Made by a program: the position numbers and the translations under genes
Shown: positions 1-64,000 of the stretch, piece by piece
How the letters are laid out: each line of letters opens with the position of its first letter
How positions within the stretch are numbered: position 1 is the first letter of the stretch
Notes under the pieces: model-generated
Told to the model about the DNA's origin: nothing
Databases searched by the model: none
What the model saw: only the letters and a program-made list of their open reading frames with translations
NCBI GenBank assembly: GCA_015231795.1
Contig: JADGAX010000005.1
Span: forward strand, 126,154 to 190,153
DNA: 64,000 nt
DNA from: Alphaproteobacteria bacterium
GTDB taxonomy: Bacteria; Pseudomonadota; Alphaproteobacteria; Rhodospirillales; WMHbin7
Direction: 5' to 3'

Positions 1-1
1 A

Positions 2-1258
2 GTGGCCGATTATCTTGAAGTGGCCGGCTTGCAACGCCACCTTGACGCGCTGGGCTTCAACATCGCGGGTTTCGGCTGCACCACCTGCATCGGCAATTCA
101 GGCCCCCTGGACGCGCCCATCGCCGAGGCGGTGGACGCCAACAATCTGGTGGTGGCCGCCGTGCTGTCGGGCAATCGCAATTTCGAAGGCCGCATCAGCC
201 CGCATGTGAAGGCCAATTACCTGACCAGCCCGCCCCTGGTGGTGGCCTACGCCATCGCGGGCACCATGAATATCGATCTGACTTGCGAGCCTTTGGGCCT
301 GGACACCAAAGGACAGCCGGTGTTCTTGAAGGACATCTGGCCCTCGGGCGCGGAGATTCGCCAAGCTATCGAAGGCGCAGTATCCGCCGAAGGCTATCGC
401 CGACGCTATGCCGACGTGTTCAAAGGCACCAAGGATTGGCAGGCCATTCATGCCGCGACCAGCCAAACCTACGCCTGGGACGACGCATCCACCTATATCC
501 AGAATCCGCCCTATTTCGTGGGCATGGACAAAGAGCCGCCCAAGGGATTCGCCGACATCGCCAAGGCCCGTCCGCTGGCCATCCTGGGCGATTCCATCAC
601 CACCGACCATATCAGCCCGGCTGGCAACATCAAGAAAGCGACGCCCGCCGGCCAGTATCTGAACCTGCGCGGCGTCGAGCAGAAGGATTTCAATTCCTAT
701 GGCGCCAGAAGGGGCAGCCATGACGTGATGATGCGCGGCACCTTCGCCAATGTGCGCATCAAGAACGAGATGGCGCCCGGCACCGAAGGCGGCGTGACCC
801 GCTTCATGCCCTCGGGCGAAGAGATGTTCATTTACGACGCCGCCATGAAATACAAAGCGCTGGGCGTGCCGCTGATCGTGGTGGCGGGCAAGGAATACGG
901 CACCGGATCAAGCCGCGACTGGGCGGCCAAAGGCACCAATCTGTTGGGCGTGAAGGCCGTGCTGGCCGAAAGTTTCGAGCGCATCCACCGCTCGAACTTG
1001 GTCGGCATGGGCGTGTTGCCCTTGCAGTTCAAGCCGGGCCAGGACCGCAAGAGCCTGAAACTGGACGGCAGCGAAATTTTCGCCATCACCGGCATCAAGG
1101 CTGGCATTACGCCCAAGCAGGACGTCACCGTCGCCGTCACCCGCGCCGACGGATCGACGCAGGAATTCCAAGCCATCTTGCGCATCGATACCGGCGACGA
1201 AGTTTCCTATTTCCGACACGGAGGGATACTTCCCTTCGTGCTGCGCACTTTGGTGTAG
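2..1258 (+). CDS. acnA: Aconitate hydratase, C-terminal part (cut by window edge)
   Basis: C-terminal 418 residues of the TCA-cycle aconitase (citrate to isocitrate through cis-aconitate, cytoplasm, 4Fe-4S cofactor). The segment [14 protein letters not shown] near the start is the family's iron-sulphur ligand region, with two cysteines three apart. The swivel domain follows, with [13 protein letters not shown] and the substrate-binding stretch [16 protein letters not shown] near residues 295-310. Full AcnA proteins are about 890-900 residues, so roughly the first half lies left of the window. The gene ends in a strong hairpin terminator. The identification is secure; only the missing N-terminus limits it. 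Confidence 0.97.
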
Positions 1259-1291
1259 AGCCTTAAAACCTGCCCAAGTGACGCGCCGGGG

Positions 1292-1328
1292 ATCCCCGGA
1301 GGCCCGCCCGCCTCCGGGGATTTTCTTT
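1292..1328 (+). terminator. Rho-independent terminator of acnA
   Basis: An 11-bp GC-rich inverted repeat (1293-1303 with 1310-1320, 6-nt loop) is followed by TTTTCTTT. It lies 34 bp after the acnA stop codon. Confidence 0.85.
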
Positions 1329-1391
1329 GGGGGGCATGACAATGGGGGCCGATGTAGTTATAGTCTTAACGGTTGACCAAGGAAAATTGAG

Positions 1392-1592
1392 ATGTCGCCA
1401 AGCACCCAGGCATTGATCGAGAAAATCGAGGCCCTGCCCGCCGACCGGTTGGCCGAGGTCGAGGATTTCGTCGATTTCATCCGCTCGCGCGACCAGGACC
1501 GGCAGCTTTCCCGTGCCGCCGTCAAAGCCAGCGCCAAATCCTTCGACAGCGTCTGGAACAACCCGGAAGACGACGTTTACGATTCAGTTTAG
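1392..1592 (+). CDS. Small DUF2281/antitoxin-like protein
   Basis: A 66-residue acidic protein. Its N-terminal half (IEKIEALPADRLAEVEDFVD, then FIRSR) is the helix pattern of DUF2281-type antitoxins: two short helices around a 'LP..rl.EV.DFvdFL' core. The charged, irregular tail is where such antitoxins bind a PIN or RelE toxin. No toxin gene follows directly; the next gene is on the other strand, so this looks like an orphan antitoxin. An AAGGAAA stretch a few bases before the ATG supports the start. Function is inferred from the fold pattern only. Confidence 0.6.
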   Translation: MSPSTQALIEKIEALPADRLAEVEDFVDFIRSRDQDRQLSRAAVKASAKSFDSVWNNPEDDVYDSV

Positions 1593-1600
1593 TGATTTGC

Positions 1601-1630
1601 GTCATGGCCGGGCTTGACCCGGCCATCCAC
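1601..1630. repeat. Dispersed palindromic repeat, copy 1
   Basis: Perfect dyad around ATGGCCGGG-cttga-CCCGGCCAT with GTC on one side and CCAC on the other. It is the first of seven related copies in this window and sits directly after the DUF2281-like gene. Confidence 0.8.
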
Positions 1631-1641
1631 AATGAAGTCCG

Positions 1642-2385
1642 TTATCGAAATACATCCTGCCGATGCTTCTCGAAATAGCTCTTCACGGCAAATCCCATTT
1701 CGAAATCAATATACTTATTTAGCATTGTCGATGTGCCATCCTTAAAAGTTACTCGGCACAGCGCCAAAAATGGTCCGTAAGCGGACGTTCTCACTCCAAT
1801 GAGCTCTCCCACACGAGAGGCGACGTAAATTTTATTTCCCCAATAATGGCCAAAGAAGAACTCCGCCTTTTCAATGTCTGAGTAATCACCGCTCTTATGC
1901 CTGATAAGATAAATAAAAATGTCATATTCCTGCCCATCACTTTTTGATGGTTCGAGAACATAACTTATAAAATAACCTCGAGATGATACGTAAACTGCAT
2001 TTCTTGTCTCCGACCAGTCTTCTGGCGTCGATGAAGAGGGGGTTTTATCCGTTGAGCCATTTGTTCCAGGCCGAGCAAATTCTAACCGCTCAAGCTCGGG
2101 CCTTTGCGCTTCAAGAAAATGCGCCTCGTTTTTGAAATCGGAAGGCGCGTAAAGTTTTCTGTGATGAGTGCTTACAAGCCACGCAAAGACCCCCAGCACA
2201 ACAGCCGGGAAGAGGACCATGAACCAAATGATTGGCATTCTCTCTGCTGCCTGAAGATAGCTTGAGGCACCAACCACAAGGCAGGCAAATCCGTAAATCA
2301 GGACAATGAACAAGGCTATGATACCCAAGGGATTTTTGGCTAATCCCTGAGCGACATCTCCAAATTCTTTAATAGGGGTGCTCAC
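1642..2385 (-). CDS. Hypothetical two-TM membrane protein
   Basis: A 247-residue protein I do not recognise. It has two hydrophobic segments near the N-terminus (around residues 17-45 and 52-75) and then a soluble, fairly polar domain of about 160 residues with low-GC codon use compared with its neighbours. I chose a GTG start (VSTPIKEFG) preceded by GAGAGGATA. The longer reading frame would begin inside palindromic repeat copy 2 and is probably spurious. Copies of the same repeat flank the gene on both sides. Its base composition and setting suggest horizontally acquired DNA. Confidence 0.65.
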   Translation of the reverse strand: MSTPIKEFGDVAQGLAKNPLGIIALFIVLIYGFACLVVGASSYLQAAERMPIIWFMVLFPAVVLGVFAWLVSTHHRKLYAPSDFKNEAHFLEAQRPELERLEFARPGTNGSTDKTPSSSTPEDWSETRNAVYVSSRGYFISYVLEPSKSDGQEYDIFIYLIRHKSGDYSDIEKAEFFFGHYWGNKIYVASRVGELIGVRTSAYGPFLALCRVTFKDGTSTMLNKYIDFEMGFAVKSYFEKHRQDVFR

Positions 2386-2398
2386 TATCCTCTCTCCC

Positions 2399-2430
2399 GT
2401 CATGGCCGGGTTTGACCCGGCCATCTACGC
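2399..2430. repeat. Dispersed palindromic repeat, copy 2
   Basis: Same orientation and core as copy 1, with a T-for-C change in the loop. It lies just upstream of the two-TM gene start and 42 bp before the GIY-YIG pseudogene. Confidence 0.8.
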
Positions 2431-2471
2431 GCTGGTTGCGACAAGACGGCGAATCATTCTACGATTAGCAT

Positions 2472-2758
2472 ATGCAAGGCGGATATGTCTACATCATGAC
2501 CAGCAGCCCGAACGGGACGCCTTATGTCGGTGTCACGAGCAATCTGCCGCGCAGGGCTTGGGAACATCGCGAAGGCATGGCCGACGGCTTTGCAAAAAGC
2601 ATGACTTAACGCGCCTTGTCTATGCCGAACGCCACGACGACATCCAGACGGCCCTTCAACGTGAAAAGAACATGAAGCATTGGCCGCGCGCCTGGAAAGT
2701 CCGGCTGATTTTGGATTCTAAACCGGCCTGGGACGATTTATATGGTCGATTGTCTTAA
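2472..2758 (+). pseudogene. GIY-YIG endonuclease-like gene with one frameshift
   Basis: The first frame (2472-2609) encodes GYVYIMTSSPNGTPYVGVTS, then NLPRRAWEHREGMADGFAK: the GIY-YIG core of small UvrC/YhbQ-like nucleases, including the conserved arginine helix. It hits a stop after 45 residues. The +1-shifted frame continues the same family (LTRLVYAERHDDIQTALQRE, then KNMKHWPRAWK) to 2758. The shift falls at a run of five A (2594-2598); six A would restore one continuous frame of about 95 residues. It could be a real inactivating mutation or a homopolymer sequencing error. Confidence 0.85.
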
Positions 2759-2762
2759 GTTC

Positions 2763-2793
2763 GTGGATGGCCGGGTCAAGCCCGGCCATGACG
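2763..2793. repeat. Dispersed palindromic repeat, copy 3
   Basis: Same core as copies 1 and 2 but inverted (GTGGATGG first, CCATGACGG last). It directly follows the GIY-YIG reading frame. Confidence 0.8.
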
Positions 2794-2878
2794 GTAGAGG
2801 GGGGCTGCTTTTTCGAGATGGTCCTTCCGCCCACGCACTTTTGATGCTATTGTGTACACCTGCATCAAGGAGCATCGC

Positions 2879-3148
2879 ATGTCCGCCACCGTCCCTGTGA
2901 CCGTTCGGGTTTCCGTCGAAGTCAACGAGAAGCTGGAGCAATTGGCCAAGGCCACAAGACGCAGCAAGTCGTGGTTGGCCAGCGAGGCCATCGGTGGTTT
3001 CGTCAAATCCGAAAGCGACTATCTGGCCGCCGTCGATGAGGGGCGCCAAGCCGCTCGAGCAGGCCGCACCATTCCTCATGAAGAAATGCGGGCATGGCTA
3101 CTCTCCTGGGGCACGGATCATGAATTGCCCCCGCCCAAGGTCGGATGA
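2879..3148 (+). CDS. Ribbon-helix-helix antitoxin (ParD/CopG-like)
   Basis: An 89-residue antitoxin. Its N-terminal VPVTVRVSVEVNEKLEQLAK followed by SWLASEAI is a beta strand plus two helices, typical of ribbon-helix-helix DNA-binding proteins that repress their own promoter. The C-terminal tail would cover the toxin. The ATG at 2879 has AAGGAG a few bases upstream and fits better than the ATG 27 bp earlier. Its stop overlaps the start of the toxin gene (ATGA), which is normal for a type II toxin-antitoxin operon. Confidence 0.85.
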   Translation: MSATVPVTVRVSVEVNEKLEQLAKATRRSKSWLASEAIGGFVKSESDYLAAVDEGRQAARAGRTIPHEEMRAWLLSWGTDHELPPPKVG

Positions 3149-3447
3149 AGAAATATCGGATCATCTGGACGGAACCTGCCGCCACGGATCTGGAAGCCCT
3201 CCATCATTTTATAGCGCTGGACGATCCAAGAGCCGCCCAGCGGGTCGCTGCGGAAATAGTCCAAAGGACCAGCCAGCTTGACGCCATGCCGCTGCGAGGC
3301 CGCCCAGGCCGCGACCCCTTGACGCGAGAGCTGGTCTTAAGCGGGTGGCCCTGGATCGTCGTCTACGAAATCGTGCAAGACGAGGTTCAGATTTTGCGCG
3401 TCTTCCACGCCGCCCAAGACAGAATGGACGAGGACGCCCCCTCATGA
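3145..3447 (+). CDS. ParE/RelE-family toxin
   Basis: A 100-residue toxin of the ParE/RelE fold. WTEPAATDLEALHHFIALDD is the usual N-terminal strand and two helices, and RELVLSGWPWIVVYEI followed by ILRVFHAAQDR is the C-terminal sheet with the conserved 'vyrv..d.v.il.V.H..R' ending. ParE proteins poison gyrase and RelE cuts mRNA on the ribosome; the sequence alone does not decide between them. It overlaps its antitoxin by 4 bp and the following membrane-protein gene by 4 bp, so three genes are translationally linked. Confidence 0.85.
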   Translation: MKKYRIIWTEPAATDLEALHHFIALDDPRAAQRVAAEIVQRTSQLDAMPLRGRPGRDPLTRELVLSGWPWIVVYEIVQDEVQILRVFHAAQDRMDEDAPS

Positions 3448-3965
3448 TGGCCGTGTCGCATGTGGTGATCGGCGCCAGCCTGTGGGCGGGCGTGGCTTAC
3501 GCCAGCGGCCAGCCCGCCGAACCCGCCGCCCTGGGGCTGGCCGCCCTGGGATCGTTGCTGCCCGACATCGACCATCCCCAATCCTGGGCGGGCAGGCGCA
3601 TGGCCCTGATTTCCATCCCCTTGGCCGCCCTGATCGGGCATCGGGGCGTCACCCATTCCCTGCTGGCCGTGGCGGCCTTCGCCCTTATTCTGGCTCTGTT
3701 CGGCCCCGGCCATCTGGCCGCCCCCCTGGCAGTGGGATATCTGTCGCATCTGCTGGCCGACAGCCTGACCTTGTCGGGCATTCCCCTGGCTTGGCCCAGC
3801 AAGCAGGCCTACGGATTGCGCTTGGTTCGCACCGGCAGTTTGGCCGAGATCGCCCTGATCGGCGCGTTGGGGGCCGGGCTGGCCGCCGCGGGGGCCGAAA
3901 CGGGCGATCTGGCCAAGGCCGGAAAGGCCTTTAAAGAGGTCTTGAGGGCCGTGGAATCCCGTTGA
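3444..3965 (+). CDS. YdjM/DUF457-family membrane-bound metal-dependent hydrolase
   Basis: A 173-residue membrane protein with family signatures: SHVVIGASL at the N-terminus, then GSLLPDIDHPQS, GHRGVTHSL and GYLSHLLADSLT. The histidines and aspartates in these motifs are the presumed metal ligands; several hydrophobic segments surround them. E. coli YdjM is a LexA-controlled inner-membrane protein of poorly known function. The ATG at 3444 overlaps the toxin stop (ATGATGG), so this gene is read as part of the ParDE operon, which is unusual. Confidence 0.85.
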   Translation: MMAVSHVVIGASLWAGVAYASGQPAEPAALGLAALGSLLPDIDHPQSWAGRRMALISIPLAALIGHRGVTHSLLAVAAFALILALFGPGHLAAPLAVGYLSHLLADSLTLSGIPLAWPSKQAYGLRLVRTGSLAEIALIGALGAGLAAAGAETGDLAKAGKAFKEVLRAVESR

Positions 3966-3990
3966 CAAGGGCGAAACCCAAGACTATGTT
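3962..3990 (+). promoter_or_regulatory. Sigma-70-type promoter for rplU-rpmA
   Basis: TTGACA (3962-3967) and TATGTT (3985-3990) are separated by 17 bp, and the -35 box overlaps the preceding stop codon. The expected start near 3997 leaves a 50-nt leader before rplU. Confidence 0.65.
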
Positions 3991-4046
3991 CCGCCCTCTC
4001 GTGGCGAACAGGGTTTGCCGCGCATACTTATTTTGACAGGTGGGTC

Positions 4047-4346
4047 ATGTTCGCAGTGGTCAAGACGGGCGGCAAGCAGTACCGGGTCGCCGAAAACGAC
4101 ATCATCACCGTGGAAAAGCTGGTTGGCGAGCCGGGTACGGTCCTTACGCTGGATCAGGTTTTGATGGCGGGCGGCAAGGTGGGCAGGCCGTTGCTGGCGG
4201 GCGCTTCGGTTTCGGCCGAGATCGTCGAGCAGACGCGCGGACCCAAGCTGATCGTCTTCAAGAAGCGCAGGCGCAAAAGCTCGCGCCGCAAGAACGGTCA
4301 TCGCCAGGATCTGACGACGATCAAGATCACCGGCATCAAGGCCTAA
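4047..4346 (+). CDS. rplU: 50S ribosomal protein L21
   Basis: A 99-residue protein with the L21 signature at the N-terminus ([14 protein letters not shown]) and the basic [16 protein letters not shown] loop that contacts 23S rRNA, ending in ITGIKA. Length is typical (about 100). rplU-rpmA-obgE is a conserved bacterial gene order, seen here with 22 bp between rplU and rpmA. Confidence 0.98.
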
Positions 4347-4368
4347 GCGCCTTTCGGAGGATTTAGAG

Positions 4369-4626
4369 ATGGCACATAAAAAGGCAGGCGGCAGCTCACG
4401 CAACGGCCGCGATTCGAACGCCCAGCGCCTGGGCGTCAAGCGTTTCGGCGGTCAGGCGGTTCTGGCCGGCAATATCCTGGTTCGCCAGCGCGGCACCCAG
4501 TTCCATCCGGGCGCCAATGTCGGCATCGGCAAGGATCACACCTTGTTCGCGCTGATCAACGGCAAGGTGGGTTTCGCCACCGGCATCAAGGGCCGCACTT
4601 TCGTGTCGGTCGAGAGCGCCGAGTAA
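4369..4626 (+). CDS. rpmA: 50S ribosomal protein L27
   Basis: An 85-residue protein beginning [20 protein letters not shown], the near-invariant N-terminus that reaches into the peptidyl-transferase centre. There is no Firmicutes-type cleavable extension. Preceded by GGAGG and followed by a strong hairpin terminator. Confidence 0.98.
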
Positions 4627-4652
4627 CAGCGAACGCCTTATAGTTCTGCGAA

Positions 4653-4678
4653 GGGGAAGGCGCCGCCTTCCCCTTTTT
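4653..4678 (+). terminator. Hairpin terminator after rpmA
   Basis: A 9-bp stem, GGGGAAGGC with GCCTTCCCC (4653-4661 and 4665-4673), is followed by TTTTT. It separates the ribosomal protein genes from obgE, so obgE and proB are probably expressed at a lower level by read-through or from a promoter inside the short gap. Confidence 0.8.
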
Positions 4679-4702
4679 GCTTTCTGGAAATAGACTGTCG
4701 CC

Positions 4703-5713
4703 ATGAAATTCCTAGACGAGTGCAAGATCTATCTGCAAAGCGGCGACGGCGGCGCTGGCGCCTGCTCGTTTCGGCGCGAGCGCTTCATCGAATTCGGCGG
4801 ACCCGATGGCGGCAACGGCGGCAAGGGCGGCGACATCACCTTCGTCGGCCACCAGAACCTCAACACCCTGATCGATTTTCGCTATCGCCAGCATTTCAAG
4901 GCCGAGAAGGGCCATCACGGCATGGGCCGCAACCGCACCGGGGCCGACGGCGACGGGCTGGAAATCGCGGTGCCGATCGGCACGCAGATCCTGACCGAGG
5001 ACAAGGAAGAGGTGCTGGCCGACGTCACCGAGGACGGCCAGCGCGTGCTGTTGCTGCAAGGAGGCGACGGCGGGTTCGGCAACATGCATTTCAAAAGCTC
5101 GACCAATCAAGCGCCCAGGCGCGCCGACGACGGCTGGCCGGGCAAGGAAATGTGGGTCTGGCTGCGCCTGAAATTGATCGCCGACGTGGGGCTGGTGGGT
5201 CTGCCCAATGCGGGCAAATCCACCTTCCTGGCCGCCGTCACCCATGCCAGACCCAAGATCGCCGCCTATCCCTTCACCACCTTGCATCCCAATCTGGGCG
5301 TGGCCTATGTCGATGAGCGCGAATTCGTGATCGCCGACATTCCCGGCCTGATCGAAGGCGCTCACGAAGGGGCCGGGCTGGGCGACCGTTTCCTGGGCCA
5401 TGTCGAACGCTGCCGGGTGCTTTTGCATCTGGTCGACGCCACCGAGGAAGACGTAGCCGCCAGTTGGCGCACGGTCAGGCGCGAGCTGAAGGCCTATGGC
5501 AACGGGTTGGACAAGAAAATCGAGATCACGGCGCTCAACAAGATCGACGCCCTGACTCCCGAAGAGATCGCCGCCAAACAGGCCCAGTTGAAGAAGGCGA
5601 CAAGGCGCGCCGTCCATCCCATTTCCGGCGTCTCAAGCGAAGGCGTGAAGGACGTGCTGCGCATCTTGGACCAGACCATTCAGAAGGCCAAGGGGAAGGG
5701 TTCGGAAAAATGA
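4703..5713 (+). CDS. obgE: Obg-family GTPase, ribosome assembly and stress
   Basis: A 336-residue GTPase that acts in late 50S subunit assembly. The glycine-rich Obg fold spans residues 1-158 ([28 protein letters not shown]). The G domain has the P-loop GLPNAGKS at 166-173, switch regions with [18 protein letters not shown], and NKID near 280. There is no long C-terminal extension beyond the G domain. The stop overlaps the proB start (ATGA). Confidence 0.98.
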
Positions 5714-6828
5714 AGGCCAACCCCTTGCGCGCTGCGAAACGCGTGGTGGTGAAAATCGGCTCGTCGCTGCTGGTCGACGAGAATAGCGGCCATGTGCGGC
5801 GCAAATGGCTGGAAACCCTGGCCGACGACATTGCGGCCCTTCGGCAAAAGGGTGCTGACGTCATCGTGGTGACGTCGGGCGCCATCGCGGTCGGCAGGCG
5901 GCCCCTGGGCTTGAAGCCCGGTCCCTTGCGCCTTGATGAAAAACAGGCCGCCGCCGCCGCCGGACAGATCCGTTTGGCCCACGCCTATCAAGAAGCGCTG
6001 GCCAGGCACAATATCGTGGCGGCCCAGGTGTTGCTGACGCTGGAAGACAGCGAGAACCGCAACCGCTACCTCAACGCCCGCAATACGCTGATCACCCTGC
6101 TGGCCCAGGGCGCCGTGCCGGTCATCAACGAAAACGACACCGTGGCCACCCAGGAAATCCGCTTTGGCGACAACGACCGCTTGGCGGCGCGCGTGGCCGA
6201 AATGACGGGTGCTGACGTGCTGGTGCTGTTTTCGGACATCGATGGGCTTTACACCAATGATCCGCGCAAGCAGCCGGACGCCGAATTCCTGGCGGAAATC
6301 CGCGAAATCACCCCCAAGATCGAATCCATGGCGGGCAGCGTGGGATCAAGCGTCGGTTCGGGCGGCATGGTTACCAAGCTGATCGCGGCCAAGATCGCCA
6401 TGGGGGCAGGCTGCAAGATGGCGATCGGGTTGGGCGATGCGCTCAATCCCTTGTCCAGGCTTGAGAACGGCGGACGCTGCACTTGGTTCATTCCGCAATC
6501 GGAACCCAGGCAGGCCCGCAAAAGCTGGATCGCGGGCGCATTGTCGGTTTCGGGCACGCTGGTGTTGGACGACGGCGCGGTGGCGGCCCTGTCCAAGGGG
6601 CGGTCCTTGCTGCCGGCCGGCGTGGTGCAGGTCGATGGACAGTTCCAGAAGGGCGATTGCGTGGCCTTCGCCGACAAGAAGGGGCATGTGCTGGGACGCG
6701 GGCTGGTGGCTTACGGCGCCGACGAAGCCAAGCGGATTGCCGGGCGCCAAAGCGGCGAGATCGAGGCCATTCTTGGCTATCGGGGCAAGGAAGAACTGGT
6801 CCACCGCGACGATCTGGTGGTGGAATAG
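5710..6828 (+). CDS. proB: Glutamate 5-kinase
   Basis: A 372-residue enzyme for the first step of proline synthesis (glutamate + ATP to glutamyl 5-phosphate). The amino-acid kinase domain opens with [12 protein letters not shown] and contains [14 protein letters not shown] and [13 protein letters not shown] domain makes up the last ~95 residues. ATG at 5710 overlaps the obgE stop; longer frames upstream run through obgE in another frame. The partner proA is not adjacent here. Confidence 0.97.
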
Positions 6829-6891
6829 TTATTTAGGGTTCCTCGCCGTTTCATGTGGATTTGCCAATCCTTCAGAGGCCAGTAAACATAT

Positions 6892-6923
6892 CGTCATGCC
6901 CGGCCTTGAGCCGGGCATCCACG
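6892..6923. repeat. Dispersed palindromic repeat, copy 4
   Basis: ATGCCCGGC-cttga-GCCGGGCAT core between CGTC and CCACG. It forms an inverted pair with copy 5, 30 bp away, in the gap after proB. Confidence 0.8.
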
Positions 6924-6953
6924 CCTTGCCTTCTGATGCTTATGTAAGAAAAT

Positions 6954-6986
6954 CGTGGATGGCCGGGTCAAGCCCGGCCATGACGG
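6954..6986. repeat. Dispersed palindromic repeat, copy 5
   Basis: Nearly identical to copy 3 and inverted relative to copy 4. The pair occupies most of the 204-bp gap between the convergent genes proB and the diguanylate cyclase. It may act as a bidirectional transcript end, but no T-run is present. Confidence 0.8.
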
Positions 6987-7032
6987 ATTGAAACATCCGA
7001 CAAATTCCACTTCCAACGTCGAAGGGTCTTGT

Positions 7033-8277
7033 TTAGCTGCGCTCCGACCCCGGCAGCATCACGTCGTCGTCCGAGAAGGTGCAACGCGCCTTGCCGGTGC
7101 TTTTCGACTTGTACATGCGCTGATCGGCCAGTTCCACCAGTTGCGGCCAGTCCTGCACGCCGTCGCGGATGCGTTCCGCCACGCCGATGCTGGCCGTCAC
7201 CGGACCGTCGCCGCCGGGCCGGTCGCCCAACCATTCCTGCATGACGCGCTGAAGCGCTATGCGCGCACCTTGCGGGTCGGCCCCCATCATCACCACCAGA
7301 AACTCCTCGCCGCCCCAGCGGATGACGGAATCGCCCTGGCGCAGCAAACGCCCCAGCTTTTGCGACGCCACGCGCAGCACGCGGTCGCCTTCGTCATGGC
7401 CGTGCACGTCGTTGACGCTTTTGAAATTGTCGATGTCGAAGAAGGCCAGGGTCATGGGCAGACCGCGATCAAGACTGTCCTTGAACTGGCTGTCCAGCAG
7501 TTCCATGCCGCTGCGTCTTGTGAAGGCGCCGGTCAGCGTGTCGTGGCTGGCGCGTTTCAGAAGGGCGATCATGTAATGCAGCTGAATCATTCCGGCGAAG
7601 GCATAGATGCCCAGGATGACCGCCAGAACCCACAGCGTGGTCAGTTCACGCGTCCAGTCAAAACGCCCGGCCACCACCGGCCCCAGCGCCGCCAGTCCCA
7701 GAACCACCAAGGCGAACAGCAGCCCTTCCGACACCACAAGCGGATAGACGGAAAGACCGGCCAGCACGATGAAAGGCAGGGCGTCGTAAAGCCTGGCGTT
7801 GATCAGCGCCAATCCCGTCAGCTCGACGCCTTGGAAGACGAATTGCGCCGCCAGAAAAAAACTGAGCGGGATGGACAGGATAAGGGCCAGCACCGCCAAC
7901 GCGCCCGCGAGGTTCCATTCGCGCCTGGGCGGCAGGGCCACGAAGGCGAACACCACCGAGGCGATCAAACGGATGACCGCCAGATACCCCCATTCCGGCC
8001 AGGGCAAGGTGATGGCGTCAAGCGCGATCCACAACAAGGTCAGGACCGAGAAAGCGCCCGCCACCATGCGGGTGCGCAACAAGATCGCTTCCACCCGATG
8101 GCGGGTCAGATAGGTCGAATGTCCCTGAGCGAACAGCACGTCGGGCAACTGCGTGCGCGCATATTGCAGCGCCGCCGACTTAAGCGCTTGCAACCCGCCC
8201 ACCCCCTGTTTGCTGTTTCGATGCCTATTATCCCGCATCCCGTTTTCCGGTGTCTTGTTATCAGGTTGATCGCCCAT
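7033..8277 (-). CDS. Membrane-bound diguanylate cyclase (GGDEF)
   Basis: A 414-residue protein. About six hydrophobic segments (roughly residues 70-240) form an N-terminal membrane sensor, followed by a GGDEF domain starting at SHDTLTGAFTRRSGMELLD. The catalytic motif is RWGGEEF near residue 322; the metal-binding FFDIDNFKSVNDVHGHDEGD is intact. It should therefore make cyclic di-GMP from GTP. No RxxD inhibitory site is clear upstream of the motif. The sensor domain is not one I can name, and what it senses is unknown. Confidence 0.92.
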   Translation of the reverse strand: MGDQPDNKTPENGMRDNRHRNSKQGVGGLQALKSAALQYARTQLPDVLFAQGHSTYLTRHRVEAILLRTRMVAGAFSVLTLLWIALDAITLPWPEWGYLAVIRLIASVVFAFVALPPRREWNLAGALAVLALILSIPLSFFLAAQFVFQGVELTGLALINARLYDALPFIVLAGLSVYPLVVSEGLLFALVVLGLAALGPVVAGRFDWTRELTTLWVLAVILGIYAFAGMIQLHYMIALLKRASHDTLTGAFTRRSGMELLDSQFKDSLDRGLPMTLAFFDIDNFKSVNDVHGHDEGDRVLRVASQKLGRLLRQGDSVIRWGGEEFLVVMMGADPQGARIALQRVMQEWLGDRPGGDGPVTASIGVAERIRDGVQDWPQLVELADQRMYKSKSTGKARCTFSDDDVMLPGSERS

Positions 8278-8513
8278 TCCCCTCAGACTAGACTATTTTT
8301 AACTTGGAAACCAGCGCGTTGGTCTTGACGGCGGTCAACATCCCGCTCCTTGCGGATGATTTTGTCCAGCCATTTCCACCACCCGGCTTCCTTCCCTGTG
8401 CCGCAACCCCGCCGAGGCGCTGATGCCTTGAAAATTATGAAACGATAACTCTTTTCTTCTGCCCAAGCGTCATTATAGTGTCCCCGGGTGAATAATATGG
8501 GGGTGTCGGGACC

Positions 8514-9572
8514 ATGGAGTATCCCGAGAAATTCGAGCAAGCCATGTCCTATGCCGGACAGGCGGTGGAGTTGATGAAGTCGCACCAGGTGCCGCCGCAC
8601 CCGGGCAATTTCGCGATCTGGTACACCTATGTTTCGGGCAATTACCCCGACCTTCGTCGCGCCGTCGACATCCTGATCAGCAACAAGATGGATTTCGACG
8701 AGAAGGTGCTGATGGACCTTCGCCAGAAATTCTTCGGCCATGAGAACGAAAGCCAAGCCCTGCACAAGGCGACCCAGCGCATCGAAGTCATGCTGGGCCA
8801 GATGATGGGCGTGCTGGGCAACGCGGTTCAGGGGGCGAACAGTTACGGCGAAACGCTGAAGAGCTTCTCGGACACTTTGCAAGACAAGGACAAGCTGGGC
8901 GACATCCGGGACATGCTGAAGACGGTGATGACCGAAACGCGCTCGATCGCCGAGGCCAATCAGGAGCTTGAGGTCAAGCTGGAGACCTCGTCCAAGGAGA
9001 TCAAGCAGCTGCGCGTCAATCTGGATGAAGTCAAGCGCGAGGCGATGACCGACGCGCTGACCGGCATCGCCAACCGCAAGCTGTTCGACATCGCGCTGCG
9101 CGAATCCGCCATGCAGATCATGGAAACCGGCGAGCCGCTTTGCCTGGCCATGATCGACATCGACTTCTTCAAGAAGTTCAACGACACCTACGGCCATCAG
9201 ATGGGCGATCAAGTGCTGAAGCTGGTGGCCCGCACCCTGGTCGACAGCGTCAAGGGCCAGGACACGGCCGCCCGCTATGGCGGCGAGGAATTCTCGGTCA
9301 TCTTCCCCAAAACCGAATTGAAAAGCGCCCTGGCCGCCGGCGAGAACATCCGCAACAACGTGGCCAACAAACAGGTGACCAACAAGCGCACCGGTCAAAG
9401 CCTGGGCCAGATCACGCTTTCGATCGGCGTGGCGGAATATGTGCTGGGCGAGCCGCTAAGCCAGTTGATCCAACGGGCCGACGAGGCGCTTTACCTGGCC
9501 AAGCGCTCGGGCCGCAACCGGGTGATGAGCCAGACCGATCTGGAACATGCCTCGTTGGAGTTGAAGCCTTAG
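8514..9572 (+). CDS. Soluble diguanylate cyclase (GGDEF)
   Basis: A 352-residue protein with no membrane segment. The N-terminal ~170 residues are helical and end in a coiled coil (ELEVKLETSSKEIKQLRVNL). They begin with FEQAMSYAGQAVELMKSH, a domain often found before GGDEF in Rhodospirillales proteins. The GGDEF domain has LTGIANRKLFD, MIDIDFFKKFNDTYGHQMGD and the active motif RYGGEEF near residue 255. The 236-bp upstream gap holds no other gene that I can see. Start ATG at 8514 follows a GGGGG stretch. Confidence 0.93.
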   Translation: MEYPEKFEQAMSYAGQAVELMKSHQVPPHPGNFAIWYTYVSGNYPDLRRAVDILISNKMDFDEKVLMDLRQKFFGHENESQALHKATQRIEVMLGQMMGVLGNAVQGANSYGETLKSFSDTLQDKDKLGDIRDMLKTVMTETRSIAEANQELEVKLETSSKEIKQLRVNLDEVKREAMTDALTGIANRKLFDIALRESAMQIMETGEPLCLAMIDIDFFKKFNDTYGHQMGDQVLKLVARTLVDSVKGQDTAARYGGEEFSVIFPKTELKSALAAGENIRNNVANKQVTNKRTGQSLGQITLSIGVAEYVLGEPLSQLIQRADEALYLAKRSGRNRVMSQTDLEHASLELKP

Positions 9573-9661
9573 GGGGTGGGGAAAGGGAGTCCATTGCCGT
9601 GACGTTTGCCCCGGCTATGCCCTTGGCATCCATTTGAAACAACCACATTTTTCCGGAGACA

Positions 9662-9692
9662 TTGACAATCAACGCGTCAATTCGCATATAAT
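9662..9692 (+). promoter_or_regulatory. Promoter of the structured small RNA
   Basis: Perfect consensus -35 TTGACA (9662-9667) and -10 TATAAT (9687-9692), with a slightly long 19-bp spacer. The predicted start (about 9699) falls at the very base of the RNA stem that begins at 9702. Confidence 0.75.
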
Positions 9693-9698
9693 GTGCAC

Positions 9699-9782
9699 AT
9701 CTCCTGTGGCCCGAAACTCCTACCTACGGTAGGAGGACCGCCCAAGGCGGTGGCGAGAGCCTAGGGCCACAGGATCCCTTTT
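9699..9782 (+). ncRNA. Candidate structured small RNA next to a DUF3800 gene
   Basis: An 11-bp closing stem (9702-9712 with 9764-9774) encloses two perfect hairpins: 8 bp with a 3-nt loop (9717-9724 with 9728-9735) and 5 bp with a 3-nt loop (9738-9742 with 9746-9750). Unpaired GAAA and GGCGAGAGCCTA-type linkers fill the three-way junction. The GC-rich closing stem is followed by TCCCTTTT, so the RNA could terminate itself. A consensus promoter sits immediately upstream. It is convergent with the DUF3800 gene and ends on that gene's stop codon. Several candidate RNA families are named for lying beside DUF3800 genes; I cannot tell whether this is one of them or new. Confidence 0.7.
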
Positions 9783-10486
9783 CAACTAAGCCTGAAATTC
9801 CAGACCGTGAATCGACGTTTGCCTCGCGGCGAATCGGCATCAAGTGATGTCAGACCGGATTTACTCAATACATGGCTGGCCAAAGCGTTTTTTGCTTCCG
9901 AGGCGCCGGGAAGACTCCCATGTCCATTCTTGATCCATGCAACCGCGCCAAGTAGCACATCATTCAACTGAAGCAGATCGCTTTCCTTCGAGTCTCTGAA
10001 CACCACACGCCGAAAGGGATAATCGGGGCGGGCCAATTTTTTGGCGGCGTTTCTGTTGAGAATCATCCGAAGCTCATCCAGAGATTGCCTCGTCGTTCGT
10101 TTGTCAAGATAGGCGTACAGCCGTTCGGGATAAAGGCGCGCGTGCTTATTGAGCAACTGGAAAACCATTTTCGAAAAGCCGATTTCTCTGTCTCCTTGAT
10201 TGAACCGGCCATGGTCAAGACGGGCCGTGTCAATGACAAGGGCATGGAAATGCATCATATCGGCATCAGACATGGTAAAAAACGAGTCGACCACAGCCCT
10301 GTAGGTCTCGAGCTTGCCCCTGGAAACCTTGGTCCACTTCATCTCTCCATGGGGAAGAGAGGGGAGCCTTGACGCGCGGATGACGTCTACGATCCGCGAA
10401 ACATTCTCCGTTCTGGCGGTGATCGCGCCGAGCACAAGAAATCTGTGCTTCGTCTGGCTGGATTCGTCCGCGTAGATATCTCTCAT
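9782..10486 (-). CDS. DUF3800 protein, RNase H-like fold family
   Basis: A 234-residue protein with the family's hallmarks: an N-terminal acidic strand IYADESSQ, a central YPERLYAYLDKRTTR, and a C-terminal FRDSKESDLLQLNDVLLGAV ('DS..s.glQlaDl..Ga'). Family members are predicted to have an RNase H-like fold, and their activity is not established. The start ATG at 10486 follows the end of the methyltransferase gene by 43 bp. The gene body has lower GC than its neighbours, which suggests acquisition. The adjacent convergent structured RNA makes a two-part RNA-protein unit plausible. Confidence 0.85.
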   Translation of the reverse strand: MRDIYADESSQTKHRFLVLGAITARTENVSRIVDVIRASRLPSLPHGEMKWTKVSRGKLETYRAVVDSFFTMSDADMMHFHALVIDTARLDHGRFNQGDREIGFSKMVFQLLNKHARLYPERLYAYLDKRTTRQSLDELRMILNRNAAKKLARPDYPFRRVVFRDSKESDLLQLNDVLLGAVAWIKNGHGSLPGASEAKNALASHVLSKSGLTSLDADSPRGKRRFTVWNFRLS

Positions 10487-10529
10487 GTTGTGAGAAGGCC
10501 CAGAATTGCGCAATTGAACAGCATCGCAA

Positions 10530-11183
10530 TCATGACGGCATTTCATCCACCTCGTAGACCACCGCCGTGCGCATGTCCTTGTCTTCGATGTCCTTGGTGG
10601 TCGGCACGTCATAGCGCGCCACTTCGCGCAGGCCCGACTTGGGCAGATAGTTGCGCCCCGGATCACCCAGAATGACGCGCACGCCTTGCTTGGACAAATT
10701 CAGCAGCCAAGCGAAGACGCGTTCGGCCATGGGGCGTTCGTAGCAGACGTCGCCCGCCAGAACCACATCCCAGCGATTGGCGCACCCCACCAGATCGTCC
10801 AAGCGAACCGTCACCGCGACGCCGTTGGCCTTGGCGTTGAGATCGATGGCCGCACCCGCGAAGGCGTCGATCTCGGCGGCTTCGACGGACAGAGCGCCCG
10901 CCATGGCGGCGGCCACGCCCGACACGCCGGAACCGGCGGCGAAATCCAGCACGCGCAGGCCGCGACAAGAATCCGGATGGTCCAAAAGATAGCGCGCCAC
11001 CGCCTGCCCGCCCACCCAGGCGAAGGCCCAATAGGGCGGCGGCAAGCCTTCCTTTTCAAGCGTGGCTTCGGTGGCTTCCCAAAGCGGCGTCACTTGGCTG
11101 GCCAGATGCAGTTTCATCTCTGGCAGCAAGGGCGTTGGCGACAATTGCGTATTGGCCAGGACGAAGGCTTTGGGATCGCTCAA
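10530..11183 (-). CDS. SAM-dependent methyltransferase, ETFB-lysine-methyltransferase-like
   Basis: A 217-residue class I methyltransferase. Motif I is VLDFAAGSGVSGVAAAMAGA and the acidic strand is VEAAEIDAFA. WAFAWVGGQAVARYLLDHP before motif I and ILGDPGRNYLP after it are hallmarks of the group that methylates lysines on electron-transfer flavoprotein beta. The substrate here is inferred from those motifs. It overlaps ubiA by 4 bp (ATGA), so both are made from one transcript. Confidence 0.85.
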   Translation of the reverse strand: MSDPKAFVLANTQLSPTPLLPEMKLHLASQVTPLWEATEATLEKEGLPPPYWAFAWVGGQAVARYLLDHPDSCRGLRVLDFAAGSGVSGVAAAMAGALSVEAAEIDAFAGAAIDLNAKANGVAVTVRLDDLVGCANRWDVVLAGDVCYERPMAERVFAWLLNLSKQGVRVILGDPGRNYLPKSGLREVARYDVPTTKDIEDKDMRTAVVYEVDEMPS

Positions 11184-12109
11184 GCCAGAACCTTCCCGGC
11201 CACTATGCCCGCCAGCACCAGCCAGCCGAAATAGCGGTTCGATTTGAACTTGGACAAACAGTCGGCGGAATCGTCGCTTTCAAGATCGCTGACCTGCCAC
11301 AAACTTTGCAGCCAAGCCGCCGCCAAGAACAGATAGAAGGGCCAAGCCAGTTGCGCCAGCCAGCCAGCGCAGCCGATCAGCGCCACGGCCAGGGCGAAGA
11401 AAAGCAAGAGCCAGGGCTTGGTGTTGGCGCCCAGGCGCAGCGCGGTGGATTTCACGCCGATCAGCGCATCGTCTTCCTTGTCTTGATGGGCGTAGATGGT
11501 GTCGTAACCCAGGGTCCAGAACAGGCCCGCCGCATACAAGATCAGTGCTGGCCAAGCCAACAAGCCGCTGGCGGCGGCAAAGCCCAGCAGCGCCCCCCAA
11601 TTGAAGGTCAGGCCCAGCCAGGCCTGCGGCCAATAGGTGATGCGCTTCATGTAGGGATAGGGAAAAACCAGCAGCAGCGAGGCCGCCCCCACCAGAATGG
11701 CGAACAGGTTGAATTGCAGCAAGATCACCAGCCCGACGGCTAGTTCGAGAACCAGGAACAGCAGCGCCTGATTGGGCGTGACGGCGCCCGACGGAATGGG
11801 GCGTGTGCGCGTGCGTTCGACCAGACCGTCGAAGTCGCGATCCGCCCAATCGTTGAAGGTGCAGCCAGCACCCCGCATGACCATGGCGCCCAGGCCGAAC
11901 AGAATGATCAGCTTCAAGTCGGGCCAGCCGTCGGCGGCCAGGGCCACGCCCCACCAACCGGGCAACAGCAACAGCCAGGTGCCGATGGGGCGATCCAGAC
12001 GCATCAGGCGCGCATAGGGGCGAAGACCCGACGGCAAGCGCCGGTCCACCCAGTTTCCCATCGGGATATCGCCCGCCAAACTTCGTTCCATGGCGCTCAT
12101 TCTTCGCAA
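11180..12109 (-). CDS. ubiA: 4-hydroxybenzoate octaprenyltransferase
   Basis: A 309-residue integral membrane prenyltransferase for ubiquinone synthesis: it joins the polyprenyl chain to 4-hydroxybenzoate. The first aspartate-rich motif is FNDWADRDFD (86-94 region), followed by RTRTRPIPSG. The second is GYDTIYAHQDKEDD. Eight or nine hydrophobic segments are visible. The first ~20 residues contain several possible ATG starts (for example MSAMERS), so the exact N-terminus is uncertain. Confidence 0.96.
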   Translation of the reverse strand: MRRMSAMERSLAGDIPMGNWVDRRLPSGLRPYARLMRLDRPIGTWLLLLPGWWGVALAADGWPDLKLIILFGLGAMVMRGAGCTFNDWADRDFDGLVERTRTRPIPSGAVTPNQALLFLVLELAVGLVILLQFNLFAILVGAASLLLVFPYPYMKRITYWPQAWLGLTFNWGALLGFAAASGLLAWPALILYAAGLFWTLGYDTIYAHQDKEDDALIGVKSTALRLGANTKPWLLLFFALAVALIGCAGWLAQLAWPFYLFLAAAWLQSLWQVSDLESDDSADCLSKFKSNRYFGWLVLAGIVAGKVLA

Positions 12110-12136
12110 TCCGGGCTGGGGCGCAAGCTCAATCTG

Positions 12137-13066
12137 CTATTTCCCGGGCACAATCGGCGTGGGGCCGCTGGGCGACAGTTGAGGCAAGGTCAGAGGGCCG
12201 CTGCCGTCGAACTCGATATCCTCGCTGGGCGGCAAGGACGGAACCTGCAAGCCGGTCTTGGGCTTGGCCTGCGTCGAATTCTTGAGGATGACGACAATCG
12301 AGGTCGCCCCGCTGTCGTTCTGCGGATTGCCGGTCAGGCACAGATTGCCCGCCTGCTCCTTGGTCACCGTCACACTGGGCAGAATGGGCACCGCGTATTG
12401 CGAGCGGCTGGCGACGGCGTCGATGGCCACCAGCTCGCCTTCCTTGACCCTGGCCATCGGGCCGAACAGCGCCGTGCGCCTGATCTGGAAAACCAGTCGG
12501 ACATCGCCGGGAATGGGGATGATGCGCTGCAATTGCCCGCCAGCGCCCAGAATGTCGGCTACCGATCCTTGGAAGATGCCGACATCCTTCAAGGGCGTGC
12601 AGGGCGGCGGCGGCGGCGGCAGTTTCTTCTGCGTCTCGGCGAGGATGGCACGCTCCTCGGCGGCGCGCGTTCGCTCGACCGATTTCTTTTCCATGACCGA
12701 AAGCATCTTGCTGCGCAATTCGCGCTCAAGCCGGTTCATCTCGCAAAGCCCATAGGCCTGGTCGGTGGGCGGACATTCGGGCAGCGTCTCGCTGATCGCA
12801 GGACCTGGCTTCGCCCGCTCGATCTTTTTGTCGGCGGTCGATCCCGGCGCGTTCAGCAACAACGGCGGCATGTAGGGATCGCAAAAGAAGCGCACTTTGA
12901 GGCCGTCGAATTCGGTCAGCACGGAATCGTATTTCTGGGTGCCGCAAACTTCGAGGATCTTGTCCTTGGGCACCAGGATTTCCGCCTGTTTGGCTTGCCC
13001 CCACGCCTGGAATGTCGCGAAAGTCAGCGCCAAGCAAAGCGGCAGCGCTTTGGCGAGGTTGCGCAT
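12137..13066 (-). CDS. Secreted hypothetical protein
   Basis: A 309-residue protein with a clear signal peptide (MRNLAKALPLCLALTFATFQ then AWGQA). The mature part is mixed alpha/beta with a proline run (KKLPPPPPPCTPL) around the middle and several cysteines. I do not recognise a family. ATG at 13066 shares one base with the stop of the upstream 574-residue gene (TAATG), so the two are coupled and may work together at the envelope. Confidence 0.7.
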   Translation of the reverse strand: MRNLAKALPLCLALTFATFQAWGQAKQAEILVPKDKILEVCGTQKYDSVLTEFDGLKVRFFCDPYMPPLLLNAPGSTADKKIERAKPGPAISETLPECPPTDQAYGLCEMNRLERELRSKMLSVMEKKSVERTRAAEERAILAETQKKLPPPPPPCTPLKDVGIFQGSVADILGAGGQLQRIIPIPGDVRLVFQIRRTALFGPMARVKEGELVAIDAVASRSQYAVPILPSVTVTKEQAGNLCLTGNPQNDSGATSIVVILKNSTQAKPKTGLQVPSLPPSEDIEFDGSGPLTLPQLSPSGPTPIVPGK

Positions 13067-14790
13067 TATTGTTTGAAGCCCGCCTTGGCAAGCAGCAAAT
13101 GGAACTGCCTGAGCTGATGCTCGGCGTCCTTGGGGTCCGGCACGCCCTCGACGAACTTGGCCACGAAATCGGGCTGGCGCAACAGGGCTTGCGTGCGTTC
13201 GCGGGCGATGGACAGCGCCTTGCCTTCCAGCAGCAGGCCCGAAGCGCAGAACTGCACCAGCCGCTCGGCCCGCGCCTTCAAGGGATCGCTTGCATGATCG
13301 AGCTTTTCGACGATGCCTTCGCGGCGAATGTAATCGGCCAGCAGTTCGTCGATCTTGGCGCACAGCTTGCTTTTGATCGGTTGCGGCAACGCGCTTTCCA
13401 ATATTTCCTTTTGAATCTGCGTGCCGTCGCCCAGGCGATGCGCCTGATTGCCGCGCGGAAAAGTGACTTCCTCAAGCCCCTTCAGTCCCAGGACGGCATT
13501 GCCCAGGCGGTTGACCAGCACGTCGAGATTTTTCTGGCCGAATGAGGTCACGGCCAGATTGGTCAGGAAGCGGATGCGCGCCCGCATTTCGGCGATCAGG
13601 CGCACCATGGCGTCGATGGTTTTCTTCGGCTCGGGCGGCATGTCGGGTTCGGCATAGACGCGCCCCGCGCGGTCCATCAGCGCGTCCAGCATCGGCATTC
13701 CCTCGGGAAAACCGCCCGTGCCGTCGTGCAGCGCCACCACCAGCGCCGCGAAGGCCTGGGCTTCGTCCTCGCCTTCGGGCGACAGACGTCGGCCGGTGGC
13801 CAACTGGCGTTTCACGCGATCATAAAGAACGGCACGGCAGGCGGGCATCACGGTTTTGGAAAACAGCGAATCCAGACGGCCCAGCAGGCCAGGCGGCGGT
13901 CGTCCGGACACTGCCATCTTGCCCGAGGCCAGACGGATGATGGCGACCAACGCCGCCCCCAATCCGGGCTGCGCGCCCAACAGGTCTTGAATGACGCTGG
14001 CGCCATCCAGCACCTCGGCCAGGATTTCATCCAGCACGTCTTGCAGATGTTCCGGCAAGCCGGGCTTTAAAAGATCGAGTATCTTCTCCAGCTTGGCGTC
14101 CCAACTGCGCCCCTGGGCCAGATACAGGCACAGCGACGCCATCAGCATCGACTGGCGCTCGTCTTGCTGGGGCGAAAGCTCTTTGATCTTGCTTTCCAGC
14201 TGTTCCAGGTCCTCGCCGTCGAAGGCGGGCACCCGGTAATCGTCGGACCATTGGCGGGCGCGCGAGATGACCTGATCGACCAGCCGGTACAATTCCTCGC
14301 GGCGCAGCTTGGCGTCCAGGTCGGGCGGCGCGCCCTTGGCCTTCACTTGCAGATTGGCCACCTTGTCGGTGCCGCTGGGCAGCAAAGTGTCGGCCTCTTC
14401 GATGCGCCGCAGGGCGCGGTAATTGTAAAGCAGCTCGGTTGGAGTCAGGAAAACCGTATCCAGGTACTTGCGCAACAAGCGGCCCAGCATGCGCCTGCTT
14501 TCGCGGCCGTAAACATCGTCTAGGGAAGCGCACCAGGGCGCTTCGTCGATATTGACGATGGTGGCGGTGATCGGCCCGCCTTCCTGTTCTTGAAAGAAGA
14601 CCTGTTTTTCCCCTTCAAGGCCGTCCGAGCGCATCCACATGCGCATGACGCGCACGGCGTCGTATTCGCGCTTGGCCTTGATGGCGGCTTGCGCCTCGCG
14701 CGTGGCCGAGGTCTGCGTTTCGCAAACGGTTTGCAAGGTCCAGCGCTTGCCTTGCAGAACCTGCACCTCGAAACTTTCTCTGCCTGCCAT
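13066..14790 (-). CDS. Conserved hypothetical protein, 574 residues, helical
   Basis: A large, mainly helical soluble protein with no signal peptide and no domain I can name. The N-terminal ~60 residues (FEVQVLQGKRWTLQTVCETQ) resemble a small beta domain; the rest consists of helices rich in leucine and charged residues, with LDDVYGRESRRMLGRLLRKY early and ELLADYIRREGIVEKLDHAS late. It is coupled to the secreted protein gene downstream. The nearest gene upstream is holC, also on this strand. Confidence 0.7.
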   Translation of the reverse strand: MAGRESFEVQVLQGKRWTLQTVCETQTSATREAQAAIKAKREYDAVRVMRMWMRSDGLEGEKQVFFQEQEGGPITATIVNIDEAPWCASLDDVYGRESRRMLGRLLRKYLDTVFLTPTELLYNYRALRRIEEADTLLPSGTDKVANLQVKAKGAPPDLDAKLRREELYRLVDQVISRARQWSDDYRVPAFDGEDLEQLESKIKELSPQQDERQSMLMASLCLYLAQGRSWDAKLEKILDLLKPGLPEHLQDVLDEILAEVLDGASVIQDLLGAQPGLGAALVAIIRLASGKMAVSGRPPPGLLGRLDSLFSKTVMPACRAVLYDRVKRQLATGRRLSPEGEDEAQAFAALVVALHDGTGGFPEGMPMLDALMDRAGRVYAEPDMPPEPKKTIDAMVRLIAEMRARIRFLTNLAVTSFGQKNLDVLVNRLGNAVLGLKGLEEVTFPRGNQAHRLGDGTQIQKEILESALPQPIKSKLCAKIDELLADYIRREGIVEKLDHASDPLKARAERLVQFCASGLLLEGKALSIARERTQALLRQPDFVAKFVEGVPDPKDAEHQLRQFHLLLAKAGFKQ

Positions 14791-14846
14791 CCGTTCCCCA
14801 CATTCTTGGTTGCGAGGAGTTTAGCGCGTCAGGTCTTAACCGTCCA

Positions 14847-15302
14847 TTATTGGACCCGTTTCCAACCCGCTTTCTCGTCTTGTTGCCAGTACTCCATCTC
14901 GCAACCGGCCTCCTTGGCCGCCTTGTAGCGTTGGCGGGCCATGGCGACGGCTTCTTCGTCCTGGCCGTCGAACAGATCAAGGCAGCGGGCGTAAGTGGTC
15001 ATACGATCAGATGTCATGCCGTCGACCAGAACCAGCACGTCCGCTCCATTGGGGTTTTCGTCTTGGGCGGTCAGCCAGATTGGCTGGCGTTCGGCTTCGC
15101 CGCTTTTGGCCTGTCCGTGCGGCAGCCAGGAATCGGGATCATGGGTCCACAAGCTGGCATCCAGGGCCGATACGCGCTCGGCGCTGGCGCACAGCACCAC
15201 GCAGCGGTGCCCCGCCGCCAGCACGCGTTCCAGCAATTTAGGCAAGGCCTGATCCAAGGTGCTGCGCGTCAGGTGGTAAAAGCCCGCGCGCACCATCTTC
15301 AA
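14847..15302 (-). CDS. holC: DNA polymerase III chi subunit
   Basis: A 151-residue protein matching HolC: VRAGFYHLTRSTLDQALPKL at the N-terminus, RCVVLCASAERVSALDASLW, then HDPDSWLPHG and PIWLTAQDENPNGADVLVLV. Chi links the clamp loader to SSB. Its start overlaps the pepA stop by 4 bp (ATGA); pepA-holC is a common gene pair in proteobacteria. Confidence 0.95.
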   Translation of the reverse strand: MKMVRAGFYHLTRSTLDQALPKLLERVLAAGHRCVVLCASAERVSALDASLWTHDPDSWLPHGQAKSGEAERQPIWLTAQDENPNGADVLVLVDGMTSDRMTTYARCLDLFDGQDEEAVAMARQRYKAAKEAGCEMEYWQQDEKAGWKRVQ

Positions 15303-16792
15303 CGCTCGTAGTTTTCTTGCAAGAACCGGTCAAGCAGGCGCACGCCGAAGGCGGCGGCCCCCTTGGGCACGGTGGCCAGATCCTTCTTGGCCCAGGCGGT
15401 GCCCGCGATGTCCAGATGCGCCCAAGGCACATTGTTCACAAAGCGCTTCAGGAATTGGGCGGCGGTGATGCTGCCCGCCTTGCCGTCGCCGATATTCTTC
15501 ATGTCGGCGATGTCCGACTTGATCATCTTGTCGTAGGCCTCGCCCATCGGCAGGCGCCAAAGCGGCTCGCCCACCGACTCGCCCGCCGACGTCAAGCGCT
15601 CGCACAGCTTGTCGTCGTTGGAAAACAGGCCCGCATATTCGGAACCAAGGGCGACCAGAATGGCGCCGGTCAGGGTGGCCAGATCGATCATCGCCGTCGG
15701 CTTGAAGCGGTTCTGGCAGTACCACAGCGCATCGGCCAGCACCAGGCGGCCTTCGGCGTCGGTATTGATCACTTCGATGGTCTGACCCGACATCGAGCGC
15801 ACCACGTCGCCCGGGCGCTGCGCAGTGCCCGACGGCATGTTCTCGACCAAGCCAGCCACGCCCACCACATTGACCCTGGCCTTGCGCCCGGCCAAGGCCT
15901 TCATCAGGCCGTAAACGACGGCGGCGCCCGACATGTCCCACTTCATTTCTTCCATGCCGCCCGCGGGCTTGATGGAGATGCCGCCCGAATCGAAGGTAAC
16001 GCCCTTGCCGACGATGGCGACCGGCGCGGCCTGCTTGTTTCTGGCCCCGGTCCAGCGCATCACCACCAGTTTCGATTCCCGGATGCTGCCCTGCCCCACG
16101 CCCAACAGCGCGTTCATGCCCAGCCGCTTCATCTGGGCCTCGCCCAGAATCTCGACCTTGACGCCCAGGCGGATCAATTCGCGAGCGCGCGCCGCCATGC
16201 TTTCGGGATGGATGATGTTGGCCGGTTCGCTTTGCAACTCGCGGGTCAGACGCACGCCCTCGGCGACGGCATTCAAAGGCAGGAAAGCCTTTTTGGCCCC
16301 GGCGACGTCCAGACATAGCAGCGTGAACAGCTTCAGCTTGGGCTTGTCGTCGGGCTTCTCGGTGGTGAAATAACGATCAAAGCGCCAGGATTTCAGATTG
16401 GCCCCCAGGGCCATGTGGGCCGCCATGCTGGCCTCAATGATCTTGCAGCCGGGAATGGCGTCGACCGCCAGCGCCGCCTCGGCCTCGCCCGAGGCCAGGG
16501 CTTCCGTCGCCGCCTTGGCGCCGAACGCCTCAAGCCGCTTTTCATCGATCTCGGACGCCTTGCCCAAACCGATGGCGATCACGCGGGCCAGCTTCAGGCC
16601 GGGCGGCGCCATCAGGCTCGCCACCTGATCCTTGCGCCCTTCGAAACGGGCGACGTCGAACAGCTTCTTAAGCGCGCCCTTGGTCTTGGCGTCGATGGCC
16701 ATCGCGGTGGGCAGCTTCTTGCGGCCCTCGAGAACGCCCACGATCAGAACGCCTTTTTGCGGCATGGCGGGCTTGGCGAAAACGATCTTCAT
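15299..16792 (-). CDS. pepA: Leucyl (cytosol) aminopeptidase
   Basis: A 497-residue M17 metallopeptidase that removes N-terminal residues from peptides. The catalytic domain carries VGKGVTFDSGGISIKPAGGM (metal-binding lysine and aspartate) and NTDAEGRLVLADAL (metal ligands D and E plus the catalytic arginine). The ATG at 16792 matches the usual N-terminus (MKIVFAKP); a longer frame runs into the flippase gene. It starts 4 bp after the stop of that upstream gene. Confidence 0.97.
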   Translation of the reverse strand: MKIVFAKPAMPQKGVLIVGVLEGRKKLPTAMAIDAKTKGALKKLFDVARFEGRKDQVASLMAPPGLKLARVIAIGLGKASEIDEKRLEAFGAKAATEALASGEAEAALAVDAIPGCKIIEASMAAHMALGANLKSWRFDRYFTTEKPDDKPKLKLFTLLCLDVAGAKKAFLPLNAVAEGVRLTRELQSEPANIIHPESMAARARELIRLGVKVEILGEAQMKRLGMNALLGVGQGSIRESKLVVMRWTGARNKQAAPVAIVGKGVTFDSGGISIKPAGGMEEMKWDMSGAAVVYGLMKALAGRKARVNVVGVAGLVENMPSGTAQRPGDVVRSMSGQTIEVINTDAEGRLVLADALWYCQNRFKPTAMIDLATLTGAILVALGSEYAGLFSNDDKLCERLTSAGESVGEPLWRLPMGEAYDKMIKSDIADMKNIGDGKAGSITAAQFLKRFVNNVPWAHLDIAGTAWAKKDLATVPKGAAAFGVRLLDRFLQENYER

Positions 16793-16796
16793 AATG

Positions 16797-17786
16797 TTAC
16801 CTCGTGGCGTCGGGATCGGGAGACGGTTCTTCAATCGGCGCGGTGGCGGCGTCGCGCGCTGCCTGACGGTCGGGCGACAGGAACCAGACCAATCCGCCCG
16901 GCAGCGACATCGCGGTGCCCAGCAATCCCAGCAGGATCGACAGCACCAGCGAGGCGGCGGCAGGCACGCCGATGAATGCGAAGGCGGTGACCATGGCGGT
17001 TTCACGCACGCCCCAACCGGCAATCGAGATCGGCAGCGTCATGACCAGCATGACCGGCGGCACCAGCACCAAGCAATCGATGACGCTGACGTTGATATCA
17101 AGCCCCTGGGCCAGCGCGTAAACGACCAGCGAATAGTTGATATGGCCGAAGATGGCCAGGAACATTACCGGGAAAGCGTGGACCGGTTTCAAGAAGAGCT
17201 TGCGGGTGTCCTGGGCCAATTGGGCAAGGCCGCGCACCAGACGCCACTTGTCCAGATGGCCGGGCAAACGGTCCAGCACCATGATCAGCACGATGCCCGC
17301 CACGGCGGCCAGCGACATCAGGGGGAATATCCAGCCCAATCCCTGATCGGAAATGCGAGACAGCAAGAAAGGTTGGGTCGCCACCACCAGCAGCAGCAAG
17401 GCCAGCACGGTGACGATGCGTTCCAGCATCACGCCATTGATGGCGCCGCCCAGCTTCAGGCCCGACTTGTGAGCCATCCAGATGCGCACGGCGTCCGATC
17501 CGACGGCGCCCGGCAGGACCAAGCCAAAAAAGGTGCTGATGTAGTAAAGCCTGAACATGCAGGCAACCGACAATTCCTGCGAAATGGCCCGGCTGACCGC
17601 CCGCCAGCGCAAAGCCCCCAGGACGATCTGCATAAGAAACAGGAAAGCAGCCCCCAACAGCCACAAGGCATCGACGTTCTTGGCCCTTTCCCAGGAATGG
17701 GCCAGATCGACTTTGCCTAAAAGATAGGCGACCAGCGCAGCCGACAACGCGAATTTCAGCGCGTAGATCAGGCTTTTCTTGGACAT
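16797..17786 (-). CDS. UPF0104/LPG-synthase-TM family membrane protein
   Basis: A 329-residue integral membrane protein with about eight hydrophobic segments. Family marks are LRWRAVSRAISQELSVACMF, YYISTFFGLVLPGAVGSDAVR and ISIAGWGVRETAMV ('P.p.G.G..E'). Relatives include the transmembrane half of lysyl-phosphatidylglycerol synthase and proposed lipid flippases. No soluble transferase domain is present, so flipping or lipid transport is more likely than aminoacylation. Start at 17786 (MSKKSLIYALKF). It heads the pepA-holC gene set. Confidence 0.85.
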   Translation of the reverse strand: MSKKSLIYALKFALSAALVAYLLGKVDLAHSWERAKNVDALWLLGAAFLFLMQIVLGALRWRAVSRAISQELSVACMFRLYYISTFFGLVLPGAVGSDAVRIWMAHKSGLKLGGAINGVMLERIVTVLALLLLVVATQPFLLSRISDQGLGWIFPLMSLAAVAGIVLIMVLDRLPGHLDKWRLVRGLAQLAQDTRKLFLKPVHAFPVMFLAIFGHINYSLVVYALAQGLDINVSVIDCLVLVPPVMLVMTLPISIAGWGVRETAMVTAFAFIGVPAAASLVLSILLGLLGTAMSLPGGLVWFLSPDRQAARDAATAPIEEPSPDPDATR

Positions 17787-17934
17787 TCCGGGAGCCTTGC
17801 AGCAAAAGGAGGGGGCGTTCCTTTGTTTACCCGTCTTATGTCCTGGGCGCAACCCGCCCCATAGCCAAGCAGGGCTGGTTTTTTTGCGCCGAAAGGACTA
17901 ATTTTCGCCACTTTTCTCTTACCGGGGACCATCC

Positions 17935-18807
17935 ATGACCGAGACCCAGCTTATCGACGGCAAGGCTTTCGCCGAAAAACTGCTTTCCCAGGTGGCGGCC
18001 GACGTGGCCCAGCTCAAGGAGAAGACGGGCAAAACCCCAGGCCTTGCGGTGGTGATCGTGGGCGAAGACCCGGCCAGCCAAGTGTATGTGCGCAACAAGG
18101 TCGAGAAGACCAAGGCGGTGGGCATGTCTTCAATCCACCATGTCCTGCCCGCCGAAACCAGCCAGACCGATCTTTTGGCGCTGGTCGAAAGCCTGAACCG
18201 CGACGACGGCGTCAACGGCATTCTGGTGCAGTTGCCCCTGCCCAAGCAGATCGACGAGCAGGCCGTGATCAACGCCATCTCGCCTGACAAGGATGTCGAT
18301 GGCTTTCACGTCATCAACGCCGGGCGTTTGGCCACCGGACAAGACGCGCTGGTCGCCTGCACGCCGACCGGCTGCATGATGCTGCTGAAGGATCGCCTGG
18401 GCAGCTTGGCCGGACTGGAAGCGGTGGTGATCGGACGCTCGAACATCGTGGGCAAACCGATGGCGGCTTTGTTACTGGCCGAAAGCTGCACGGTGACGAT
18501 TGCGCATTCGAAAACCAAGGATTTGCCGCAAGTCTGCCAGCGCGCCGACATTCTGGTGGCGGCCGTCGGGCGGCCGGAAATGGTGAAGGGCGACTGGATC
18601 AAGCCGGGTGCCGTGGTGATCGATGTCGGCGTCAACCGCATTCCGGCCGAGGGCGGCAAAACGAAGCTGGTGGGCGACGTCGCCACCAAAGAGGCGATGG
18701 GCGTCGCGAAGGCGATCACGCCGGTTCCGGGCGGCGTGGGTCCCATGACCATCGCCTGCCTTCTGTTCAATACGCTGAAGGCTGCGAAAATGCAGTGGAA
18801 GCAGTAG
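17935..18807 (+). CDS. folD: Bifunctional methylene-THF dehydrogenase/cyclohydrolase
   Basis: A 290-residue enzyme interconverting 5,10-methylene- and 10-formyl-tetrahydrofolate with NADP. Conserved motifs: [14 protein letters not shown] (catalytic Tyr and Lys in YVRNK), [40 protein letters not shown] and [10 protein letters not shown]. Start has GGGGACCATCC upstream. It is divergent from the flippase gene across 148 bp. Confidence 0.98.
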
Positions 18808-18813
18808 GGCTTA

Positions 18814-19683
18814 TCAGCCCGCCTTCAATTGCGCCGACATGGCGACTTGGCCTTCGGGTGTCAGCGCCCATAATTCGGCCCCGTCCGTCGTCGCCTTGCC
18901 GCGCAAGGTGAAGGCGGCGGCGTCGAACAGGGGCAACTGGGCGCGATAGGCAAAGTCGATCACCCGGGCCGCCGGATTGTTGCGCACGTATAGATCGGCC
19001 AGCAGGGTGGCGATCAAGGGTCCGTGCACGACCAGACCGGGATAGCCTTCGTGCTGGGTGCAAAAATCGCGGTCGTAATGAATGCGATGCGCGTTGTAGG
19101 TCAGCGCCGAATAACGAAACAGCATCACCGGGTCCGGCTTGACTGCGCGCTCCCAATCCGCCTCGCGCGAGGGCGGCGCGTGCAAGGTGACGGTTTTGGC
19201 GGCAGCCGCGCCAGGGGCGGCGCGGTACACCAGATCCTGGCGCTCCTGGATGGCAAGGCCCTTGCTGTCTTCATAGCGATGTTCGACCGTCACGAAAACC
19301 AGCGGGCCCGAACGGCCCTGCTTGGACTCGACGCTTGCGATTTTCGACGAGCGGCGAAATATCGTGCCGAAACGTACCGGATGCAGGAAGGAAAGCTGGC
19401 CGCCCGCCCACATGCGCCGGGGCAGGTCGATGGGCGGCAAGAATCCACCCCGCTTTTCATGGCCATCTTGATCGAGCTGGGCTTGAGGCGTGCGGGCCAG
19501 GGCGTAGAACCAATGAGCCAGCGGCGGCAGCGTGCCGGACGCCCAGGGGGTTGTTTCGTAATCGAGCAGGGCGGCCAGCGCCATCACCGGCCCCGACGTG
19601 ACCAGATCCACGGCTTCTTCCCTGCGTCCGACCCATTCCTGGTGGTCGGGAGCGGCGGCGCGGTCAGCCAGAGCAGCGTCCAT
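18814..19683 (-). CDS. MaoC-like / mesaconyl-C4-CoA hydratase family protein
   Basis: A 289-residue double-hotdog hydratase. The N-terminal half (WVGRREEAVDLVTSGPVMAL...PPLAHWFYAL...PPIDLPRRMWAGGQ) is the FAS1-like dehydratase segment. The C-terminal half has MLFRYSALTYNAHRIHYDRD, followed by YPGLVVHGPL, where the Asn-His pair marks the hydratase active site. Homologues include mesaconyl-C4-CoA (3-methylfumaryl-CoA) hydratase and HTD2. The exact CoA substrate cannot be decided here. It is convergent with folD, 6 bp apart. Confidence 0.85.
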   Translation of the reverse strand: MDAALADRAAAPDHQEWVGRREEAVDLVTSGPVMALAALLDYETTPWASGTLPPLAHWFYALARTPQAQLDQDGHEKRGGFLPPIDLPRRMWAGGQLSFLHPVRFGTIFRRSSKIASVESKQGRSGPLVFVTVEHRYEDSKGLAIQERQDLVYRAAPGAAAAKTVTLHAPPSREADWERAVKPDPVMLFRYSALTYNAHRIHYDRDFCTQHEGYPGLVVHGPLIATLLADLYVRNNPAARVIDFAYRAQLPLFDAAAFTLRGKATTDGAELWALTPEGQVAMSAQLKAG

Positions 19684-19812
19684 GCCCCTGAATCCTATAT
19701 CGTTTACTCCAATCGTAATAACCGTTTACGTCCCATCATGTCAAGACGTGTCTAAGATTCATCATTATCTATTGATAATGCTATAATTATTAGAGTTCAA
19801 CAATTTAAGACT

Positions 19813-20217
19813 TTACCGGGGAGCGCCAGTCAGCAAGGGGCGCATTTTCATGTCCGATTTCAAGACATGGCTGACGATCCAATCATGCAGGAATTTGCTG
19901 GCCACTTCGATTGAAATGCGGGGCTGGCTGGCGTCGTTCAGGGTCCTGTTGAAATTTTCCAGGCGGCTGACCAGTTCGCGATGCTCCTGGCGGTGGCCCG
20001 AGGCCCCCGGCATACAAATCGCGGCCTGCAACTTTTCTTCGCGTTCGAAATGCTGGGCCGTGTATTCCATCAGCCCCTGAAAGGCGACCTTCAATTCGAA
20101 CAGATTGTGCTTGGCGATGGCTCCCTCGTACAGATTCACCAAAAGAAACAGTTTCTTATGGTCCTCGTCGATCATCTCGTTGCCGACCGACATGGCGTCC
20201 CGCCAATGAATGGGCAT
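19813..20217 (-). CDS. Bacteriohemerythrin
   Basis: A 134-residue hemerythrin with the di-iron ligands in order: H in DEDHKKLF, H and E in QHFEREEK, H..H in SGHRQEHREL, and H and D in LHDWIVSHVLKSD. Bacteriohemerythrins bind oxygen reversibly and are common in microaerophilic, motile spirilla. It is divergent from a STAS gene and chemoreceptor, which suits a role in oxygen-linked behaviour, though that link is inferred. Confidence 0.94.
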   Translation of the reverse strand: MPIHWRDAMSVGNEMIDEDHKKLFLLVNLYEGAIAKHNLFELKVAFQGLMEYTAQHFEREEKLQAAICMPGASGHRQEHRELVSRLENFNRTLNDASQPRISIEVASKFLHDWIVSHVLKSDMKMRPLLTGAPR

Positions 20218-20331
20218 GCGTAAATCCTTTCTCTTTTATCCAATACTTACCTCCCCCCCCTGGCTTGGCAACCCCTGGGGTGGATTTATCTTGCGATCAT
20301 ATTTCACCTCGCTGATTTGTATTAAATAAGT

Positions 20332-20361
20332 TTGACCAACATCAAGGTGAGTGCCTATTCT
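20332..20361 (+). promoter_or_regulatory. Putative promoter of the STAS-chemoreceptor pair
   Basis: TTGACC (20332-20337) and TATTCT (20356-20361) with an 18-bp spacer, about 45 bp before the STAS start codon. A moderate match to sigma-70 consensus. Confidence 0.4.
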
Positions 20362-20413
20362 GCTCGCAATCTGACTTGTGGATGGCGCCAATTGGCGGCG
20401 CCGAGGGGTTGTT

Positions 20414-20716
20414 ATGGAATGCACGTCTCAAGCCATCGGCGGCGATCTGATCTTCACGCTTTCCGGCCGTATGACCTTTAAGGACCACAAGCAATTCAGA
20501 ACCGTCCTGCAGGACGTGACCAAGAATGTCTACCAGCGCGCCATCTTCGACCTGAACCGGCTGGAATTCATCGACAGCTTCGGCGTCGGCATGCTCCTGA
20601 TCGTCAAGGACGCCGCCGAGGCCAGAAGCAAAAGCGTGGTGCTGCGAAAGCCCCAGGGCCAGGTTGAACATATGGTGCAGATCGCCAAGCTGGCCAAAAT
20701 TTTCACGATGGAATGA
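20414..20716 (+). CDS. STAS-domain anti-sigma-factor-antagonist-like protein
   Basis: A 100-residue STAS domain. The phosphorylatable serine lies in RLEFIDSFGVGMLL (Ser55), the position used in SpoIIAA and RsbV. I chose the ATG at 20414 (MECTSQAIGG), with GAGGGG upstream, over an upstream start 36 bp earlier. The chemoreceptor gene starts 32 bp after it, so it may be part of a switch controlling or reporting on that receptor. Confidence 0.88.
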   Translation: MECTSQAIGGDLIFTLSGRMTFKDHKQFRTVLQDVTKNVYQRAIFDLNRLEFIDSFGVGMLLIVKDAAEARSKSVVLRKPQGQVEHMVQIAKLAKIFTME

Positions 20717-20748
20717 CAGCTTAAGAAACGCTGCTTGAGGAGGTTTTC

Positions 20749-22122
20749 ATGGCGCTGTTCGCTCAAAAGGGAGCGTTGCCCACCCAACAATCGTCACCGA
20801 CCCAACAGCAAGGCGAAAGCGCCGTGGACGGCGCCATTGCCGCCATCGACAACCTGATCAAGGGCGCCTACCAGTCGGTGCCCAACGCCGAGGACCGGTT
20901 GCTGTCCAAGCTGGTCGAGTTGGCGGGTGTCTTGGAAGGGCGCGGCCTGAAATCCTTGAAGCAGACGGTCGGCATGTCGGTGCTGATGAACGAAGTTGTG
21001 ATGCGCGCCGTGGAAACCATGCGCAGCGTGCGCGAGATGACCAACCGCACCACCGCCATTTCCGCTTCGACCGAGGAACTGGTTACCGCCGTGCAGGCGA
21101 TCAGCCGCACGTCGGAGCTGGCCGCCACCAATGCCGAAAGCGTGCAAACCATCACCATCGAAGGGGCGAAAGAGGCCGAGCACGCCGTTTCATCCGTGCG
21201 CGCCATCGTCGAGACTGTGCAAAAGGCGTCGGTGGGCGTTTCGCGCTTGGCCGAGGCCTCGGGACGCATCAGTTCCATCGTCGACCAAATCGACCACATC
21301 GCCAGGCAAACCAACATCCTGGCCCTGAACGCCACCATCGAGGCGGCCCGGGCGGGCGAAGCAGGCAAGGGGTTCGCCGTCGTGGCCCATGAAGTGAAGA
21401 CGTTGGCCAACCAGACGACCAGCGCCACCCACGACATAAGGAAGCGCATCGCCAGCCTGAACGAGGAAACCGACAGCATTCTTTCGGCCATGAACGAAGG
21501 GACCGGGCGCGTCGAGGAAGGCGAGCGGGTGGTGCTGGCCACCGTCGGCAAGATGCAAGAGGCCGAACGCGAGATCAAGGACGTGACCGCCCTGATGCAA
21601 GACATTTCCAACCATCTGGTGCAGCAGCGTTCGGCGGCGGGCGAGATCGCGCAAAGTCTGGAAGGCATCGCCGAGACGTCGAGCAAGGATTCGGAAGCAA
21701 TCAGCGCACTGCTGGACGTGTCGGAAAAGGGCGGCGTGCTGTTGACGGAAATGCTGGTCGATCTGGCGGCGCTGGAGATCCGCAACAAGGTGGCGCATCT
21801 GGCCAAGTCCGACCATATGATCTGGCGCAGGCGGCTGGCCGAAATGCTGGTGGGGCGCACCAAGCTCAACCCCAACGAACTGGCCGACCATCATTCCTGC
21901 CGTCTGGGCAAATGGTACGACGCCGTCACCGACGACCGTTTCAAGAACCACCCCGCCTTCAAGGCCATCGTCGCCCCGCACGCCGAAGTCCATAAATACG
22001 GCATCGAGGCGGCCAGGCTGTTCAATGACGGCAATTTCGAAGCCGCCGTCGACACGATCGCGAAGATCGAGAAGCCGTCGCAGGAAGTGCAGCGTCTGCT
22101 TGACGAATTGACGCAGCTATAG
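20749..22122 (+). CDS. Soluble methyl-accepting chemotaxis protein with C-terminal CZB domain
   Basis: A 457-residue chemoreceptor without membrane segments. The signalling hairpin includes [20 protein letters not shown] followed by [20 protein letters not shown], the conserved CheA/CheW-contact tip. The C-terminal ~120 residues carry a zinc-binding CZB domain: [37 protein letters not shown], with the His-Cys-His-His ligand pattern. CZB receptors respond to zinc or hypochlorous acid in characterised cases. Cytoplasmic location is inferred. GAGG precedes the ATG. Confidence 0.95.
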
Positions 22123-22175
22123 TTTTTCTTGCAAGCAGGCAAGGGGCGAGATTACGCCCCTCGAGTCCTGCAAGC

Positions 22176-22453
22176 CTAATCGCGCGCCTTCTTGGCAAGG
22201 CGCTCGAACAGTTCCGGGGTCAGCCGCCCGTCCTCCTTGACGCCGCTGTCCTTCTGGAAGCGGCGAATGGCGTCGCGGGTCTTGGCCCCCAGCCGTCCAT
22301 CGGCCTCGCTGGGCGCCATATACCCGGTTTTGGCCAGCATCTCTTGGACGGTCTGCACGAACTGACGGTTCTCGCCGGCGGGCGACGTCGCTTGCGCCCA
22401 AACGGGCGCAGAGGCAAGAAGGATCGCCAGGGCCAGAACAGCGGGCTTGAGCC

Positions 22454-22460
<7 letters not shown>
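22176..22460 (-). CDS. Secreted peptidoglycan-binding domain protein
   Basis: A 94-residue protein: signal peptide (LKPAVLALAILLASAPVWAQA) and one PG_binding_1 domain (VQTVQEMLAKTGYMAPSEAD, GRLGAKTRDAIRRFQKDSG). No enzymatic domain is attached. Its start overlaps the end of the aminotransferase gene by 7 bp, so it is co-transcribed with it. Confidence 0.88.
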
Positions 22461-24185
<1,725 letters not shown>

Positions 24186-24266
24186 CGTCCTGCCTTGTCC
24201 TGGGCCGAAACGCCAGGCCCGTCCGTTCACCTCATCCGTTAACCCCATCCCAACAGGAAGACAGAC

Positions 24267-25673
24267 ATGTCCGCAAAGAAAGTTCTGGAGATGATCAAGG
24301 AAAAAGACGTCAAGTACGTCGATTTCCGCTTCACCGACCCCCGCGGCAAGTGGCAGCACACCGCCCAGCACGTCAACACCGTCGACGAAGCCATGCTGAC
24401 CGAAGGCATCATGTTCGATGGTTCCTCGATCGCCGGCTGGAAGTCGATCAACGAGTCCGACATGATCCTGATGCCTGATTGCAGCACGGCCGTCATGGAC
24501 CCGTTCGCCGCCCAGCCGCACCTGATCATTTTCTGCGACATCGTGGAACCCGCCACCGGCCAGCTTTATGACCGCGATCCGCGTTCGATCGCCAAGCGCG
24601 CCGAGGCTTATGTCAAGTCGTCGGGCGTCGGCGACACCGTCTATTTCGGCCCCGAAGCCGAATTCTTCGTCTTCGACGATGTGCGCTTCGGCTCGGGCAT
24701 CAACCATGCCTTCTATCATCTCGAGTCAGACGAAGGCTCGTGGTCGTCGGGCAAGGAATTCGCCGAAGGCAACTGGGGCCACCGCCCCGGCGTCAAGGGC
24801 GGCTACTTCCCCGTCGCTCCCGTTGACAGCCATGTCGACCTGCGCGCCGAGATGCTGACCGTCATGGGTGAGATGGGCCTGGAAATCGAAAAGCACCATC
24901 ACGAAGTGGCGAGCTGCCAGGACGAGTTGGGCTGCAAGTTCGGCCCCATGCTCCAGCAGGCCGATTTCATGCAGATCTACAAGTACGTCGTCCATAACGT
25001 GGCCCATAGCTACGGCAAGACGGCGACCTTCATGCCCAAGCCCCTGTTCGGCGACAACGGTTCGGGCATGCATTGCCATCAGTCAATCTGGAAGGACGGC
25101 AAGCCGCTGTTCGCCGGTTCGGGCTATGCCGATCTGTCGGAAAAGGCGCTGTACTATATCGGCGGCATCATCAAGCACGCCAAGGCCATCAACGCCTTCA
25201 CCAACCCGCTGACCAACAGCTACAAGCGCCTGATCCCCGGCTTCGAAGCCCCGGTGCTGCTGGCCTATTCGGCCCGCAACCGTTCGGCTTCTTGCCGCAT
25301 CCCCTACGCCACCAACCCCAAGGCCAAGCGCGTTGAAGTTCGCTTCCCCGATCCGGGTGCGAACCCCTATCTCGCTTTCTCGGCCATGCTGATGGCGGGC
25401 CTGGATGGCATCGAGAACAAGATCCACCCCGGCGATCCGATGGACAAGAACCTGTACGACCTGCCGCCCGAGGAACTGAAGAACGTTCCCACGGTTTGCG
25501 GCAGCTTGCGCGAGGCCCTGGAAGCCCTGCGCGCCGACCACGCCTTCCTGACCAAGGGCGAAGTGTTCTCGGCCGACTTCATCGAGAGCTATATCGAGCT
25601 TAAGTACGAGGAAGTCTACAAGTTCGAGCACACCCCGCATCCGGTCGAATTCCAGATGTACTACTCGGTCTGA
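24267..25673 (+). CDS. glnA: Glutamine synthetase type I
   Basis: A 468-residue enzyme assimilating ammonia into glutamate. Motifs: [17 protein letters not shown] (beta-grasp), [29 protein letters not shown] and NRSASCRIP. The adenylylation site Tyr lies in [12 protein letters not shown] near residue 397, so activity should be controlled by GlnE. Gene ends in a strong terminator. Confidence 0.98.
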
Positions 25674-25706
25674 TTTTCTTCGGATCGCGTATCGGAAAAA
25701 TGCGAA

Positions 25707-25730
25707 CCCCCGGCGAAAGCCGGGGGTTTT
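25707..25730 (+). terminator. Terminator of glnB-glnA
   Basis: An 8-bp GC stem with a GAAA tetraloop (25707-25714 and 25719-25726) followed by TTTT, 34 bp after the glnA stop. Confidence 0.9.
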
Positions 25731-25801
25731 GCTTTGGGGGGATTTGAACGGAATGGCAATCATTGCCAAAATCTGCCATAATGCCCAAAACGGAGGCCCT
25801 C

Positions 25802-26035
25802 ATGGCGACGATGAACGTATCCCTGCCCGACCCCATGCGCGACTGGGTGGAAACCCAAGTTAAAGGCGGTGTTTATGCAAATGCCAGCGACTATATCCGC
25901 GACCTCATCCGCCACGACCAGCGGCGCCATCAGGAATTGAAGGCCGCGATTGCCGAAGGTTTGCAGAGCGGGCGCAGCCCCAAGAAAGCGGGCGATGTGA
26001 TGAAGGCCGCCAAGACGCGGTTGAAGCATGGGTGA
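25802..26035 (+). CDS. ParD-like antitoxin
   Basis: A 77-residue antitoxin. MNVSLPDPMRDWVETQVKGG then YANASDYIRDLIRHDQRR is the standard ParD ribbon-helix-helix, and the C-terminal helix continues with LKAAIAEGLQSG. The ATG at 25802 follows GGAGG. It overlaps the toxin gene by 8 bp. Confidence 0.9.
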   Translation: MATMNVSLPDPMRDWVETQVKGGVYANASDYIRDLIRHDQRRHQELKAAIAEGLQSGRSPKKAGDVMKAAKTRLKHG

Positions 26036-26330
26036 GTATGTTCTTTCCAACAAGGCCGCCGATGACCTTGATGGAATCTACGTCTATTCCTTCCAGGCCT
26101 TTGGCGAAGTCCAGGCCGACGCCTATTTCAATTCCTTAAGCGATTGCCTGCAAAGCCTGGCTGACAATCCCAGCCTGGGCCACGCTGTGCCTGACCTACA
26201 CGAAGGACTTCATTGCCACCACCATGCCCGGCACTTGGTTTTCTATCTGACAGAACTTGGCGGCGTATTCATCGTACGCATCCTGCATGATGCGATGGAC
26301 GCCAAGCGGCATATAGCGAATGAGGGGTAG
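26028..26330 (+). CDS. ParE-like toxin
   Basis: A 100-residue ParE/RelE-fold toxin: YVLSNKAADDLDGIYVYSFQ at the N-terminus, then LADNPSLGHAVPDL, HHHARHLVFYLTEL and IVRILHDAMDAKRHI ('i.rILH..md...hl'). This ending is typical of ParE gyrase poisons. It is not closely similar to the other ParE in this window (3145-3447). A terminator hairpin follows. Confidence 0.9.
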   Translation: MGEYVLSNKAADDLDGIYVYSFQAFGEVQADAYFNSLSDCLQSLADNPSLGHAVPDLHEGLHCHHHARHLVFYLTELGGVFIVRILHDAMDAKRHIANEG

Positions 26331-26342
26331 TGCAAATGCAAG

Positions 26343-26365
26343 CCCCGCACATCGGCGGGGGTTTT
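26343..26365 (+). terminator. Terminator of the second ParDE pair
   Basis: CCCCGC and GCGGGG (26343-26348, 26355-26360) with a 6-nt loop, followed by GTTTT. Confidence 0.7.
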
Positions 26366-26394
26366 GCTTCGGGGGGGGACGCCATCTACGTTTT

Positions 26395-26424
26395 CGTCAT
26401 TGCCGGGCTTGACCCGGCAATCCA
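26395..26424. repeat. Dispersed palindromic repeat, copy 6
   Basis: TTGCCGGG-cttga-CCCGGCAA version of the family, immediately followed by copy 7 in inverted orientation. Confidence 0.8.
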
Positions 26425-26454
26425 TGGATGCCCGGATCAAGTCCGGGCATGACG
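26425..26454. repeat. Dispersed palindromic repeat, copy 7
   Basis: Inverted relative to copy 6 and joined to it without a gap (TGGATGCCCGGA-tcaag-TCCGGGCATGACG). The pair resembles the paired REP/BIME layout of enterobacteria. Confidence 0.8.
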
Positions 26455-26527
26455 TAATCTTTGAATGTTGGCAGTCAGGCGGACGTGCCGCTATAGTTGT
26501 ACGGCTTGCAATCGCCCTGGAATTCCC

Positions 26528-27373
26528 ATGAACGACACGCCACCCCTCGGTCAACTCTATGGTCACGTCTATCTCAAACGCGGCCAGCCGACAAATGACA
26601 ACCCAAAAATTCGGAGGCGAATGTACGTTCTATTTGCTGAATTAGGCCTGCGCGAGATCAATAACATTTCTACTCGCTTGCAAGGCAAACTTGGCCTGCG
26701 TCTTCCGAGCTACCCAAGAGCGTTTGGCGGGTACAATTATGACGCATTTTTTGAATCTTTAGAACTCGTCGACTTGCTGAACTTAGTTACTATCGTTGCA
26801 AATCAGATTTTGGAATCAGGTGGGAATAAGAGGGTTCACGCAAAGTGGATTAAAGAGATTGGCAGCATCTTTCAGGAAGAAAACGTCGGCTATATCGTCG
26901 ATGACCAAGGCGGCGTTCACCCTGCCGTCGACGCGGAATTCGAACACAACAAGGCTTCAACAATCAAAGGACTTGGCAGCAGCCGCTACAACGGCGTGTT
27001 GACCGAGTTCGAAAAGGCCTATGCCGAACTTGACAAAATTCCGCCAGATGGCAAAAACGCCATGCGCTCGGCATTCGAAGCGGTCGAGATTCTTTTCAAG
27101 CTGATGTTTCCGGCGCAGCGGTTAGGCGGCGCAGAAATCAAGCAGCATCTTGAACCTGTCGTGAAAGCCCAATTGTCTGCCGACAAAACCGCCTCGCATG
27201 CGACCATAAAAATGCTGGCCGGTTTTTCCGATTGGGTGGACGGGGTTCACTACTATCGTCACGGCCAGGGCGAGGAAGAGCCTGTACAACCGCCTCTTTC
27301 GCTTGCCGTTCTGACCGTCAGCACTGCCGCTTCCTATCTGCGCTGGCTGGCGGAACTGGACCAATCCCCATGA
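26528..27373 (+). CDS. Hypothetical protein, possibly of abortive-infection type
   Basis: A 281-residue, mostly helical protein without signal peptide or membrane segment. I do not recognise a family with certainty. The C-terminal part (MRSAFEAVEILFKLMFP then HYYRHGQGEEEPVQPPLSLA...SYLRWLAEL) resembles the helical C-terminal domains of some phage-defence (Abi/HEPN-like) proteins, with an R-H pair after a helix. Codon use is more AT-rich than the core genes. Its setting, next to a ParDE module and paired palindromic repeats, fits an acquired defence or addiction gene. ATG at 26528 was chosen over an upstream in-frame start inside the repeat-adjacent DNA. Confidence 0.6.
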   Translation: MNDTPPLGQLYGHVYLKRGQPTNDNPKIRRRMYVLFAELGLREINNISTRLQGKLGLRLPSYPRAFGGYNYDAFFESLELVDLLNLVTIVANQILESGGNKRVHAKWIKEIGSIFQEENVGYIVDDQGGVHPAVDAEFEHNKASTIKGLGSSRYNGVLTEFEKAYAELDKIPPDGKNAMRSAFEAVEILFKLMFPAQRLGGAEIKQHLEPVVKAQLSADKTASHATIKMLAGFSDWVDGVHYYRHGQGEEEPVQPPLSLAVLTVSTAASYLRWLAELDQSP

Positions 27374-27546
27374 CACAGCAAGAAGCGCCAAGACCAAAAT
27401 ACCCGCCACGCCAAGGCTGGGACGCGGCTTTTGCCGCAGCAGAAAACGAGTGTCTGATTCCCACGCCTGAGTCCGAGTGGGATGAGAAGGAATGGACTTG
27501 GCCGCCCGCCCCTACTTCCGAGAAATCCCCCTACGCCACCCAATAG
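27370..27546 (+). CDS. Small protein resembling the tail of a MazE/AbrB-type antitoxin
   Basis: A 58-residue protein. PKYPPRQGWDAAFAAAENEC and EWDEKEWTWPP resemble the toxin-wrapping tail of AbrB/MazE antitoxins ('PR.GW.eAf......L.......eWDe.eWeW'), but the DNA-binding domain is missing. Its ATG overlaps the stop of the 281-residue gene (ATGA), so the two are coupled. It could be an inhibitor of that upstream protein; that is inference. Confidence 0.55.
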   Translation: MTQQEAPRPKYPPRQGWDAAFAAAENECLIPTPESEWDEKEWTWPPAPTSEKSPYATQ

Positions 27547-28067
27547 GGCATGTTCCGGCGCTTTTCTTCGGGCAGATGGCGCTCCAGCGCCAGATGCACA
27601 TCGTCTTCGTTGGCCCTCACGACATTGCTGGCGATCGCCATCACATTCTGGTCCGCAGCACCCAGCAGCCTAGCCAGCAGGGTCGGCCTGACGGGCAAGG
27701 CGGGATCGACATAGACATTGAACGATGTCGTGTGCTTGTTCTTCGACTTGACCACGGCGATCACCTTGTCCCAGGGAATCGTATCGTCGCTGGCAACCGC
27801 GTAGTAAAGCCCTTCATCGCCGATGCGCAGGATAACGGGCTTGACCAGCGCCACCCAGATGATGCGCACATAGGGCAGCGCCAGCAAAGTGAAGAACAAG
27901 CCGAAGACAAGGCCAATCACGCCCACAAACGCCGCCTCGGTATCTGGCAGGAATTTCGCCGCAAAAATGAATCCGCCGCCCGCAAAGAAAGCGCTGACAG
28001 CGAAAGACAGCAGACCCGCGGTCCAATTGAATCCGGAAACCAGCTCCGGCGGCTTCTCTTCACCCAT
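27531..28067 (-). CDS. Two-TM membrane protein with PH-like C-terminal domain
   Basis: A 178-residue protein. Two hydrophobic segments (about residues 15-38 and 43-75) precede a compact domain beginning VILRIGDEGLYYAVASDDTI and PWDKVIAVV, the pattern of bacterial PH-like membrane domains (STM3941/YcxB type). Function unknown. It is convergent with, and overlaps by 16 bp, the small coupled gene on the plus strand. Confidence 0.7.
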   Translation of the reverse strand: MGEEKPPELVSGFNWTAGLLSFAVSAFFAGGGFIFAAKFLPDTEAAFVGVIGLVFGLFFTLLALPYVRIIWVALVKPVILRIGDEGLYYAVASDDTIPWDKVIAVVKSKNKHTTSFNVYVDPALPVRPTLLARLLGAADQNVMAIASNVVRANEDDVHLALERHLPEEKRRNMPYWVA

Positions 28068-28114
28068 GCGCCTCTGTCGCCTCTTTGCTCGCCGTCAATT
28101 CAAACGCACCGGCA

Positions 28115-28483
28115 TTATGCCTTATTGTTTTCGTGCGTCCAGACCCAGGCTTCGCGGCGCTGGTTGGCGGTAAAGAAGCGGATGTTGGACTCGCTAAGCG
28201 CGTTGATGGCGGCGGCCGAGGCGCGCTCCCAGGAACGGTCGCCGATCAGGGCGCAGCGTTCGAAATCGTTCCAATGGCGAATGCCTAAGATGAAATCCAT
28301 CCAGGCGGCCTTGGCCGTCCAGCCTTCGAATTCGGTCATGTCGATCAGGGCGCGCACGCGCCCATGTTCGGCCACCAGCCGATCCAGTTGGGGTCCGAAC
28401 TTGCGGTAGTCCCTGTCGGTCAGTTTGCCGATGGCGCAAACGCTTAAAAAATCGCCCCGGCTTTCGGGTTGAATTTCGAGCAT
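28115..28483 (-). CDS. SpoIIAA-like STAS protein
   Basis: A 122-residue protein of the SpoIIAA-like group: VCAIGKLTDRDYRKFGPQLD, ALIDMTEFEGWTAKAAWMDF, FERCALIGDRSWERAS. These proteins have a CRAL-TRIO/STAS-like fold and no phosphorylatable serine. Ligand unknown. ATG at 28483 (MLEIQPESRG) follows GGAGGG (in its own direction) at a suitable distance. Confidence 0.8.
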   Translation of the reverse strand: MLEIQPESRGDFLSVCAIGKLTDRDYRKFGPQLDRLVAEHGRVRALIDMTEFEGWTAKAAWMDFILGIRHWNDFERCALIGDRSWERASAAAINALSESNIRFFTANQRREAWVWTHENNKA

Positions 28484-28663
28484 GCCGACCCTCCGGGTCG
28501 CAAGAGGCCCACCTCCACAATGGTTAACAATATCATAATTTCGACATTCGGGGGAGTTGCAAAAACCGCATGCCAAGCACAGCCTTGAGCATTCGGCCCA
28601 GTTGGGGCATTCTGACGCCCCGGTTCACGCCCGATTTTGGCAAAAGAAGCAGGTTTTTCAGTC

Positions 28664-30268
28664 ATGTCCGACAAGCGCGTCTATCTGTACGACAGCACCC
28701 TGCGCGACGGCGCGCAAACCCAGGGCGTCGATTTCTCGGTGGCCGACAAGCTGGCCATCGCCGCCGAGCTTGACCGTTTGGGCATCGATTACATCGAGGG
28801 CGGCTGGCCGGGGGCCAATCCAACCGACGATTCCTTCTTTTCCAATCTGCCCGCCCTGTCGCGCGCCCGCTTCACCTCGTTCGGCATGACAAGGCGCCAG
28901 GGCCGCTCGGCCGAGAACGATCCCGGCTTTCAGGCCCTGTTCGCGCCCGGCGTCAGGGCCGTCACCATGGTCGGCAAAAGCTGGGATTTCCAGGTCGAGG
29001 TGGCGCTGGGCATCGAGCTGGCCGAAAACATCCGCATGATTTCGGAATCGATCGCCTACGCCAAGACCCGCGTGGATGAAGCGATCTTCGACGCCGAACA
29101 TTTCTTCGACGGCTTCAAGGCCAATCCCGATTACGCGCTGTCTTGCATCGAGGCCGCCTATAAGGCGGGGGCACGCTGGGTGGTGCTGTGCGACACCAAC
29201 GGCGGCGCGTTGCCGCACGAGATCGAAGAGATCGTAACCAAGGTCACGGCCCGCGTGCCGGGCACGCATCTGGGCATTCATTGCCACAATGACAGCGACA
29301 ATGCGGTGGCTAATTCGCTGGCCGCGGTACGGGCCGGGGCGCGCCAGGTGCAGGGCACGCTGAACGGGCTGGGCGAGCGCTGCGGCAACGCCAATCTCAT
29401 CAGCATCGCCGCCAATCTGGTGCTGAAGATGGGCTATGAAACCAACATCACGCCCTCGGACATGACCAAGCTGAAACATGTCAGCCGGGTGCTGGACGAG
29501 CGCCTCAACCGCGCTCCCGACAGGCGAGCGCCCTATGTGGGGGCCAGCGCCTTCGCGCACAAGGGCGGGCTGCATGTCTCGGCGGTCGAGAAGGATCCGC
29601 GCTGCTACGAGCACATCTCGCCGGAACTGGTGGGCAATCACCGCCATGTCGTGGTGTCGAATCAGGCCGGGCGTTCGAACATTCTGGCCACGCTGCGCGA
29701 CCTGGGGGTCGATGTCGACAGCCGCGACCCCAAAGTGTCGCGCATGCTAGAAGAGGTCAAGCAGCGCGAGCATGACGGCTATGCCTATGACGGCGCGGAA
29801 GCCAGCCTGGAATTGCTGGTGCGCCGCTTCTTCGGCCAGGTGCCGACCTTCTTCGATCTAAAAAGCTTTCGCGTCATCACAAGGCGCGAATGGCAAGGCG
29901 ACGGCAGCTTCGCCCTGGTCAGCGAGGCCACGGTCAAGGGCCAGGTGCGCCACGAAGACGCGATGGAAGTGGCGGAGGGCAATGGCCCGGTCAATGCGCT
30001 GGATGCGGCGCTGCGCAAGTTGCTGCGCCCCTACACGGGTTATCTGGAAGATTTGAAGCTGGTCGATTACAAGGTGCGCATCTTCACGCCAGGGGCCGGC
30101 CCCGGCGACGGCACCGACGCGGTCACCCGCGTCATGATCGAAAGCACCGACAAAAGCGGGCGGCGCTGGTCGACGGTGGGCGTCTCCACCAACGTGGTCG
30201 ACGCCTCGTTCGATGCGCTTTCCGACAGCATCACCTATAAATTGCTGCGCGACGGCGCCCAACCGTGA
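28664..30268 (+). CDS. cimA: Citramalate synthase
   Basis: A 534-residue enzyme condensing pyruvate and acetyl-CoA to (R)-citramalate, a threonine-independent route to isoleucine. The HMGL-like barrel has VYLYDSTLRDGAQTQGVDFS, GGWPGANPTDDSFF, CDTNGGALPHE and HCHNDSDNAVANS (metal site). A LeuA-type allosteric dimer domain covers the last ~130 residues. ATG at 28664 fits the family; a TTG 27 bp earlier is possible. The stop overlaps the next start (GTGA). Confidence 0.95.
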   Translation: MSDKRVYLYDSTLRDGAQTQGVDFSVADKLAIAAELDRLGIDYIEGGWPGANPTDDSFFSNLPALSRARFTSFGMTRRQGRSAENDPGFQALFAPGVRAVTMVGKSWDFQVEVALGIELAENIRMISESIAYAKTRVDEAIFDAEHFFDGFKANPDYALSCIEAAYKAGARWVVLCDTNGGALPHEIEEIVTKVTARVPGTHLGIHCHNDSDNAVANSLAAVRAGARQVQGTLNGLGERCGNANLISIAANLVLKMGYETNITPSDMTKLKHVSRVLDERLNRAPDRRAPYVGASAFAHKGGLHVSAVEKDPRCYEHISPELVGNHRHVVVSNQAGRSNILATLRDLGVDVDSRDPKVSRMLEEVKQREHDGYAYDGAEASLELLVRRFFGQVPTFFDLKSFRVITRREWQGDGSFALVSEATVKGQVRHEDAMEVAEGNGPVNALDAALRKLLRPYTGYLEDLKLVDYKVRIFTPGAGPGDGTDAVTRVMIESTDKSGRRWSTVGVSTNVVDASFDALSDSITYKLLRDGAQP

Positions 30269-31053
30269 GCAAGGCCTCGGGCACCGATTCGTCCCTACAG
30301 GCCGCCCCCGATCCGCTGGCCCCCGCCGTCATTCTCGTGTCGCCGCAATTGGCGATGAATATCGGCACCACCGCCAGGGCGATGGCCAATTGTGGGCTGC
30401 ACGATTTGCGCATCGTCAATCCCAAGCCGAAATGGCCCAATGAATTGTCGCGCCGCGCCTCGTCGGGGGCGGACGAAATTTTAGCGGCGGCGCGCATCTG
30501 CGCCTCCACCAGCGAGGCGATCGCTGATCTCAACCGCGTTTACGCCACCACGGGCCGAACTAGGCGCATGACCAAGCGCATCGTCACCCCGAGGGCAGCG
30601 GCGCTGGAAGCCCGCGAGGCGCATGGCAAGGGCGAACGCGTGGGCTTTCTGTTCGGACCTGAACGCACCGGCCTTGAGAATGACGATCTGGCCCTGGCCG
30701 ACGCCCTGATCTCGGTGCCGCTGAACCCCGCCTTCGCCTCGCTCAATCTGGCGCAATCGGTGCTGCTGATCGGCTATGAATGGTTCCAGGCGGGCGACGA
30801 GACGCCGGACAGCCGCTTGGCTTCGGGCGACGCGAAACCGGCCAGCAAACAAGAGCTGGAAAATTTCTTCCTGCATCTGGAACGCGAACTGGACGAATGC
30901 GGCTTCCTGCGCGTGGCCGACAAGCGCCCGACCATGGTGCGCAACATCCGCAACATCTTCCAGCGAGCCGGCATGACCGAGCAGGAAGTGCGCACCCTGC
31001 ACGGCGTGGTGGCCGAATTGGTGCGCGTCCCGAGAAACGGGGTCAAGCCTTAA
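30265..31053 (+). CDS. TrmJ-like tRNA/rRNA methyltransferase (SPOUT)
   Basis: A 262-residue SpoU-family methyltransferase, probably making 2'-O-methyl at position 32 of tRNA (TrmJ). Motif 1: ILVSPQLAMNIGTTARAMAN; motif 2: VGFLFGPERTGLENDDLALA; motif 3: VPLNPAFASLNLAQSVLLIG. A helical C-terminal extension ends with a HepT-like ELENFFLHLERELDECGF. GTG start overlaps the cimA stop. Its 3' end overlaps the convergent EAL gene by 4 bp. Confidence 0.92.
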   Translation: MSKASGTDSSLQAAPDPLAPAVILVSPQLAMNIGTTARAMANCGLHDLRIVNPKPKWPNELSRRASSGADEILAAARICASTSEAIADLNRVYATTGRTRRMTKRIVTPRAAALEAREAHGKGERVGFLFGPERTGLENDDLALADALISVPLNPAFASLNLAQSVLLIGYEWFQAGDETPDSRLASGDAKPASKQELENFFLHLERELDECGFLRVADKRPTMVRNIRNIFQRAGMTEQEVRTLHGVVAELVRVPRNGVKP

Positions 31054-33515
31054 ACGGCGGCGCCGATGGATTTCAAAAGACCAGGGCCGGGCGGGGCGAG
31101 CAGCATTTCCACGATCCGTTCCGGGGCCACCGGCGGGCTGACCAGATAGCCCTGGATTTCATCGCATTCCAGATCGTTCAGCACCGAAAGCTGCTCGGTG
31201 GTTTCAACGCCTTCGGCCACGATGCGCCTGCGCAGCGAATGGCCCATGGTGATGATGGTGCGCACGATTTCGGCGTCGTCGCTGTCGGCGATCAGGTCTT
31301 TGACGAAGGAGCGATCGATCTTGATGGTGTCGAGCGGGAAGCGCTTAAGATAGCTGAGCGAGGAATAGCCGGTTCCGAAATCGTCCATGGCCAGCGGGAT
31401 GCCCATGGCGGCCAGATCCTTCAGCAACTGCGAAGCCAGATCGGCATCGCCCATGATCAGGCTTTCGGTGATCTCGATCTCGATACAGGTCGGGCAAGCG
31501 CCGGTCTTCTTCAAGATGCCTTCCACCATTTCGGCCAGGCCGGGGCGAATTTGTCTGGCCGACAGATTGACCGCGATCTTCATGTCCTTAAAGCCCGCAT
31601 CGGCCCAGGCGCGCTGCTGGCGGCAGGCGGTTTCGATGACCCATTCGCCCACTTCGACGATCAGGCCGGTCTCTTCCAGCACGGGGACGAAACGCACCGG
31701 CGAGACGAAGCCCAGCCAGGGATTGCGCCAGCGCAGCAAGGCTTCGACGCCATGGATCATGCCAGACGACATGTCCAGCTTGGGCTGATAAAGCAGGTGG
31801 AATTCGCCGCGATCCAGCGCCTTGACCAGATTGGTCTTGATGGCTAGGCGCTCGTTGAAGGCGTCGGTGATGTCAGGCGTGAAGAAGGCGTAATTGGCCT
31901 TGGCCTGTTCCTTGGCCTTGGTCTTGGCCGCCGTGGCGTTCTTCAGCAGCGCTTGCGGACTGTCGGAAGCGTCGGGAAACAAGGTGATGCCGATGTTCGA
32001 GGTGACGAAGGCCTCGTAGCCTTCCAGATCGAAGGGAACGCGCATCGCCTCGATGATGGTTTCGGCCTGGCTGATCACTTCCTGCTCGGACGCGATGTCG
32101 GGCATCAGCACGGCGAATTCGTCGCCGCCCAGGCGGGCCAGCGTGTCGGTGTCGCGCGAGACATGCACCAGCCGCCGGCTGGCTTCGCGCAGCAGAAAAT
32201 CGCCGATGTCATGGCCCAGCGTGTCGTTGACCAGCTTGAATCCGTCGAGATCCAAGAAGAGCAAGGCGCCCCGGCGGCTGCGGTCGTGCGCGCTTTCGAC
32301 CGCCAGGCTCAGGCGCTCCAGGAACAGCATGCGATTGGGCAGTTCGGTCAGCATGTCGTGCGTGGCTTGGTAGAGAATGCGTTCCTCGTCCAAGCGCCTA
32401 CGCGTGATGTCGCTGAACACCATCACATATTGCAAGGCCATGCCCTGCTCGTCCTTGATCGACGAGATCGACAGGCGCTGGGCGTAGCGTTCGCCCGATT
32501 TCTTCTTGTCCCACAGTTCGCCTTCCCAGACGCCGCTGCGCATCAGGGATTCCCACAAGAGCAGGTAGAAACGTTCGTCTTGGAAGGGCGAGCTTAGGAA
32601 AGGCGGCTTCTGGCCCACGATCTCGTCGGCCGAAAAGCCGGTGATCGAACTGACGGCGCTGTTGACGACCGTCACATTGAAATCGTCGTCGGTCACCATG
32701 ATGCCTTCGGCGGCCGTTTCGAACACAGCGGCCGACAGGCGCAAGCGTTCTTCGGCCTTCACGCGGTCCGAAATGTCGCGGATGACGCCGATGAACAGCT
32801 GTTCCTTGCTCTGGCGCAGTTCGGTGACGTGAATTTCAATGGGAAAGACCGTGCCGTCGCGTCGGCGCCCCGGCAGTTCGCGGCTGACATTCATGATCCA
32901 GGTCTTGCCGCCCTTGGCGTAACGCTGCATGTAGGCGGCATGTTCGGTGGCGTAGGGTTCCGGCATCAGACGCGACACCGGCTGGCCGATGATTTCCTCG
33001 GGCATGTAGCCGAAGATGCGGCAGGCCGCGGTGTTGAAGGATTGGATGCGCCCGTCGGTGGAAATGGTGATGATGGCTTCGATCACCGCATCCAGAATGC
33101 CCGCCAGCTTGGCCTCGCGCTCGCGCAGCGCCTCGGCCGAGCGCTTGCTTTGCGTGATGTCCCTGGCTTCCATCATGAAGCCGCCGGTTACGTCGCCCAG
33201 CTTGCGCACGGTCAGATCGACATCCAGTTCGCCGCCGCCCGGGCGCATCAGCTTGATGGTGACCGACCCCTGTTCGTCGGCCAACAGGCCCAACCCTTCC
33301 TCGGTCATCAGTTCGGCATAATCGGGATGGGCCAGCTCTGCGACCTGCCTGCCGATCAGGGGGGCAGGGCCGTCGAAACCCAGCAAACGAGCGCCCGAGA
33401 CGTTGGCGTAAACCAGCCTGCCATCCTGCACGATGGCAATCAGATCGCTGACCAATTCGACCAAGCGAAGACCCCAAGTGCCTGCGGCGTTCGCGTCGTT
33501 GCGGGACTGGCTCAT
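31050..33515 (-). CDS. PAS-PAS-PAS-GGDEF-EAL cyclic di-GMP protein
   Basis: An 821-residue soluble protein. Three PAS-type sensor domains span about residues 20-400 (for example LVYANVSGARLLGF; RIQSFNTAACRIFGYMPEEI; VVNSAVSSITGFSADEIVGQ). The GGDEF domain follows, with ARLGGDEFAVLMPD near residue 462, and then an EAL domain with HGVEALLRWRNP near 590, LAMDDFGTGYSSLSYLKRFP and KIDRSFVKDL. Both active motifs look intact, so it may synthesise and degrade c-di-GMP. ATG at 33515 preferred. Confidence 0.94.
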   Translation of the reverse strand: MSQSRNDANAAGTWGLRLVELVSDLIAIVQDGRLVYANVSGARLLGFDGPAPLIGRQVAELAHPDYAELMTEEGLGLLADEQGSVTIKLMRPGGGELDVDLTVRKLGDVTGGFMMEARDITQSKRSAEALREREAKLAGILDAVIEAIITISTDGRIQSFNTAACRIFGYMPEEIIGQPVSRLMPEPYATEHAAYMQRYAKGGKTWIMNVSRELPGRRRDGTVFPIEIHVTELRQSKEQLFIGVIRDISDRVKAEERLRLSAAVFETAAEGIMVTDDDFNVTVVNSAVSSITGFSADEIVGQKPPFLSSPFQDERFYLLLWESLMRSGVWEGELWDKKKSGERYAQRLSISSIKDEQGMALQYVMVFSDITRRRLDEERILYQATHDMLTELPNRMLFLERLSLAVESAHDRSRRGALLFLDLDGFKLVNDTLGHDIGDFLLREASRRLVHVSRDTDTLARLGGDEFAVLMPDIASEQEVISQAETIIEAMRVPFDLEGYEAFVTSNIGITLFPDASDSPQALLKNATAAKTKAKEQAKANYAFFTPDITDAFNERLAIKTNLVKALDRGEFHLLYQPKLDMSSGMIHGVEALLRWRNPWLGFVSPVRFVPVLEETGLIVEVGEWVIETACRQQRAWADAGFKDMKIAVNLSARQIRPGLAEMVEGILKKTGACPTCIEIEITESLIMGDADLASQLLKDLAAMGIPLAMDDFGTGYSSLSYLKRFPLDTIKIDRSFVKDLIADSDDAEIVRTIITMGHSLRRRIVAEGVETTEQLSVLNDLECDEIQGYLVSPPVAPERIVEMLLAPPGPGLLKSIGAAV

Positions 33516-33685
33516 CGGTTGTCGCCCAAAACAGCACAGGTTCTGCCCCATGCATGCCTGCTAGGAGCTGGAAAAGTTACAGGTTTGGACCTACCCTAAC
33601 TGACTCTGTGGATTTTGTTGACCGTTTTCTGACCGTACAGGTCTACAAATTGGCTAGGTATTATAACCTTGGCCAAAGTGTAAAA

Positions 33686-33760
33686 TGGTGGGCGCTACAA
33701 GGATCGAACTTGTGACCCCTTCCATGTCAAGGAAGTGCTCTACCGCTGAGCTAAGCGCCC
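33686..33760 (-). tRNA. tRNA-Val (anticodon GAC)
   Basis: A 75-nt cloverleaf including an encoded CCA. Acceptor stem GGGCGCT with AGCGCCC, D-loop AGCTCAGCGGTAGAGC, anticodon arm CTTCC-TTGACAT-GGAAG (GAC), T-loop GTTCGATCC. Its 3' end points left, away from the phage cluster, so it does not look like the cluster's attachment site. Confidence 0.95.
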
Positions 33761-33869
33761 TGATTCGCAAAAGGAACCGGCTGGCGGTCCCGCGAAGGGG
33801 CCTTTTAACCGCATGATGGCCGCTTGGCAAGGGGTTTCTGACCGGCTGCAGCAGGAGGAGGGAAGCGCC

Positions 33870-34536
33870 CCTGCCCCGCCTGTGCTAGGCTGTCCCGGCG
33901 ACCATCCAAGTCCCTGGGGTAAAGGACATGCGCTTAACCGTTCTGACGCTGATCGCTTTGCTGTGCCTCGCCCTTGCCAAGTCGGCATCGGCCTGGGAAG
34001 ACGTCAATCCCAAACAAATCCGCGTCATCACGCCGACGACAGCCACCTCCGACTGCATCGACCGCCCCAAAAGCCCCGTCTGCGCGGTCGAAACCTTCCT
34101 GGCCTGCACCAGCCGGATCGACAAGGCGATGTGCGCCAGGGCGGGGCACCCCGATTTTCATTACCAGGACCAGCCGGAGGAAAAATTCCGCTACCGGATC
34201 TTGTCGGTCAAGGTCCTGACCAAGAAGGACATCCCCAAATGGCATTGGGAAAAGCCGGACGGCCTCCGCCCGGACGATGTGGAAGTGGTCGTCCAGAATC
34301 TGGACGAGCATTACTCCTCTTTCTGCCCCAAAAGCGGCTGCAAGTATACATACTATGTCAAACCAGATGGCATCGATTGGCGCGTCGTAAGTTGGTTTGC
34401 CTGGGACGTAGACTGACAGCGCGCCAATCCTACTACCATTTTGATACTTTCCCGGTTGGATCGATAAAAACGCCATCTTTCTTGACGTCGATATGGACAT
34501 GGCTGGTCATCCCATTGGGATAGACCTTCGACATTC
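33870..34536. repeat. Direct duplication, left copy
   Basis: Nearly identical over most of its length to 34869-35535, at an offset of 999 bp. It carries a secreted-protein gene with its leader and the C-terminal end of the M23 peptidase gene. The 333 bp between the copies are gene fragments. Confidence 0.9.
33928..34416 (+). CDS. Secreted cysteine-containing protein, copy 1
   Basis: A 162-residue protein with a signal peptide (LTLIALLCLALAKSASA). The mature part has six or seven cysteines in pairs (DCIDRPKSPVC, FLACTSRIDKAMC, FCPKSGC), suggesting disulphides in the periplasm or outside. I do not recognise a family. Copy 2 at 34927-35415 is nearly identical up to about residue 95 and then diverges at scattered positions. 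It sits beside the phage lysis end, so it may be a cargo gene. Confidence 0.75.
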   Translation: MRLTVLTLIALLCLALAKSASAWEDVNPKQIRVITPTTATSDCIDRPKSPVCAVETFLACTSRIDKAMCARAGHPDFHYQDQPEEKFRYRILSVKVLTKKDIPKWHWEKPDGLRPDDVEVVVQNLDEHYSSFCPKSGCKYTYYVKPDGIDWRVVSWFAWDVD

Positions 34537-34538
34537 CG
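34433..34538 (-). pseudogene. C-terminal fragment of an M23 peptidase gene
   Basis: The minus-strand frame reads MTSHVHIDVKKDGVFIDPTG followed by KVSKW, matching the end of the peptidase encoded at 35432-36178 (MTNHVHVDVQKGGVFIDPTG). Only about 35 codons remain; it was copied along with the secreted-protein gene. Confidence 0.85.
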
Positions 34539-34748
34539 GACGACAATCTTGCCTTCCGCTGCCTTTACTATGCGCTTCCAAATGAAGTGTGGCGGATTGC
34601 GGTCGCGCATGACTTCAAAAAGGCGCTGTTCCAAGATCAACGCAAGCCGACCGAGGACGATGACATCGCACTCGGTCGGTTGCTCGGCTACAGCGAAGAC
34701 GACATCCAAGCGTTTCTTCGCCATACCCGCGCGGCAAAGGCCGGCTAA
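34524..34748 (+). pseudogene. 3' fragment of an unidentified gene
   Basis: An open frame without a start codon: TFDIPDDNLAFRCLYYALPN...HDFKKALFQDQRKPTEDDDI...LGRLLGYSEDDIQAFLRHTR, ending at TAA. Codon use is gene-like, and the sharp left border coincides with the end of the duplicated segment. It is probably the tail of a gene cut by the rearrangement. I cannot name the family. Confidence 0.55.
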
Positions 34749-34868
34749 CGAAGTCCCTTTTTCCAGCAGTCCGAGCAGAGATTTGGCAGGGGCGCATACT
34801 GTCCATCTCTCCACACTCCAGCGCCTTGTAAATATCATGCCGTCCCACTTTCGACACCGGGTCGAAAT

Positions 34869-35535
34869 CCTGCCCCGCCTGTGCTAGGCTGCCCCAGCGA
34901 CCATCCAAGTCCCTGGGGTAAAGGACATGCGCTTAACCGCTCTGACGCTGATCGCTTTGCTGTGCCTCGCCCTTGCCAAGTCGGCATCGGCCTGGGAAGA
35001 CGTCAATCCCAAACAAATCCGCGTCATCACGCCGACGACAGCCACCTCCGACTGCATCGACCGCCCCAAAAGCCCCGTCTGCGCGGTCGAAACCTTCCTG
35101 GCCTGCACCAGCCGGATCGACAAGGCGATGTGCGCCAGGGCGGGGCACCCCGATTTTCATTACCAGGACCAGCCGGAGGAAAAATTCCGCTACCGGATTC
35201 TGTCGGTGAAAATCCTGACCAGGAAGGACATCCTCAAGGAAGACTGGGAAAAGCCGGACGGCCTCCGCCCGGACGACGTGAAAGTTGTTGTCCAGAATCT
35301 TGACGCTCATTACTCCTCTTTCTGCCCCAAAAGCGGTTGCCCAACAAGTTACTGGGTAAAGCCGGATGGCATCGATTGGCGCGTCGTCGATTGGGCTGCT
35401 TGGTATGTAGACTGACAACGTGCCAATCCTACTACCATTTTGATACTTTCCCGGTTGGATCGATAAAGACGCCACCCTTTTGGACATCGACATGGACGTG
35501 ATTGGTCATCTTTTTTATATAGACCGTTGACAAGT
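34869..35535. repeat. Direct duplication, right copy
   Basis: Right copy of the 999-bp-offset repeat. Its right end lies inside the intact M23 peptidase gene, which shows that the left copy arose from this side. Confidence 0.9.
34927..35415 (+). CDS. Secreted cysteine-containing protein, copy 2
   Basis: A 162-residue paralogue of the protein at 33928-34416 with the same signal peptide. It differs mainly in the last third (KILTRKDILKEDWEKPDG; SGCPTSYWVKPDGIDWRVVD). The two remaining open after duplication suggests both may be functional. Convergent with the M23 peptidase gene, 16 bp apart. Confidence 0.75.
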   Translation: MRLTALTLIALLCLALAKSASAWEDVNPKQIRVITPTTATSDCIDRPKSPVCAVETFLACTSRIDKAMCARAGHPDFHYQDQPEEKFRYRILSVKILTRKDILKEDWEKPDGLRPDDVKVVVQNLDAHYSSFCPKSGCPTSYWVKPDGIDWRVVDWAAWYVD

Positions 35536-36178
35536 CCTGCGCCTCGCCGATGGCCTGCCCGGCCCGAACCTTTTGCCCCGGTTTCAAATCGACGGCATCG
35601 GGATCGACATACAAAAGCCGCACACGATGACCTTCCTCGGTGATGATGCCGACACCCTTTAGCTTGCCTCGCTTTTTAGCATCGTCGGGGTAGGGTTCGA
35701 TCCATTCGCCGTTATTCACCCGCCCGGTCGGATCGGGCTTGCGCACTTCCACCTTGCCATCCACTGGGCTGAAGACGGGTTCCCCCGGCTTGGCGACGAT
35801 ATCGACACCTTTATGCGACCGTTTCTTTTCTCCTTCGTCTCGGTTGGCGCCAAATACTCCGTCACCCATCCCATCATCTCCTCGAATCTTCGGATAGGCC
35901 ACGGGTGGCTGCATTTTGGGCAATTCCGCTTTCGAGACGGACGGCGCGTTCTGCCCCGACCCGCCAGCGCCGCGCTGATGCTCGGCGACATCGACCACTT
36001 GGCCGTTCCTGACCTGCTGATAGGCCTGCACGTGAACAAGGCCTGGGCCGCCAGCCATTTCGCCGCCGCCATCATAAGACTTGCGAAATTCGTCCGTGAC
36101 GTAATCGTAATAGGCCTTGTCCGTCCAATAGCGCTTGTCGGCCACCAGTGCCTGAAGCTCTTCTCTTGATCTCGACAT
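35432..36178 (-). CDS. Phage M23-like peptidase with N-terminal YW module
   Basis: A 248-residue protein. Residues 1-40 (REELQALVADKRYWTDKAYY...FRKSYD) form a short module also found in two other cluster proteins. The C-terminal domain is a LytM/M23 fold with HKGVD (zinc His and Asp), FSPVDGKVEV, LKPGQKVRAGQAIGEAQDLS and HVHVD (HxH), so the zinc site looks complete. It probably cuts peptidoglycan cross-bridges. ATG at 36178 is well placed after AAGGAG; a long frame upstream is spurious. Confidence 0.85.
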   Translation of the reverse strand: MSRSREELQALVADKRYWTDKAYYDYVTDEFRKSYDGGGEMAGGPGLVHVQAYQQVRNGQVVDVAEHQRGAGGSGQNAPSVSKAELPKMQPPVAYPKIRGDDGMGDGVFGANRDEGEKKRSHKGVDIVAKPGEPVFSPVDGKVEVRKPDPTGRVNNGEWIEPYPDDAKKRGKLKGVGIITEEGHRVRLLYVDPDAVDLKPGQKVRAGQAIGEAQDLSTVYIKKMTNHVHVDVQKGGVFIDPTGKVSKW

Positions 36179-36189
36179 TCTCATTCTCC

Positions 36190-36615
36190 TTATCCGATAT
36201 CCTTGTAGAAAACATGCCGTCCCACTTTCGCCACCGGCTCGCGGCTCTTGGCCCAGGGCGGCGACAATCCGTCGACATGGTAATGGGTGGCCCCCGAGAC
36301 AGAATCCTCCAGCTCTCCGTCCACCGCCTGGCGGGCGATGCGCAGGCACTGATCGAAGATTTTGTTGCCGACCCCGACCGCCTCCAGCTTGGCGCGGTTG
36401 GGATCGTTGGCGTTCCAGCAACTGAATTGCCAGGGCTTCAGGCATACCGACACGACATCATTGCCCCACCAGTAGCGCCCGCCCTTCTGTCTGGCGTAGG
36501 CGATGCGGTTCAACACCACCGAAGCCACCGCTTCGCGCCCCGCCTTCGTCTCGCCCCTGGCTTCGCCCCACAGGGTGCGGGCCAGAATGTCGATGGGATC
36601 GAAAGGCGCGCTCAT
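36190..36615 (-). CDS. Cell-wall hydrolase, SleB-like
   Basis: A 141-residue hydrolase of the SleB/CwlJ group: ILARTLWGEARGETKAGREA with VASVVLNRI (catalytic Glu in WGEARGE), CLKPWQFSCWNANDPNR, GATHYHVDGLSPPWAK. It is the likely endolysin (transglycosylase-type) of the cluster. Start overlaps the stop of the upstream TM gene (ATGA). Confidence 0.9.
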   Translation of the reverse strand: MSAPFDPIDILARTLWGEARGETKAGREAVASVVLNRIAYARQKGGRYWWGNDVVSVCLKPWQFSCWNANDPNRAKLEAVGVGNKIFDQCLRIARQAVDGELEDSVSGATHYHVDGLSPPWAKSREPVAKVGRHVFYKDIG

Positions 36616-36902
36616 GGGCGGCCGCCGTTCACGCCGTCCAGCTTGGCTTCGATGCGCACCAGATGCTCGGTCAGCCTGCGCTCGATGTCCTTGATATAGC
36701 CGATCGAAGCGTAAGACTTCGCCACTTCCAACTTGTAAGCGCTTAGGGCCTCGCGCAGATTGGCGAATGCCTCGTGCGCGGTTTCGCGCTCGCGGTCCAT
36801 CGCTTCTTCCAGGTCGCGCCTTGTCTTCCAGATCAGCCAGAACAGCCCAGCCAGAACAGGCAATTCGACCGCGCCGATCCACCACAGAAAATCCATCGTC
36901 AT
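36612..36902 (-). CDS. Phage single-TM coiled-coil protein
   Basis: A 96-residue protein: one hydrophobic segment (WWIGAVELPVLAGLFWLIW) and then a long amphipathic helix with heptads up to LTEHLVRIEAKLDGVNGG. This resembles the DUF2730-like or spanin-like accessory proteins of phage lysis regions. Role not established. Lies between the terminase and endolysin genes. Confidence 0.7.
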   Translation of the reverse strand: MTMDFLWWIGAVELPVLAGLFWLIWKTRRDLEEAMDRERETAHEAFANLREALSAYKLEVAKSYASIGYIKDIERRLTEHLVRIEAKLDGVNGGRP

Positions 36903-36911
36903 CTTGTCCTC

Positions 36912-38402
36912 CTATAAATCGAAATCGTCGCCCGCCTTGAAAGGCAGGCCTTGGCGCCAATCGGCGCGTTGCTTCTCTTGTGTCGCCAAAGATGCGCCGT
37001 TCAGGCGCACCGGTTCGCACAACAGGCATCCGGCCACCGCGTCCAGCCCGTCGTCGCGGCTTTTGCCGCCCGCCCGCCATTCGCGCATTTCGGCGACGAA
37101 GGGCGTTGCCCAGACTTGTCGATGCGCGTTCAAGGCCCCGGCGGCCAACACGGCGTCGAACGCGTCGATGATGCGGCTGTCCTTGGCCTTCTTGCTTTGC
37201 ATCTCGACCACGGCGATCTTTCTGCCCGCTCGCTTGATCTCGCGGCGCAACAGGCCGGGCAGGAATTTGCCGATGCCGTTGCCTTCCAGATGAATGGCGG
37301 GCAGATAGGCGGCGTCGGCGAATTCCAGGGCCTGGCGGCACAGTTGCGTGGCTTCGTCCGTCTCGCTGGCCATAGCCGGATCGTGCTTGAGATAGGCGAT
37401 GCGATGCAGCCAGTAGCCGCCGTCCTCATCGGTGAACAAGGCGGCGATGACGGAACTGTCGCCCTTGTCGGGTGCGCCGAAAGACGGGTCCCACCAACAA
37501 GAGGCCGAGACCAGACGCTTGCCCGCCAGCTTCAGCAACGCCTCGCCATTGCCCTCGCTATAGACCAACTCGTCTTCGTACAGACGCAGCCGGTCGGGAT
37601 CGAGTCTGCCCTCGGCGATGTTGACGGGGCGCAGCATCATCTGGCTTTCGAACTTGTTGGCCCCCGTGCGCCGCTTCAAGCTGGCGATGCGATCCAAGGG
37701 AAAGCGCTCAGGCCAGCGCGAGCGGCCCTTCTGATCCAGCACCGCCAATTCCAGGCGGACGAAGCCCTGCAGAAAGGCCTGCGTCTCGCCCGCCTCCATG
37801 CGCGGCTGGGCGGCATAGATGGTGTAATAGCTGTGCGGCGTGCCGACATAGACATGCAGCCCGCCGGGCACCAGCACGAAATCCAGCTCAAGCAGACGCT
37901 GGCGCAGGTCGGCCCGTTTGGGCGCCGAGTCCGATGTGTTGGGCACTTCGACGTCGTCGCAGATCACGATATCGGCGCGAGAGCCGGTCACGTTGGCGCC
38001 GATGCCCTTGGCCAGCATCGAGGGATCGCGCAGCTCGCTTTTTCTGGCGACCGTGAATTGATCGGCCGCCCATTGGTCGCGGTTCTTGGGCTTCAATCCC
38101 TTGGTCAGCGGATGGCGCTCGACGATGCGCTTGACGTTGCGCACCATCTTGCGGGCCAGGGCCAAGTCGGCGGCCAGCACCAGGATGCGCGTGTCGGGCT
38201 TTCTGGCCAGACGCCAAGCGCAGAACAAGCCGACCAGCGTCGATTTGCCCGAGCCGCGAAAGGCCATCAGCAGCAATTCGCGCTCGCGGCTTTTCAGCCT
38301 GGCTTCCAGCCAACCAGCGATGCGCTTGTGAAGGTCGGGCGTTCCTTGCGCCTGATGCTCGTTCCATATCCAAACAAATTCGAGGAAGCTGGCCTTGGTC
38401 AT
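36912..38402 (-). CDS. terL: Terminase large subunit
   Basis: A 496-residue packaging motor. Walker A is LLMAFRGSGKSTLVG, Walker B is DIVICDDVEV, followed by coupling motif LHVYVGTPHSYYT. The RNase H-like nuclease domain has WWDPSFGAPDKGDSSVIAAL and, near the C-terminus, SRDDGLDAVAGCLL. All expected acidic residues are in place, so it should be active. No small subunit gene is recognisable nearby. Confidence 0.95.
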   Translation of the reverse strand: MTKASFLEFVWIWNEHQAQGTPDLHKRIAGWLEARLKSRERELLLMAFRGSGKSTLVGLFCAWRLARKPDTRILVLAADLALARKMVRNVKRIVERHPLTKGLKPKNRDQWAADQFTVARKSELRDPSMLAKGIGANVTGSRADIVICDDVEVPNTSDSAPKRADLRQRLLELDFVLVPGGLHVYVGTPHSYYTIYAAQPRMEAGETQAFLQGFVRLELAVLDQKGRSRWPERFPLDRIASLKRRTGANKFESQMMLRPVNIAEGRLDPDRLRLYEDELVYSEGNGEALLKLAGKRLVSASCWWDPSFGAPDKGDSSVIAALFTDEDGGYWLHRIAYLKHDPAMASETDEATQLCRQALEFADAAYLPAIHLEGNGIGKFLPGLLRREIKRAGRKIAVVEMQSKKAKDSRIIDAFDAVLAAGALNAHRQVWATPFVAEMREWRAGGKSRDDGLDAVAGCLLCEPVRLNGASLATQEKQRADWRQGLPFKAGDDFDL

Positions 38403-38710
38403 GGCGCGTCCTCCCCATCGTCGTCTTCGTCATGGCCAAGCGCCGCCCTGGCCCTGGCCAGCAATCCGTCTTCGCCCAAATCCCCGGCTTCGTCATCCTT
38501 GCCCTCTCCGGCGGCCCAGCGCAGCAGCTTGACCAAGAGATCGATGTGGGAAAGGGCCGCCTTGCAGGCGGCGTGATGGGCGGCGAAATCCTTGGCGGTG
38601 TCGCCTGGAACCAGGGCCGAGAAATCGCCGTAGCGTTCGGCGGCATGCGAGATGCGCTGGGGCAGCATCTTGGTCAGCGAACGTTTCAAACCGTCCAGCT
38701 CGTCAGTCAT
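38399..38710 (-). CDS. Small acidic phage protein upstream of terL
   Basis: A 103-residue protein with a strongly acidic tail (LGHDEDDDGEDAP). Start MTDELDGLKRSLTKM at 38710 has AAAGGAT upstream. It overlaps terL by 4 bp. Its position suits a small terminase, but I see no helix-turn-helix, so I leave the function open. Confidence 0.65.
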   Translation of the reverse strand: MTDELDGLKRSLTKMLPQRISHAAERYGDFSALVPGDTAKDFAAHHAACKAALSHIDLLVKLLRWAAGEGKDDEAGDLGEDGLLARARAALGHDEDDDGEDAP

Positions 38711-38775
38711 CGGATCATCCTTTGCAAAGACAAAAAGAAAATCCGCCCGCCCGGTCAGGGGCAGGCGGATCATAC

Positions 38776-38973
38776 TTAGCGGCAGAAGGTCTCGACCTTG
38801 CGGTTATGCGAGACGATCTGTTCCATCAAGGAGCGGCTGAGACTGTCCTTGGGATCGGCTGCGATCCTTTGGACCCACGCGCATTCACTCCCCGCGCCGG
38901 AGCAACTCGCGCCCAAGAGCGCGATCGTCAAGGCGAGCCACCTCTTCGTCGATGGCCTGGGCTGCTTTTGCAT
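38776..38973 (-). CDS. Rz1-like outer-membrane spanin lipoprotein
   Basis: A 65-residue lipoprotein precursor: LALTIALLGASCSGAG gives a lipobox-type cysteine, and SECAWVQRIAADPKDSLSRS then QIVSHNRKVETFC matches small phage Rz1-type proteins ('CsWv.pI..s..D.ls..ta.qI.aHN......C'). The first 88 bp lie inside the 3' end of the Rz-like gene in another frame, the classic nested Rz/Rz1 layout. Confidence 0.75.
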   Translation of the reverse strand: MQKQPRPSTKRWLALTIALLGASCSGAGSECAWVQRIAADPKDSLSRSLMEQIVSHNRKVETFCR

Positions 38974-39103
38974 GGTCAAGCGCCTGGGCAAGCCGCTCGG
39001 CGTTGGCCGACAGTTGGCCCGCCCGCCATGCCGCCGCCAGCGGCAGCAGATGCAGCAAATGACCGGCCAGCGACAAGACGGCTTGCCAAATGCCCGCCAT
39101 CAT
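38885..39103 (-). CDS. Rz-like inner-membrane spanin
   Basis: A 72-residue protein with one N-terminal membrane segment (IWQAVLSLAGHLLHLLPLAA) and a periplasmic helix (LSANAERLAQALDHAKAAQA) ending in DEEVARLDDRALGRELLRR. Its size and overlap with the lipoprotein gene identify it as the i-spanin partner. Start overlaps the holin-like gene stop (ATGA). Confidence 0.75.
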   Translation of the reverse strand: MMAGIWQAVLSLAGHLLHLLPLAAAWRAGQLSANAERLAQALDHAKAAQAIDEEVARLDDRALGRELLRRGE

Positions 39104-39270
39104 CCGCGCGCCCGCTCTTTGAGAACCACGGCGACGGCTGCGGCGACGGCGGCGCCCGCGTTGCCGATGGCGGCCCATTCAAGCTCGCTGACCCCCAGGG
39201 CCAAGGCCAGAGCGGACAATCCGGCCCAGCTTGAAGGCTCCTTCAGTCGTTCGAGAAACCAAGTAAACAT
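39100..39270 (-). CDS. Small holin-like membrane protein
   Basis: A 56-residue protein: MFTWFLERLKEPSSWAGLSA, then two closely spaced hydrophobic stretches ending in AVAAAVAVVLKERARG. Many small phage holins start with this 'LKEPSTWAGL' pattern. It precedes the spanin genes, as expected for a lysis cassette. Confidence 0.75.
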   Translation of the reverse strand: MFTWFLERLKEPSSWAGLSALALALGVSELEWAAIGNAGAAVAAAVAVVLKERARG

Positions 39271-39347
39271 GAGACGATCTCCTTTCATCGAGACAATAAA
39301 AAAAGCCGGGAGAATCCCGGCTGGACATCGGCAGGACGCGTAAGGCG

Positions 39348-39575
39348 CTATTCGCCCGGCTCGTCCGGCCAAATGATGGCGCTGGACGCCGTTTGCAGCG
39401 TGACGTCGCGCAAATCCTGGGCATAGTCGGCCCATTCCTTGGCCTTGGCGTCGCAAATCGTGGTGTCCAGCATGAAGTCTTTCTGCGTGCGATGGCGCTC
39501 AAGCACGGCCAACGCCTTCTTAAGGCGTTTGTCGCGCTGAGTGCGAATGCGCGCCCACGATCTTGGCCTGGCCAT
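39348..39575 (-). CDS. Small phage protein of unknown function
   Basis: A 75-residue protein: basic N-terminus (MARPRSWARIRTQRDKRLKK), then WADYAQDLRDVTLQTASSAI and a WPDEPGE ending. Such proteins often follow tail fibre genes and are annotated as tail-assembly chaperones, but I cannot confirm that. Start has AAGGAGG at a good distance; shares one base with the stop of the preceding gene (TGATG). Confidence 0.7.
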   Translation of the reverse strand: MARPRSWARIRTQRDKRLKKALAVLERHRTQKDFMLDTTICDAKAKEWADYAQDLRDVTLQTASSAIIWPDEPGE

Positions 39576-39787
39576 CACCCCACCTCCTTGGGCACCGCCG
39601 CCTTGATCGCTTCGATATCGGCGACATAGGCGTTGAAGGCGGTTGCGTCGCCCTTCACATCGCGGTCGTACATCGCAGCCGCCACGGCATAAGACGACCA
39701 GCGGTCGAGATACATCATGCGCCGCCGCTTCGCCCAATTTCCGTCGTCTGGATGTTTCGCCAGCAGGTCAATCAGCCATTGATTCAT
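39575..39787 (-). CDS. Small phage protein downstream of the tail fibre
   Basis: A 70-residue protein (MNQWLIDLLAKHPDDGNWAK...AVAAAMYDRDVKGDATAFNA). ATG at 39787 follows CGGAG; a GTG 9 bp earlier is possible. No family recognised. Overlaps its neighbour by one base. Confidence 0.65.
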   Translation of the reverse strand: MNQWLIDLLAKHPDDGNWAKRRRMMYLDRWSSYAVAAAMYDRDVKGDATAFNAYVADIEAIKAAVPKEVG

Positions 39788-39792
39788 TGTCG

Positions 39793-41406
39793 TCACTCCG
39801 CATAAAGGGCAGTGGGTCCAACCCGCTGCGATTTTCCGTTAAGGGTTGAGATTCGGCATTTCATGGATGTTCCAGACGGCTGCGCCCCGACATTGGCCCT
39901 GGCTTTGACGATGGAATAGGTGCCGTCAAAGCTGGCAAGGTTTGCAAGCGTCGCCGCGGTCCAGGTCGTGCCGCCGTCCCTGGACAGGTCCACCGTCAGG
40001 TCCGTGCCCAGCACCGCCGATCCGCTATCGTCCTTCCACAGGAAATAGGCGTCCATGTAAGTGGGGGCGCTGGATGCGGAAACGCTTGAGCCGGGAATCA
40101 GCGTCATCGCCGCTCCTGTGTAATAGCCGTTGCTGATGGAGATGATCTCGGAAAAGACGATCTCGGCAACGTAAACACTGGCCCCGCCATTCGTCGGCGT
40201 GAACAGGCACCTATGGTATGAATAACTGCCCGCCCCCGTATAGATTATGTCGGTGACCGATGAATTCGAGGCGGGGCAGGTTCCCGACGCCAGATCGATC
40301 CAAGTCGATCCATCGTTCGAGCCTTGCAGTTTTACAAGCGTCGTGTCGTTGTTGCCGACATACAAGTTGTTGGGGCCGTAAATGGTGGCTTTCGACACCA
40401 GCTTGGGCGTTCCCCAATTCTTTCCAGCATTGCCGGTTCCGACGCCAGCCGACATGGCTCCCGCACCATGGCCAGACACAGTTGTTCCATCGAACAGCGC
40501 CGCCAGGCCACCATTGTTGGTCATGTCGCCAATCGTCGAGCCTGTTCCGCCGCTGATATTCGCAACATTCCCGCCCGCCACCGCGATGTAGGTTTCGCCG
40601 CTGCTGCTGGCGCCCCACTCATCGCTGGCAAATTCCCACATATAGCCCTGAACCAAAGCGCCCGAGGCAATGCTGGAGTTCAAAAGTAAGCGAAGATTGG
40701 TTAGAGCAATCTGGTCGCGCGCCGTCTGATCCGCCGTGGAAATGCCGGTCAAGGCCGAACCATCCCCGTCCGGAGCCAGCACATCCACGCCGATCTCCAG
40801 ACCCAAATTGGCTCTGGCCGCCTGCGCATCCGCCACGTCCGACAGATTGTTGGCGGCCAGCATGTCGCCCGTTCCGGTGCCGGGATCGCCCTGATCGCCT
40901 TTGTCGCCCTTGTCGCCTTTGAAACCCGCAGCCGAGAGCGCCGTCGGCAATCCATCTTGGTCGAAACCCAGAAAGGCGCCGGCCCGTTCAGCCAGCGACG
41001 GCAAGGTCAAACTTCCGCTCGGATCGACCGGCGACAGAACCAGCGAGCGGTCGAGCGAGTTGGCCACCTGCTGCAGCGCCGCCGTCAAACGATCCAACTC
41101 GTCGTTCAATACCTTAGCGCGCAAGGCGCCGCCTTCCTGAAAGTCGGAAACGCGGGCGATGGCGACATTGCGCCGCAAGGTTACTTGCGCATCTTGCGCA
41201 GGCGCGCTTGCGAAAGTGACGGACCCACCGGCGCTTTCGCCCGCCCCGCTGACGCCAAAGCCCGACCCTTGCAGTTCGCCATCAAGATACACTTCAAGGT
41301 CGGAGGCTTCGAAGATGGGGAAGGGATAGGGAAAGCTGGTCTGCGAACCGTCGGCCGTATATTGGACGCGCGGCTGAACTGCGCTGATTTGGATATGTTC
41401 GGTCAT
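39793..41406 (-). CDS. Tail fibre protein with collagen-like stretch
   Basis: A 537-residue protein. Residues 1-130 resemble the T7 gp17 N-terminal domain that plugs into the tail (VQYTADGSQTSFPYPFPIFE, SDLEVYLDGELQGSGF, LRRNVAIARVSDFQEGGALR). A collagen-like run follows (FKGDKGDKGDQGDPGTGTGD), then glycine/serine-rich beta modules that resemble discoidin-type carbohydrate-binding domains (ISNGYYTGAAMTL, WIDLASGTCPASNSS). It should determine host binding. Confidence 0.88.
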   Translation of the reverse strand: MTEHIQISAVQPRVQYTADGSQTSFPYPFPIFEASDLEVYLDGELQGSGFGVSGAGESAGGSVTFASAPAQDAQVTLRRNVAIARVSDFQEGGALRAKVLNDELDRLTAALQQVANSLDRSLVLSPVDPSGSLTLPSLAERAGAFLGFDQDGLPTALSAAGFKGDKGDKGDQGDPGTGTGDMLAANNLSDVADAQAARANLGLEIGVDVLAPDGDGSALTGISTADQTARDQIALTNLRLLLNSSIASGALVQGYMWEFASDEWGASSSGETYIAVAGGNVANISGGTGSTIGDMTNNGGLAALFDGTTVSGHGAGAMSAGVGTGNAGKNWGTPKLVSKATIYGPNNLYVGNNDTTLVKLQGSNDGSTWIDLASGTCPASNSSVTDIIYTGAGSYSYHRCLFTPTNGGASVYVAEIVFSEIISISNGYYTGAAMTLIPGSSVSASSAPTYMDAYFLWKDDSGSAVLGTDLTVDLSRDGGTTWTAATLANLASFDGTYSIVKARANVGAQPSGTSMKCRISTLNGKSQRVGPTALYAE

Positions 41407-41418
41407 GGTCTGCTCCTT

Positions 41419-41937
41419 TCACAGCATGGATTTGAGAAGATTGCCCGCCAGCCCCAGCCCGCTGGAAGAGCCGGAAAACTGACGGCTTTGCTCCAGCAGA
41501 TTGCGTTGGTTGGCGAAGCTGAGATTCTGGCCAATGGCGTCGGCCTTCAATTTGTACATCTTGTCGTCTTGCTCCTGCTCGCTGGCCGATTGCGTCACCA
41601 AGCCTTTCAAAACGGCATTGGCCGAGCCGCTGGAAGCCGTTTCCAGGCCGGATGCCCCGAAGGCGGCCTTGCGGCTGGCCAGTTCAACCTTTAACTGGCG
41701 TCGTCGCCTGTCCGCCTCGTTGTCATACGAGGCTTGCAGGCCAGCCAGTTGCGCTTGCGCCTGGGCTTGCGCCTGCGCTTGCTGCTGCGCTTGCAGCGCT
41801 TGCTGGTAGCTGGCTTGGCTTTTGGCTTGGGCATTGCTGGCCACGCCGCCGATGACGGAAGTCGCCAGGCCGGTCATTGCGCTTGCAAATGCAGCCTTGC
41901 CGCCAAAGGCGGCCATGATGGGTTCAAATCCAGACAT
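41419..41937 (-). CDS. Internal virion protein, T7 gp14-like
   Basis: A 172-residue protein. The N-terminal hydrophobic alanine/glycine stretch (AFASAMTGLATSVIGGVASN) precedes a Q/A-rich helix of repeated QA dipeptides, then RRRRQLKVELASRKAAFGAS, a pattern seen in podovirus internal or ejection proteins. Start shares one base with the stop of the tail tubular B gene (TGATG). Confidence 0.7.
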   Translation of the reverse strand: MSGFEPIMAAFGGKAAFASAMTGLATSVIGGVASNAQAKSQASYQQALQAQQQAQAQAQAQAQLAGLQASYDNEADRRRRQLKVELASRKAAFGASGLETASSGSANAVLKGLVTQSASEQEQDDKMYKLKADAIGQNLSFANQRNLLEQSRQFSGSSSGLGLAGNLLKSML

Positions 41938-43820
41938 CAGTCGCTCACTTTCGTTTCTGTGGTTACGGAAAGAACCGTCGAGGGCAGCGGGTCGGATTGA
42001 CGCACGACCCACAATGGTTCGGCTAAATTGCGCCGCCAGCCCAGGGCGCGTAGTTTCACTTCGCCCGAGAAAGGTTGCGCTGGCGCGTCCAAGGCGCTTT
42101 CGACGCCCAGATGCTTGAAGGGAATGGGCTGGGCGCCCTTGCCGACATCCACCCGCAGCGCTTGCGTGTCTTGCAGGCGAAAGGCGGCCGAGATCAGGCG
42201 CACCGGCTTGACCTGGCCCGCCGGCGGCAAGGGCTGTATTTCATGCATGAAGGCCAGGCCCGCTTCGACCGTGGTCGCAGGATGATCGAGCAGCAGCGAA
42301 CCGCCTTCGATCACGGCGCTGCCCACAGGCAGGCCGTCGCCCACCACGCTGACCGTGCGCCCTTCAAGATGGTCAAGACCGCTCCAGATATCTCCCGGCT
42401 CCTCGCCCTCGCCCAGCAGCGCGCTGTCGGTGTTGAGCGTTGGATCGAAACATTCGATCAGATAGTCTCCTTGGCGCTCGACCAGCACATAGGCGCTGTC
42501 GCCGACCACGGCGACGGAATGGAACAATCCATCCGTGGTCAGCAGCGACCAGGCGGTTACCTGCTCGGCGCGGTAGTTGGTGATCGCCGCTATCGAGCCG
42601 TCGCTCATCACGACGTACAAAAGTCGCATCGCCGGATCGTAATCCATGTCGACCGGCCCGTTGCACAGATGTCCGGCCAGCATGGCCAGATCGTGCGAGG
42701 TGTAGGCCTGCTCGATATCCGTATACAGAAACTCGCGCAGGTCGTTGCCGGTGCGCCCCGCGAAAATGGTGGCGCCATCGACGTCGCGCGGCGGTACCTG
42801 GCGATCAACCATCGATCCGTTGCGGGTCTGGCGATTGACCTGAATCTTGCCAGGAGTTAGGGGCGATCCGGTCACCATCCATTCGGCGCCCGAGGTCAGC
42901 ACCTGAAGATGGCGGCCCGAGAACACCGCCCGCACGGCGTTCACCTGGTCGGACAGCAAGGTGAATTCGATGCTTTCGTCGTCCAGTCCCTCACCCAGAT
43001 CGAAGTTCCACAGTTCCGAGCTTTTCGACAGCCACATGCGGTTGGGCAAATCGCGCGAGCCGCCAATGACCAGCCTGTCTTGGTGAAAGCAGCAACAGAC
43101 AGGCCAGCCGCGCAGGCTGGAAAAGGCCGCTTCGTCCCAATCCTCGGTCGCACTCGTATCTTCAAGATCCTCCTTCGTCTCGGCGCTGGCCGAAGTGGGC
43201 GACGAGACCGCCGTGATCGCCACCTGCTTGCTTTTGATGCGAAAGCGCTGGCCTACATGGGCGGCATCGAACAAGTTGGCCGACGCCGTTAGAGTGATAG
43301 ACCCCGAGGTCGCCGAAGGCGTCAGCGTCACTTCGGGCGCCGTGAACTTATGATAGGGCTGGCGGAGCAGGTTCGATTCTTCCGTAAAGCTCCAGACCGC
43401 GACCGACCAATCGACGTGCGAGCTGCGCGTGATTTTCCTGGGTTGCACGTCGGGATGGGTCACCAGAAGCGTGTCGGCGCTTTGCGTCCAGGACAGTTGC
43501 GCCAACTGCGCCTCGGTCCAGGGCACATCCTTCCCCGCCACCCAAGCGCCGTCCTGATAGACATCCATCCGCCCATCCGTGAAGACCAGCAGATAGACCT
43601 GTTCGGTGTTGAATTCGAATCCCACCAACCGTCCTTTGCCGTCTGCCGTGTCGATATAGGCAAGGCCGGGGCGGCGCGACGCCCCGCCGGTCGGCGCCAC
43701 CACCACATTGCGCAGGCGCATGGCGCCGTTTTCATAGGCGCGCAGATCGCCACGCCCTAAAAGGCCCGGCGATATCTCGCCCGAAGTGAAGTTCGTCTTG
43801 ATCGTTTTCAGGTTGGGCAT
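41937..43820 (-). CDS. Tail tubular protein B-like (nozzle)
   Basis: A 627-residue structural protein. KTNFTSGEISPGLLGRGDLR followed by ENGAMRLRNVVVAPTGGASR is the conserved N-terminus of a widespread podovirus tail protein family ('F..GE.SP.l.GR.Dl..Y..g...l.N..v.p.Gg..rRPG'). The rest is beta-rich with QDRLVIGGSRDLPNRMWLSK and a WMVTGSPLTPG segment. It likely forms the short tail tube tip. Confidence 0.88.
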   Translation of the reverse strand: MPNLKTIKTNFTSGEISPGLLGRGDLRAYENGAMRLRNVVVAPTGGASRRPGLAYIDTADGKGRLVGFEFNTEQVYLLVFTDGRMDVYQDGAWVAGKDVPWTEAQLAQLSWTQSADTLLVTHPDVQPRKITRSSHVDWSVAVWSFTEESNLLRQPYHKFTAPEVTLTPSATSGSITLTASANLFDAAHVGQRFRIKSKQVAITAVSSPTSASAETKEDLEDTSATEDWDEAAFSSLRGWPVCCCFHQDRLVIGGSRDLPNRMWLSKSSELWNFDLGEGLDDESIEFTLLSDQVNAVRAVFSGRHLQVLTSGAEWMVTGSPLTPGKIQVNRQTRNGSMVDRQVPPRDVDGATIFAGRTGNDLREFLYTDIEQAYTSHDLAMLAGHLCNGPVDMDYDPAMRLLYVVMSDGSIAAITNYRAEQVTAWSLLTTDGLFHSVAVVGDSAYVLVERQGDYLIECFDPTLNTDSALLGEGEEPGDIWSGLDHLEGRTVSVVGDGLPVGSAVIEGGSLLLDHPATTVEAGLAFMHEIQPLPPAGQVKPVRLISAAFRLQDTQALRVDVGKGAQPIPFKHLGVESALDAPAQPFSGEVKLRALGWRRNLAEPLWVVRQSDPLPSTVLSVTTETKVSD

Positions 43821-43821
43821 G

Positions 43822-44391
43822 TCACGACCTCACATCGACCAGAGGAAAGGAATCGATCGATGACGGCGTGTCTTGTTGCCCATCGATCAGCTTGGCTCGC
43901 CTGAATTCATCTTCCGCCAATCGAAACAACAGTTCGGCACGGGCCGTGCTTTCGGTGATCGGCGCGCAGAATTCCGCTGACAACCTTGCGATCAGCGCCG
44001 CGTCGAAGAAGGGCGGAAAATCCGCCTCGAGCGGCCTGAAGACATAGGTCAGAACCACGGTTTGCGCGTTGCTGTGCAGCCGGTTCTCGGCGATGCGGTA
44101 ATCAAGGCCGCGCCCGCGCCCGGTAACGCCTGCCGACAGGGCGCGCAGGAAATCGCCCGGCAATTGGAACGCGTGGTCGTAGTCAGCCACCGGCGTCGCC
44201 GTCAAGCGGGCCAGCGAGGTTTGTCCCGTCGCGAAGTTCCAAGGATGCGACGACAACAGCGCGTCGCGGATGGATGGATAGAGATTGGCCGCCACCTCGG
44301 CTTCCGCCGTTCCCTCGTCGAACGAGGCGATGGCCGAAGCCCCGATTTTCAACAGGGCGCGCGAGCAAAGCGCTATGGATGAAAGTGCCAT
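43822..44391 (-). CDS. Tail tubular protein A-like (adaptor)
   Basis: A 189-residue protein: ALCSRALLKIGASAIASFDE, LYPSIRDALLSSHPWNFATG, YDHAFQLPGDFLRAL, VVLTYVFRPLEADFPPFFDA. This is the T7 gp11-like adaptor family that joins portal and nozzle. ATG at 44391 chosen; only 1 bp separates it from the downstream gene. Confidence 0.88.
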   Translation of the reverse strand: MALSSIALCSRALLKIGASAIASFDEGTAEAEVAANLYPSIRDALLSSHPWNFATGQTSLARLTATPVADYDHAFQLPGDFLRALSAGVTGRGRGLDYRIAENRLHSNAQTVVLTYVFRPLEADFPPFFDAALIARLSAEFCAPITESTARAELLFRLAEDEFRRAKLIDGQQDTPSSIDSFPLVDVRS

Positions 44392-44478
44392 TGCGATGAT
44401 TCCTTCTTGTGGTTGCGCGAAAAAAAAGGCCCGCTGTGAAGCGGGCCGGTGAACGAGGTTCATTTAACTGAAGGCTTG

Positions 44479-45111
44479 CTACAGATTGCTCATGTCCAAA
44501 CCAAAGACCAGAAAATCCACTGCGAAATGGGCGATCATCACCAATCTTAACGAGCCGCTCCAGGCATAGGCCGCGCCAAAGGCAAGGCCGATGGTCGTCG
44601 TCTCCACAATGTGTCCATAGCCCATTCCCCAATGCCCAAGCCCGAACAGCAGGCTGGACATGACGACCCGCTTCCATATGGCTCCCGGCAGAACGGCCAA
44701 AGCCAAGCGCCTTGCGACAAACTCCTCGCTGACGGACACAAGGGCCAATCCCAAGGTCATGTCCAGCAGCCAAAGAACGCCATTCTCAATCGTTGGCCAG
44801 TTGAATAACCGCCATCCACTGCCAAGAAGCACCGAGATCGGCTCGCAGGCCATGGAGAAGCCAACCAAGCCAACGAACAGGGCCATCATCACAAGGGGCG
44901 AGCCTCGTCTCGGTGGCCCTGGCAGCACGTCCCTTAGAATGGGAAGCATCAGCGCCAACAAGACCGCCCGAAAGCCATAATCTGCCAGATATAGTTGATA
45001 GGTGCCGTCCAGCAGCAAGAACGCCAAGTCGTTCAGAACAAAAACGGCTACCCCCGCCGCGTAAGCAAGAAGAGGTCTTTGGCGTCTTGTCTGTGCAACG
45101 AAATCCGGCAT
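44479..45111 (-). CDS. CPBP-family intramembrane metalloprotease inside the virion operon
   Basis: A 210-residue protein with six or seven hydrophobic segments. All CPBP (Abi) active-site motifs are present: EE...R in SVSEEFVARR (Glu129, Glu130, Arg134), His160 in FGLGHWGMG, His195 in IAHFAVDFLVF. The family includes CAAX-type proteases and bacteriocin self-immunity proteins. It is not a normal structural gene; it looks like cargo inserted between decoration and tail genes. The start overlaps the stop of the previous gene. Confidence 0.88.
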   Translation of the reverse strand: MPDFVAQTRRQRPLLAYAAGVAVFVLNDLAFLLLDGTYQLYLADYGFRAVLLALMLPILRDVLPGPPRRGSPLVMMALFVGLVGFSMACEPISVLLGSGWRLFNWPTIENGVLWLLDMTLGLALVSVSEEFVARRLALAVLPGAIWKRVVMSSLLFGLGHWGMGYGHIVETTTIGLAFGAAYAWSGSLRLVMIAHFAVDFLVFGLDMSNL

Positions 45112-45115
45112 TTCC

Positions 45116-45565
45116 CTACTGCCTTGTTCCACCAGGACCGGGCGGCCTGTCCAATTCGGGGGCTTTTTTCCCGAGCCAGTCGTAGACATTGCTTCTTTGT
45201 TTCATAATCCACCCACCTGCCCGTTCGAGGGGACCTGAAGGCCCAATCTCCGGTATCGGTCGCTTGACTGGAATATCGATGGTCGGCCTTTGTTGCCCGT
45301 CATTTTGCCCTTTCTTCTCGGCGGCATTTGATGCCTGCGCCATAAGCAACCCTCGCATCAATTGGCGCCCCCTTTCGAAGGGATCCGAAGCTGATAGATC
45401 GCATTCGTTCACTTTGCTTTCTTTTCTTGGGTCATACAAGAGTTCATAACCTTCTCGCACATATTCATTCACGCGCTGATGATCGGGATGACGCTGATCC
45501 CAGTAGGCCTTGGTCCCAATTAGACGCCTAAGCGCGGCTTCATCGGGAGCTTGCGAAATTGACAT
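45116..45565 (-). CDS. Phage protein with N-terminal YW module
   Basis: A 149-residue protein. Residues 8-45 (EAALRRLIGTKAYWDQRHPD...VREGYELLYD) match the short module in the M23 peptidase and the scaffold-like protein. The rest is proline-rich and apparently disordered (TIDIPVKRPIPEIGPSGPLE). No enzyme motif. Lies between the decoration and CPBP genes. Confidence 0.75.
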   Translation of the reverse strand: MSISQAPDEAALRRLIGTKAYWDQRHPDHQRVNEYVREGYELLYDPRKESKVNECDLSASDPFERGRQLMRGLLMAQASNAAEKKGQNDGQQRPTIDIPVKRPIPEIGPSGPLERAGGWIMKQRSNVYDWLGKKAPELDRPPGPGGTRQ

Positions 45566-45643
45566 GCAGCTTTCCTTTCAAAAAGCCCGAAGGGCCGGAT
45601 GCAAGCACCCGGCCCTTCGGCAGTTGGGGAGAAGCGGTCTTCT

Positions 45644-45913
45644 TTAGTCGGTGTCGGTCGAGCCGATCTGCGTCATGTCGTTAACGTCAACGACGCCAGC
45701 CGAATTCGACGTGACCAGGAACTGGCCCGCCTGCATCGTGCCGCCGGTCGCCACGTTGGCGATGATGATGTCGCCCACGCGCAGCATGTCGGCCGCCGCA
45801 TTGAAGTAGCCGTCGCTGTCCACAATCGAGGCCGCGTCGGCGGTCGTGTAATGCCAGAGCGTGAAACCGTTGGCGTAGGCCAGCACGCTTAAGTTCTTTG
45901 ACTGATAGGACAT
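45644..45913 (-). CDS. Capsid decoration/head-fibre-like protein
   Basis: An 89-residue beta-rich protein: KNLSVLAYANGFTLWHYTTA, YFNAAADMLRVGDIIIANVA. Small proteins of this kind sit directly after the capsid gene in many podoviruses and decorate the head surface. AAGGAG precedes the start. Confidence 0.8.
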   Translation of the reverse strand: MSYQSKNLSVLAYANGFTLWHYTTADAASIVDSDGYFNAAADMLRVGDIIIANVATGGTMQAGQFLVTSNSAGVVDVNDMTQIGSTDTD

Positions 45914-45925
45914 GTTCTTTTCTCC

Positions 45926-46744
45926 TTAGCTTTCCAGGCAACGCATCGAAACGACGCCCGAGGCGTCGATCAGGGCGGCGCCTTGGCTCATCATGTTCGA
46001 GACGAAAAAGGCGGCACGGTCGCCGTGCCAGGTGACGTCGCTGGTCACATCCTTGCCGATGGCGTGGCCGATGGCGGTCTTGTGAAACCAGTAGCAGTAG
46101 CGCACGCTGCCCGACTTGGTCAGGCCGGAATGCGGCATCCACAAGGTTCCCAGCCACTTCTTGGCCTGGGTGCCCTGCCAGGGAAGATCCTCGCCGCCAA
46201 CGTAATCGGCGTTCGAGAATTCTTCGATGGCCAGAAGGTCGCTCCACTGCTTCCAACCGACCACGGCGTAACGCTCGCCGTCGTCGGGCACATCGGAAGC
46301 CCCCAGCATTTCGAAGGCTTCCAGCACCTTCGCCTTGGTCAGCGCCGTCGTGCCGTCCTGGGCGTAATTGGTGCTGACGTCGAGCTGTGCGATGATCAGC
46401 TCATCCGACTTGCGGCCCAGCGCGTAGGCGCCCGCCTTGACCAGCACTTCCTTTTCCTTGGTGTTGGTCTTCAATTCGTCCAGATGGTCCAGCCAGTCGC
46501 CCGCATAATAGTCGTACAACTGGCATTCCACCTGACCGTGGTCGATGTTCATCACCGGCACATGGGCGTGACGCGCCTTGGTCGAGGCGATGCCCTTGCC
46601 CACCTTGGGAAAGACGCAAGACGAGCCGACGACGCTGTTCTTGCTGCGCACGGTGTTGCGAAGTTTCGATCCCATCAGCTGATAGGCGTTGTGGACCTCG
46701 GCTTCGTACTGTTTGACGTAACTGGATTCGATGTTGTTGCTCAT
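45926..46744 (-). CDS. Major capsid protein
   Basis: A 272-residue protein: SYVKQYEAEVHNAYQLMGSK, FPKVGKGIASTKARHAHVPV, YYAGDWLDHLDELKTNTKEK, YAVVGWKQWSDLLAIEEFSN. These are marks of an HK97-fold capsid family typical of small podoviruses. Length is short but normal for the group. Placed between scaffold-like and decoration genes. Confidence 0.85.
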   Translation of the reverse strand: MSNNIESSYVKQYEAEVHNAYQLMGSKLRNTVRSKNSVVGSSCVFPKVGKGIASTKARHAHVPVMNIDHGQVECQLYDYYAGDWLDHLDELKTNTKEKEVLVKAGAYALGRKSDELIIAQLDVSTNYAQDGTTALTKAKVLEAFEMLGASDVPDDGERYAVVGWKQWSDLLAIEEFSNADYVGGEDLPWQGTQAKKWLGTLWMPHSGLTKSGSVRYCYWFHKTAIGHAIGKDVTSDVTWHGDRAAFFVSNMMSQGAALIDASGVVSMRCLES

Positions 46745-46893
46745 GTCTTTGATCCTTGTTTGATCGGTTGAACGAAAAATGGCGCCGCTTGCGGGTTATG
46801 ACGCGCCGATCCGGTTTCGGCGCGCCGCCCGCAGCGGCGCCACAAACCCCAAGGCCCAAGGCTGGGTTGTCTTGAGGGCAATAAGGGGCGCGC

Positions 46894-47577
46894 CTAGTTC
46901 TGGCTGTCGTAGGCGCGCTTGAAGGCGTCGGTGACCTTGGCCATGTAGGCCGGGTCGCGGCTTTTCCAGTAGCGGGGATCGGCCACCATTTTCTTCAGCT
47001 CGGCTTCGTTGGCGGGCATGCCGCTTTCGGCCCCTTTCATGTTCAGCCCCGGTTCGCCGGAATTCATCATGCGCTCGAGCGCCATCACGCCCTCGGCCGA
47101 CGAACTCATGGCCTTGAACACGTCTTCGGGCAGATTGGCTTTGGCCCAAGCGGACAGTTGACGCTGAACCTCGGCGAACCTTTCAGGGCCGCCGAAATGT
47201 TGGTGCAGCTTCTCCTCGTGGCGCTGGCCATACATCTGCGCCGCCATGCCGTGAATGGTGGGCAGCAGGCGCTCGAAGGCCAGGTCATAGACAAGCTGCG
47301 CCTGCTCGTTGCTGAATCCCGCCGCATGCAGGCGCTTGTTCACCTCCAGATCGCAGCCGCACATCGGATGATGTTCGGTGATCGCATAGGCGTCGGGCGA
47401 GGCGGGCACGTTGGGACGCTGGCCGCCTTCCTGGCCGCGACGTCGCTCGAGTTCAATGTTGGAGCGGACGAGTTCCTCGAGACGCGGGCTTTGCGTGGCC
47501 TCGTCCCAGAATTTCTCGGGCAGAAAGCCGGGGCGGGCCTGCGCCTGGCTGGTTTGGTTGGCATTGATGTCGGTCAT
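46894..47577 (-). CDS. Scaffold-like head assembly protein with C-terminal YW module
   Basis: A 227-residue acidic, helical protein directly upstream of the capsid gene, the usual scaffold position. The C-terminal 38 residues (NEAELKKMVADPRYWKSRDP...DAFKRAYDSQN) carry the YW module found also in two other cluster proteins. The middle contains LHAAGFSNEQAQLVYDLAFE. It might guide capsid assembly and perhaps recruit partners through that tail. Confidence 0.75.
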   Translation of the reverse strand: MTDINANQTSQAQARPGFLPEKFWDEATQSPRLEELVRSNIELERRRGQEGGQRPNVPASPDAYAITEHHPMCGCDLEVNKRLHAAGFSNEQAQLVYDLAFERLLPTIHGMAAQMYGQRHEEKLHQHFGGPERFAEVQRQLSAWAKANLPEDVFKAMSSSAEGVMALERMMNSGEPGLNMKGAESGMPANEAELKKMVADPRYWKSRDPAYMAKVTDAFKRAYDSQN

Positions 47578-47579
47578 TT

Positions 47580-47831
47580 TCAGTTCTCCTCGGTTTCGAT
47601 GTCGAATGGCTGGCCCTCGCGGCCGCGGCGCACGAGAGACAGGATGTGGTTGACCAAGTGACGCTGGCCTTCCAGATGGCGCAGTTGGGCGATGCTGGAT
47701 TCGGGACCCAGATGTCGCTCCAGCGTGACCGCCTTCAGATGAGCAAGCGCTCTTGCGCCGTCGTCGCCGCGAAATGTCCTGGCGAACGTGCGGGCAAGAT
47801 CGGGGTGGCCGGTTCCGGGGCGATCGGTCAT
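47580..47831 (-). CDS. Bbp19-like phage protein
   Basis: An 83-residue protein: FARTFRGDDGARALAHLKAV, IAQLRHLEGQRHLVNHILSL and VRRG. This matches the small Bbp19 family of Bordetella phage BPP-1 and relatives, found after portal genes. Function unknown. Overlaps the portal gene by 4 bp (ATGA). Confidence 0.88.
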   Translation of the reverse strand: MTDRPGTGHPDLARTFARTFRGDDGARALAHLKAVTLERHLGPESSIAQLRHLEGQRHLVNHILSLVRRGREGQPFDIETEEN

Positions 47832-49402
47832 GGCACCCCTCCCTGAACCGGCCTGGCGTCGCTGGGCTGGGGTGCGACCGCGCCTTGCGCCATCCCGGTG
47901 ATCAGGGAGGTCAGGGCAGGATCGACGCCCGGCGAGGCGGGAGCGGCGCGCAACAGCTCGGCAGGCACGTTCAGCGCCTTGGCGAGCCAACGGGCGGCCG
48001 CTCCTAGATCGACGACTTGATTGGCTGGCGGCCCGAACGACATGACGGCGGTCAGCCATTGCAACGTATTCTTCGCATCCTCGCGCCCGCGTTCGTTGGC
48101 GAGCGGCGATTTGTAGATCAGCTCGATCTGATGGCCGTCGATGGACAGGCCGGGGATTTCGCCGCGCCGCTTCAAGATGGCGACGGCGCGCATCACCAAG
48201 GGCGTCAGCAATTCCGATTGCAAGCGTCCATAGGTGGCGCCCAACAGGCGCGCCATTTCCGCCGATCGTTCAAGCACCTCGGTCGCGGTCATGTTGGGCG
48301 CGTCGATCTGTCCCAGCCGGTCGGCCAACAAGGCGTGCGAAATGCGCTGGCGCAAATCGGTCAGCATCAGTTGCGAAATGTCGAAACGACCCGGCGTTTC
48401 CAAGGGCGTCAGGCCAGCCGACCCCACCGCCTTGGGAATGATCGTGCCCGGCACCAGCTTGATGTTGGCCGGATTGAGCACGCCGTCGTCATCGGCCTGC
48501 CAAATGCCGGTGACGGCGATGGTGGCGTTCTTCAGCACCAGTTCGACGACCTTGTTGGCGGTCTTGATGTCGGGCAGGCTTTTCATGACCGGCGAGCGGC
48601 CATAGACCTCGCCCGGCGCCTTCAGCCAGCGAAAATTGATGAAGGGCGACATGTCGAACCGCCCTTCGGCCAAGGTCGCGGCTCCGCCTGTCCCCTCGCC
48701 GTCCAGAATGGCGTGATAGGCGTAGCCGTGCCGTTCGGGCAGCACGGCTTCGACCACCTTGAAGCGCGCATCGGCGGCGTCCTTGCTTTTGCGGTCCATG
48801 CTTTCGGGCAATTGCGCCTTCGGAAATCGCTCGCGGATGGCGCTGATCGTCATCTCGCTCGAGCGGAAGGTGGTGTCGAGCCTGCCTTCCACGCTTTCCT
48901 CAAGTGCTAACTGCGCCAAGGGAATGGCGGTAAAGCGAAAGGCCGAGGCCGACCCCAGCGGCGCTTCCTCGAACAAAAGCGACGCCGTGCCCGCCGTGAC
49001 CAGATCGAGATAGCACTGATGCATTTCGATGGCGAAGTTCGACCGGTCGAAATGGCTTTGCAGGGCCGCTCCCGCCTTTTCAAGAACCGGGGCGGCGACT
49101 TCACGCTCTTCGGGCGTCAGGTCGGGACCAGCCGCCAGGCCGAACCATTGCGCCCAGGGCGGCGTCAGCTGCGCCAGCAGGCTGGCCGCCAACTGATCGA
49201 CGCAATCGGGCGCCGTGCCGTCGAACAGTCGGTCAGTGCGCTTGGCGCCGGGCTGCGACGACAGCAAGGGGCCGCCGCGCGACGGCAGCGCATAATCGTA
49301 ACATTCCTGCCAATGGCCTTCCCAAACATTGCGCCGCTCTTTGGCCTTTTCGAATCGCTTCAGCACGACGCGCTGCGCTTCGGGGTCATTCTGTTCGTTC
49401 AT
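47828..49402 (-). CDS. Portal (head-tail connector) protein
   Basis: A 524-residue protein of the T7 gp8-like connector family: RRNVWEGHWQECYDYALPSR, RTDRLFDGTAPDCVDQLAAS, LAQLTPPWAQWFGL, NFRWLKAPGEVYGRSPVMKS, RISHALLADRLGQIDAPNMT. It forms the dodecameric DNA gate of the head. The C-terminus is proline/glutamine-rich. Confidence 0.92.
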   Translation of the reverse strand: MNEQNDPEAQRVVLKRFEKAKERRNVWEGHWQECYDYALPSRGGPLLSSQPGAKRTDRLFDGTAPDCVDQLAASLLAQLTPPWAQWFGLAAGPDLTPEEREVAAPVLEKAGAALQSHFDRSNFAIEMHQCYLDLVTAGTASLLFEEAPLGSASAFRFTAIPLAQLALEESVEGRLDTTFRSSEMTISAIRERFPKAQLPESMDRKSKDAADARFKVVEAVLPERHGYAYHAILDGEGTGGAATLAEGRFDMSPFINFRWLKAPGEVYGRSPVMKSLPDIKTANKVVELVLKNATIAVTGIWQADDDGVLNPANIKLVPGTIIPKAVGSAGLTPLETPGRFDISQLMLTDLRQRISHALLADRLGQIDAPNMTATEVLERSAEMARLLGATYGRLQSELLTPLVMRAVAILKRRGEIPGLSIDGHQIELIYKSPLANERGREDAKNTLQWLTAVMSFGPPANQVVDLGAAARWLAKALNVPAELLRAAPASPGVDPALTSLITGMAQGAVAPQPSDARPVQGGVP

Positions 49403-49406
49403 GGTC

Positions 49407-49649
49407 TTATTCTCCCAATAGCGTTTTGCGAGCGCCCTCGCCGGGTGCGGGGGCCAGCACGCCGCGGCTGGAGGTGGCGATGGTGCCCGACAAGCCGGCC
49501 CGGTTGCGGGCCACGGCGGCCAAGCGCGCCTTGCGCTCGTCGTCGGCCGTGTTGTCGGCGACCGGGGCGGGCGTAACCGGCGGCAAGACGACCGGCGGCG
49601 GCGGCGGCGGCGGGGACGGCGGCAAGAAAATGCTCATGAAACCACCCAT
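49407..49649 (-). CDS. Small proline-rich virion protein
   Basis: An 80-residue protein with a polyproline stretch (IFLPPSPPPPPPPVVLPPV), an ERKARLAAVARNRAGLSGTI segment, and the ending RKTLLGE. Proteins with a '..p.p...A.r.r.G.a.til.g..G......KtLLG' pattern lie upstream of many podovirus portal genes. First gene of the late operon; AGGAG precedes the ATG at 49649. Confidence 0.8.
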   Translation of the reverse strand: MGGFMSIFLPPSPPPPPPPVVLPPVTPAPVADNTADDERKARLAAVARNRAGLSGTIATSSRGVLAPAPGEGARKTLLGE

Positions 49650-49690
49650 GACGAACTCCTTTGCTGTCGGCGCAGAGCGCCAGTGAAATG

Positions 49691-49720
49691 AAAAACCCCG
49701 CCGGATGGATTCCGGCGGGG
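49691..49720 (-). terminator. Leftward terminator just before the virion operon
   Basis: A 9-bp perfect stem (49696-49704 with 49712-49720) followed on the minus strand by five T. It ends 42 bp before the first late gene. Confidence 0.8.
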
Positions 49721-49739
49721 CTGGCATGCCAAGGACCTG

Positions 49740-49783
49740 AAAACCGAAAGGGGCCGTCCGCGAATGCGAACGGCCCCTTTCGG
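49740..49783 (-). terminator. Second hairpin in the late leader
   Basis: A 14-bp perfect inverted repeat (49744-49757 with 49770-49783) followed on the minus strand by TTTT. It lies between the late promoter and the first virion gene and could work as a terminator. Confidence 0.65.
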
Positions 49784-49867
49784 GAAACCTCTCCCTCTTC
49801 TGGTCAGCAGCGCCTCCTCCGAGGCTTATGATCCGCTGCGGTCGCAGTAAGGGCGGTAATGAGGCAG

Positions 49868-49896
49868 TATATACTCCGCATTTTTTGCGTCGTCAA
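49868..49896 (-). promoter_or_regulatory. Late-type promoter of the virion operon
   Basis: On the minus strand: -35 TTGACG (49896-49891), 17-bp spacer, -10 TATATA (49873-49868). The transcript would start near 49861 and run through a ~210-nt leader holding two terminator hairpins. Confidence 0.65.
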
Positions 49897-49910
49897 CGAC
49901 AATTATCGCG

Positions 49911-50321
49911 TTATAGGAACTTTTTTTGTTGGCGGCTGGCCGACGTCAAGCGGCGGTATAATTGCCAGGGCGTCAGCACCCATCCCGCCTTCAGCCCAAG
50001 CACGCGCTTGACCGCTTCGACGCAGCTATAGGGCCGCCATGGCGCGGCGGCGGGCTGCGGAGCGTCGATATCCGCCGGAATCAATCGGCACCCTTCCTCG
50101 CTGAAAACATCGAGCAGTTCGTAACCGACCTCGACCAGATCGATGCGCGTATGATGAGAAAGCGGATCGTAAACCACCCACTGCCCGCCTTTGCGCAACA
50201 GCAAGAAGCAATGGCGAAATCCCGGCTTCAACAGCTTAAGCCAGGCCAGCCCCGTATTGTTGCGAAAACCCACCCAGGCTTCGTCGTACGTGCTGTCATA
50301 TAAGGCGTTTTTGCCTGTCAC
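49911..50321 (-). CDS. Conserved phage protein with His-Cys motif
   Basis: A 136-residue protein: DEAWVGFRNNTGLAWLKLLK, PGFRHCFLLLRKGGQWVVYD, PLSHHTRIDLVEVGYELLDV. The buried FRHC and YDPLSH pieces hint at a papain-like fold, but no such activity is shown. GTG start overlaps the stop of the upstream gene (GTGA). It sits between the repressor region and the late promoter. Confidence 0.7.
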   Translation of the reverse strand: MTGKNALYDSTYDEAWVGFRNNTGLAWLKLLKPGFRHCFLLLRKGGQWVVYDPLSHHTRIDLVEVGYELLDVFSEEGCRLIPADIDAPQPAAAPWRPYSCVEAVKRVLGLKAGWVLTPWQLYRRLTSASRQQKKFL

Positions 50322-50686
50322 AGCACGATTCCCTTGGCCTTCAGCACGGGGTGCAGACGCAGCATCGCCTCCTCCCAGCAACGGGCGGCGGCGCGTTCAT
50401 CGACACGACCTTCCAGGGGCGGCGCCAGGCGCAAGCCGTAATCGCCCAGAACCACCAGATGGCGACGATCAAGCTCCCTGGCCTTGTAGAGCCGATCGAC
50501 CACCGCGAAGACGTCGTCGGGGTCGCACGGCCTGGGAACGCTGGCGTTGTCGGTCGAACGAAACTTGGCCCCTTCGAGTCTGGCGATCTGAGAACGGCAG
50601 TACCAGAACCATGCCTCCTCGGCTGTTTCGAAGGGCTGGGTTAGCGGCTCCGCCAGCGGTTTTGGCACGTATCGATAGAACGACAT
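50318..50686 (-). CDS. Conserved alphaproteobacterial protein next to the S24 regulator
   Basis: A 122-residue protein: TAEEAWFWYCRSQIARLEGA, VPRPCDPDDVFAVVDRLYKA, RHLVVLGDYGLRLAPP, ARCWEEAMLRLHPVLKAKGI. Similar proteins are common in alphaproteobacteria near phage or S24-regulator genes; function unknown. It is the first gene leftward from the divergent operator region, so it is an early gene. A role in late-gene control is possible but not shown. ATG at 50686 follows GGAGA. Confidence 0.75.
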   Translation of the reverse strand: MSFYRYVPKPLAEPLTQPFETAEEAWFWYCRSQIARLEGAKFRSTDNASVPRPCDPDDVFAVVDRLYKARELDRRHLVVLGDYGLRLAPPLEGRVDERAAARCWEEAMLRLHPVLKAKGIVL

Positions 50687-50703
50687 GCAAGTCTCCATCA
50701 CGT

Positions 50704-50769
50704 ACATTGTGGGAACATTGTCAAAACATGGTGGGCGCTTGACGTCAAGGGGAAAATTGACTATGTTCC
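50704..50769. promoter_or_regulatory. Divergent operator region of the S24 regulator
   Basis: The rightward promoter is TTGACG (50739-50744), 17 bp, TATGTT (50762-50767). Candidate operator units: direct repeat ACATTGT (50704-50710, 50715-50721) and an inverted pair GGAACAT (50712-50718) / ATGTTCC (50763-50769), the latter lying on the -10 box. A leftward TTGACA (50724-50719) overlaps the other end, though its -10 is unclear. Autorepression of the regulator and control of the leftward genes are inferred. Confidence 0.55.
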
Positions 50770-50816
50770 TACCTGTGATTGTAACCACAAGCCCTTGCGG
50801 GGGTTGGGAGGATTCC

Positions 50817-51449
50817 ATGCTGCGTCACGCCGATATATGGCATGCCATCGACCGTCTGGCTTTCAAGCACGGGCTGACGGCGTCCGGTCTTGCCCGCAAG
50901 GCGGGGCTTGATCCCACCACCTTCAACAAGAGCAAGCGCACCAGCCCCGAAGGCAAATTGCGCTGGCCTTCGACGGAAAGCGTGGCCAAGGTCTTGACCG
51001 CCACCGGCGCCTCGATCGCGGAATTCGTCACCATGATCGACAATCCCGACGAGACGGGCGCGGTGCAGCGCATTCCGCTGATCGGACTGGCTCAGGCCGG
51101 TTCCGACGGCTATTTCGACGATGCGGGCTACCCCACCGGCGCCGGCTGGGATGAAATCCCTTTCCCGGAAATGGGCGACAGCAAGGCCTATGCGCTGGAG
51201 ATCACCGGCGATTCGATGGAACCGCTTTATCGCGAGGGCGACATCGTCATCGTCTCGCCCGCCGCCCAGATCCGCCGCGCCGACCGCGTGATCGTGAAAA
51301 CCAACGATGGCGAGGTGATGGTCAAGCAGCTTTTGCGCCGCACCGCCAAATTCGTCGATCTGCAATCCTTGAACGATCAGCATCCCAACCGGTCCTTGCC
51401 GATCGAAGAGGTGGCGCTGATCCATCGCGTGGTCTGGGCCAGCCAGTAA
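50817..51449 (+). CDS. LexA-like S24 peptidase transcriptional regulator
   Basis: A 210-residue regulator. The HTH is LTASGLARKAGLDPTTFNKS (residues 20-39). The C-terminal self-cleavage domain has the scissile Ala94-Gly95 in LAQAGSDG, Ser133 in TGDSMEPLY and Lys170 in GEVMVKQLL, all the residues needed for RecA-induced cleavage. Such a protein could release the adjacent leftward genes after DNA damage. Similar regulators are also kept as core genes in many Rhodospirillales, so control of the phage cluster is inferred from position. Confidence 0.9.
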   Translation: MLRHADIWHAIDRLAFKHGLTASGLARKAGLDPTTFNKSKRTSPEGKLRWPSTESVAKVLTATGASIAEFVTMIDNPDETGAVQRIPLIGLAQAGSDGYFDDAGYPTGAGWDEIPFPEMGDSKAYALEITGDSMEPLYREGDIVIVSPAAQIRRADRVIVKTNDGEVMVKQLLRRTAKFVDLQSLNDQHPNRSLPIEEVALIHRVVWASQ

Positions 51450-51517
51450 CCTGACACAAAACCTAATTGTCACAATTATTCCTTGACGCGCTCAGTCCGG
51501 CAGGCCATCCTTCCGGC

Positions 51518-51823
51518 ATGGAGACGCTCGTTCCTCACCCCGACCGCCTGAACAGGCTGTCCTTGCATTACGATGGACCTCTTCCGCCCGAACGGTTGCG
51601 GCTTGCCTTGGCGCAATCCGATCAAGCGGCCGCCCGGGGACTGGCAATGGCGCAGGCTCGTTTCCTTGCCGCCATGGCCGGGTCTTCGCGCCAAGCGCTG
51701 GCGGGTGCTCGCCAGAAAATCGGCGTTGATTTGTGCGCCCTGGACAGGCTTCAGACGAATTTGAAATACGAGCGCGACCAAGCCGTCGGCTGGATCAGCC
51801 GGGCAGAGGCTTGGCCAGAATAA
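51518..51823 (+). CDS. Small hypothetical protein
   Basis: A 101-residue, mostly helical protein (METLVPHPDRLNRLSLHYDG; AQARFLAAMAGSSRQALAGA). No family recognised. Its last 29 bp overlap the end of the convergent 1036-residue gene. A TTG start 51 bp upstream is possible. Confidence 0.55.
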   Translation: METLVPHPDRLNRLSLHYDGPLPPERLRLALAQSDQAAARGLAMAQARFLAAMAGSSRQALAGARQKIGVDLCALDRLQTNLKYERDQAVGWISRAEAWPE

Positions 51824-54800
51824 GCGTCGTTTTGGCTTCAGGGGCGGGAACGAACAGATCGATCCGCCAGCCCGCCTCTTCCAACAGGGCGCGCAACTGT
51901 TTCTCGTCGAAATCATTGAACCAGCCCTGGGCGCGCCGCTCCTTGATCTTGTCCTTGTCGCGCAGCCGGTAGGTCAGCACCAAGGACGGGCTGGCCTTGC
52001 GGCAAGCCGTAAGAACCTTGCCCGGATCATGCAGGAATTCCAGAACCTCGAGAAGGGCGACGGCGTCGAATGCGCCGTCCGGGAACTGGCCCTGATTGAG
52101 ATCGCAAGCCAGCGTGCCTTCCGTCCAAGGTACGAGATCGCAAGGTACGTAATCGACCCCTGGCGCCAGATGCTTTTTCAAAAACATCTGCCCCGCCCCC
52201 AGGTCAAGCACGCGGCCCTTTTGCGGCAGCAACGAGGCGGCGGCGGCGGCACGCTCGATGGCCAGCCAAGACAGATTGGCCGGATCGGCCCAGAAACCCG
52301 CATCGCTGGTCAGGGCCGATTTCAAATTGGTCGTGCGCTTGGCCTTGGCCTCGCCTTCCTGGCGCGCCCGTTCGGGTTGGGTGGGGGCCACGGCCTGCGA
52401 AACCGGCGGGCGCGGATAGCTGTCCAGCGGCGCAAAGCCCGGCGCCAGAGCGATGAAATTGCACAAATCCTCGGTATCGACGAAGGGAATCAAGGGGCCG
52501 CCTAGTTGCTCGTTGGCAAAGCGCATCAGACGAAAGCCCTGCCCGGTCAGCCCGGCCAGCAAACGCGTGAAATTCTTGCGAGGCGCGCCCTCGTCGAATC
52601 CTCGCCCGCGTTCCAGAATGATCGCCGCCACCTGCCCGCTTGCCAGCAGGCCTTTCATACCCGCCACGACTTCGGGTTCCATGCCTTCTACGTCGATCTT
52701 GACGAAGCAGCGCGCATCTCGAAGGCTGGGCCGCTCGGCCAGCAGGGAATCGACGCTGACCAGACGCAACGCCCCCTTGGGGTCGGGCAGAACCGAGAAT
52801 CCCATGCTGCTGTTGCCGCCCGCCGCCAGCCGCCCCTGGCCCGGCTTGTCGGCGCAGCCCGCCACCACGGTTTCGATCATATGGGCCAAGCCGTTGGCCG
52901 CCGCCCAGTCATTCAGCCTTGCCGCGTTCGACGCATCGGCCTCGACGGCCAGCACCCGCACTTGGCCCGGCCAACGACTAGCGCAGGAAAGGGCGATCAC
53001 GCCCCAATGGGCGCCGATATCGAGAACGACGTCGCCGGGCGCCAAATGCGCATCGAGAAAGGCGCGCGTCGCGTATTCATAGCCGCCAAAATGGCTTTCG
53101 CGTTTGAGGATGAAGGCGGCCCCCGGATCCTTAAGCAGGCTTCTGGGCAGCGTCATGGTGAAACGCGGCCGTCCGTCGTCGCGCTTAGCCGCCGAAGGCA
53201 AGGTTAGAATGTCTTGCGCCGCCGATTTTTCCTGCAGCGCTATGAAGACTCGGCGCACGACGCCGTCCCAGTCATTGGGGCGCGGCTGGCGAAACAAGGT
53301 CAGCGTCGGATACCAAGGCGAATCCTGGCAGGTCAGCAGCCATCGCCAGTCGGGAGCAAAGGGCAGCAGCACCCAGGCGGGCTTGCCCAAAGCGCCCGCC
53401 AGATGCACCAGCGCCGTATCGACCGAAATGACCAGATCCAATTGCGAAACCAGCGCCGCCGTATCGGCGAACGAGCCGATCCGCGGGGCCAAATCGACCA
53501 GCAAGCCGCTGTCAAGAAAGGGCTTGGCCTCGACGGGCAGGTCCTGTCCGACCTGCAAGGAATAGAAGGCCGCACCTTGCAAGCCGAACAAGGGAGCCAG
53601 CTTGGCAAAGGCCATGCTGCGCAGCCGATCGCCCCGGTGGCGCGGATTGCCCGCAAAGGCCAGCCCCACCTTTAGATGCGCCCCCTGCGGGACCTTGATT
53701 TTCAAATTCTCTGGCACTGACGGGGCCAACAGGTACGGCACGCGGGCGGGAATGCAAGACAACTCGGTCTTGAACAAGGCGGGCAGGTCCAATAGATGGG
53801 CGTAGCAGTCGGTCTTGGGCAGGCCTTTGCCGTCGGTCACCACATCGGCCAAACCCGGCATCGATTGCAGCAAGGGGGCAAGTGCTGGCGAAGTGGCTAG
53901 AAACACCTTGCCGCCGCCCGCCACCAGCATGGGCACATAGCGAAGGAACTGAATCGTGTCGCCAGCACCCTGTTCGCCCAGCAGCAGAATCGAGCGCCCG
54001 GCCAAGGGCAGGCCGTCCCAGACCGGCACAGGCAGATGGGGCGGCGTGAAATCGATGTGACGCTTGCGCCATTCGTAATCGGCCCAGCCGGGACCCAGGC
54101 GGCCCGCCAGGAAATGAAGCCTCGCCCGCGCCAGATGGCTATCGATCAGATTGGCGTCCAGCTCCATCGCCCTTGCAATGGGGGGCTGGGCCTCCTCCAG
54201 CCGCCCCTGGCTGATCAACGTCTGGGCTAGGCCGGTATGAACCGCCGCCAGGCCTTCGCCGCCTTGGCGCAGCAAGGCGCGATAGATCGCTTCCGCCGCC
54301 TGATACTGGCCCTGCTGCGATTTGTGGAAAGCCATCCTAAGATGATGGCCAGCCGAGGTCGGCTTTAGGCGAATGGCGCGCTCCAGCGCCAGTTGCGCCG
54401 CATCATCCTGACCCGCATCGAACAAGACGTCGCTGAAAGCGGCCCAGGCGGCGACATTGCCAGGCTCCTTGGCCAGCAGCGTTTCCATGGCCGACAACGC
54501 CTCGTCCAACTGGCCCGCTTCCTTAAGCGCTAGCGCTAGGCCGCTGACCGCCGCCAACAGGATGTTCGAATCCTGCGCCGCCCTCTTGAAAGCGCCGACC
54601 GCTTCGTGCAGGCGCTTCAGGCGGCGCAAGGTCTCGCCCAGATTCTGCCACATGCCGGGCTGGCGGGGATCGATCTCCAACGCCTTGTAGAGCAGGCGCA
54701 GCGAGGCTTCCAGCTTGCCCAGGCGGCGCAGCACCACGGCGGCATTGACCAGCGAGGGAATGTGATCGGGCTGTTCGGCCATCGCCTGTTCATAGGCGCT

Positions 54801-54905
54801 GGCGGCCTGCTCCAATTGGCCAGACCTTTGCAGATCCAGCGCTCGCTCGAACGCCTCGAAGGGCGGCAAGATATCGATATCGGTCGCGGGCGTTGGGTCG
54901 GTCAT
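51795..54905 (-). CDS. TPR + glycosyltransferase-like + FkbM + class I methyltransferase fusion
   Basis: A 1036-residue protein. Residues 1-260 hold TPR repeats (DHIPSLVNAAVVLRRLGKLE; GMWQNLGETLRRLKRLHEAV). About 280-560 resembles family-9 glycosyltransferases (ILLLGEQGAGDTIQFLRYVP; DLVISVDTALVHLAGALGKP). About 600-830 is an FkbM methyltransferase (VVLDIGAHWGVIALSCA; FVKIDVEGMEPEVV). The last ~160 residues are a second methyltransferase (VLDLGAGQMFLKKHLAPG; AFDAVALLEVLEFLHDP). It probably modifies a surface or flagellar glycan; the substrate is unknown. Confidence 0.88.
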   Translation of the reverse strand: MTDPTPATDIDILPPFEAFERALDLQRSGQLEQAASAYEQAMAEQPDHIPSLVNAAVVLRRLGKLEASLRLLYKALEIDPRQPGMWQNLGETLRRLKRLHEAVGAFKRAAQDSNILLAAVSGLALALKEAGQLDEALSAMETLLAKEPGNVAAWAAFSDVLFDAGQDDAAQLALERAIRLKPTSAGHHLRMAFHKSQQGQYQAAEAIYRALLRQGGEGLAAVHTGLAQTLISQGRLEEAQPPIARAMELDANLIDSHLARARLHFLAGRLGPGWADYEWRKRHIDFTPPHLPVPVWDGLPLAGRSILLLGEQGAGDTIQFLRYVPMLVAGGGKVFLATSPALAPLLQSMPGLADVVTDGKGLPKTDCYAHLLDLPALFKTELSCIPARVPYLLAPSVPENLKIKVPQGAHLKVGLAFAGNPRHRGDRLRSMAFAKLAPLFGLQGAAFYSLQVGQDLPVEAKPFLDSGLLVDLAPRIGSFADTAALVSQLDLVISVDTALVHLAGALGKPAWVLLPFAPDWRWLLTCQDSPWYPTLTLFRQPRPNDWDGVVRRVFIALQEKSAAQDILTLPSAAKRDDGRPRFTMTLPRSLLKDPGAAFILKRESHFGGYEYATRAFLDAHLAPGDVVLDIGAHWGVIALSCASRWPGQVRVLAVEADASNAARLNDWAAANGLAHMIETVVAGCADKPGQGRLAAGGNSSMGFSVLPDPKGALRLVSVDSLLAERPSLRDARCFVKIDVEGMEPEVVAGMKGLLASGQVAAIILERGRGFDEGAPRKNFTRLLAGLTGQGFRLMRFANEQLGGPLIPFVDTEDLCNFIALAPGFAPLDSYPRPPVSQAVAPTQPERARQEGEAKAKRTTNLKSALTSDAGFWADPANLSWLAIERAAAAASLLPQKGRVLDLGAGQMFLKKHLAPGVDYVPCDLVPWTEGTLACDLNQGQFPDGAFDAVALLEVLEFLHDPGKVLTACRKASPSLVLTYRLRDKDKIKERRAQGWFNDFDEKQLRALLEEAGWRIDLFVPAPEAKTTLILAKPLPG

Positions 54906-54934
54906 CGCCGACCAAGTTAGCAAATGGCGACGGC

Positions 54935-56815
54935 TCAGGCCAGTCGGCTGTCGCAGGAGGTGATCAACGTGGCCTGACAGATCTTGTCCGGGCTGGCCTT
55001 GGCCCCCTTCTTCAACTCGGCGATCAGCCAGCCGATTTCCTCGACCGTCGATGGGCCGTGCGACGATGGAAGGTCGAGTTGGGCCGCCGACACGGTCAGA
55101 AGCGGGAAGCGGCGGATATTGCCTTCCCGGTCATGCGCCTCGATGAAGCCCGCCGCCCGGTCGGGCGCGTCGTAGAAACTTTCCACCTCATAGCGAAATT
55201 GCAGGCCGATGGCGCGCACCAAGGCGCCGACCGCTTCGCCGTCCATTCCCTTGAAGCAGGCGAAGAAGTCGTCGCCGCCCACATGCCCCACCGCAAAGCC
55301 ATGGCTTTGCGCCTCGCGCGACAAGATTTCGGCGAACAGCAAAATGGCCCGGTCTCCTTGGCGGAAACCGTATTTGTCGTTGAAGGGCTTGAAATTGTCG
55401 AAATCGAAATAGGCGAAGGAATAGGCGTTCTCGGCGTCGGCCAGGGCTTCGGTGACCAGCCCGTGAATGACGCTATTGCCCGGCAGTTTGGTCAGCGGAT
55501 TCTGATCGCGGGCGAAGGCCAAGTTCTTTTCGTTGATCACCTTCAGCAGGGCGTGCGCGCCCAGAAACCCCACATATTTCAGGTTCTCGACGATGATCAC
55601 CCCTTCCGAGCTGGCGTTGGCCGAGAAGATTTCGAGGATCTTTTCGGCGGGCGTATGCACGTCTGCGATCGGGCACCGGGCGATGAAGTGCGTGATCTTG
55701 TAGCCGAAATTCTTGTTGCAGATGATTTCCTTGCCGTAGGTCGAATAGGTGAACTCCTTCAGGTCGCGCTCGCGGATCAGACCCATCGGCTCGCCCGCAT
55801 TGTCGACCACGGGCAGGAAATTGTGGTTCTTGGCGTCCCTGAAGCGCGAGAAAACAGTGCGCATGTCGCTGGTGGCGGCCAAAGGCTCCAGCCGCTCGAT
55901 CTGTTCGAAAATGATCTTCTGGTCGGAACCCTTCTGGCGGCGCTCGCGGCGGCTCAGTTTCTCGATGTCGGGATAGTGCGTGCGCAACAAAGCGGTCTCT
56001 TGCGTCGGATGCTGGATCATGTAGCCCTGCACCAGATCGCAGCCGATGTCCTTGCAGCTGAAGAATTCCTGCTCGGTCTCCACCCCTTCGGCGATCACCT
56101 CGATGCCCAGCACATGCGCCACATTGACCATGTTGGCGAGAAACAGCTTCTTTTTGGCGTCGGTCGAGATGCCCGCGATGAAGAAACGGTCGATCTTCAG
56201 ATATTCCGGCTCGGCCTGATACAAAAGCTGAAGGCCGGAAAAGCCGATGCCGAAATCGTCGATGGCGATCTTGAAGGCGTCGCGCTTCAATTCGCGAATG
56301 ATCTGGGTGGGGTCCAGCGTCAGCGGAAAGGGGTGGCGCTCGGACACTTCGAAGGTGACGGCGGTTTCGGACAGGCCTTCCTCGGCCAGGCACGATTTCA
56401 ACGTTTGCAGCACCGGCAGTGCGCCCAGGGCGCGGTTGTCGGCGTTCAGGAACAAGCGCAGTTTGGCGGCGCCGGGCATGGTGGCGAACTTGCGCGCCGC
56501 CTTGGCCAGCAGCACCCCTTCGATGGCGGGCAGGACGCCCTGGGCATGGCAGCAATCGAAGAAATCGCCGATGCTGGCGAACCCGGCATCGCTCGTGTTG
56601 CGCAACAACGCCTCGTAGCCGCCGCAATAGCCGGTATGGATGTTGACGATGGGCTGAAAGGCGAAGTCCAGCTTGGACAGAATGTCTTGCCAGGCGCGGC
56701 CCAGGCGGGGCGGCACGGCCAGCGGCACCGGCCCCTTGGCGTGCGTCGGGCGTAAGGGCGACGGGGGAAATGGGCGAGCCATTGATCCCGCCTGGTCCAA
56801 TTGAAGCATCGTCAT
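54935..56815 (-). CDS. EAL-CBS-GGDEF cyclic di-GMP protein
   Basis: A 626-residue soluble protein with EAL first: DFAFQPIVNIHTGYCGGYEA then LLRNTSD (near residue 68), IAIDDFGIGFSGLQLLYQAE, LKIDRFFIAGIS. A CBS pair covers about 300-430 (FLPVVDNAGEPMGLIRERDL; GVIIVENLKYVGFLG). The GGDEF domain ends the protein: FDNFKPFNDKYGFRQGD and VGHVGGDDFFACF near 515, where GGDDF replaces GGDEF. Phosphodiesterase activity is likely; cyclase activity is uncertain. CBS may sense adenylates. Confidence 0.92.
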   Translation of the reverse strand: MTMLQLDQAGSMARPFPPSPLRPTHAKGPVPLAVPPRLGRAWQDILSKLDFAFQPIVNIHTGYCGGYEALLRNTSDAGFASIGDFFDCCHAQGVLPAIEGVLLAKAARKFATMPGAAKLRLFLNADNRALGALPVLQTLKSCLAEEGLSETAVTFEVSERHPFPLTLDPTQIIRELKRDAFKIAIDDFGIGFSGLQLLYQAEPEYLKIDRFFIAGISTDAKKKLFLANMVNVAHVLGIEVIAEGVETEQEFFSCKDIGCDLVQGYMIQHPTQETALLRTHYPDIEKLSRRERRQKGSDQKIIFEQIERLEPLAATSDMRTVFSRFRDAKNHNFLPVVDNAGEPMGLIRERDLKEFTYSTYGKEIICNKNFGYKITHFIARCPIADVHTPAEKILEIFSANASSEGVIIVENLKYVGFLGAHALLKVINEKNLAFARDQNPLTKLPGNSVIHGLVTEALADAENAYSFAYFDFDNFKPFNDKYGFRQGDRAILLFAEILSREAQSHGFAVGHVGGDDFFACFKGMDGEAVGALVRAIGLQFRYEVESFYDAPDRAAGFIEAHDREGNIRRFPLLTVSAAQLDLPSSHGPSTVEEIGWLIAELKKGAKASPDKICQATLITSCDSRLA

Positions 56816-56979
56816 CAGGCTCTCCGCGCTTGTTGCCGGACCGTTCAAAGCAGGCAAGGGATGCGCTTTTAGCCCGCAGAAAGTCAACATCTACAAGGAC
56901 TTGCAACAAAACATTCATTTAAGCCGCTGGCAGGCAAACACTGGCTTTCCAATCCTTTCAAGCCATTGCATCATGCGCC

Positions 56980-58680
56980 ATGATCGATTCCCATCCGCAC
57001 GGACTGGCCGAACACCTGGATCTCATCGCCGCGATGAGCCTAAGTTTCGCCACGTCGCAGAATCTGGACGCCAGTTTGAAGCACGGGCTGGAGCGAATCG
57101 CCGACGCCCTGAACGCCGAGGCGGCGTCGCTGTTCCTGGCCGAAAAGGGCGAGTTGGTGTGCCATGCCTGCGCCGGGCCGGTCGACATCACCGGCCTGCG
57201 CATTCCGGTTTCCAGCGGCATCGTGGGCCGCGCCGTCACCGGCCGCACTACCCAGACAGTCTTCGACGTTCGAAACGATCCCGACTTTCACGCCAATGTC
57301 GACAGCAAGACCGGCTTCGTCACGCGCTCGATCCTGTGCGCCCCCATGGTGGTGCGCAACGAAGCCCTGGGCGCCATCGAGCTGATCAACAAATCGACCG
57401 GCGACGGATTGTTCGACGCCCCGGACGCCCGCGTGCTGGAGGCCCTGGCCTCGGCCGCCGCCCTGGCCCTGTTGAACGCCCGCATGGCCCAAGCTCTGGT
57501 CGAACAAGAACGCATGAAGCGCGAAATGGAGCTGGCCGCGCAAATCCAGCACAGCCTGCTGCCCGAAGACCGGCCCGCCCCCTTTCCCATCGCGGGGCTG
57601 GGCCGCCCCTTCCGCGAAGTGGCCGGCGATTTCTACGACATCCTGCCTTTGCCGGACGGCCGCATCGGCTTTTGCCTGGGCGACGTTTCCGGCAAGGGCA
57701 TGGATGCCGCCCTTTTGATGGCCAAGACGGCCAGCCTGTTTCGCGCCCTGGCCAAGGACGAATGCGATCCAGCGCTTCTGGTCGCGCGCATCAACGACGA
57801 ATTGTGCGAAACCGCCAGCCAGGGAAAATTCGTGACTCTGGTGGCGGGCTTCCTGGATGCGTCGGGACAGAAACTATCCTTCGCCAATGCGGGCCACGAA
57901 CCGCCGCTGCTGATCCGCAAGGGCCAGCCCGCCATGTCGCTTCCCGCCCCGTCGCCGCCCGTGGGCATTCTGCCGGGAACGGTTTACGAATCCGAAGAGG
58001 TGGCGCTTGACGGAGGAACCTTGTACATCTTCACTGATGGCCTGACCGAAAGCACGGGGGAGGACGGGACAATGCTGGGAGCCGAGGGCGTCGCCGCCTT
58101 GATCGGCGAGCAAAAGGACGATGCGCCGCTGACCGACAAGCTGGCGGCCCTGGCCGATGGCGCCCTGGCCCCAGGGCGTCAAGTGCATGACGATCTGACC
58201 CTGCTGGCCGTCGATGGCAGCCAGCAGCCGGTTGACGGCCAACAGTTCCAACCCATCTTGCGCCTGGCCAGACTGGACGTGCCGGCACAGCCCGACCGCT
58301 TGAAGATGGTGCGCCGCGTAGTGGCCGAATCGGCGGCGCTGGCCGGGTTATCGGATGAAAAGAACGCCGATCTGGTGCTGGCGGTCGACGAGGCCATGCA
58401 GAACATCATCCGCCACGCCTATGGCGGCCCTTCGGACAAGCCGGTAAATATCGACATTTCGAAGGAAGAAGGACATCTGGTGGTGCGTATGACCGATTAC
58501 GCGCCCGCGGTTGACCCAACGCGCATCCGGCCCCGTGACCTGGACGATGTGCGCCCCGGCGGGCTTGGCACCCATTTCATCCAGTCCGTGCTGGACGACC
58601 ACCGTTTCGAACAGCCCCCGCCGGGGGCAGGCAACCGCCTCAAGCTGTCTATTCGTATCGAACAAGGACCCTTGCCATGA
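56980..58680 (+). CDS. GAF-RsbU-type phosphatase fused to an anti-sigma-type kinase domain
   Basis: A 566-residue regulator. A GAF domain (about 20-165) begins NLDASLKHGLERIADALNAE. The PP2C/SpoIIE phosphatase domain (190-400) has IQHSLLPED, VAGDFYDILPLPDGRIGFCL, GDVSGKGMDAALLMA and YIFTDGLTES. An RsbW-like HATPase (430-560) has LVLAVDEAMQNIIRHAYGG and DLDDVRPGGLGTHFIQSVLD. It would both phosphorylate and dephosphorylate a STAS partner, encoded next (overlap ATGA). Confidence 0.93.
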   Translation: MIDSHPHGLAEHLDLIAAMSLSFATSQNLDASLKHGLERIADALNAEAASLFLAEKGELVCHACAGPVDITGLRIPVSSGIVGRAVTGRTTQTVFDVRNDPDFHANVDSKTGFVTRSILCAPMVVRNEALGAIELINKSTGDGLFDAPDARVLEALASAAALALLNARMAQALVEQERMKREMELAAQIQHSLLPEDRPAPFPIAGLGRPFREVAGDFYDILPLPDGRIGFCLGDVSGKGMDAALLMAKTASLFRALAKDECDPALLVARINDELCETASQGKFVTLVAGFLDASGQKLSFANAGHEPPLLIRKGQPAMSLPAPSPPVGILPGTVYESEEVALDGGTLYIFTDGLTESTGEDGTMLGAEGVAALIGEQKDDAPLTDKLAALADGALAPGRQVHDDLTLLAVDGSQQPVDGQQFQPILRLARLDVPAQPDRLKMVRRVVAESAALAGLSDEKNADLVLAVDEAMQNIIRHAYGGPSDKPVNIDISKEEGHLVVRMTDYAPAVDPTRIRPRDLDDVRPGGLGTHFIQSVLDDHRFEQPPPGAGNRLKLSIRIEQGPLP

Positions 58681-59003
58681 ACATTTCCGTACGCGAAGAC
58701 CGCGGCTTTCTGGTCATGACGCTGGATGGAGAAGCCGATCTTCAGCACACGCCTACGCTGCGCAAGATGCTGCTGGAATCGGTTTCCGGCGGCAAGCCGG
58801 TGGTGGTCGACATGTCGAATGTCAGCTATATCGACAGTTCCGGCGTCGCCAGTCTGGTCGAGGCCTATCAGTCGGCCCGGAAAAAGGGCTTTTCCTTCGC
58901 TCTGGCGGGCTTAAGTCCGGCCGCGCTGCGCGTGCTGCAATTGGCCAGGCTGGATCGGGTGTTCACCATCCATGCCACGCTGGACGCGGCGGTCGGAGGA
59001 TAA
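58677..59003 (+). CDS. STAS anti-anti-sigma-type protein
   Basis: A 108-residue STAS protein with the phosphorylation site in VSYIDSSGVASLVEA (Ser54/Ser55). Start overlaps the phosphatase/kinase gene; 5 bp separate it from the ABC permease start. It could be the RsbV-type switch, or the MlaB-type STAS subunit of the transporter, or both; MlaB is also a STAS protein. Confidence 0.9.
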   Translation: MNISVREDRGFLVMTLDGEADLQHTPTLRKMLLESVSGGKPVVVDMSNVSYIDSSGVASLVEAYQSARKKGFSFALAGLSPAALRVLQLARLDRVFTIHATLDAAVGG

Positions 59004-59008
59004 GCGAC

Positions 59009-59809
59009 TTGCCCGCCCGCCACCTTCATCTCGTCGAGAAGACCGGGCGCGCCACCATCGCTGGCATCGCCGAGATCGGCTATGGCGCCTTCCTGCTGGG
59101 CGAAAGCCTGTTCTGGCTGGTCATGGGCAGAAGGCGGCGCCAGCCGGTGCGCTTCGGCGCCGTGGTCGCCGAGGCGATGGAGTTCGGCGTGCGCGCCGTT
59201 CCCATCGTGGCCATCCTGGCAGGAACCGTGGGCGCCATGCTGGCCATCCAGGGCATCCATACGCTCAAGACCTTCGGCGCCGAGTCCCGCGTCACCTTCG
59301 GGGTGGCGCTGTCGGTGGTGCGCGAATTCGCCCCCCTCATCACCGGCATCGTGGTGGCCGGGCGCTCAGGCTCGGCGCTGGCGGCGCGCCTTGGCACCAT
59401 GCGCATCAACCAGGAAATCGACGCGCTGCACGTCATGGGCATTGATCCTGTGCGTTTTCTGGTGGCCCCCGCCCTGCTGGCCATGCTGGTCGTGCTGCCG
59501 CTTCTGACCCTGCTGGCCGATTTCGTGGCCCTGACCGGGGCGGGCATGTATATCTGCATGGATCTGGGCATGGATTTTCCCGCCTATTGGGAACGGGTGA
59601 TCGAAGCCCTGAAGGTCGATGATCTGGGCCACGGACTTGGCAAAAGCGTGATCTTCGCCGTGTTGGTGACCTTGGTCGGCGTGGTCAACGGTTCCCTGGT
59701 TCAGGGCGGCGCCGAGGGGGTGGGCAAGGCGACCACGCGGTCGGTCGTACACGCCATCAGCGCCATCGTGGTCACCGACATGCTGTTCGCCTTCGTGCTG
59801 ACCAGATAG
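59009..59809 (+). CDS. mlaE: MlaE-type ABC transporter permease
   Basis: A 266-residue inner-membrane permease for phospholipid transport. Motifs: EFGVRAVPIVAILAGTVGAM, VREFAPLITGIVVAGRSGSA, LGTMRINQEIDALHVMGIDP, and LGKSVIFAVLVTLVGVVNGS. I chose the TTG at 59009, with GGAGG upstream and just after the STAS stop; longer frames overlap the STAS gene. Confidence 0.93.
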   Translation: MPARHLHLVEKTGRATIAGIAEIGYGAFLLGESLFWLVMGRRRRQPVRFGAVVAEAMEFGVRAVPIVAILAGTVGAMLAIQGIHTLKTFGAESRVTFGVALSVVREFAPLITGIVVAGRSGSALAARLGTMRINQEIDALHVMGIDPVRFLVAPALLAMLVVLPLLTLLADFVALTGAGMYICMDLGMDFPAYWERVIEALKVDDLGHGLGKSVIFAVLVTLVGVVNGSLVQGGAEGVGKATTRSVVHAISAIVVTDMLFAFVLTR

Positions 59810-59811
59810 CC

Positions 59812-60624
59812 ATGAGCGCCACCCCCAACCGCACCCCCAACAAGGTGATCGAGGTCAGAGACCTCGTGACCCATTACGGCACCCGCCAGATCCTGAAGGG
59901 CATCTCGCTTGACATCCACGAAGGCGAGATCATGGTCATCATGGGCGGCTCGGGTTCGGGGAAGAGCACGCTGCTTAACCATCTGCTGGGCCTTTTGAAG
60001 CCGTCGTCGGGAACGGTCAGCATCCTGGGCCAGGACATCAACAAACTGTCCGCCGTCGAGATGACCAAGCTGCGCACGCGCATGGGCGTGGCCTTTCAGG
60101 GCGGCGCCCTGTTCAGTTCGATGACGGTCGGCGAGAATATTCTGCTGCCGCTGCGCGAACACACAGAACTTGACCACAGCACCATGGCCATCATGGCGCG
60201 CCTGAAAATGGAAGTGGTGAAGCTGGCCGATTTCGAAAATCTGATGCCCAGCGAATTGTCGGGCGGCATGATCAAGCGGGCCGCCCTGGCCCGCGCCATC
60301 GTGATGGACCCCAGGCTATTGTTCTGCGACGAGCCGTCGGCGGGGCTGGACCCCGTCGTGTCGGCGGCCATCGATGAGTTGATCATCACCCTGCGCGACG
60401 CCATGGGCATGACCATCGTGGTGGTCACCCACGAATTGGAAAGCGCCTTTCGCATCGCCGACCGCATCTGCGTGTTGGACCGGGGCGACATCTTGATGGT
60501 CGATACGGTCGAAGCCGTGCGCTCAACCAGCAACGAACGCATTCAGAATCTGTTGAACCGGCGGCTCGAGGAGGCGACACTCGACCCCGACGATTACATG
60601 CGCCGCCTGACCATTGGAATATAA
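59812..60624 (+). CDS. mlaF: MlaF-type ABC ATPase
   Basis: A 270-residue ATPase. Walker A is GGSGSGKST (45-53), the signature is LSGGMIKRAALARAI, Walker B is LLFCDEPSAGLDP, and the switch histidine lies in VVVTHELESAF. GMTIVVVTHELESAFRIADR is typical of Mla/Ttg2 ATPases. Only 2 bp after the permease. Confidence 0.95.
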   Translation: MSATPNRTPNKVIEVRDLVTHYGTRQILKGISLDIHEGEIMVIMGGSGSGKSTLLNHLLGLLKPSSGTVSILGQDINKLSAVEMTKLRTRMGVAFQGGALFSSMTVGENILLPLREHTELDHSTMAIMARLKMEVVKLADFENLMPSELSGGMIKRAALARAIVMDPRLLFCDEPSAGLDPVVSAAIDELIITLRDAMGMTIVVVTHELESAFRIADRICVLDRGDILMVDTVEAVRSTSNERIQNLLNRRLEEATLDPDDYMRRLTIGI

Positions 60625-60642
60625 CGGGGGATTTGGGAAGAC

Positions 60643-61596
60643 ATGCGCACCCTTGACACCAATTACGTGGCCGTGGGCGCCTTTGTGCTGGCGGGCGCGG
60701 CCGGATTGATCACGGCCCTGGCCTTGCTGACCGGGCGCACCGGCTCGGCCGACATGTACTACACCGGCTACGACAACGTGTCGGGCATCAAATACGGCAC
60801 CGTGGTTTCCTATGAAGGCTATCGCGTCGGCCAGGTGGAATGGGTCAAGCCCTATGGCGAGAAGGGCAAGCCGCGCTTCAAGGTGGCGCTGGCGGTTCAG
60901 GAGGGCTGGGAAATTCCCGAGGACAGCGTGGCGGCCATCACCTCGTCGGGCCTGCTGGCCGCCGTTTCGATCGATCTTCGCGCCGGACGCAGCGAAACCC
61001 TGGCCAAGCCGGAGGCCGTGCTGCAAGGGGCTAGCAGCTCCAACATGATGGCCGTGGTTTCGTCCCTGGCGGGCGACATGGGCGACCTGACCCAGAACGG
61101 GCTGAAGCCGTTGCTGGCCAGCCTGCTCCACTATGTGGACACGCTGGGTTCCACGCTGGAAAAGACCGCCCCCGATCTGCTGGCCAACATGCAGACCTTG
61201 TCCAAGGACCTGTCGAAGCGCGGCCCCGCCATTCTTGAAAATGCCGAAAGCCTGTCCGGGCGTTTGAGTCAGGCGGGCGAGCGCGTTCTGTCCGACAAGA
61301 ACATCGACGAGATGGACAAGACCGTGAAGATGATGGGCGAGTTGAAAGCCACCAAGGCCCAGGTCGACCATCTGATCGCGCAATTGAACGCGACAGCCGC
61401 CGACGCCAAGCCAAGCGTCGCCCAGGGCCTGACAGATTTGAACCACACGCTGCGCGTGGTCTCCTCCAGCATCGATTCGATCACCGTCAACATGGAAAGC
61501 ACCAGCCGAAACATGGCGGAATTCTCACGGCGCATCCGCGACAATCCAGGCCTGATCCTGGGCGGCGGAGCGCCACCCGACGAGGCCGCGAAATGA
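60643..61596 (+). CDS. mlaD: MlaD-type MCE-domain substrate-binding protein
   Basis: A 317-residue protein anchored by one N-terminal membrane helix (YVAVGAFVLAGAAGLITALA). The MCE domain follows (about 35-115: GYDNVSGIKYGTVVSYEGYR; PEDSVAAITSSGLLAAVSID). A long helical C-terminal part extends to residue 300, longer than E. coli MlaD (183), as in other alphaproteobacteria. It binds lipid in the periplasm. Confidence 0.93.
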   Translation: MRTLDTNYVAVGAFVLAGAAGLITALALLTGRTGSADMYYTGYDNVSGIKYGTVVSYEGYRVGQVEWVKPYGEKGKPRFKVALAVQEGWEIPEDSVAAITSSGLLAAVSIDLRAGRSETLAKPEAVLQGASSSNMMAVVSSLAGDMGDLTQNGLKPLLASLLHYVDTLGSTLEKTAPDLLANMQTLSKDLSKRGPAILENAESLSGRLSQAGERVLSDKNIDEMDKTVKMMGELKATKAQVDHLIAQLNATAADAKPSVAQGLTDLNHTLRVVSSSIDSITVNMESTSRNMAEFSRRIRDNPGLILGGGAPPDEAAK

Positions 61597-62183
61597 AAAT
61601 GCGCATCCTGCTTGCCCTGCTTGCCCTCGCCCTGCCCCTGGCCGGTTGCGGCGGAGCGCCCCCGCCGGCCGAGCATTTCTACCGGCTGACCACACCCGTC
61701 GTTGCGCCGTCTGCCAAGCCCCTGCCCGGCATCCTGGTCGTCGAGCGGCTGCGCGCCGACGGCGTGACCGGCGAGCGCCCGATAGCCCATTCTCGCGCCG
61801 ATCAGCCCAAGAATCTGGAAACCTACCGCTATCATTTTTGGACCGAAGCGCCGGGGCGCATGTTGCAGCAGCATCTGGTGAAATCACTGAACGACGCCAA
61901 GGCGGCCAGCCAGGTCTTGACCGACGAAGTGAAGGTTGAGGGCGTCTGGCTGTTGAAAGGCCGCCTGCTGCATTTCGAGCAGGTGTTGGGCAGCCAGCCC
62001 AAGGTGGTGATCGAAGCCGACATGACGCTGATGAAGGCCAAGGATTACAGTCTGGTCCATCGCGGCCTGTATCGCGAAGAGGAACCCGCCCAGGGCGACA
62101 GCCCTGCCGCCGCGGTCGACGCCATGCAAAAAGCCTTCGAACGCTTAAGCCAGCGGATCGCTGCCGATCTGAAAGCGCCGTAA
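61593..62183 (+). CDS. ABC-type transport auxiliary lipoprotein
   Basis: A 196-residue lipoprotein: lipobox LPLAGCGG after the signal sequence (ILLALLALALPLAGC). The mature part (YRLTTPVVAPSAKPLPGILV; VWLLKGRLLHFEQVLGS) matches the PqiC/LptE-like auxiliary lipoprotein group (DUF330-like) that works with MCE transporters. Start overlaps mlaD by 4 bp. Confidence 0.88.
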   Translation: MKMRILLALLALALPLAGCGGAPPPAEHFYRLTTPVVAPSAKPLPGILVVERLRADGVTGERPIAHSRADQPKNLETYRYHFWTEAPGRMLQQHLVKSLNDAKAASQVLTDEVKVEGVWLLKGRLLHFEQVLGSQPKVVIEADMTLMKAKDYSLVHRGLYREEEPAQGDSPAAAVDAMQKAFERLSQRIAADLKAP

Positions 62184-62187
62184 CCCC

Positions 62188-63525
62188 TTGGCAAAACGTC
62201 CTCGCTATGCCGTGTCGCGGCCCATCAACCGGCCGATCGAAGCGCGCAACGCCGAAATCGTCATTGAGCGCCTAGGCGCCAGGGGCGACGGGATCGGCCA
62301 GTTGGGCGGCACTCCCGTCTTCGTGCCGCTGACCCTGCCCGGCGAGCGCGTGCTGGCGCGCATCGAAGGCAAGCGCGGCGACGGCCTGACCGCCAGCGTT
62401 CTTGAATGGCTTCTGCAAGACCCGGCCCGCGCCAAGCCGCCCTGCCGCCATTTCGGCATCTGCGGCGGCTGCGCCGCCCAACATATGAACGACAAGCTCT
62501 ATGTCGCCTGGAAGCGCGGCATCGCAGTGGAAGCCTTGTCCAGGGTGGGCGTGCCGGAAGAACGGATCGCCCCCTTGATGCGGGTGTCGGCGCACACTAG
62601 GCGGCGCGCCAGCTTCGCCTTCAGAAGAACCCGCGACGGCGTGTTGCTGGGCTTCAACGCCAGGGCCAGCCATCAACTGGTGGATGTCGGCGAATGCCCG
62701 CTGTTGCATCCCGATCTGGAATCGGCTCTGCCCGGCTTGCGTCTGGCCTTGAACGGCGTTCTGACCGGCGATGCCCAGGGCGACATCGCGCTTCAACTCA
62801 CCGAAAGCGGTTTGGACGCGCTGATTACCTGCGACCTGACGCTCGATCTGTTCAAGCGCGAAAAGCTGGCCGTCATGACCGAGCAGGCCAATCTGGCCCG
62901 CATTTCGTGGCGACGGCACGAAGACGAGGACCCCGAACCCGTCTCCGAGCGCCACGCCCCCATCGTGACGTTGGGCGGCGTCGCCGTTCACTTGCCGCCG
63001 GGCGTCTTTTTACAGCCCAGCCGCGAGGGCGAAGCCGCCATCACCGCCCAGGTCATGGCGGGCCTGTCTGGTCTGGATGGTCCGGTGGCCGATCTGTATG
63101 CGGGCGTCGGCAGCTTCAGCCTGCCCCTGGCCGCCTGCCATCCCGTCCATGCCGTCGATGGCCATGCCCAGGCCGTGGCCGCCTTGAAACAGGCGGGCGA
63201 CCGCATCGCCCTTGGCCGACTGACCACCGAGCGCAGAGATCTGTCCAAGCGCCCCCTGCTGGTCCATGAATTGAAGAAATTCAGCGGCGTGGTGATCGAT
63301 CCGCCGCGCGCCGGAGCGCGCGAGCAAGTAACGGAACTGGCTATGGCCGCAACGGTTCAAAAAACCGTCATGGTGTCTTGCAATCCGGCGACGATGGCGC
63401 GCGATCTTTCCATCCTTATAAACAAGGGATGGCGTCTTGACTCGGTCGTGCCAATCGACCAATTCTTATGGACGCCGCACCTGGAACTGACGGCGATTCT
63501 TCATCAAACGATCAAAAAATCTTGA
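62188..63525 (+). CDS. RNA (uracil-5-)-methyltransferase, TrmA/RlmD group
   Basis: A 445-residue enzyme. An N-terminal TRAM domain (IVIERLGARGDGIGQLGGTP) precedes the iron-sulphur cysteines PPCRHFGICGGCAAQHM and a fourth Cys in VGECPLLHP. The methyltransferase core has VADLYAGVGSFSLPLA, VVIDPPRAGAREQV and VSCNPATMARDL with the catalytic cysteine. Probably 23S rRNA m5U; the target base is not certain. The TTG at 62188 is assumed; a GTG at 62212 is possible. Confidence 0.93.
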   Translation: MAKRPRYAVSRPINRPIEARNAEIVIERLGARGDGIGQLGGTPVFVPLTLPGERVLARIEGKRGDGLTASVLEWLLQDPARAKPPCRHFGICGGCAAQHMNDKLYVAWKRGIAVEALSRVGVPEERIAPLMRVSAHTRRRASFAFRRTRDGVLLGFNARASHQLVDVGECPLLHPDLESALPGLRLALNGVLTGDAQGDIALQLTESGLDALITCDLTLDLFKREKLAVMTEQANLARISWRRHEDEDPEPVSERHAPIVTLGGVAVHLPPGVFLQPSREGEAAITAQVMAGLSGLDGPVADLYAGVGSFSLPLAACHPVHAVDGHAQAVAALKQAGDRIALGRLTTERRDLSKRPLLVHELKKFSGVVIDPPRAGAREQVTELAMAATVQKTVMVSCNPATMARDLSILINKGWRLDSVVPIDQFLWTPHLELTAILHQTIKKS

Positions 63526-63536
63526 GGACCCTGCCG

Positions 63537-63812
63537 ATGAAAACGCGTGTCGTTTTTCTTGAACTGTCCGGCCACCCCACCGTCATCCTGCCCGTCAAGC
63601 CTGAAGTCGCCGAAGACATCGAACGGGCCAAGGCCGCCATCGTCAAATACAAGCCGCATTTTGCCAAACACACCATCGTGCTGATGGGAAACGGCCTGCG
63701 CCCGGTTTACGTCGGCAAGGGCGAGCTGGTGCGCCAGCTCGACGCCATGGACGAAACCTTGCTGAAATGGACGGACATCGAATTGGTCCCGGCGGGTTAC
63801 ACCGTTCTTTAG
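63537..63812 (+). CDS. Small conserved hypothetical protein
   Basis: A 91-residue soluble protein (MKTRVVFLELSGHPTVILPV; HFAKHTIVLMGNGLRPVYVG). No family recognised. GAGGA precedes the ATG at 63537, which lies 12 bp after the methyltransferase stop. Ends overlap the convergent lipB end by 4 bp. Confidence 0.65.
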   Translation: MKTRVVFLELSGHPTVILPVKPEVAEDIERAKAAIVKYKPHFAKHTIVLMGNGLRPVYVGKGELVRQLDAMDETLLKWTDIELVPAGYTVL

Positions 63813-64000
63813 CCGAAAACGCCGCCCCATTCGCTTTTCAAGGCGAGGTCCAGATCCTCGATGCTGGGCGTGTGGCCAAGCGCCCAGATGCTGGTGACGC
63901 CGCTGTCTTGCAGGCCGCAAGGCACGATGCCCGCAAAATGCGAGAGGTCAGGGTCCAGATTGATCGCCACCCCGTGATAGGTGACGCCCTGGCGAACCCG
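63809..64000 (-). CDS. lipB: Octanoyltransferase LipB, C-terminal end (cut by window edge)
   Basis: The minus-strand frame from the window edge reads RVRQGVTYHGVAINLDPDLS, then HFAGIVPCGLQDSGVTSIWA. This matches the LipB catalytic end: TYHGVAIN and the cysteine in PCGL that carries octanoate. LipB transfers octanoyl from acyl carrier protein to lipoate-dependent enzymes. 63 residues are present; the start lies right of the window. Confidence 0.93.
   Translation of the reverse strand, partial: RVRQGVTYHGVAINLDPDLSHFAGIVPCGLQDSGVTSIWALGHTPSIEDLDLALKSEWGGVFG

Follow-up and report, generated by a model that had tools for sequence, protein, structure and literature searches.

The virion gene cluster and its leader

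The window, by which we mean the whole 64,000-nt stretch of DNA that was analysed, comes from a genome of 3.6 Mb that shares its genus with Rhodospirillaceae bacterium LM-1, and the whole analysis was computational (sequence comparison and predicted folds). The minus strand carries a compact T7-type virion gene cluster that runs from ~51.4 to 36.9 kb (~14.5 kb) and encodes a portal (PF12236), scaffold (PF05396), capsid (PF19821), tail tube proteins, an internal virion protein, a tail fibre and terminase. Among the proteins scanned, in a scan that was not exhaustive and with some genes maybe unlinked, no integrase, polymerase or replication gene was recognised. Upstream of the virion genes lie a divergent S24-type repressor and two small genes, smallA (50318-50686) and smallB (49911-50321). 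The features of the operon and its leader are as follows.

49868-49896, minus: late promoter TTGACG-17-TATATA (from the sequence; conserved among relatives)
49840-49857, minus: start-proximal element ACCGCCCTTACTGCGACC, 18 nt, with TGYG (conserved; putative pause at ~+17)
49812-49857, minus: genus-level conserved leader block ending in GCCTCGGAGGAGGC (six same-genus leaders)
49744-49783, minus: leader hairpin 1 with TTTT (14 perfect pairs by strict count, 12-nt loop, then TTTTC)
49691-49720, minus: leader hairpin 2 with TTTTT, a canonical intrinsic terminator (10-12 pairs, 49720-49696, then TTTTTC)
49407-49649, minus: first virion-operon gene, Pro-rich, 80 aa (phrog_831)
47828-49402, minus: T7-type portal (PF12236, E 2.7e-144)
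45926-46744, minus: major capsid protein (PF19821, E 1.1e-83)
45587-45620, minus: internal terminator, 15 pairs (terminator scan)
44428-44447, minus: internal terminator, 8 pairs, T8 (terminator scan)
39304-39322, minus: internal terminator after the tail fibre gene (terminator scan)
38741-38770, minus: internal terminator before the terminase genes (terminator scan)
36912-38402, minus: terminase large subunit (phrog_38, E 7e-80)

The promoter has its -35 TTGACG at 49896-49891 and its -10 TATATA at 49873-49868 (minus strand), separated by a 17-nt spacer, and is followed by a gene-free leader of ~210 nt before the next gene starts at the ATG at 49649. The first-pass annotation had proposed a minus-strand promoter and a leader of this length in which two strong hairpin terminators precede the virion genes, and all of these are present where it placed them; of the lambda pR'-like design that it saw in them, the late promoter with its terminated leader holds, while the virion genes are T7-type rather than lambda-like and the cluster as a whole is probably domesticated. 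The promoter alone is unremarkable (9/12 consensus matches), and promoters of that quality occur at chance level in the scanned region (3 observed, 3.4 expected), the late promoter itself being absent from that scan's list for want of the final T in TATATA. TTGAC and the TATA within the -10 do not vary among the six same-genus leaders.

Hairpins with at least 9 perfect pairs and T4 occur only four times on both strands of the 64-kb window, and two of these are the leader hairpins; the same criterion finds zero in 20 dinucleotide shuffles. The leader hairpins are not chance. The leader folds at -106.6 kcal/mol (z -5.8), and both hairpins are present in the six same-genus leaders. A few compensatory changes are seen in hairpin 1 among members of the genus. 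Its T-run is weak except in the window and in LM-1, which leaves hairpin 2 as the more canonical of the two terminators. When the genus leaders are run through RNAalifold, five pairs show double changes, in a consensus that mixes in promoter columns, and we therefore claim only hairpin 1 as covarying. Within the window's genus the element may also pair with a downstream AAGGGAUxGGU stretch (49857-49785, minus); the apparent covariation comes from single-sequence folds, for which six sequences are too few.

Six strong terminators, two in the leader and four internal, lie on the operon strand of the window's cluster and zero on the opposite strand, and nine clusters pooled give 27 on the operon strand vs 4 on the other. 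A second copy of the element was not found within the window, so the tail and terminase genes would be reached by read-through unless there are unseen promoters. A small cassette within the operon (44479-45565, minus) encodes a CAAX Rce1-like protease (PF02517) and an unknown 149-aa gene, and is bounded by two of the strong terminators (45620-45587 and 44447-44428), as if it were an inserted moron.

Recurrence of the promoter element

Relatives of smallB were found in 62/100 genomes searched (35/61 genera), mostly in single copy, and on 55 viral contigs, many of them ~18 kb long. Relatives of the cluster occur in Magnetospirillum, Terasakiella, Thalassospira, Haematospirillum and others. The usual order of the locus is repressor, smallA, smallB, leader, Pro-rich gene, portal, and the arrangement of promoter, element and leader recurs in relatives from many families across Rhodospirillales. 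In Micavibrionales and Azospirillum-like loci smallB is joined directly to the virion genes with no leader in between; as these comparisons have it, the leader belongs to a large part of the family and not to all of it.

When the relatives are anchored on the -35, the pattern consists of an AT-rich box, TTGAC, 17-18 nt, a TATA-like -10, the 18-nt TGYG element and then, usually, a terminator. The distance from TTGAC to TGYG is 49-52 nt in 33/35 rows and TGYG is conserved in 33-37 of 37 rows per position, counts that the anchoring itself favours and that are outweighed by the independent support. TGYG falls at about +15 to +18, assuming a start 7-8 nt past the -10. The consensus elemental pause carries TGYG with G at -11/-10, and the G-11 of that consensus is found in 27/37 rows. 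The AT-rich box GAAAAAAnTCC, immediately 5' of the -35, is also conserved; the -35/-10 spacer is not. A GGAC/GTCC pairing inside the element is seen in many rows and broken in others, and a conserved hairpin there was rejected on this ground; sequence rather than structure seems to be kept.

By strict criteria, 41/71 leaders have a terminator within 140 nt (shuffles, 3.7%; opposite-strand control, 1/71) and about 30/71 have none, the window's clade being missed by the 140-nt limit as its hairpins sit further downstream. Where the virion operon is located elsewhere in the genome, the promoter and element are found with the operon in 4/5 such genomes. In G039, G007, G048 and G061, repressor, smallA and smallB lie apart from the portal, and it is the portal operon that carries the element (L089, L090, L092, L093); no copy was found after smallB in these four. 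G072 has copies at both the smallB and the portal sites, and G094 has no visible element directly 5' of the portal and three copies ~20 kb off, before other genes. In the split genomes a terminator accompanies the element at the virion operon.

An element model, which is sequence-only and was built partly from genomes that were also searched, scores the window's leader at 39 bits and finds two more good matches in its own genome, at 33.6 and 24.9 bits, the latter 5' of a 487-aa unknown protein with a hairpin in between. Seven genomes (G039, G056, G089, G013, G068, G007 and G060) have copies 5' of the major capsid gene; other copies stand before genes for secreted or unknown proteins, and Thalassospira has one in front of smallA. 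Directly 3' of most copies that precede capsid or other genes there is no terminator. Among genomes outside the model, an element match at E<=1e-4 occurs in 21/37 with smallB vs 1/38 without. Because further copies precede capsid genes, the element-bearing promoters form a regulon, as read from their sequences.

Three of the copies have settings of their own. The 33.6-bit copy (L133 2655-2725; C12:48654-48724 of the window's own genome) follows a dehydrogenase gene and comes with a short hairpin plus T-run; it has no clear target gene, and a secreted-protein gene runs towards it from the other side. In G072 (L147 2504-4052) tandem duplicated cassettes each have their own element before a secreted protein (AETTIQKVPPCAPVYGTW...), and in G004 (L077 1171-1478) two tandem copies of promoter and element stand in one leader before the portal operon.

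The alternative that fares best against antitermination, and that we nevertheless hold to be unlikely, is that the element is an activator site controlling initiation: the hairpins would only end smallA-smallB transcription or insulate, and the late genes would be switched at the promoter. The hairpins do lie directly after smallB and could end its transcript, several element copies lack a downstream terminator, and a conserved AT-rich box just 5' of the -35 is what one would expect of an activator site. However, the hairpins come after the promoter, the conserved part falls past the transcription start, which is unusual for an activator site, and with a good -35 and -10 no activator is obviously needed. 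The split genomes keep a terminator with the element at the virion operon, although it has no smallB transcript to stop there, and four more terminators follow further along the operon.

The upstream genes and their control

The features between the leader and the repressor are as follows.

49911-50321, minus: smallB, 136 aa, possible papain-like hydrolase of the virion or lysis set (motifs, weak fold match)
50318-50686, minus: smallA, 122 aa, candidate antiterminator with Q21-like predicted fold (AF2, pLDDT 84)
50702-50716, minus: LexA-box-like site GTTCCCACAATGTAC upstream of smallA (one mismatch to GTTCN7GTTC)
50712-50724, minus: TTGACAATGTTCC, inverted second copy (the other is at 50757-50769)
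50757-50769, minus: GGAACATAGTCAA, one of two inverted copies, possible repressor operator (conserved in the genus only)
50817-51449, plus: divergent repressor gene, S24/LexA-type with HTH and Peptidase_S24 (PF00717, E 2e-22; phrog_4 repressor)

In most relatives the repressor gene and smallA point away from each other. GTTCN7GTTC, which has been described as the LexA motif of Caulobacter (PMC12700426), occurs without mismatch in 62/99 of the relatives' repressor-smallA gaps vs 0.25% of shuffles, so that these smallA promoters carry an alphaproteobacterial SOS (LexA) box; the window has a near-box with one mismatch, which is also found in its genus. Two inverted copies of GGAACATNGTCAA between the repressor and smallA (50712-50769, minus), kept in part of the genus, are possibly repressor operators. 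The S24 domain of the repressor would also fit damage-induced cleavage.

The AF2 model of SmallA is all helical. Foldseek against the PDB places Q21 chains at ranks 1-4 (E 0.26-0.82, below formal significance) and VIA places Q21 entries at ranks 1-5 (Z 6.3-7.6; the next row is at 5.0), scores of a kind reachable by chance for helical proteins. The fold nearest to SmallA in the PDB is thus that of the antiterminator Q21, a match that is suggestive and not significant and that gains weight from the genetic setting. The sequence has no convincing match in Pfam, PHROG or PDB, its profile does not match four PF06530 proteins, a comparison with 50,697 phage records gives no significant match, and a BFVD fold search returns no named Q protein (best E 0.39). 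On the best reading, SmallA may be a member of an undescribed antiterminator family.

SmallB has two invariant motifs, RHCF and a TCVE-type motif (CVEAVKR-like), and its model gives a weak VIA match to the cysteine peptidase 3kw0 (Z 5.8); a fold search gives no significant match, and a search of its sequence against Pfam, PHROGs and PDB gives nothing convincing. That SmallB is the loading factor, alone or jointly with SmallA as in GafY and GafZ, is improbable in our estimate. As such a pair might, the two genes almost always lie side by side, and in the window they overlap; however, smallB adjoins the portal in four viral contigs (L052-L055) in which no smallA match was found, and also in Vibrio phages, and its model has no regulator-like match. 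As an activator SmallB is disfavoured by these occurrences and is probably not one; because it adjoins the portal where no smallA relative was found, a place in the virion or lysis set is more likely.

The weakest alternative, an RNA device in which the conserved segment acts in the transcript (as an attenuator, a put-like RNA or a trans-acting small RNA) with no dedicated protein, might draw on the strong fold of the leader and on its highly conserved transcribed block with some compensatory changes within the genus, but it is very improbable, since across families only a short motif at a fixed promoter distance is kept, the GGAC/GTCC pairing is lost in many rows, an Rfam search of the window gives only a tRNA, and several capsid copies lack the terminator that a small RNA would need.

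The first-pass annotation had also argued that the operon should need read-through of its leader and had named both small genes as candidates for the activator. The former is supported, as far as sequences can support it, by the conserved element and terminator, the split genomes, the capsid copies, the internal terminators and the Q21-like fold; of the two genes, smallA stands as the candidate and smallB probably falls away.

Inheritance of the cluster and a proposed antitermination circuit

Distances for the portal and the repressor track those for RpoB (r 0.59 and 0.41, p 2e-4), where the portal value excludes LM-1 and falls to r 0.20 with it, because the LM-1 portal match is short and divergent in its record. 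Several clades recur with good support in the portal, repressor and RpoB trees; smallA distances do not follow RpoB. The vertical inheritance expected of a gene transfer agent (GTA) is thus found for portal and repressor, mostly with one copy per genome, and for this reason the cluster looks like a domesticated GTA-like element, not a roaming prophage. Alphaproteobacterial GTAs have two recognised lineages, both HK97-type (PMC9662315). The cluster shares with these types I and II its size, mostly single copy, evolution with the host and, among the proteins scanned, the lack of a recognised replication or integration gene (PMC9662315); they have HK97-type capsids, whereas the window's cluster, known here from its genes alone, has a T7-type portal, scaffold, capsid and tail.

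We take the leader to be the antitermination control point of the virion operon in a largely vertical T7-type GTA-like element, switched by an SOS-triggered processive circuit in the style of Q and AlpA with SmallA as its factor, and put this at about two chances in three. RNA polymerase would start near 49860, pause at the TGYG element ~17 nt on and then normally stop at the leader terminators. Upon DNA damage the smallA-smallB operon would be derepressed, through LexA and/or the divergent S24 repressor, and SmallA would load onto the paused polymerase at the late promoter. The loaded polymerase would then read through the two leader and four internal terminators, and other operons with the same promoter element would be switched on together. 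The promoter, element, terminators, regulon copies, synteny, SOS-type boxes and largely vertical inheritance are seen in the sequences; the pause, the loading of SmallA, induction by SOS and a particle function are what we infer.

With such a circuit, the Q switch of phage lambda would gain a new relative. As in the Q systems of phage 21 and lambda at pR', a sigma70-type promoter, a start-proximal pause-like sequence and a leader terminator precede a late virion operon, and the candidate small protein has a predicted fold like that of phage 21 Q. The lambda Q site lies in the -35/-10 spacer, whereas here the spacer is not conserved and the conserved DNA is found past the start and immediately before the -35; the element is common to several operons, and SmallA has no sequence similarity to the PF06530 members compared.

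Among described controls, GafYZ of the Caulobacter GTA (PMC11150451) and AlpA (PMC7969949) come nearest, both likened by description. AlpA of Pseudomonas aeruginosa is a damage-linked antiterminator with promoters followed by intrinsic terminators and more than one target operon; unlike the system in the window, its binding element lies between -35 and -10 and it controls lysis genes (PMC7969949). In Caulobacter the repressor RogA controls a two-gene operon, gafY and gafZ; this operon activates scattered genes along with a particle cluster of ~14 kb, which has a terminator near its start (PMC11150451). That cluster is HK97-type, unlike the T7-type cluster here, and GafY needs IHF and a degenerate -35, whereas the -35 here is good; GafZ is reported to have no similarity to known antiterminators (PMC11150451). 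We found no literature report of podovirus-type GTAs or of this element in Rhodospirillales, most subscription papers being outside the search's reach.

A wider reading, which we offer tentatively and rate at somewhat below even odds, is that of a third alphaproteobacterial GTA lineage, derived from a T7-type podovirus, vertical in Rhodospirillales and Micavibrionales, and triggered by the SOS response via a new Q21-like antiterminator family that serves a scattered regulon with one start-proximal pause element. The conserved pause-like motif at ~+17 in divergent genomes is a natural data set for antiterminator loading, and the common element allows the regulon to be listed by sequence alone. 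The circuit gives a testable switch for a phage-derived particle cluster carried by many Rhodospirillales, and a third, T7-type GTA lineage, if true, would alter the estimated frequency of such gene exchange.

Follow-up and report, generated by a model that had tools for sequence, protein, structure and literature searches.

A putative kinase-phosphatase partner switch encoded with the free STAS subunit of an Mpc-type lipid transporter

We describe a tight six-gene operon that probably switches lipid transport between two membranes on and off, a reading we favour because this gene layout is found again and again in many bacteria that are unrelated to one another. The operon occupies positions 56980-62183 of the window, the whole 64,000-nucleotide stretch of DNA that we analysed. 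We put at roughly 0.68 the probability that its first protein, P1, phosphorylates and dephosphorylates Ser54 of the STAS protein encoded next to it, thereby governing transport through the binding of STAS to MlaF. Open reading frames and Pfam matches agree with the sequence-only reading, which had described a phosphatase plus anti-sigma-type kinase protein overlapping a STAS gene ahead of mlaE-mlaF-mlaD-lipoprotein. The features are as follows.

56980..58680, + strand: P1, 566 aa, GAF - PP2C (SpoIIE/RsbU-type) - HATPase_c_2 (RsbW-type), putative bifunctional STAS phosphatase/kinase (Pfam, conserved catalytic residues, AF2 model)
58677..59003, + strand: free STAS protein, 108 aa, motif D53-S54-S55-G56, proposed MlaB-equivalent (PF01740, 1.6e-23; TIGR00377 over cut-off; AF2 model)
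58836..58838, + strand: Ser54 codon, predicted phosphorylation site, aligning with E. coli MlaB Thr52 (DSSG starts at residue 53; alignment)
59009..59809, + strand: MlaE/MpcE permease without N-terminal STAS domain, TTG start proposed (PF02405, 2.3e-68; TIGR00056 over cut-off)
59812..60624, + strand: MlaF/MpcF ATPase, 270 aa, C-terminal extension ...LDPDDYMRRLTIGI (ABC_tran, 2e-33; tail comparison)
60643..61596, + strand: long MlaD/MpcD MCE protein, 317 aa (PF02470, 1e-10; Mtu_fam_mce, 4e-22, below its cut-off)
61593..62183, + strand: PqiC-family (ABC_trans_aux) lipoprotein, lipobox LAGC by eye (PF03886, 2.7e-15)

The P1/STAS and MlaD/lipoprotein junctions are both ATGA overlaps, and the remaining intergenic gaps measure 5, 2 and 18 nt. 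The MlaE frame has no ATG near its 5' end; we propose the TTG at 59009, preceded by GGAGG at 58995, as the start, which gives a protein of 266 aa that matches the MlaE family alone, STAS being a separate gene. None of the nine proteins scanned at 54935-63809, all operon proteins included, matched a sigma-factor family in Pfam.

A phosphatase and a kinase of partner switches can share one chain, as in Rv1364c and HsbR, and P1 has this composition. Its Pfam domains are GAF at residues 29-164 (4e-13), SpoIIE/PP2C at 225-411 (5e-44; PF07228, 151 bits) and HATPase_c_2 at 434-557 (2e-24; PF13581, 86 bits). We aligned the window protein with rows L047-L105 scoring over 300 bits, which include two sequences (L103 and L104) that are not from Mla operons, and found the metal-binding aspartates of the PP2C domain invariant wherever they align: D217 and D235 in 55/55, D353 in 54/55 (one gap), and D404 and D405 in 53/55 (two gaps). 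In the RsbW-type HATPase, the E, N and H of the N-box (E..N...H), a D and the PGGLG glycine loop are invariant (53/53). An AF2 model of P1 (pLDDT 90.3) has a long helix, residues 147-193, joining GAF to PP2C, and the structure 3ke6 (Rv1364c) matches P1 over 216-501. The best solved relatives of the GAF domain are of the cyclic-nucleotide type (PDE5, PDE2 and an adenylate cyclase). For comparison we took NKxnFx3DE to be the GAF motif; the P1 family retains NKx6Fx3D (N137 in 37/37, K138 in 34/37, F145 in 36/37 and D149 in 35/37), with the last Glu in 3/37. P1 is split into two ORFs in 15 of the 52 loci listed.

With its PP2C phosphatase, RsbW-type HATPase and DSSG STAS, the module has the composition of an RsbU/RsbW/RsbV-type partner switch. 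The STAS protein reached 82.5 bits against TIGR00377 (cut-off 53.45) and 25.9 bits against the MlaB model NF033618 of NCBIfam, below its cut-off of 90. Its AF2 model (pLDDT 94.9) best matches anti-sigma factor antagonists in a fold search and contains a strand at 97-99 and a helix at 102-107, so that it exceeds the minimal MlaB fold; in excerpts of PMC7367683, E. coli MlaB is described as lacking the SpoIIAA-type last strand and helix that our model predicts for the window protein. In both sequence and fold, the window STAS is closer to RsbV/SpoIIAA than to MlaB, a point against the explanation that we prefer. It resembles MlaB in being a free STAS encoded with mlaE and mlaF and in carrying a Ser/Thr where MlaB has Thr52, the E. 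coli site reading DTGG and the window site DSSG. The SpoIIAA-type DSSG is nearly universal among free STAS proteins (55/55 and 80/81 in two sets), whereas STAS domains fused to MlaE have DTAG in 23/40, Thr in 33/40, Ser in 5/40 and DSSG in 1/40. A Ser or Thr at this site would not by itself mark kinase control, as judged from its retention in fused STAS domains and MlaB.

The transporter, judged by its genes, is of the Mpc (Mla-Pqi chimeric) type, a second transporter rather than a plain Mla system, because the operon has no mlaC and its lipoprotein is PqiC-like and not an MlaA. MlaE, MlaF, a long MlaD and a PqiC-like lipoprotein stand together with neither MlaC nor MlaA, in the same order as the Brucella abortus mpcEFDA operon described in excerpts of PMC12436622. 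There, STAS is the N-terminal domain of MpcE in a four-gene operon, whereas in the window it is its own gene following the kinase/phosphatase. Canonical-type Mla genes are present in the same genome but scattered outside the operon. A second MlaE, which we read as a canonical-type permease, sits with an MlaF on contig C12, flanked by alr-like and radA-like genes (by eye). Contig C4 has two MlaD-type matches, and the two MlaC matches of the genome are on contigs C1 and C2, with an MlaA-like ORF next to the one on C2 (by eye).

The sequence-only reading held that a separate mlaB elsewhere would speak against it. Ten STAS matches were found in the genome, nine of them outside the operon, and none of the nine qualified as MlaB (best 28.7 bits on the NCBIfam model); this negative is weak evidence because the window STAS fails the same model. 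Within 1.5-kb flanks of these nine, there was no match to MlaE, MlaF, MlaD, lipoprotein or kinase profiles. One best matches FliG and one SulP, two adjoin chemoreceptor-like ORFs (L005 and L007, by eye), and two others have a further PP2C match at a distance of 1.3 and 3.5 kb (L008 and L010, respectively).

Comparison of operons in related genomes, as the sequence-only reading had proposed, showed that the coupling of kinase, STAS and MlaE is kept. This MlaE type occurs in 44 of 60 genomes (the host and its relatives), with HATPase and STAS directly upstream in 44/44, one across a contig break, and GAF-PP2C also upstream in 43. Among the 16 relatives without this MlaE type, only two have a full-length P1 and two more a PP2C-only match. 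In a class sample of 289 genomes, P1 was near this MlaE type (E <= 1e-70) in 9/9, eight times directly upstream and once inverted at the 3' end of the transporter (G238); of the 280 genomes without it, three had a P1 match (E <= 1e-50), all partial. A search from P1 alone returned P1-STAS-MlaE in 74 of the best 80 named loci, which span Alpha-, Beta-, Gamma- and 'Delta'-proteobacteria and Myxococcota; one more was cut by a contig end and five were other arrangements. By contrast, P1 phosphatase/kinase profiles matched within 5.5-7 kb of fused STAS-MlaE genes in 0 of the 40 loci fetched (of 57 such MlaE matches), and five genomes carry both the free-STAS and the fused-STAS transporter. We rejected a chance neighbourhood (Fisher p ~6e-15 in the class sample, ~1e-10 among the relatives), these values coming from genomes that are not independent, as four of the nine class matches are one genus.

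The MlaF proteins point to the likely partner of STAS. Those encoded with a free STAS have a C-terminal YxxxL tail in 49/51 and 61/61 cases, compared with 0/40 for those with a fused STAS, and this tail resembles the one with which E. coli MlaF contacts MlaB. Two MlaF proteins (L099 and L100) are without it, and in excerpts of PMC10665443 the Veillonella MlaF has a short tail and no MlaB; both observations speak against the explanation that we prefer. Four operons of Gammaproteobacteria have P1-STAS ahead of a canonical MlaE (identity 43-44% with E. coli and 31-33% with the P1-linked type), yet their MlaF is of the P1 type (61-66% identical). Retention of a P1-type MlaF beside a canonical permease is a sequence pattern pointing to MlaF as the partner of P1-STAS.

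In the mechanism we propose, the MlaB-equivalent STAS subunit of the Mpc-type transporter would be acted on by a partner switch that is dedicated to it and contained in one protein. The RsbW-type domain of P1 would phosphorylate Ser54 and the PP2C domain would remove the phosphate, under the control of the GAF domain, the presumed receiver of the signal, through helix 147-193. Unphosphorylated STAS would dock on MlaF with the help of the MlaF C-terminal tail and support ATPase activity and transport, whereas phosphorylated STAS would dock unproductively or not at all, and transport would fall; that the dephosphorylated form is the active one seems quite likely to us. Where classical partner switches act on a sigma factor or another target, this one would act on MlaF. 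The claim that phosphorylation of the transporter's STAS subunit turns lipid transport on and off has thus survived as the best explanation of the gene order across classes, the intact kinase, phosphatase and phosphosite residues, the MlaF tail and the co-travelling MlaF family; its assignment to a plain Mla system has not.

We considered three other explanations. It is possible, though improbable, that P1-STAS controls another target (a sigma factor, a diguanylate cyclase or a Ser/Thr-kinase/FHA pathway) and that the transporter is a co-transcribed neighbour or target gene set. The classical outputs of STAS/RsbW modules are sigma or anti-sigma factors, P1-STAS has FHA- or PrpC-like neighbours but no Mla gene in G686 and at five named loci of Gammaproteobacteria, and two genomes retain P1-STAS with the transporter absent or deleted: in G021 a GST-like gene (by eye) follows STAS, and in G022 an internal deletion has left remnants of MlaE and the lipoprotein. 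Against this, the P1-STAS-MlaE order holds in 43/44 genomes, the 44th lacking only GAF-PP2C, and in most of the best named loci; the operon contains no second STAS and no protein matching a sigma factor in Pfam, and MlaF travels with P1-STAS despite a different permease. Somewhat less probable is a reversed flow, in which the transporter is the sensor: MlaF would hold STAS during transport, and released STAS would engage P1, whose state would report envelope lipid status. The contacts would be identical to those of our preferred explanation, and the existence of P1-STAS without the transporter suggests that it may have other outputs; however, P1 itself begins with a GAF domain that a long helix connects to PP2C, and the operon encodes no P1 effector besides the transporter. 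Least probable is a constitutive, structural MlaB role for STAS, in which the phosphatase/kinase would be a relic or would affect nothing beyond STAS stability or assembly: in excerpts of PMC7367683, E. coli MlaB is required for MlaF association and its phosphorylation has not been shown, and one genome (G006) keeps kinase and STAS without GAF-PP2C, but the invariance of both enzymes' catalytic residues where aligned and the retention of Ser54 across classes are not the pattern of a relic.

Several further loci depart from the common layout. The transporter core can exist without P1 and STAS (G422, locus L234), which speaks against the explanation that we prefer. Two tandem STAS genes occur in G106, L197 and L199, of which L199 and G106 look like one genome; in L189, L194 and L223 the stretch of more than 900 nt that follows MlaE shows no MlaF; and in G384 (L233) MlaE lies near the contig start without STAS or MlaF.

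Classical partner switches act on sigma factors, anti-sigma factors or a diguanylate cyclase. The window module shares PP2C phosphatase, HATPase kinase and DSSG STAS with RsbU/RsbW/RsbV, SpoIIE/SpoIIAB/SpoIIAA, Rv1364c and HsbR-HsbA of Pseudomonas, and differs from them in that its linked output is an ABC-type lipid transporter. With E. coli MlaFEDB (K-12 locus) it shares a free STAS with MlaE and MlaF, the MlaF tail and a Ser/Thr at the aligned site. Excerpts of PMC7367683 place Thr52 at the MlaF interface and report that T52E weakens MlaF binding, whereas MlaB T52A stays bound but is non-functional; this last behaviour does not fit simple phospho-control.

Among the literature matches listed, titles and abstract openings (most subscription journals being outside the scope) described no Mla or Mpc operon that contains a kinase/phosphatase. 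The excerpts of PMC9041414 had nothing on a kinase/phosphatase with Mla or Mpc, and those of PMC11418112 no mention of a transporter or Mla. Excerpts of PMC7367683 note that MlaB has the site and pose as an unanswered question whether phosphorylation regulates it; the question becomes directly testable in this naturally occurring operon, whose STAS subunit comes with a cognate kinase and phosphatase, an arrangement conserved across classes. On balance, we lean towards a widespread partner switch with MlaF as its terminal partner, which would gate intermembrane lipid transport post-translationally through an MlaB-like STAS, in both Mpc-type and canonical-Mla-type systems, across Alpha-, Beta-, Gamma- and 'Delta'-proteobacteria and Myxococcota. 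If this is true, the outputs of partner switching would extend beyond transcription to an ABC transporter, and the finding would suggest why STAS domains sit on Mla/Mpc-type transporters at all.

Six plus-strand genes lie in a single tight run, and their reading frames and Pfam domains bear out the claim, made from the sequence alone, that a phosphatase/kinase gene overlaps a STAS gene ahead of mlaE-mlaF-mlaD-lipoprotein. The operon and its divergent neighbour are:

54935-56890, minus strand: EAL/CBS/GGDEF protein, divergent, upstream of P1; GGDDF replaces GGDEF (by eye)
56980-58680, plus strand: P1, with GAF, PP2C (SpoIIE) and HATPase_c_2 (RsbW-type) domains
58677-59003, plus strand: STAS, a separate gene
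59009-59809, plus strand: mlaE, TTG start proposed
59812-60624, plus strand: mlaF
60643-61596, plus strand: mlaD
61593-62183, plus strand: PqiC-family lipoprotein

ATGA overlaps occur at the P1/STAS and mlaD/lipoprotein junctions, and an rlmD-like gene begins 3' of the operon at 62188. Relatives of the EAL-CBS-GGDEF protein were also seen in nine loci (L047-L049, L052, L080, L152, L177, L179 and L223), so in some lineages the transporter may have a linked c-di-GMP enzyme. The minus strand at 51795-54923 encodes a protein of 1042 aa in which TPR-like repeats and parts resembling FkbM/methyltransferases can be read by eye.

The transporter set matches Brucella Mpc, which, according to PMC12436622, pairs a long MlaD with a PqiC-like lipoprotein and is without MlaC and MlaA; in Brucella, however, the STAS domain is fused to the permease. 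Elsewhere the source genome carries another MlaE-MlaF pair (contig C12), two MlaD-type matches (C4) and MlaC matches (C1 and C2), so the operon described here is a second MCE transporter.

To compare operons, we searched 60 related genomes (own included) twice and annotated the fetched stretches. This MlaE type was present in 44, at 58-100% identity, and in all 44 HATPase and STAS lay immediately upstream (in G038 across a contig break). GAF-PP2C was also present in 43 of the 44; the exception was G006, whose locus (L086) retains kinase and STAS, the GAF-PP2C part not being found there. Among the 16 genomes without this MlaE type, full-length P1 occurred in two, G021 and G022, the latter with an internally deleted transporter; G032 and G058 gave PP2C-like matches only. 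A class sample of 289 genomes contained nine with this MlaE (E <= 1e-70); eight have P1 directly upstream, and the ninth, G238, carries it in reverse orientation at the 3' end. The other 280 gave three P1 matches (E <= 1e-50; G065, G186 and G334), all partial. In a phylum sample of 397 genomes, P1 (E <= 1e-80) and MlaE (E <= 1e-55) were each found in six and were adjacent in the four that had both. The mismatches were G021, G686, G384, where MlaE without a P1 match lies near a contig start, and G422, which has the transporter, lacks the regulator and is a true counter-example to the linkage. Searching named genomes with P1 alone gave P1-STAS-MlaE in 74 of the best 80 loci (of 523 relatives), with one cut by a contig end and five without Mla genes; some genomes are shared with the preceding sets, so the counts are not independent. 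The record titles name, among others, Rhodospirillales, Magnetospirillum, Terasakiella, Dongia, Solimonas, Azonexus, Propionivibrio, Ectothiorhodospiraceae, Deltaproteobacteria and Myxococcota; a large share of the records are MAGs, with labels taken as given.

Fused loci offered a natural control. Another 57 MlaE matches from the class search were of other kinds, sharing 33-43% identity and mostly lying in ~375-520-aa frames, and in all 40 of these loci that were fetched STAS was fused to MlaE. None of the 40 had a match to the P1 phosphatase/kinase profiles within the 5.5-7 kb examined per locus; the phosphatase profile does pick up other PP2C genes elsewhere in the source genome. Five genomes carry both MlaE kinds. 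The predicted phosphosite motif, DSSG, was found in free STAS in 55/55 sequences of a first set and 80/81 of a second (78 through a pattern match and two more, L158 and L169, by eye), the single exception being a truncated STAS in a locus without Mla genes (L202). At the fused site (n=40) Thr occurred in 33 and Ser in 5, with DTAG in 23 and DSSG in 1; E. coli K-12 MlaB has DTGG. The STAS model (pLDDT 94.9) is nearest in fold to anti-sigma factor antagonists (4qtp, Z 18.8; RsbV 6m36, Z 18.4, rmsd 1.4, 100 aligned; SpoIIAA 1th8, Z 17.8, rmsd 1.7, 108 aligned) and more distant from P. aeruginosa MlaB (7cha, Z 13.1, rmsd 1.9, 95 aligned), and its family profile matches E. coli MlaB at 8e-5.

MlaF is the candidate STAS partner. 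Its YxxxL extension aligns with E. coli MlaF Tyr261-Leu265, which sits in the MlaB-MlaF groove (PMC7367683, in excerpt). The tail was present in 49/51 (exceptions L099 and L100) and 61/61 free-STAS MlaFs (L173 and L212 counted by eye as YIxxL) and in 0/40 fused-STAS MlaFs. By itself the tail proves nothing, since a short tail is also found in Veillonella, where MlaB is absent (PMC10665443). Four gammaproteobacterial operons (L180, L186, L191 and L214, two labelled Ectothiorhodospiraceae) have P1-STAS followed by a canonical mlaE and a short mlaD, mlaF being encoded on the other strand. Further along, L180 shows ORFs that by eye look mlaA-like and mlaC-like. L189 starts like these four, with no MlaF found in the stretch examined. 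Their MlaE is 43-44% identical to E. coli versus 31-33% to the P1-linked kind, whereas their MlaF is 61-66% identical to the P1-linked kind versus 36-38% to E. coli. In trees of 51 chosen sequences each, these MlaEs join the E. coli clade (support 0.98), and their MlaFs group with members of other classes (support 0.95) inside the P1-linked clade, which as a whole has support 0.78. P1-STAS thus travels with MlaF, not with the permease, and these comparisons fit a STAS that would bind MlaF in the manner of MlaB.

Several variants were noted. L092 keeps P1 and STAS, but its transporter has an internal deletion: MlaE stops after ~83 aa of the profile and is followed by a lipoprotein remnant. L093, L197 and L199 have a tandem STAS pair between kinase and mlaE, with DSSG in both copies of L093; L093 and L199 are apparently the same genome. 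P1-STAS adjoins FHA/PrpC-like genes in G686. Gammaproteobacterial P1-STAS relatives without Mla genes (L202, L205, L219, L222, L229 and L235) neighbour genes for FHA-domain proteins and PrpC-type phosphatases, joined in some loci by CHASE2-like genes (all named by eye). A second output of the module in non-Mla loci is possible.

Wherever the sequences align, no change is seen in the PP2C aspartates or in the N-box and glycine loop of the HATPase. In the P1 model a continuous helix (147-193) joins GAF to PP2C, an arrangement that control of the phosphatase by GAF would predict. The GAF family is similar to cyclic-nucleotide GAFs, and its motif is incomplete. P1 likely controls transport through phosphorylation of STAS: it would set the state of Ser54, unphosphorylated STAS would dock on MlaF and support transport, and phospho-STAS would do neither. 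Classical STAS logic favours the unphosphorylated form as the binding state. In E. coli, MlaB T52E weakens MlaF binding, and the behaviour of T52A warns that the site matters beyond charge (PMC7367683). The proposed direction of the switch rests on that classical logic and on T52E. In L086, which retains the kinase, STAS is predicted to be permanently phosphorylated unless another phosphatase serves.

There is precedent, known or proposed, for partner switches, for Mla/Mpc transporters and for a possible phospho-control of MlaB. Judged by titles and the opening lines of abstracts, none of the literature matches listed describes a kinase/phosphatase built into such a transporter operon and conserved across classes; set against them, what appears to be new here is a dedicated, putative STAS kinase/phosphatase inside a lipid-transporter operon, conserved across classes.
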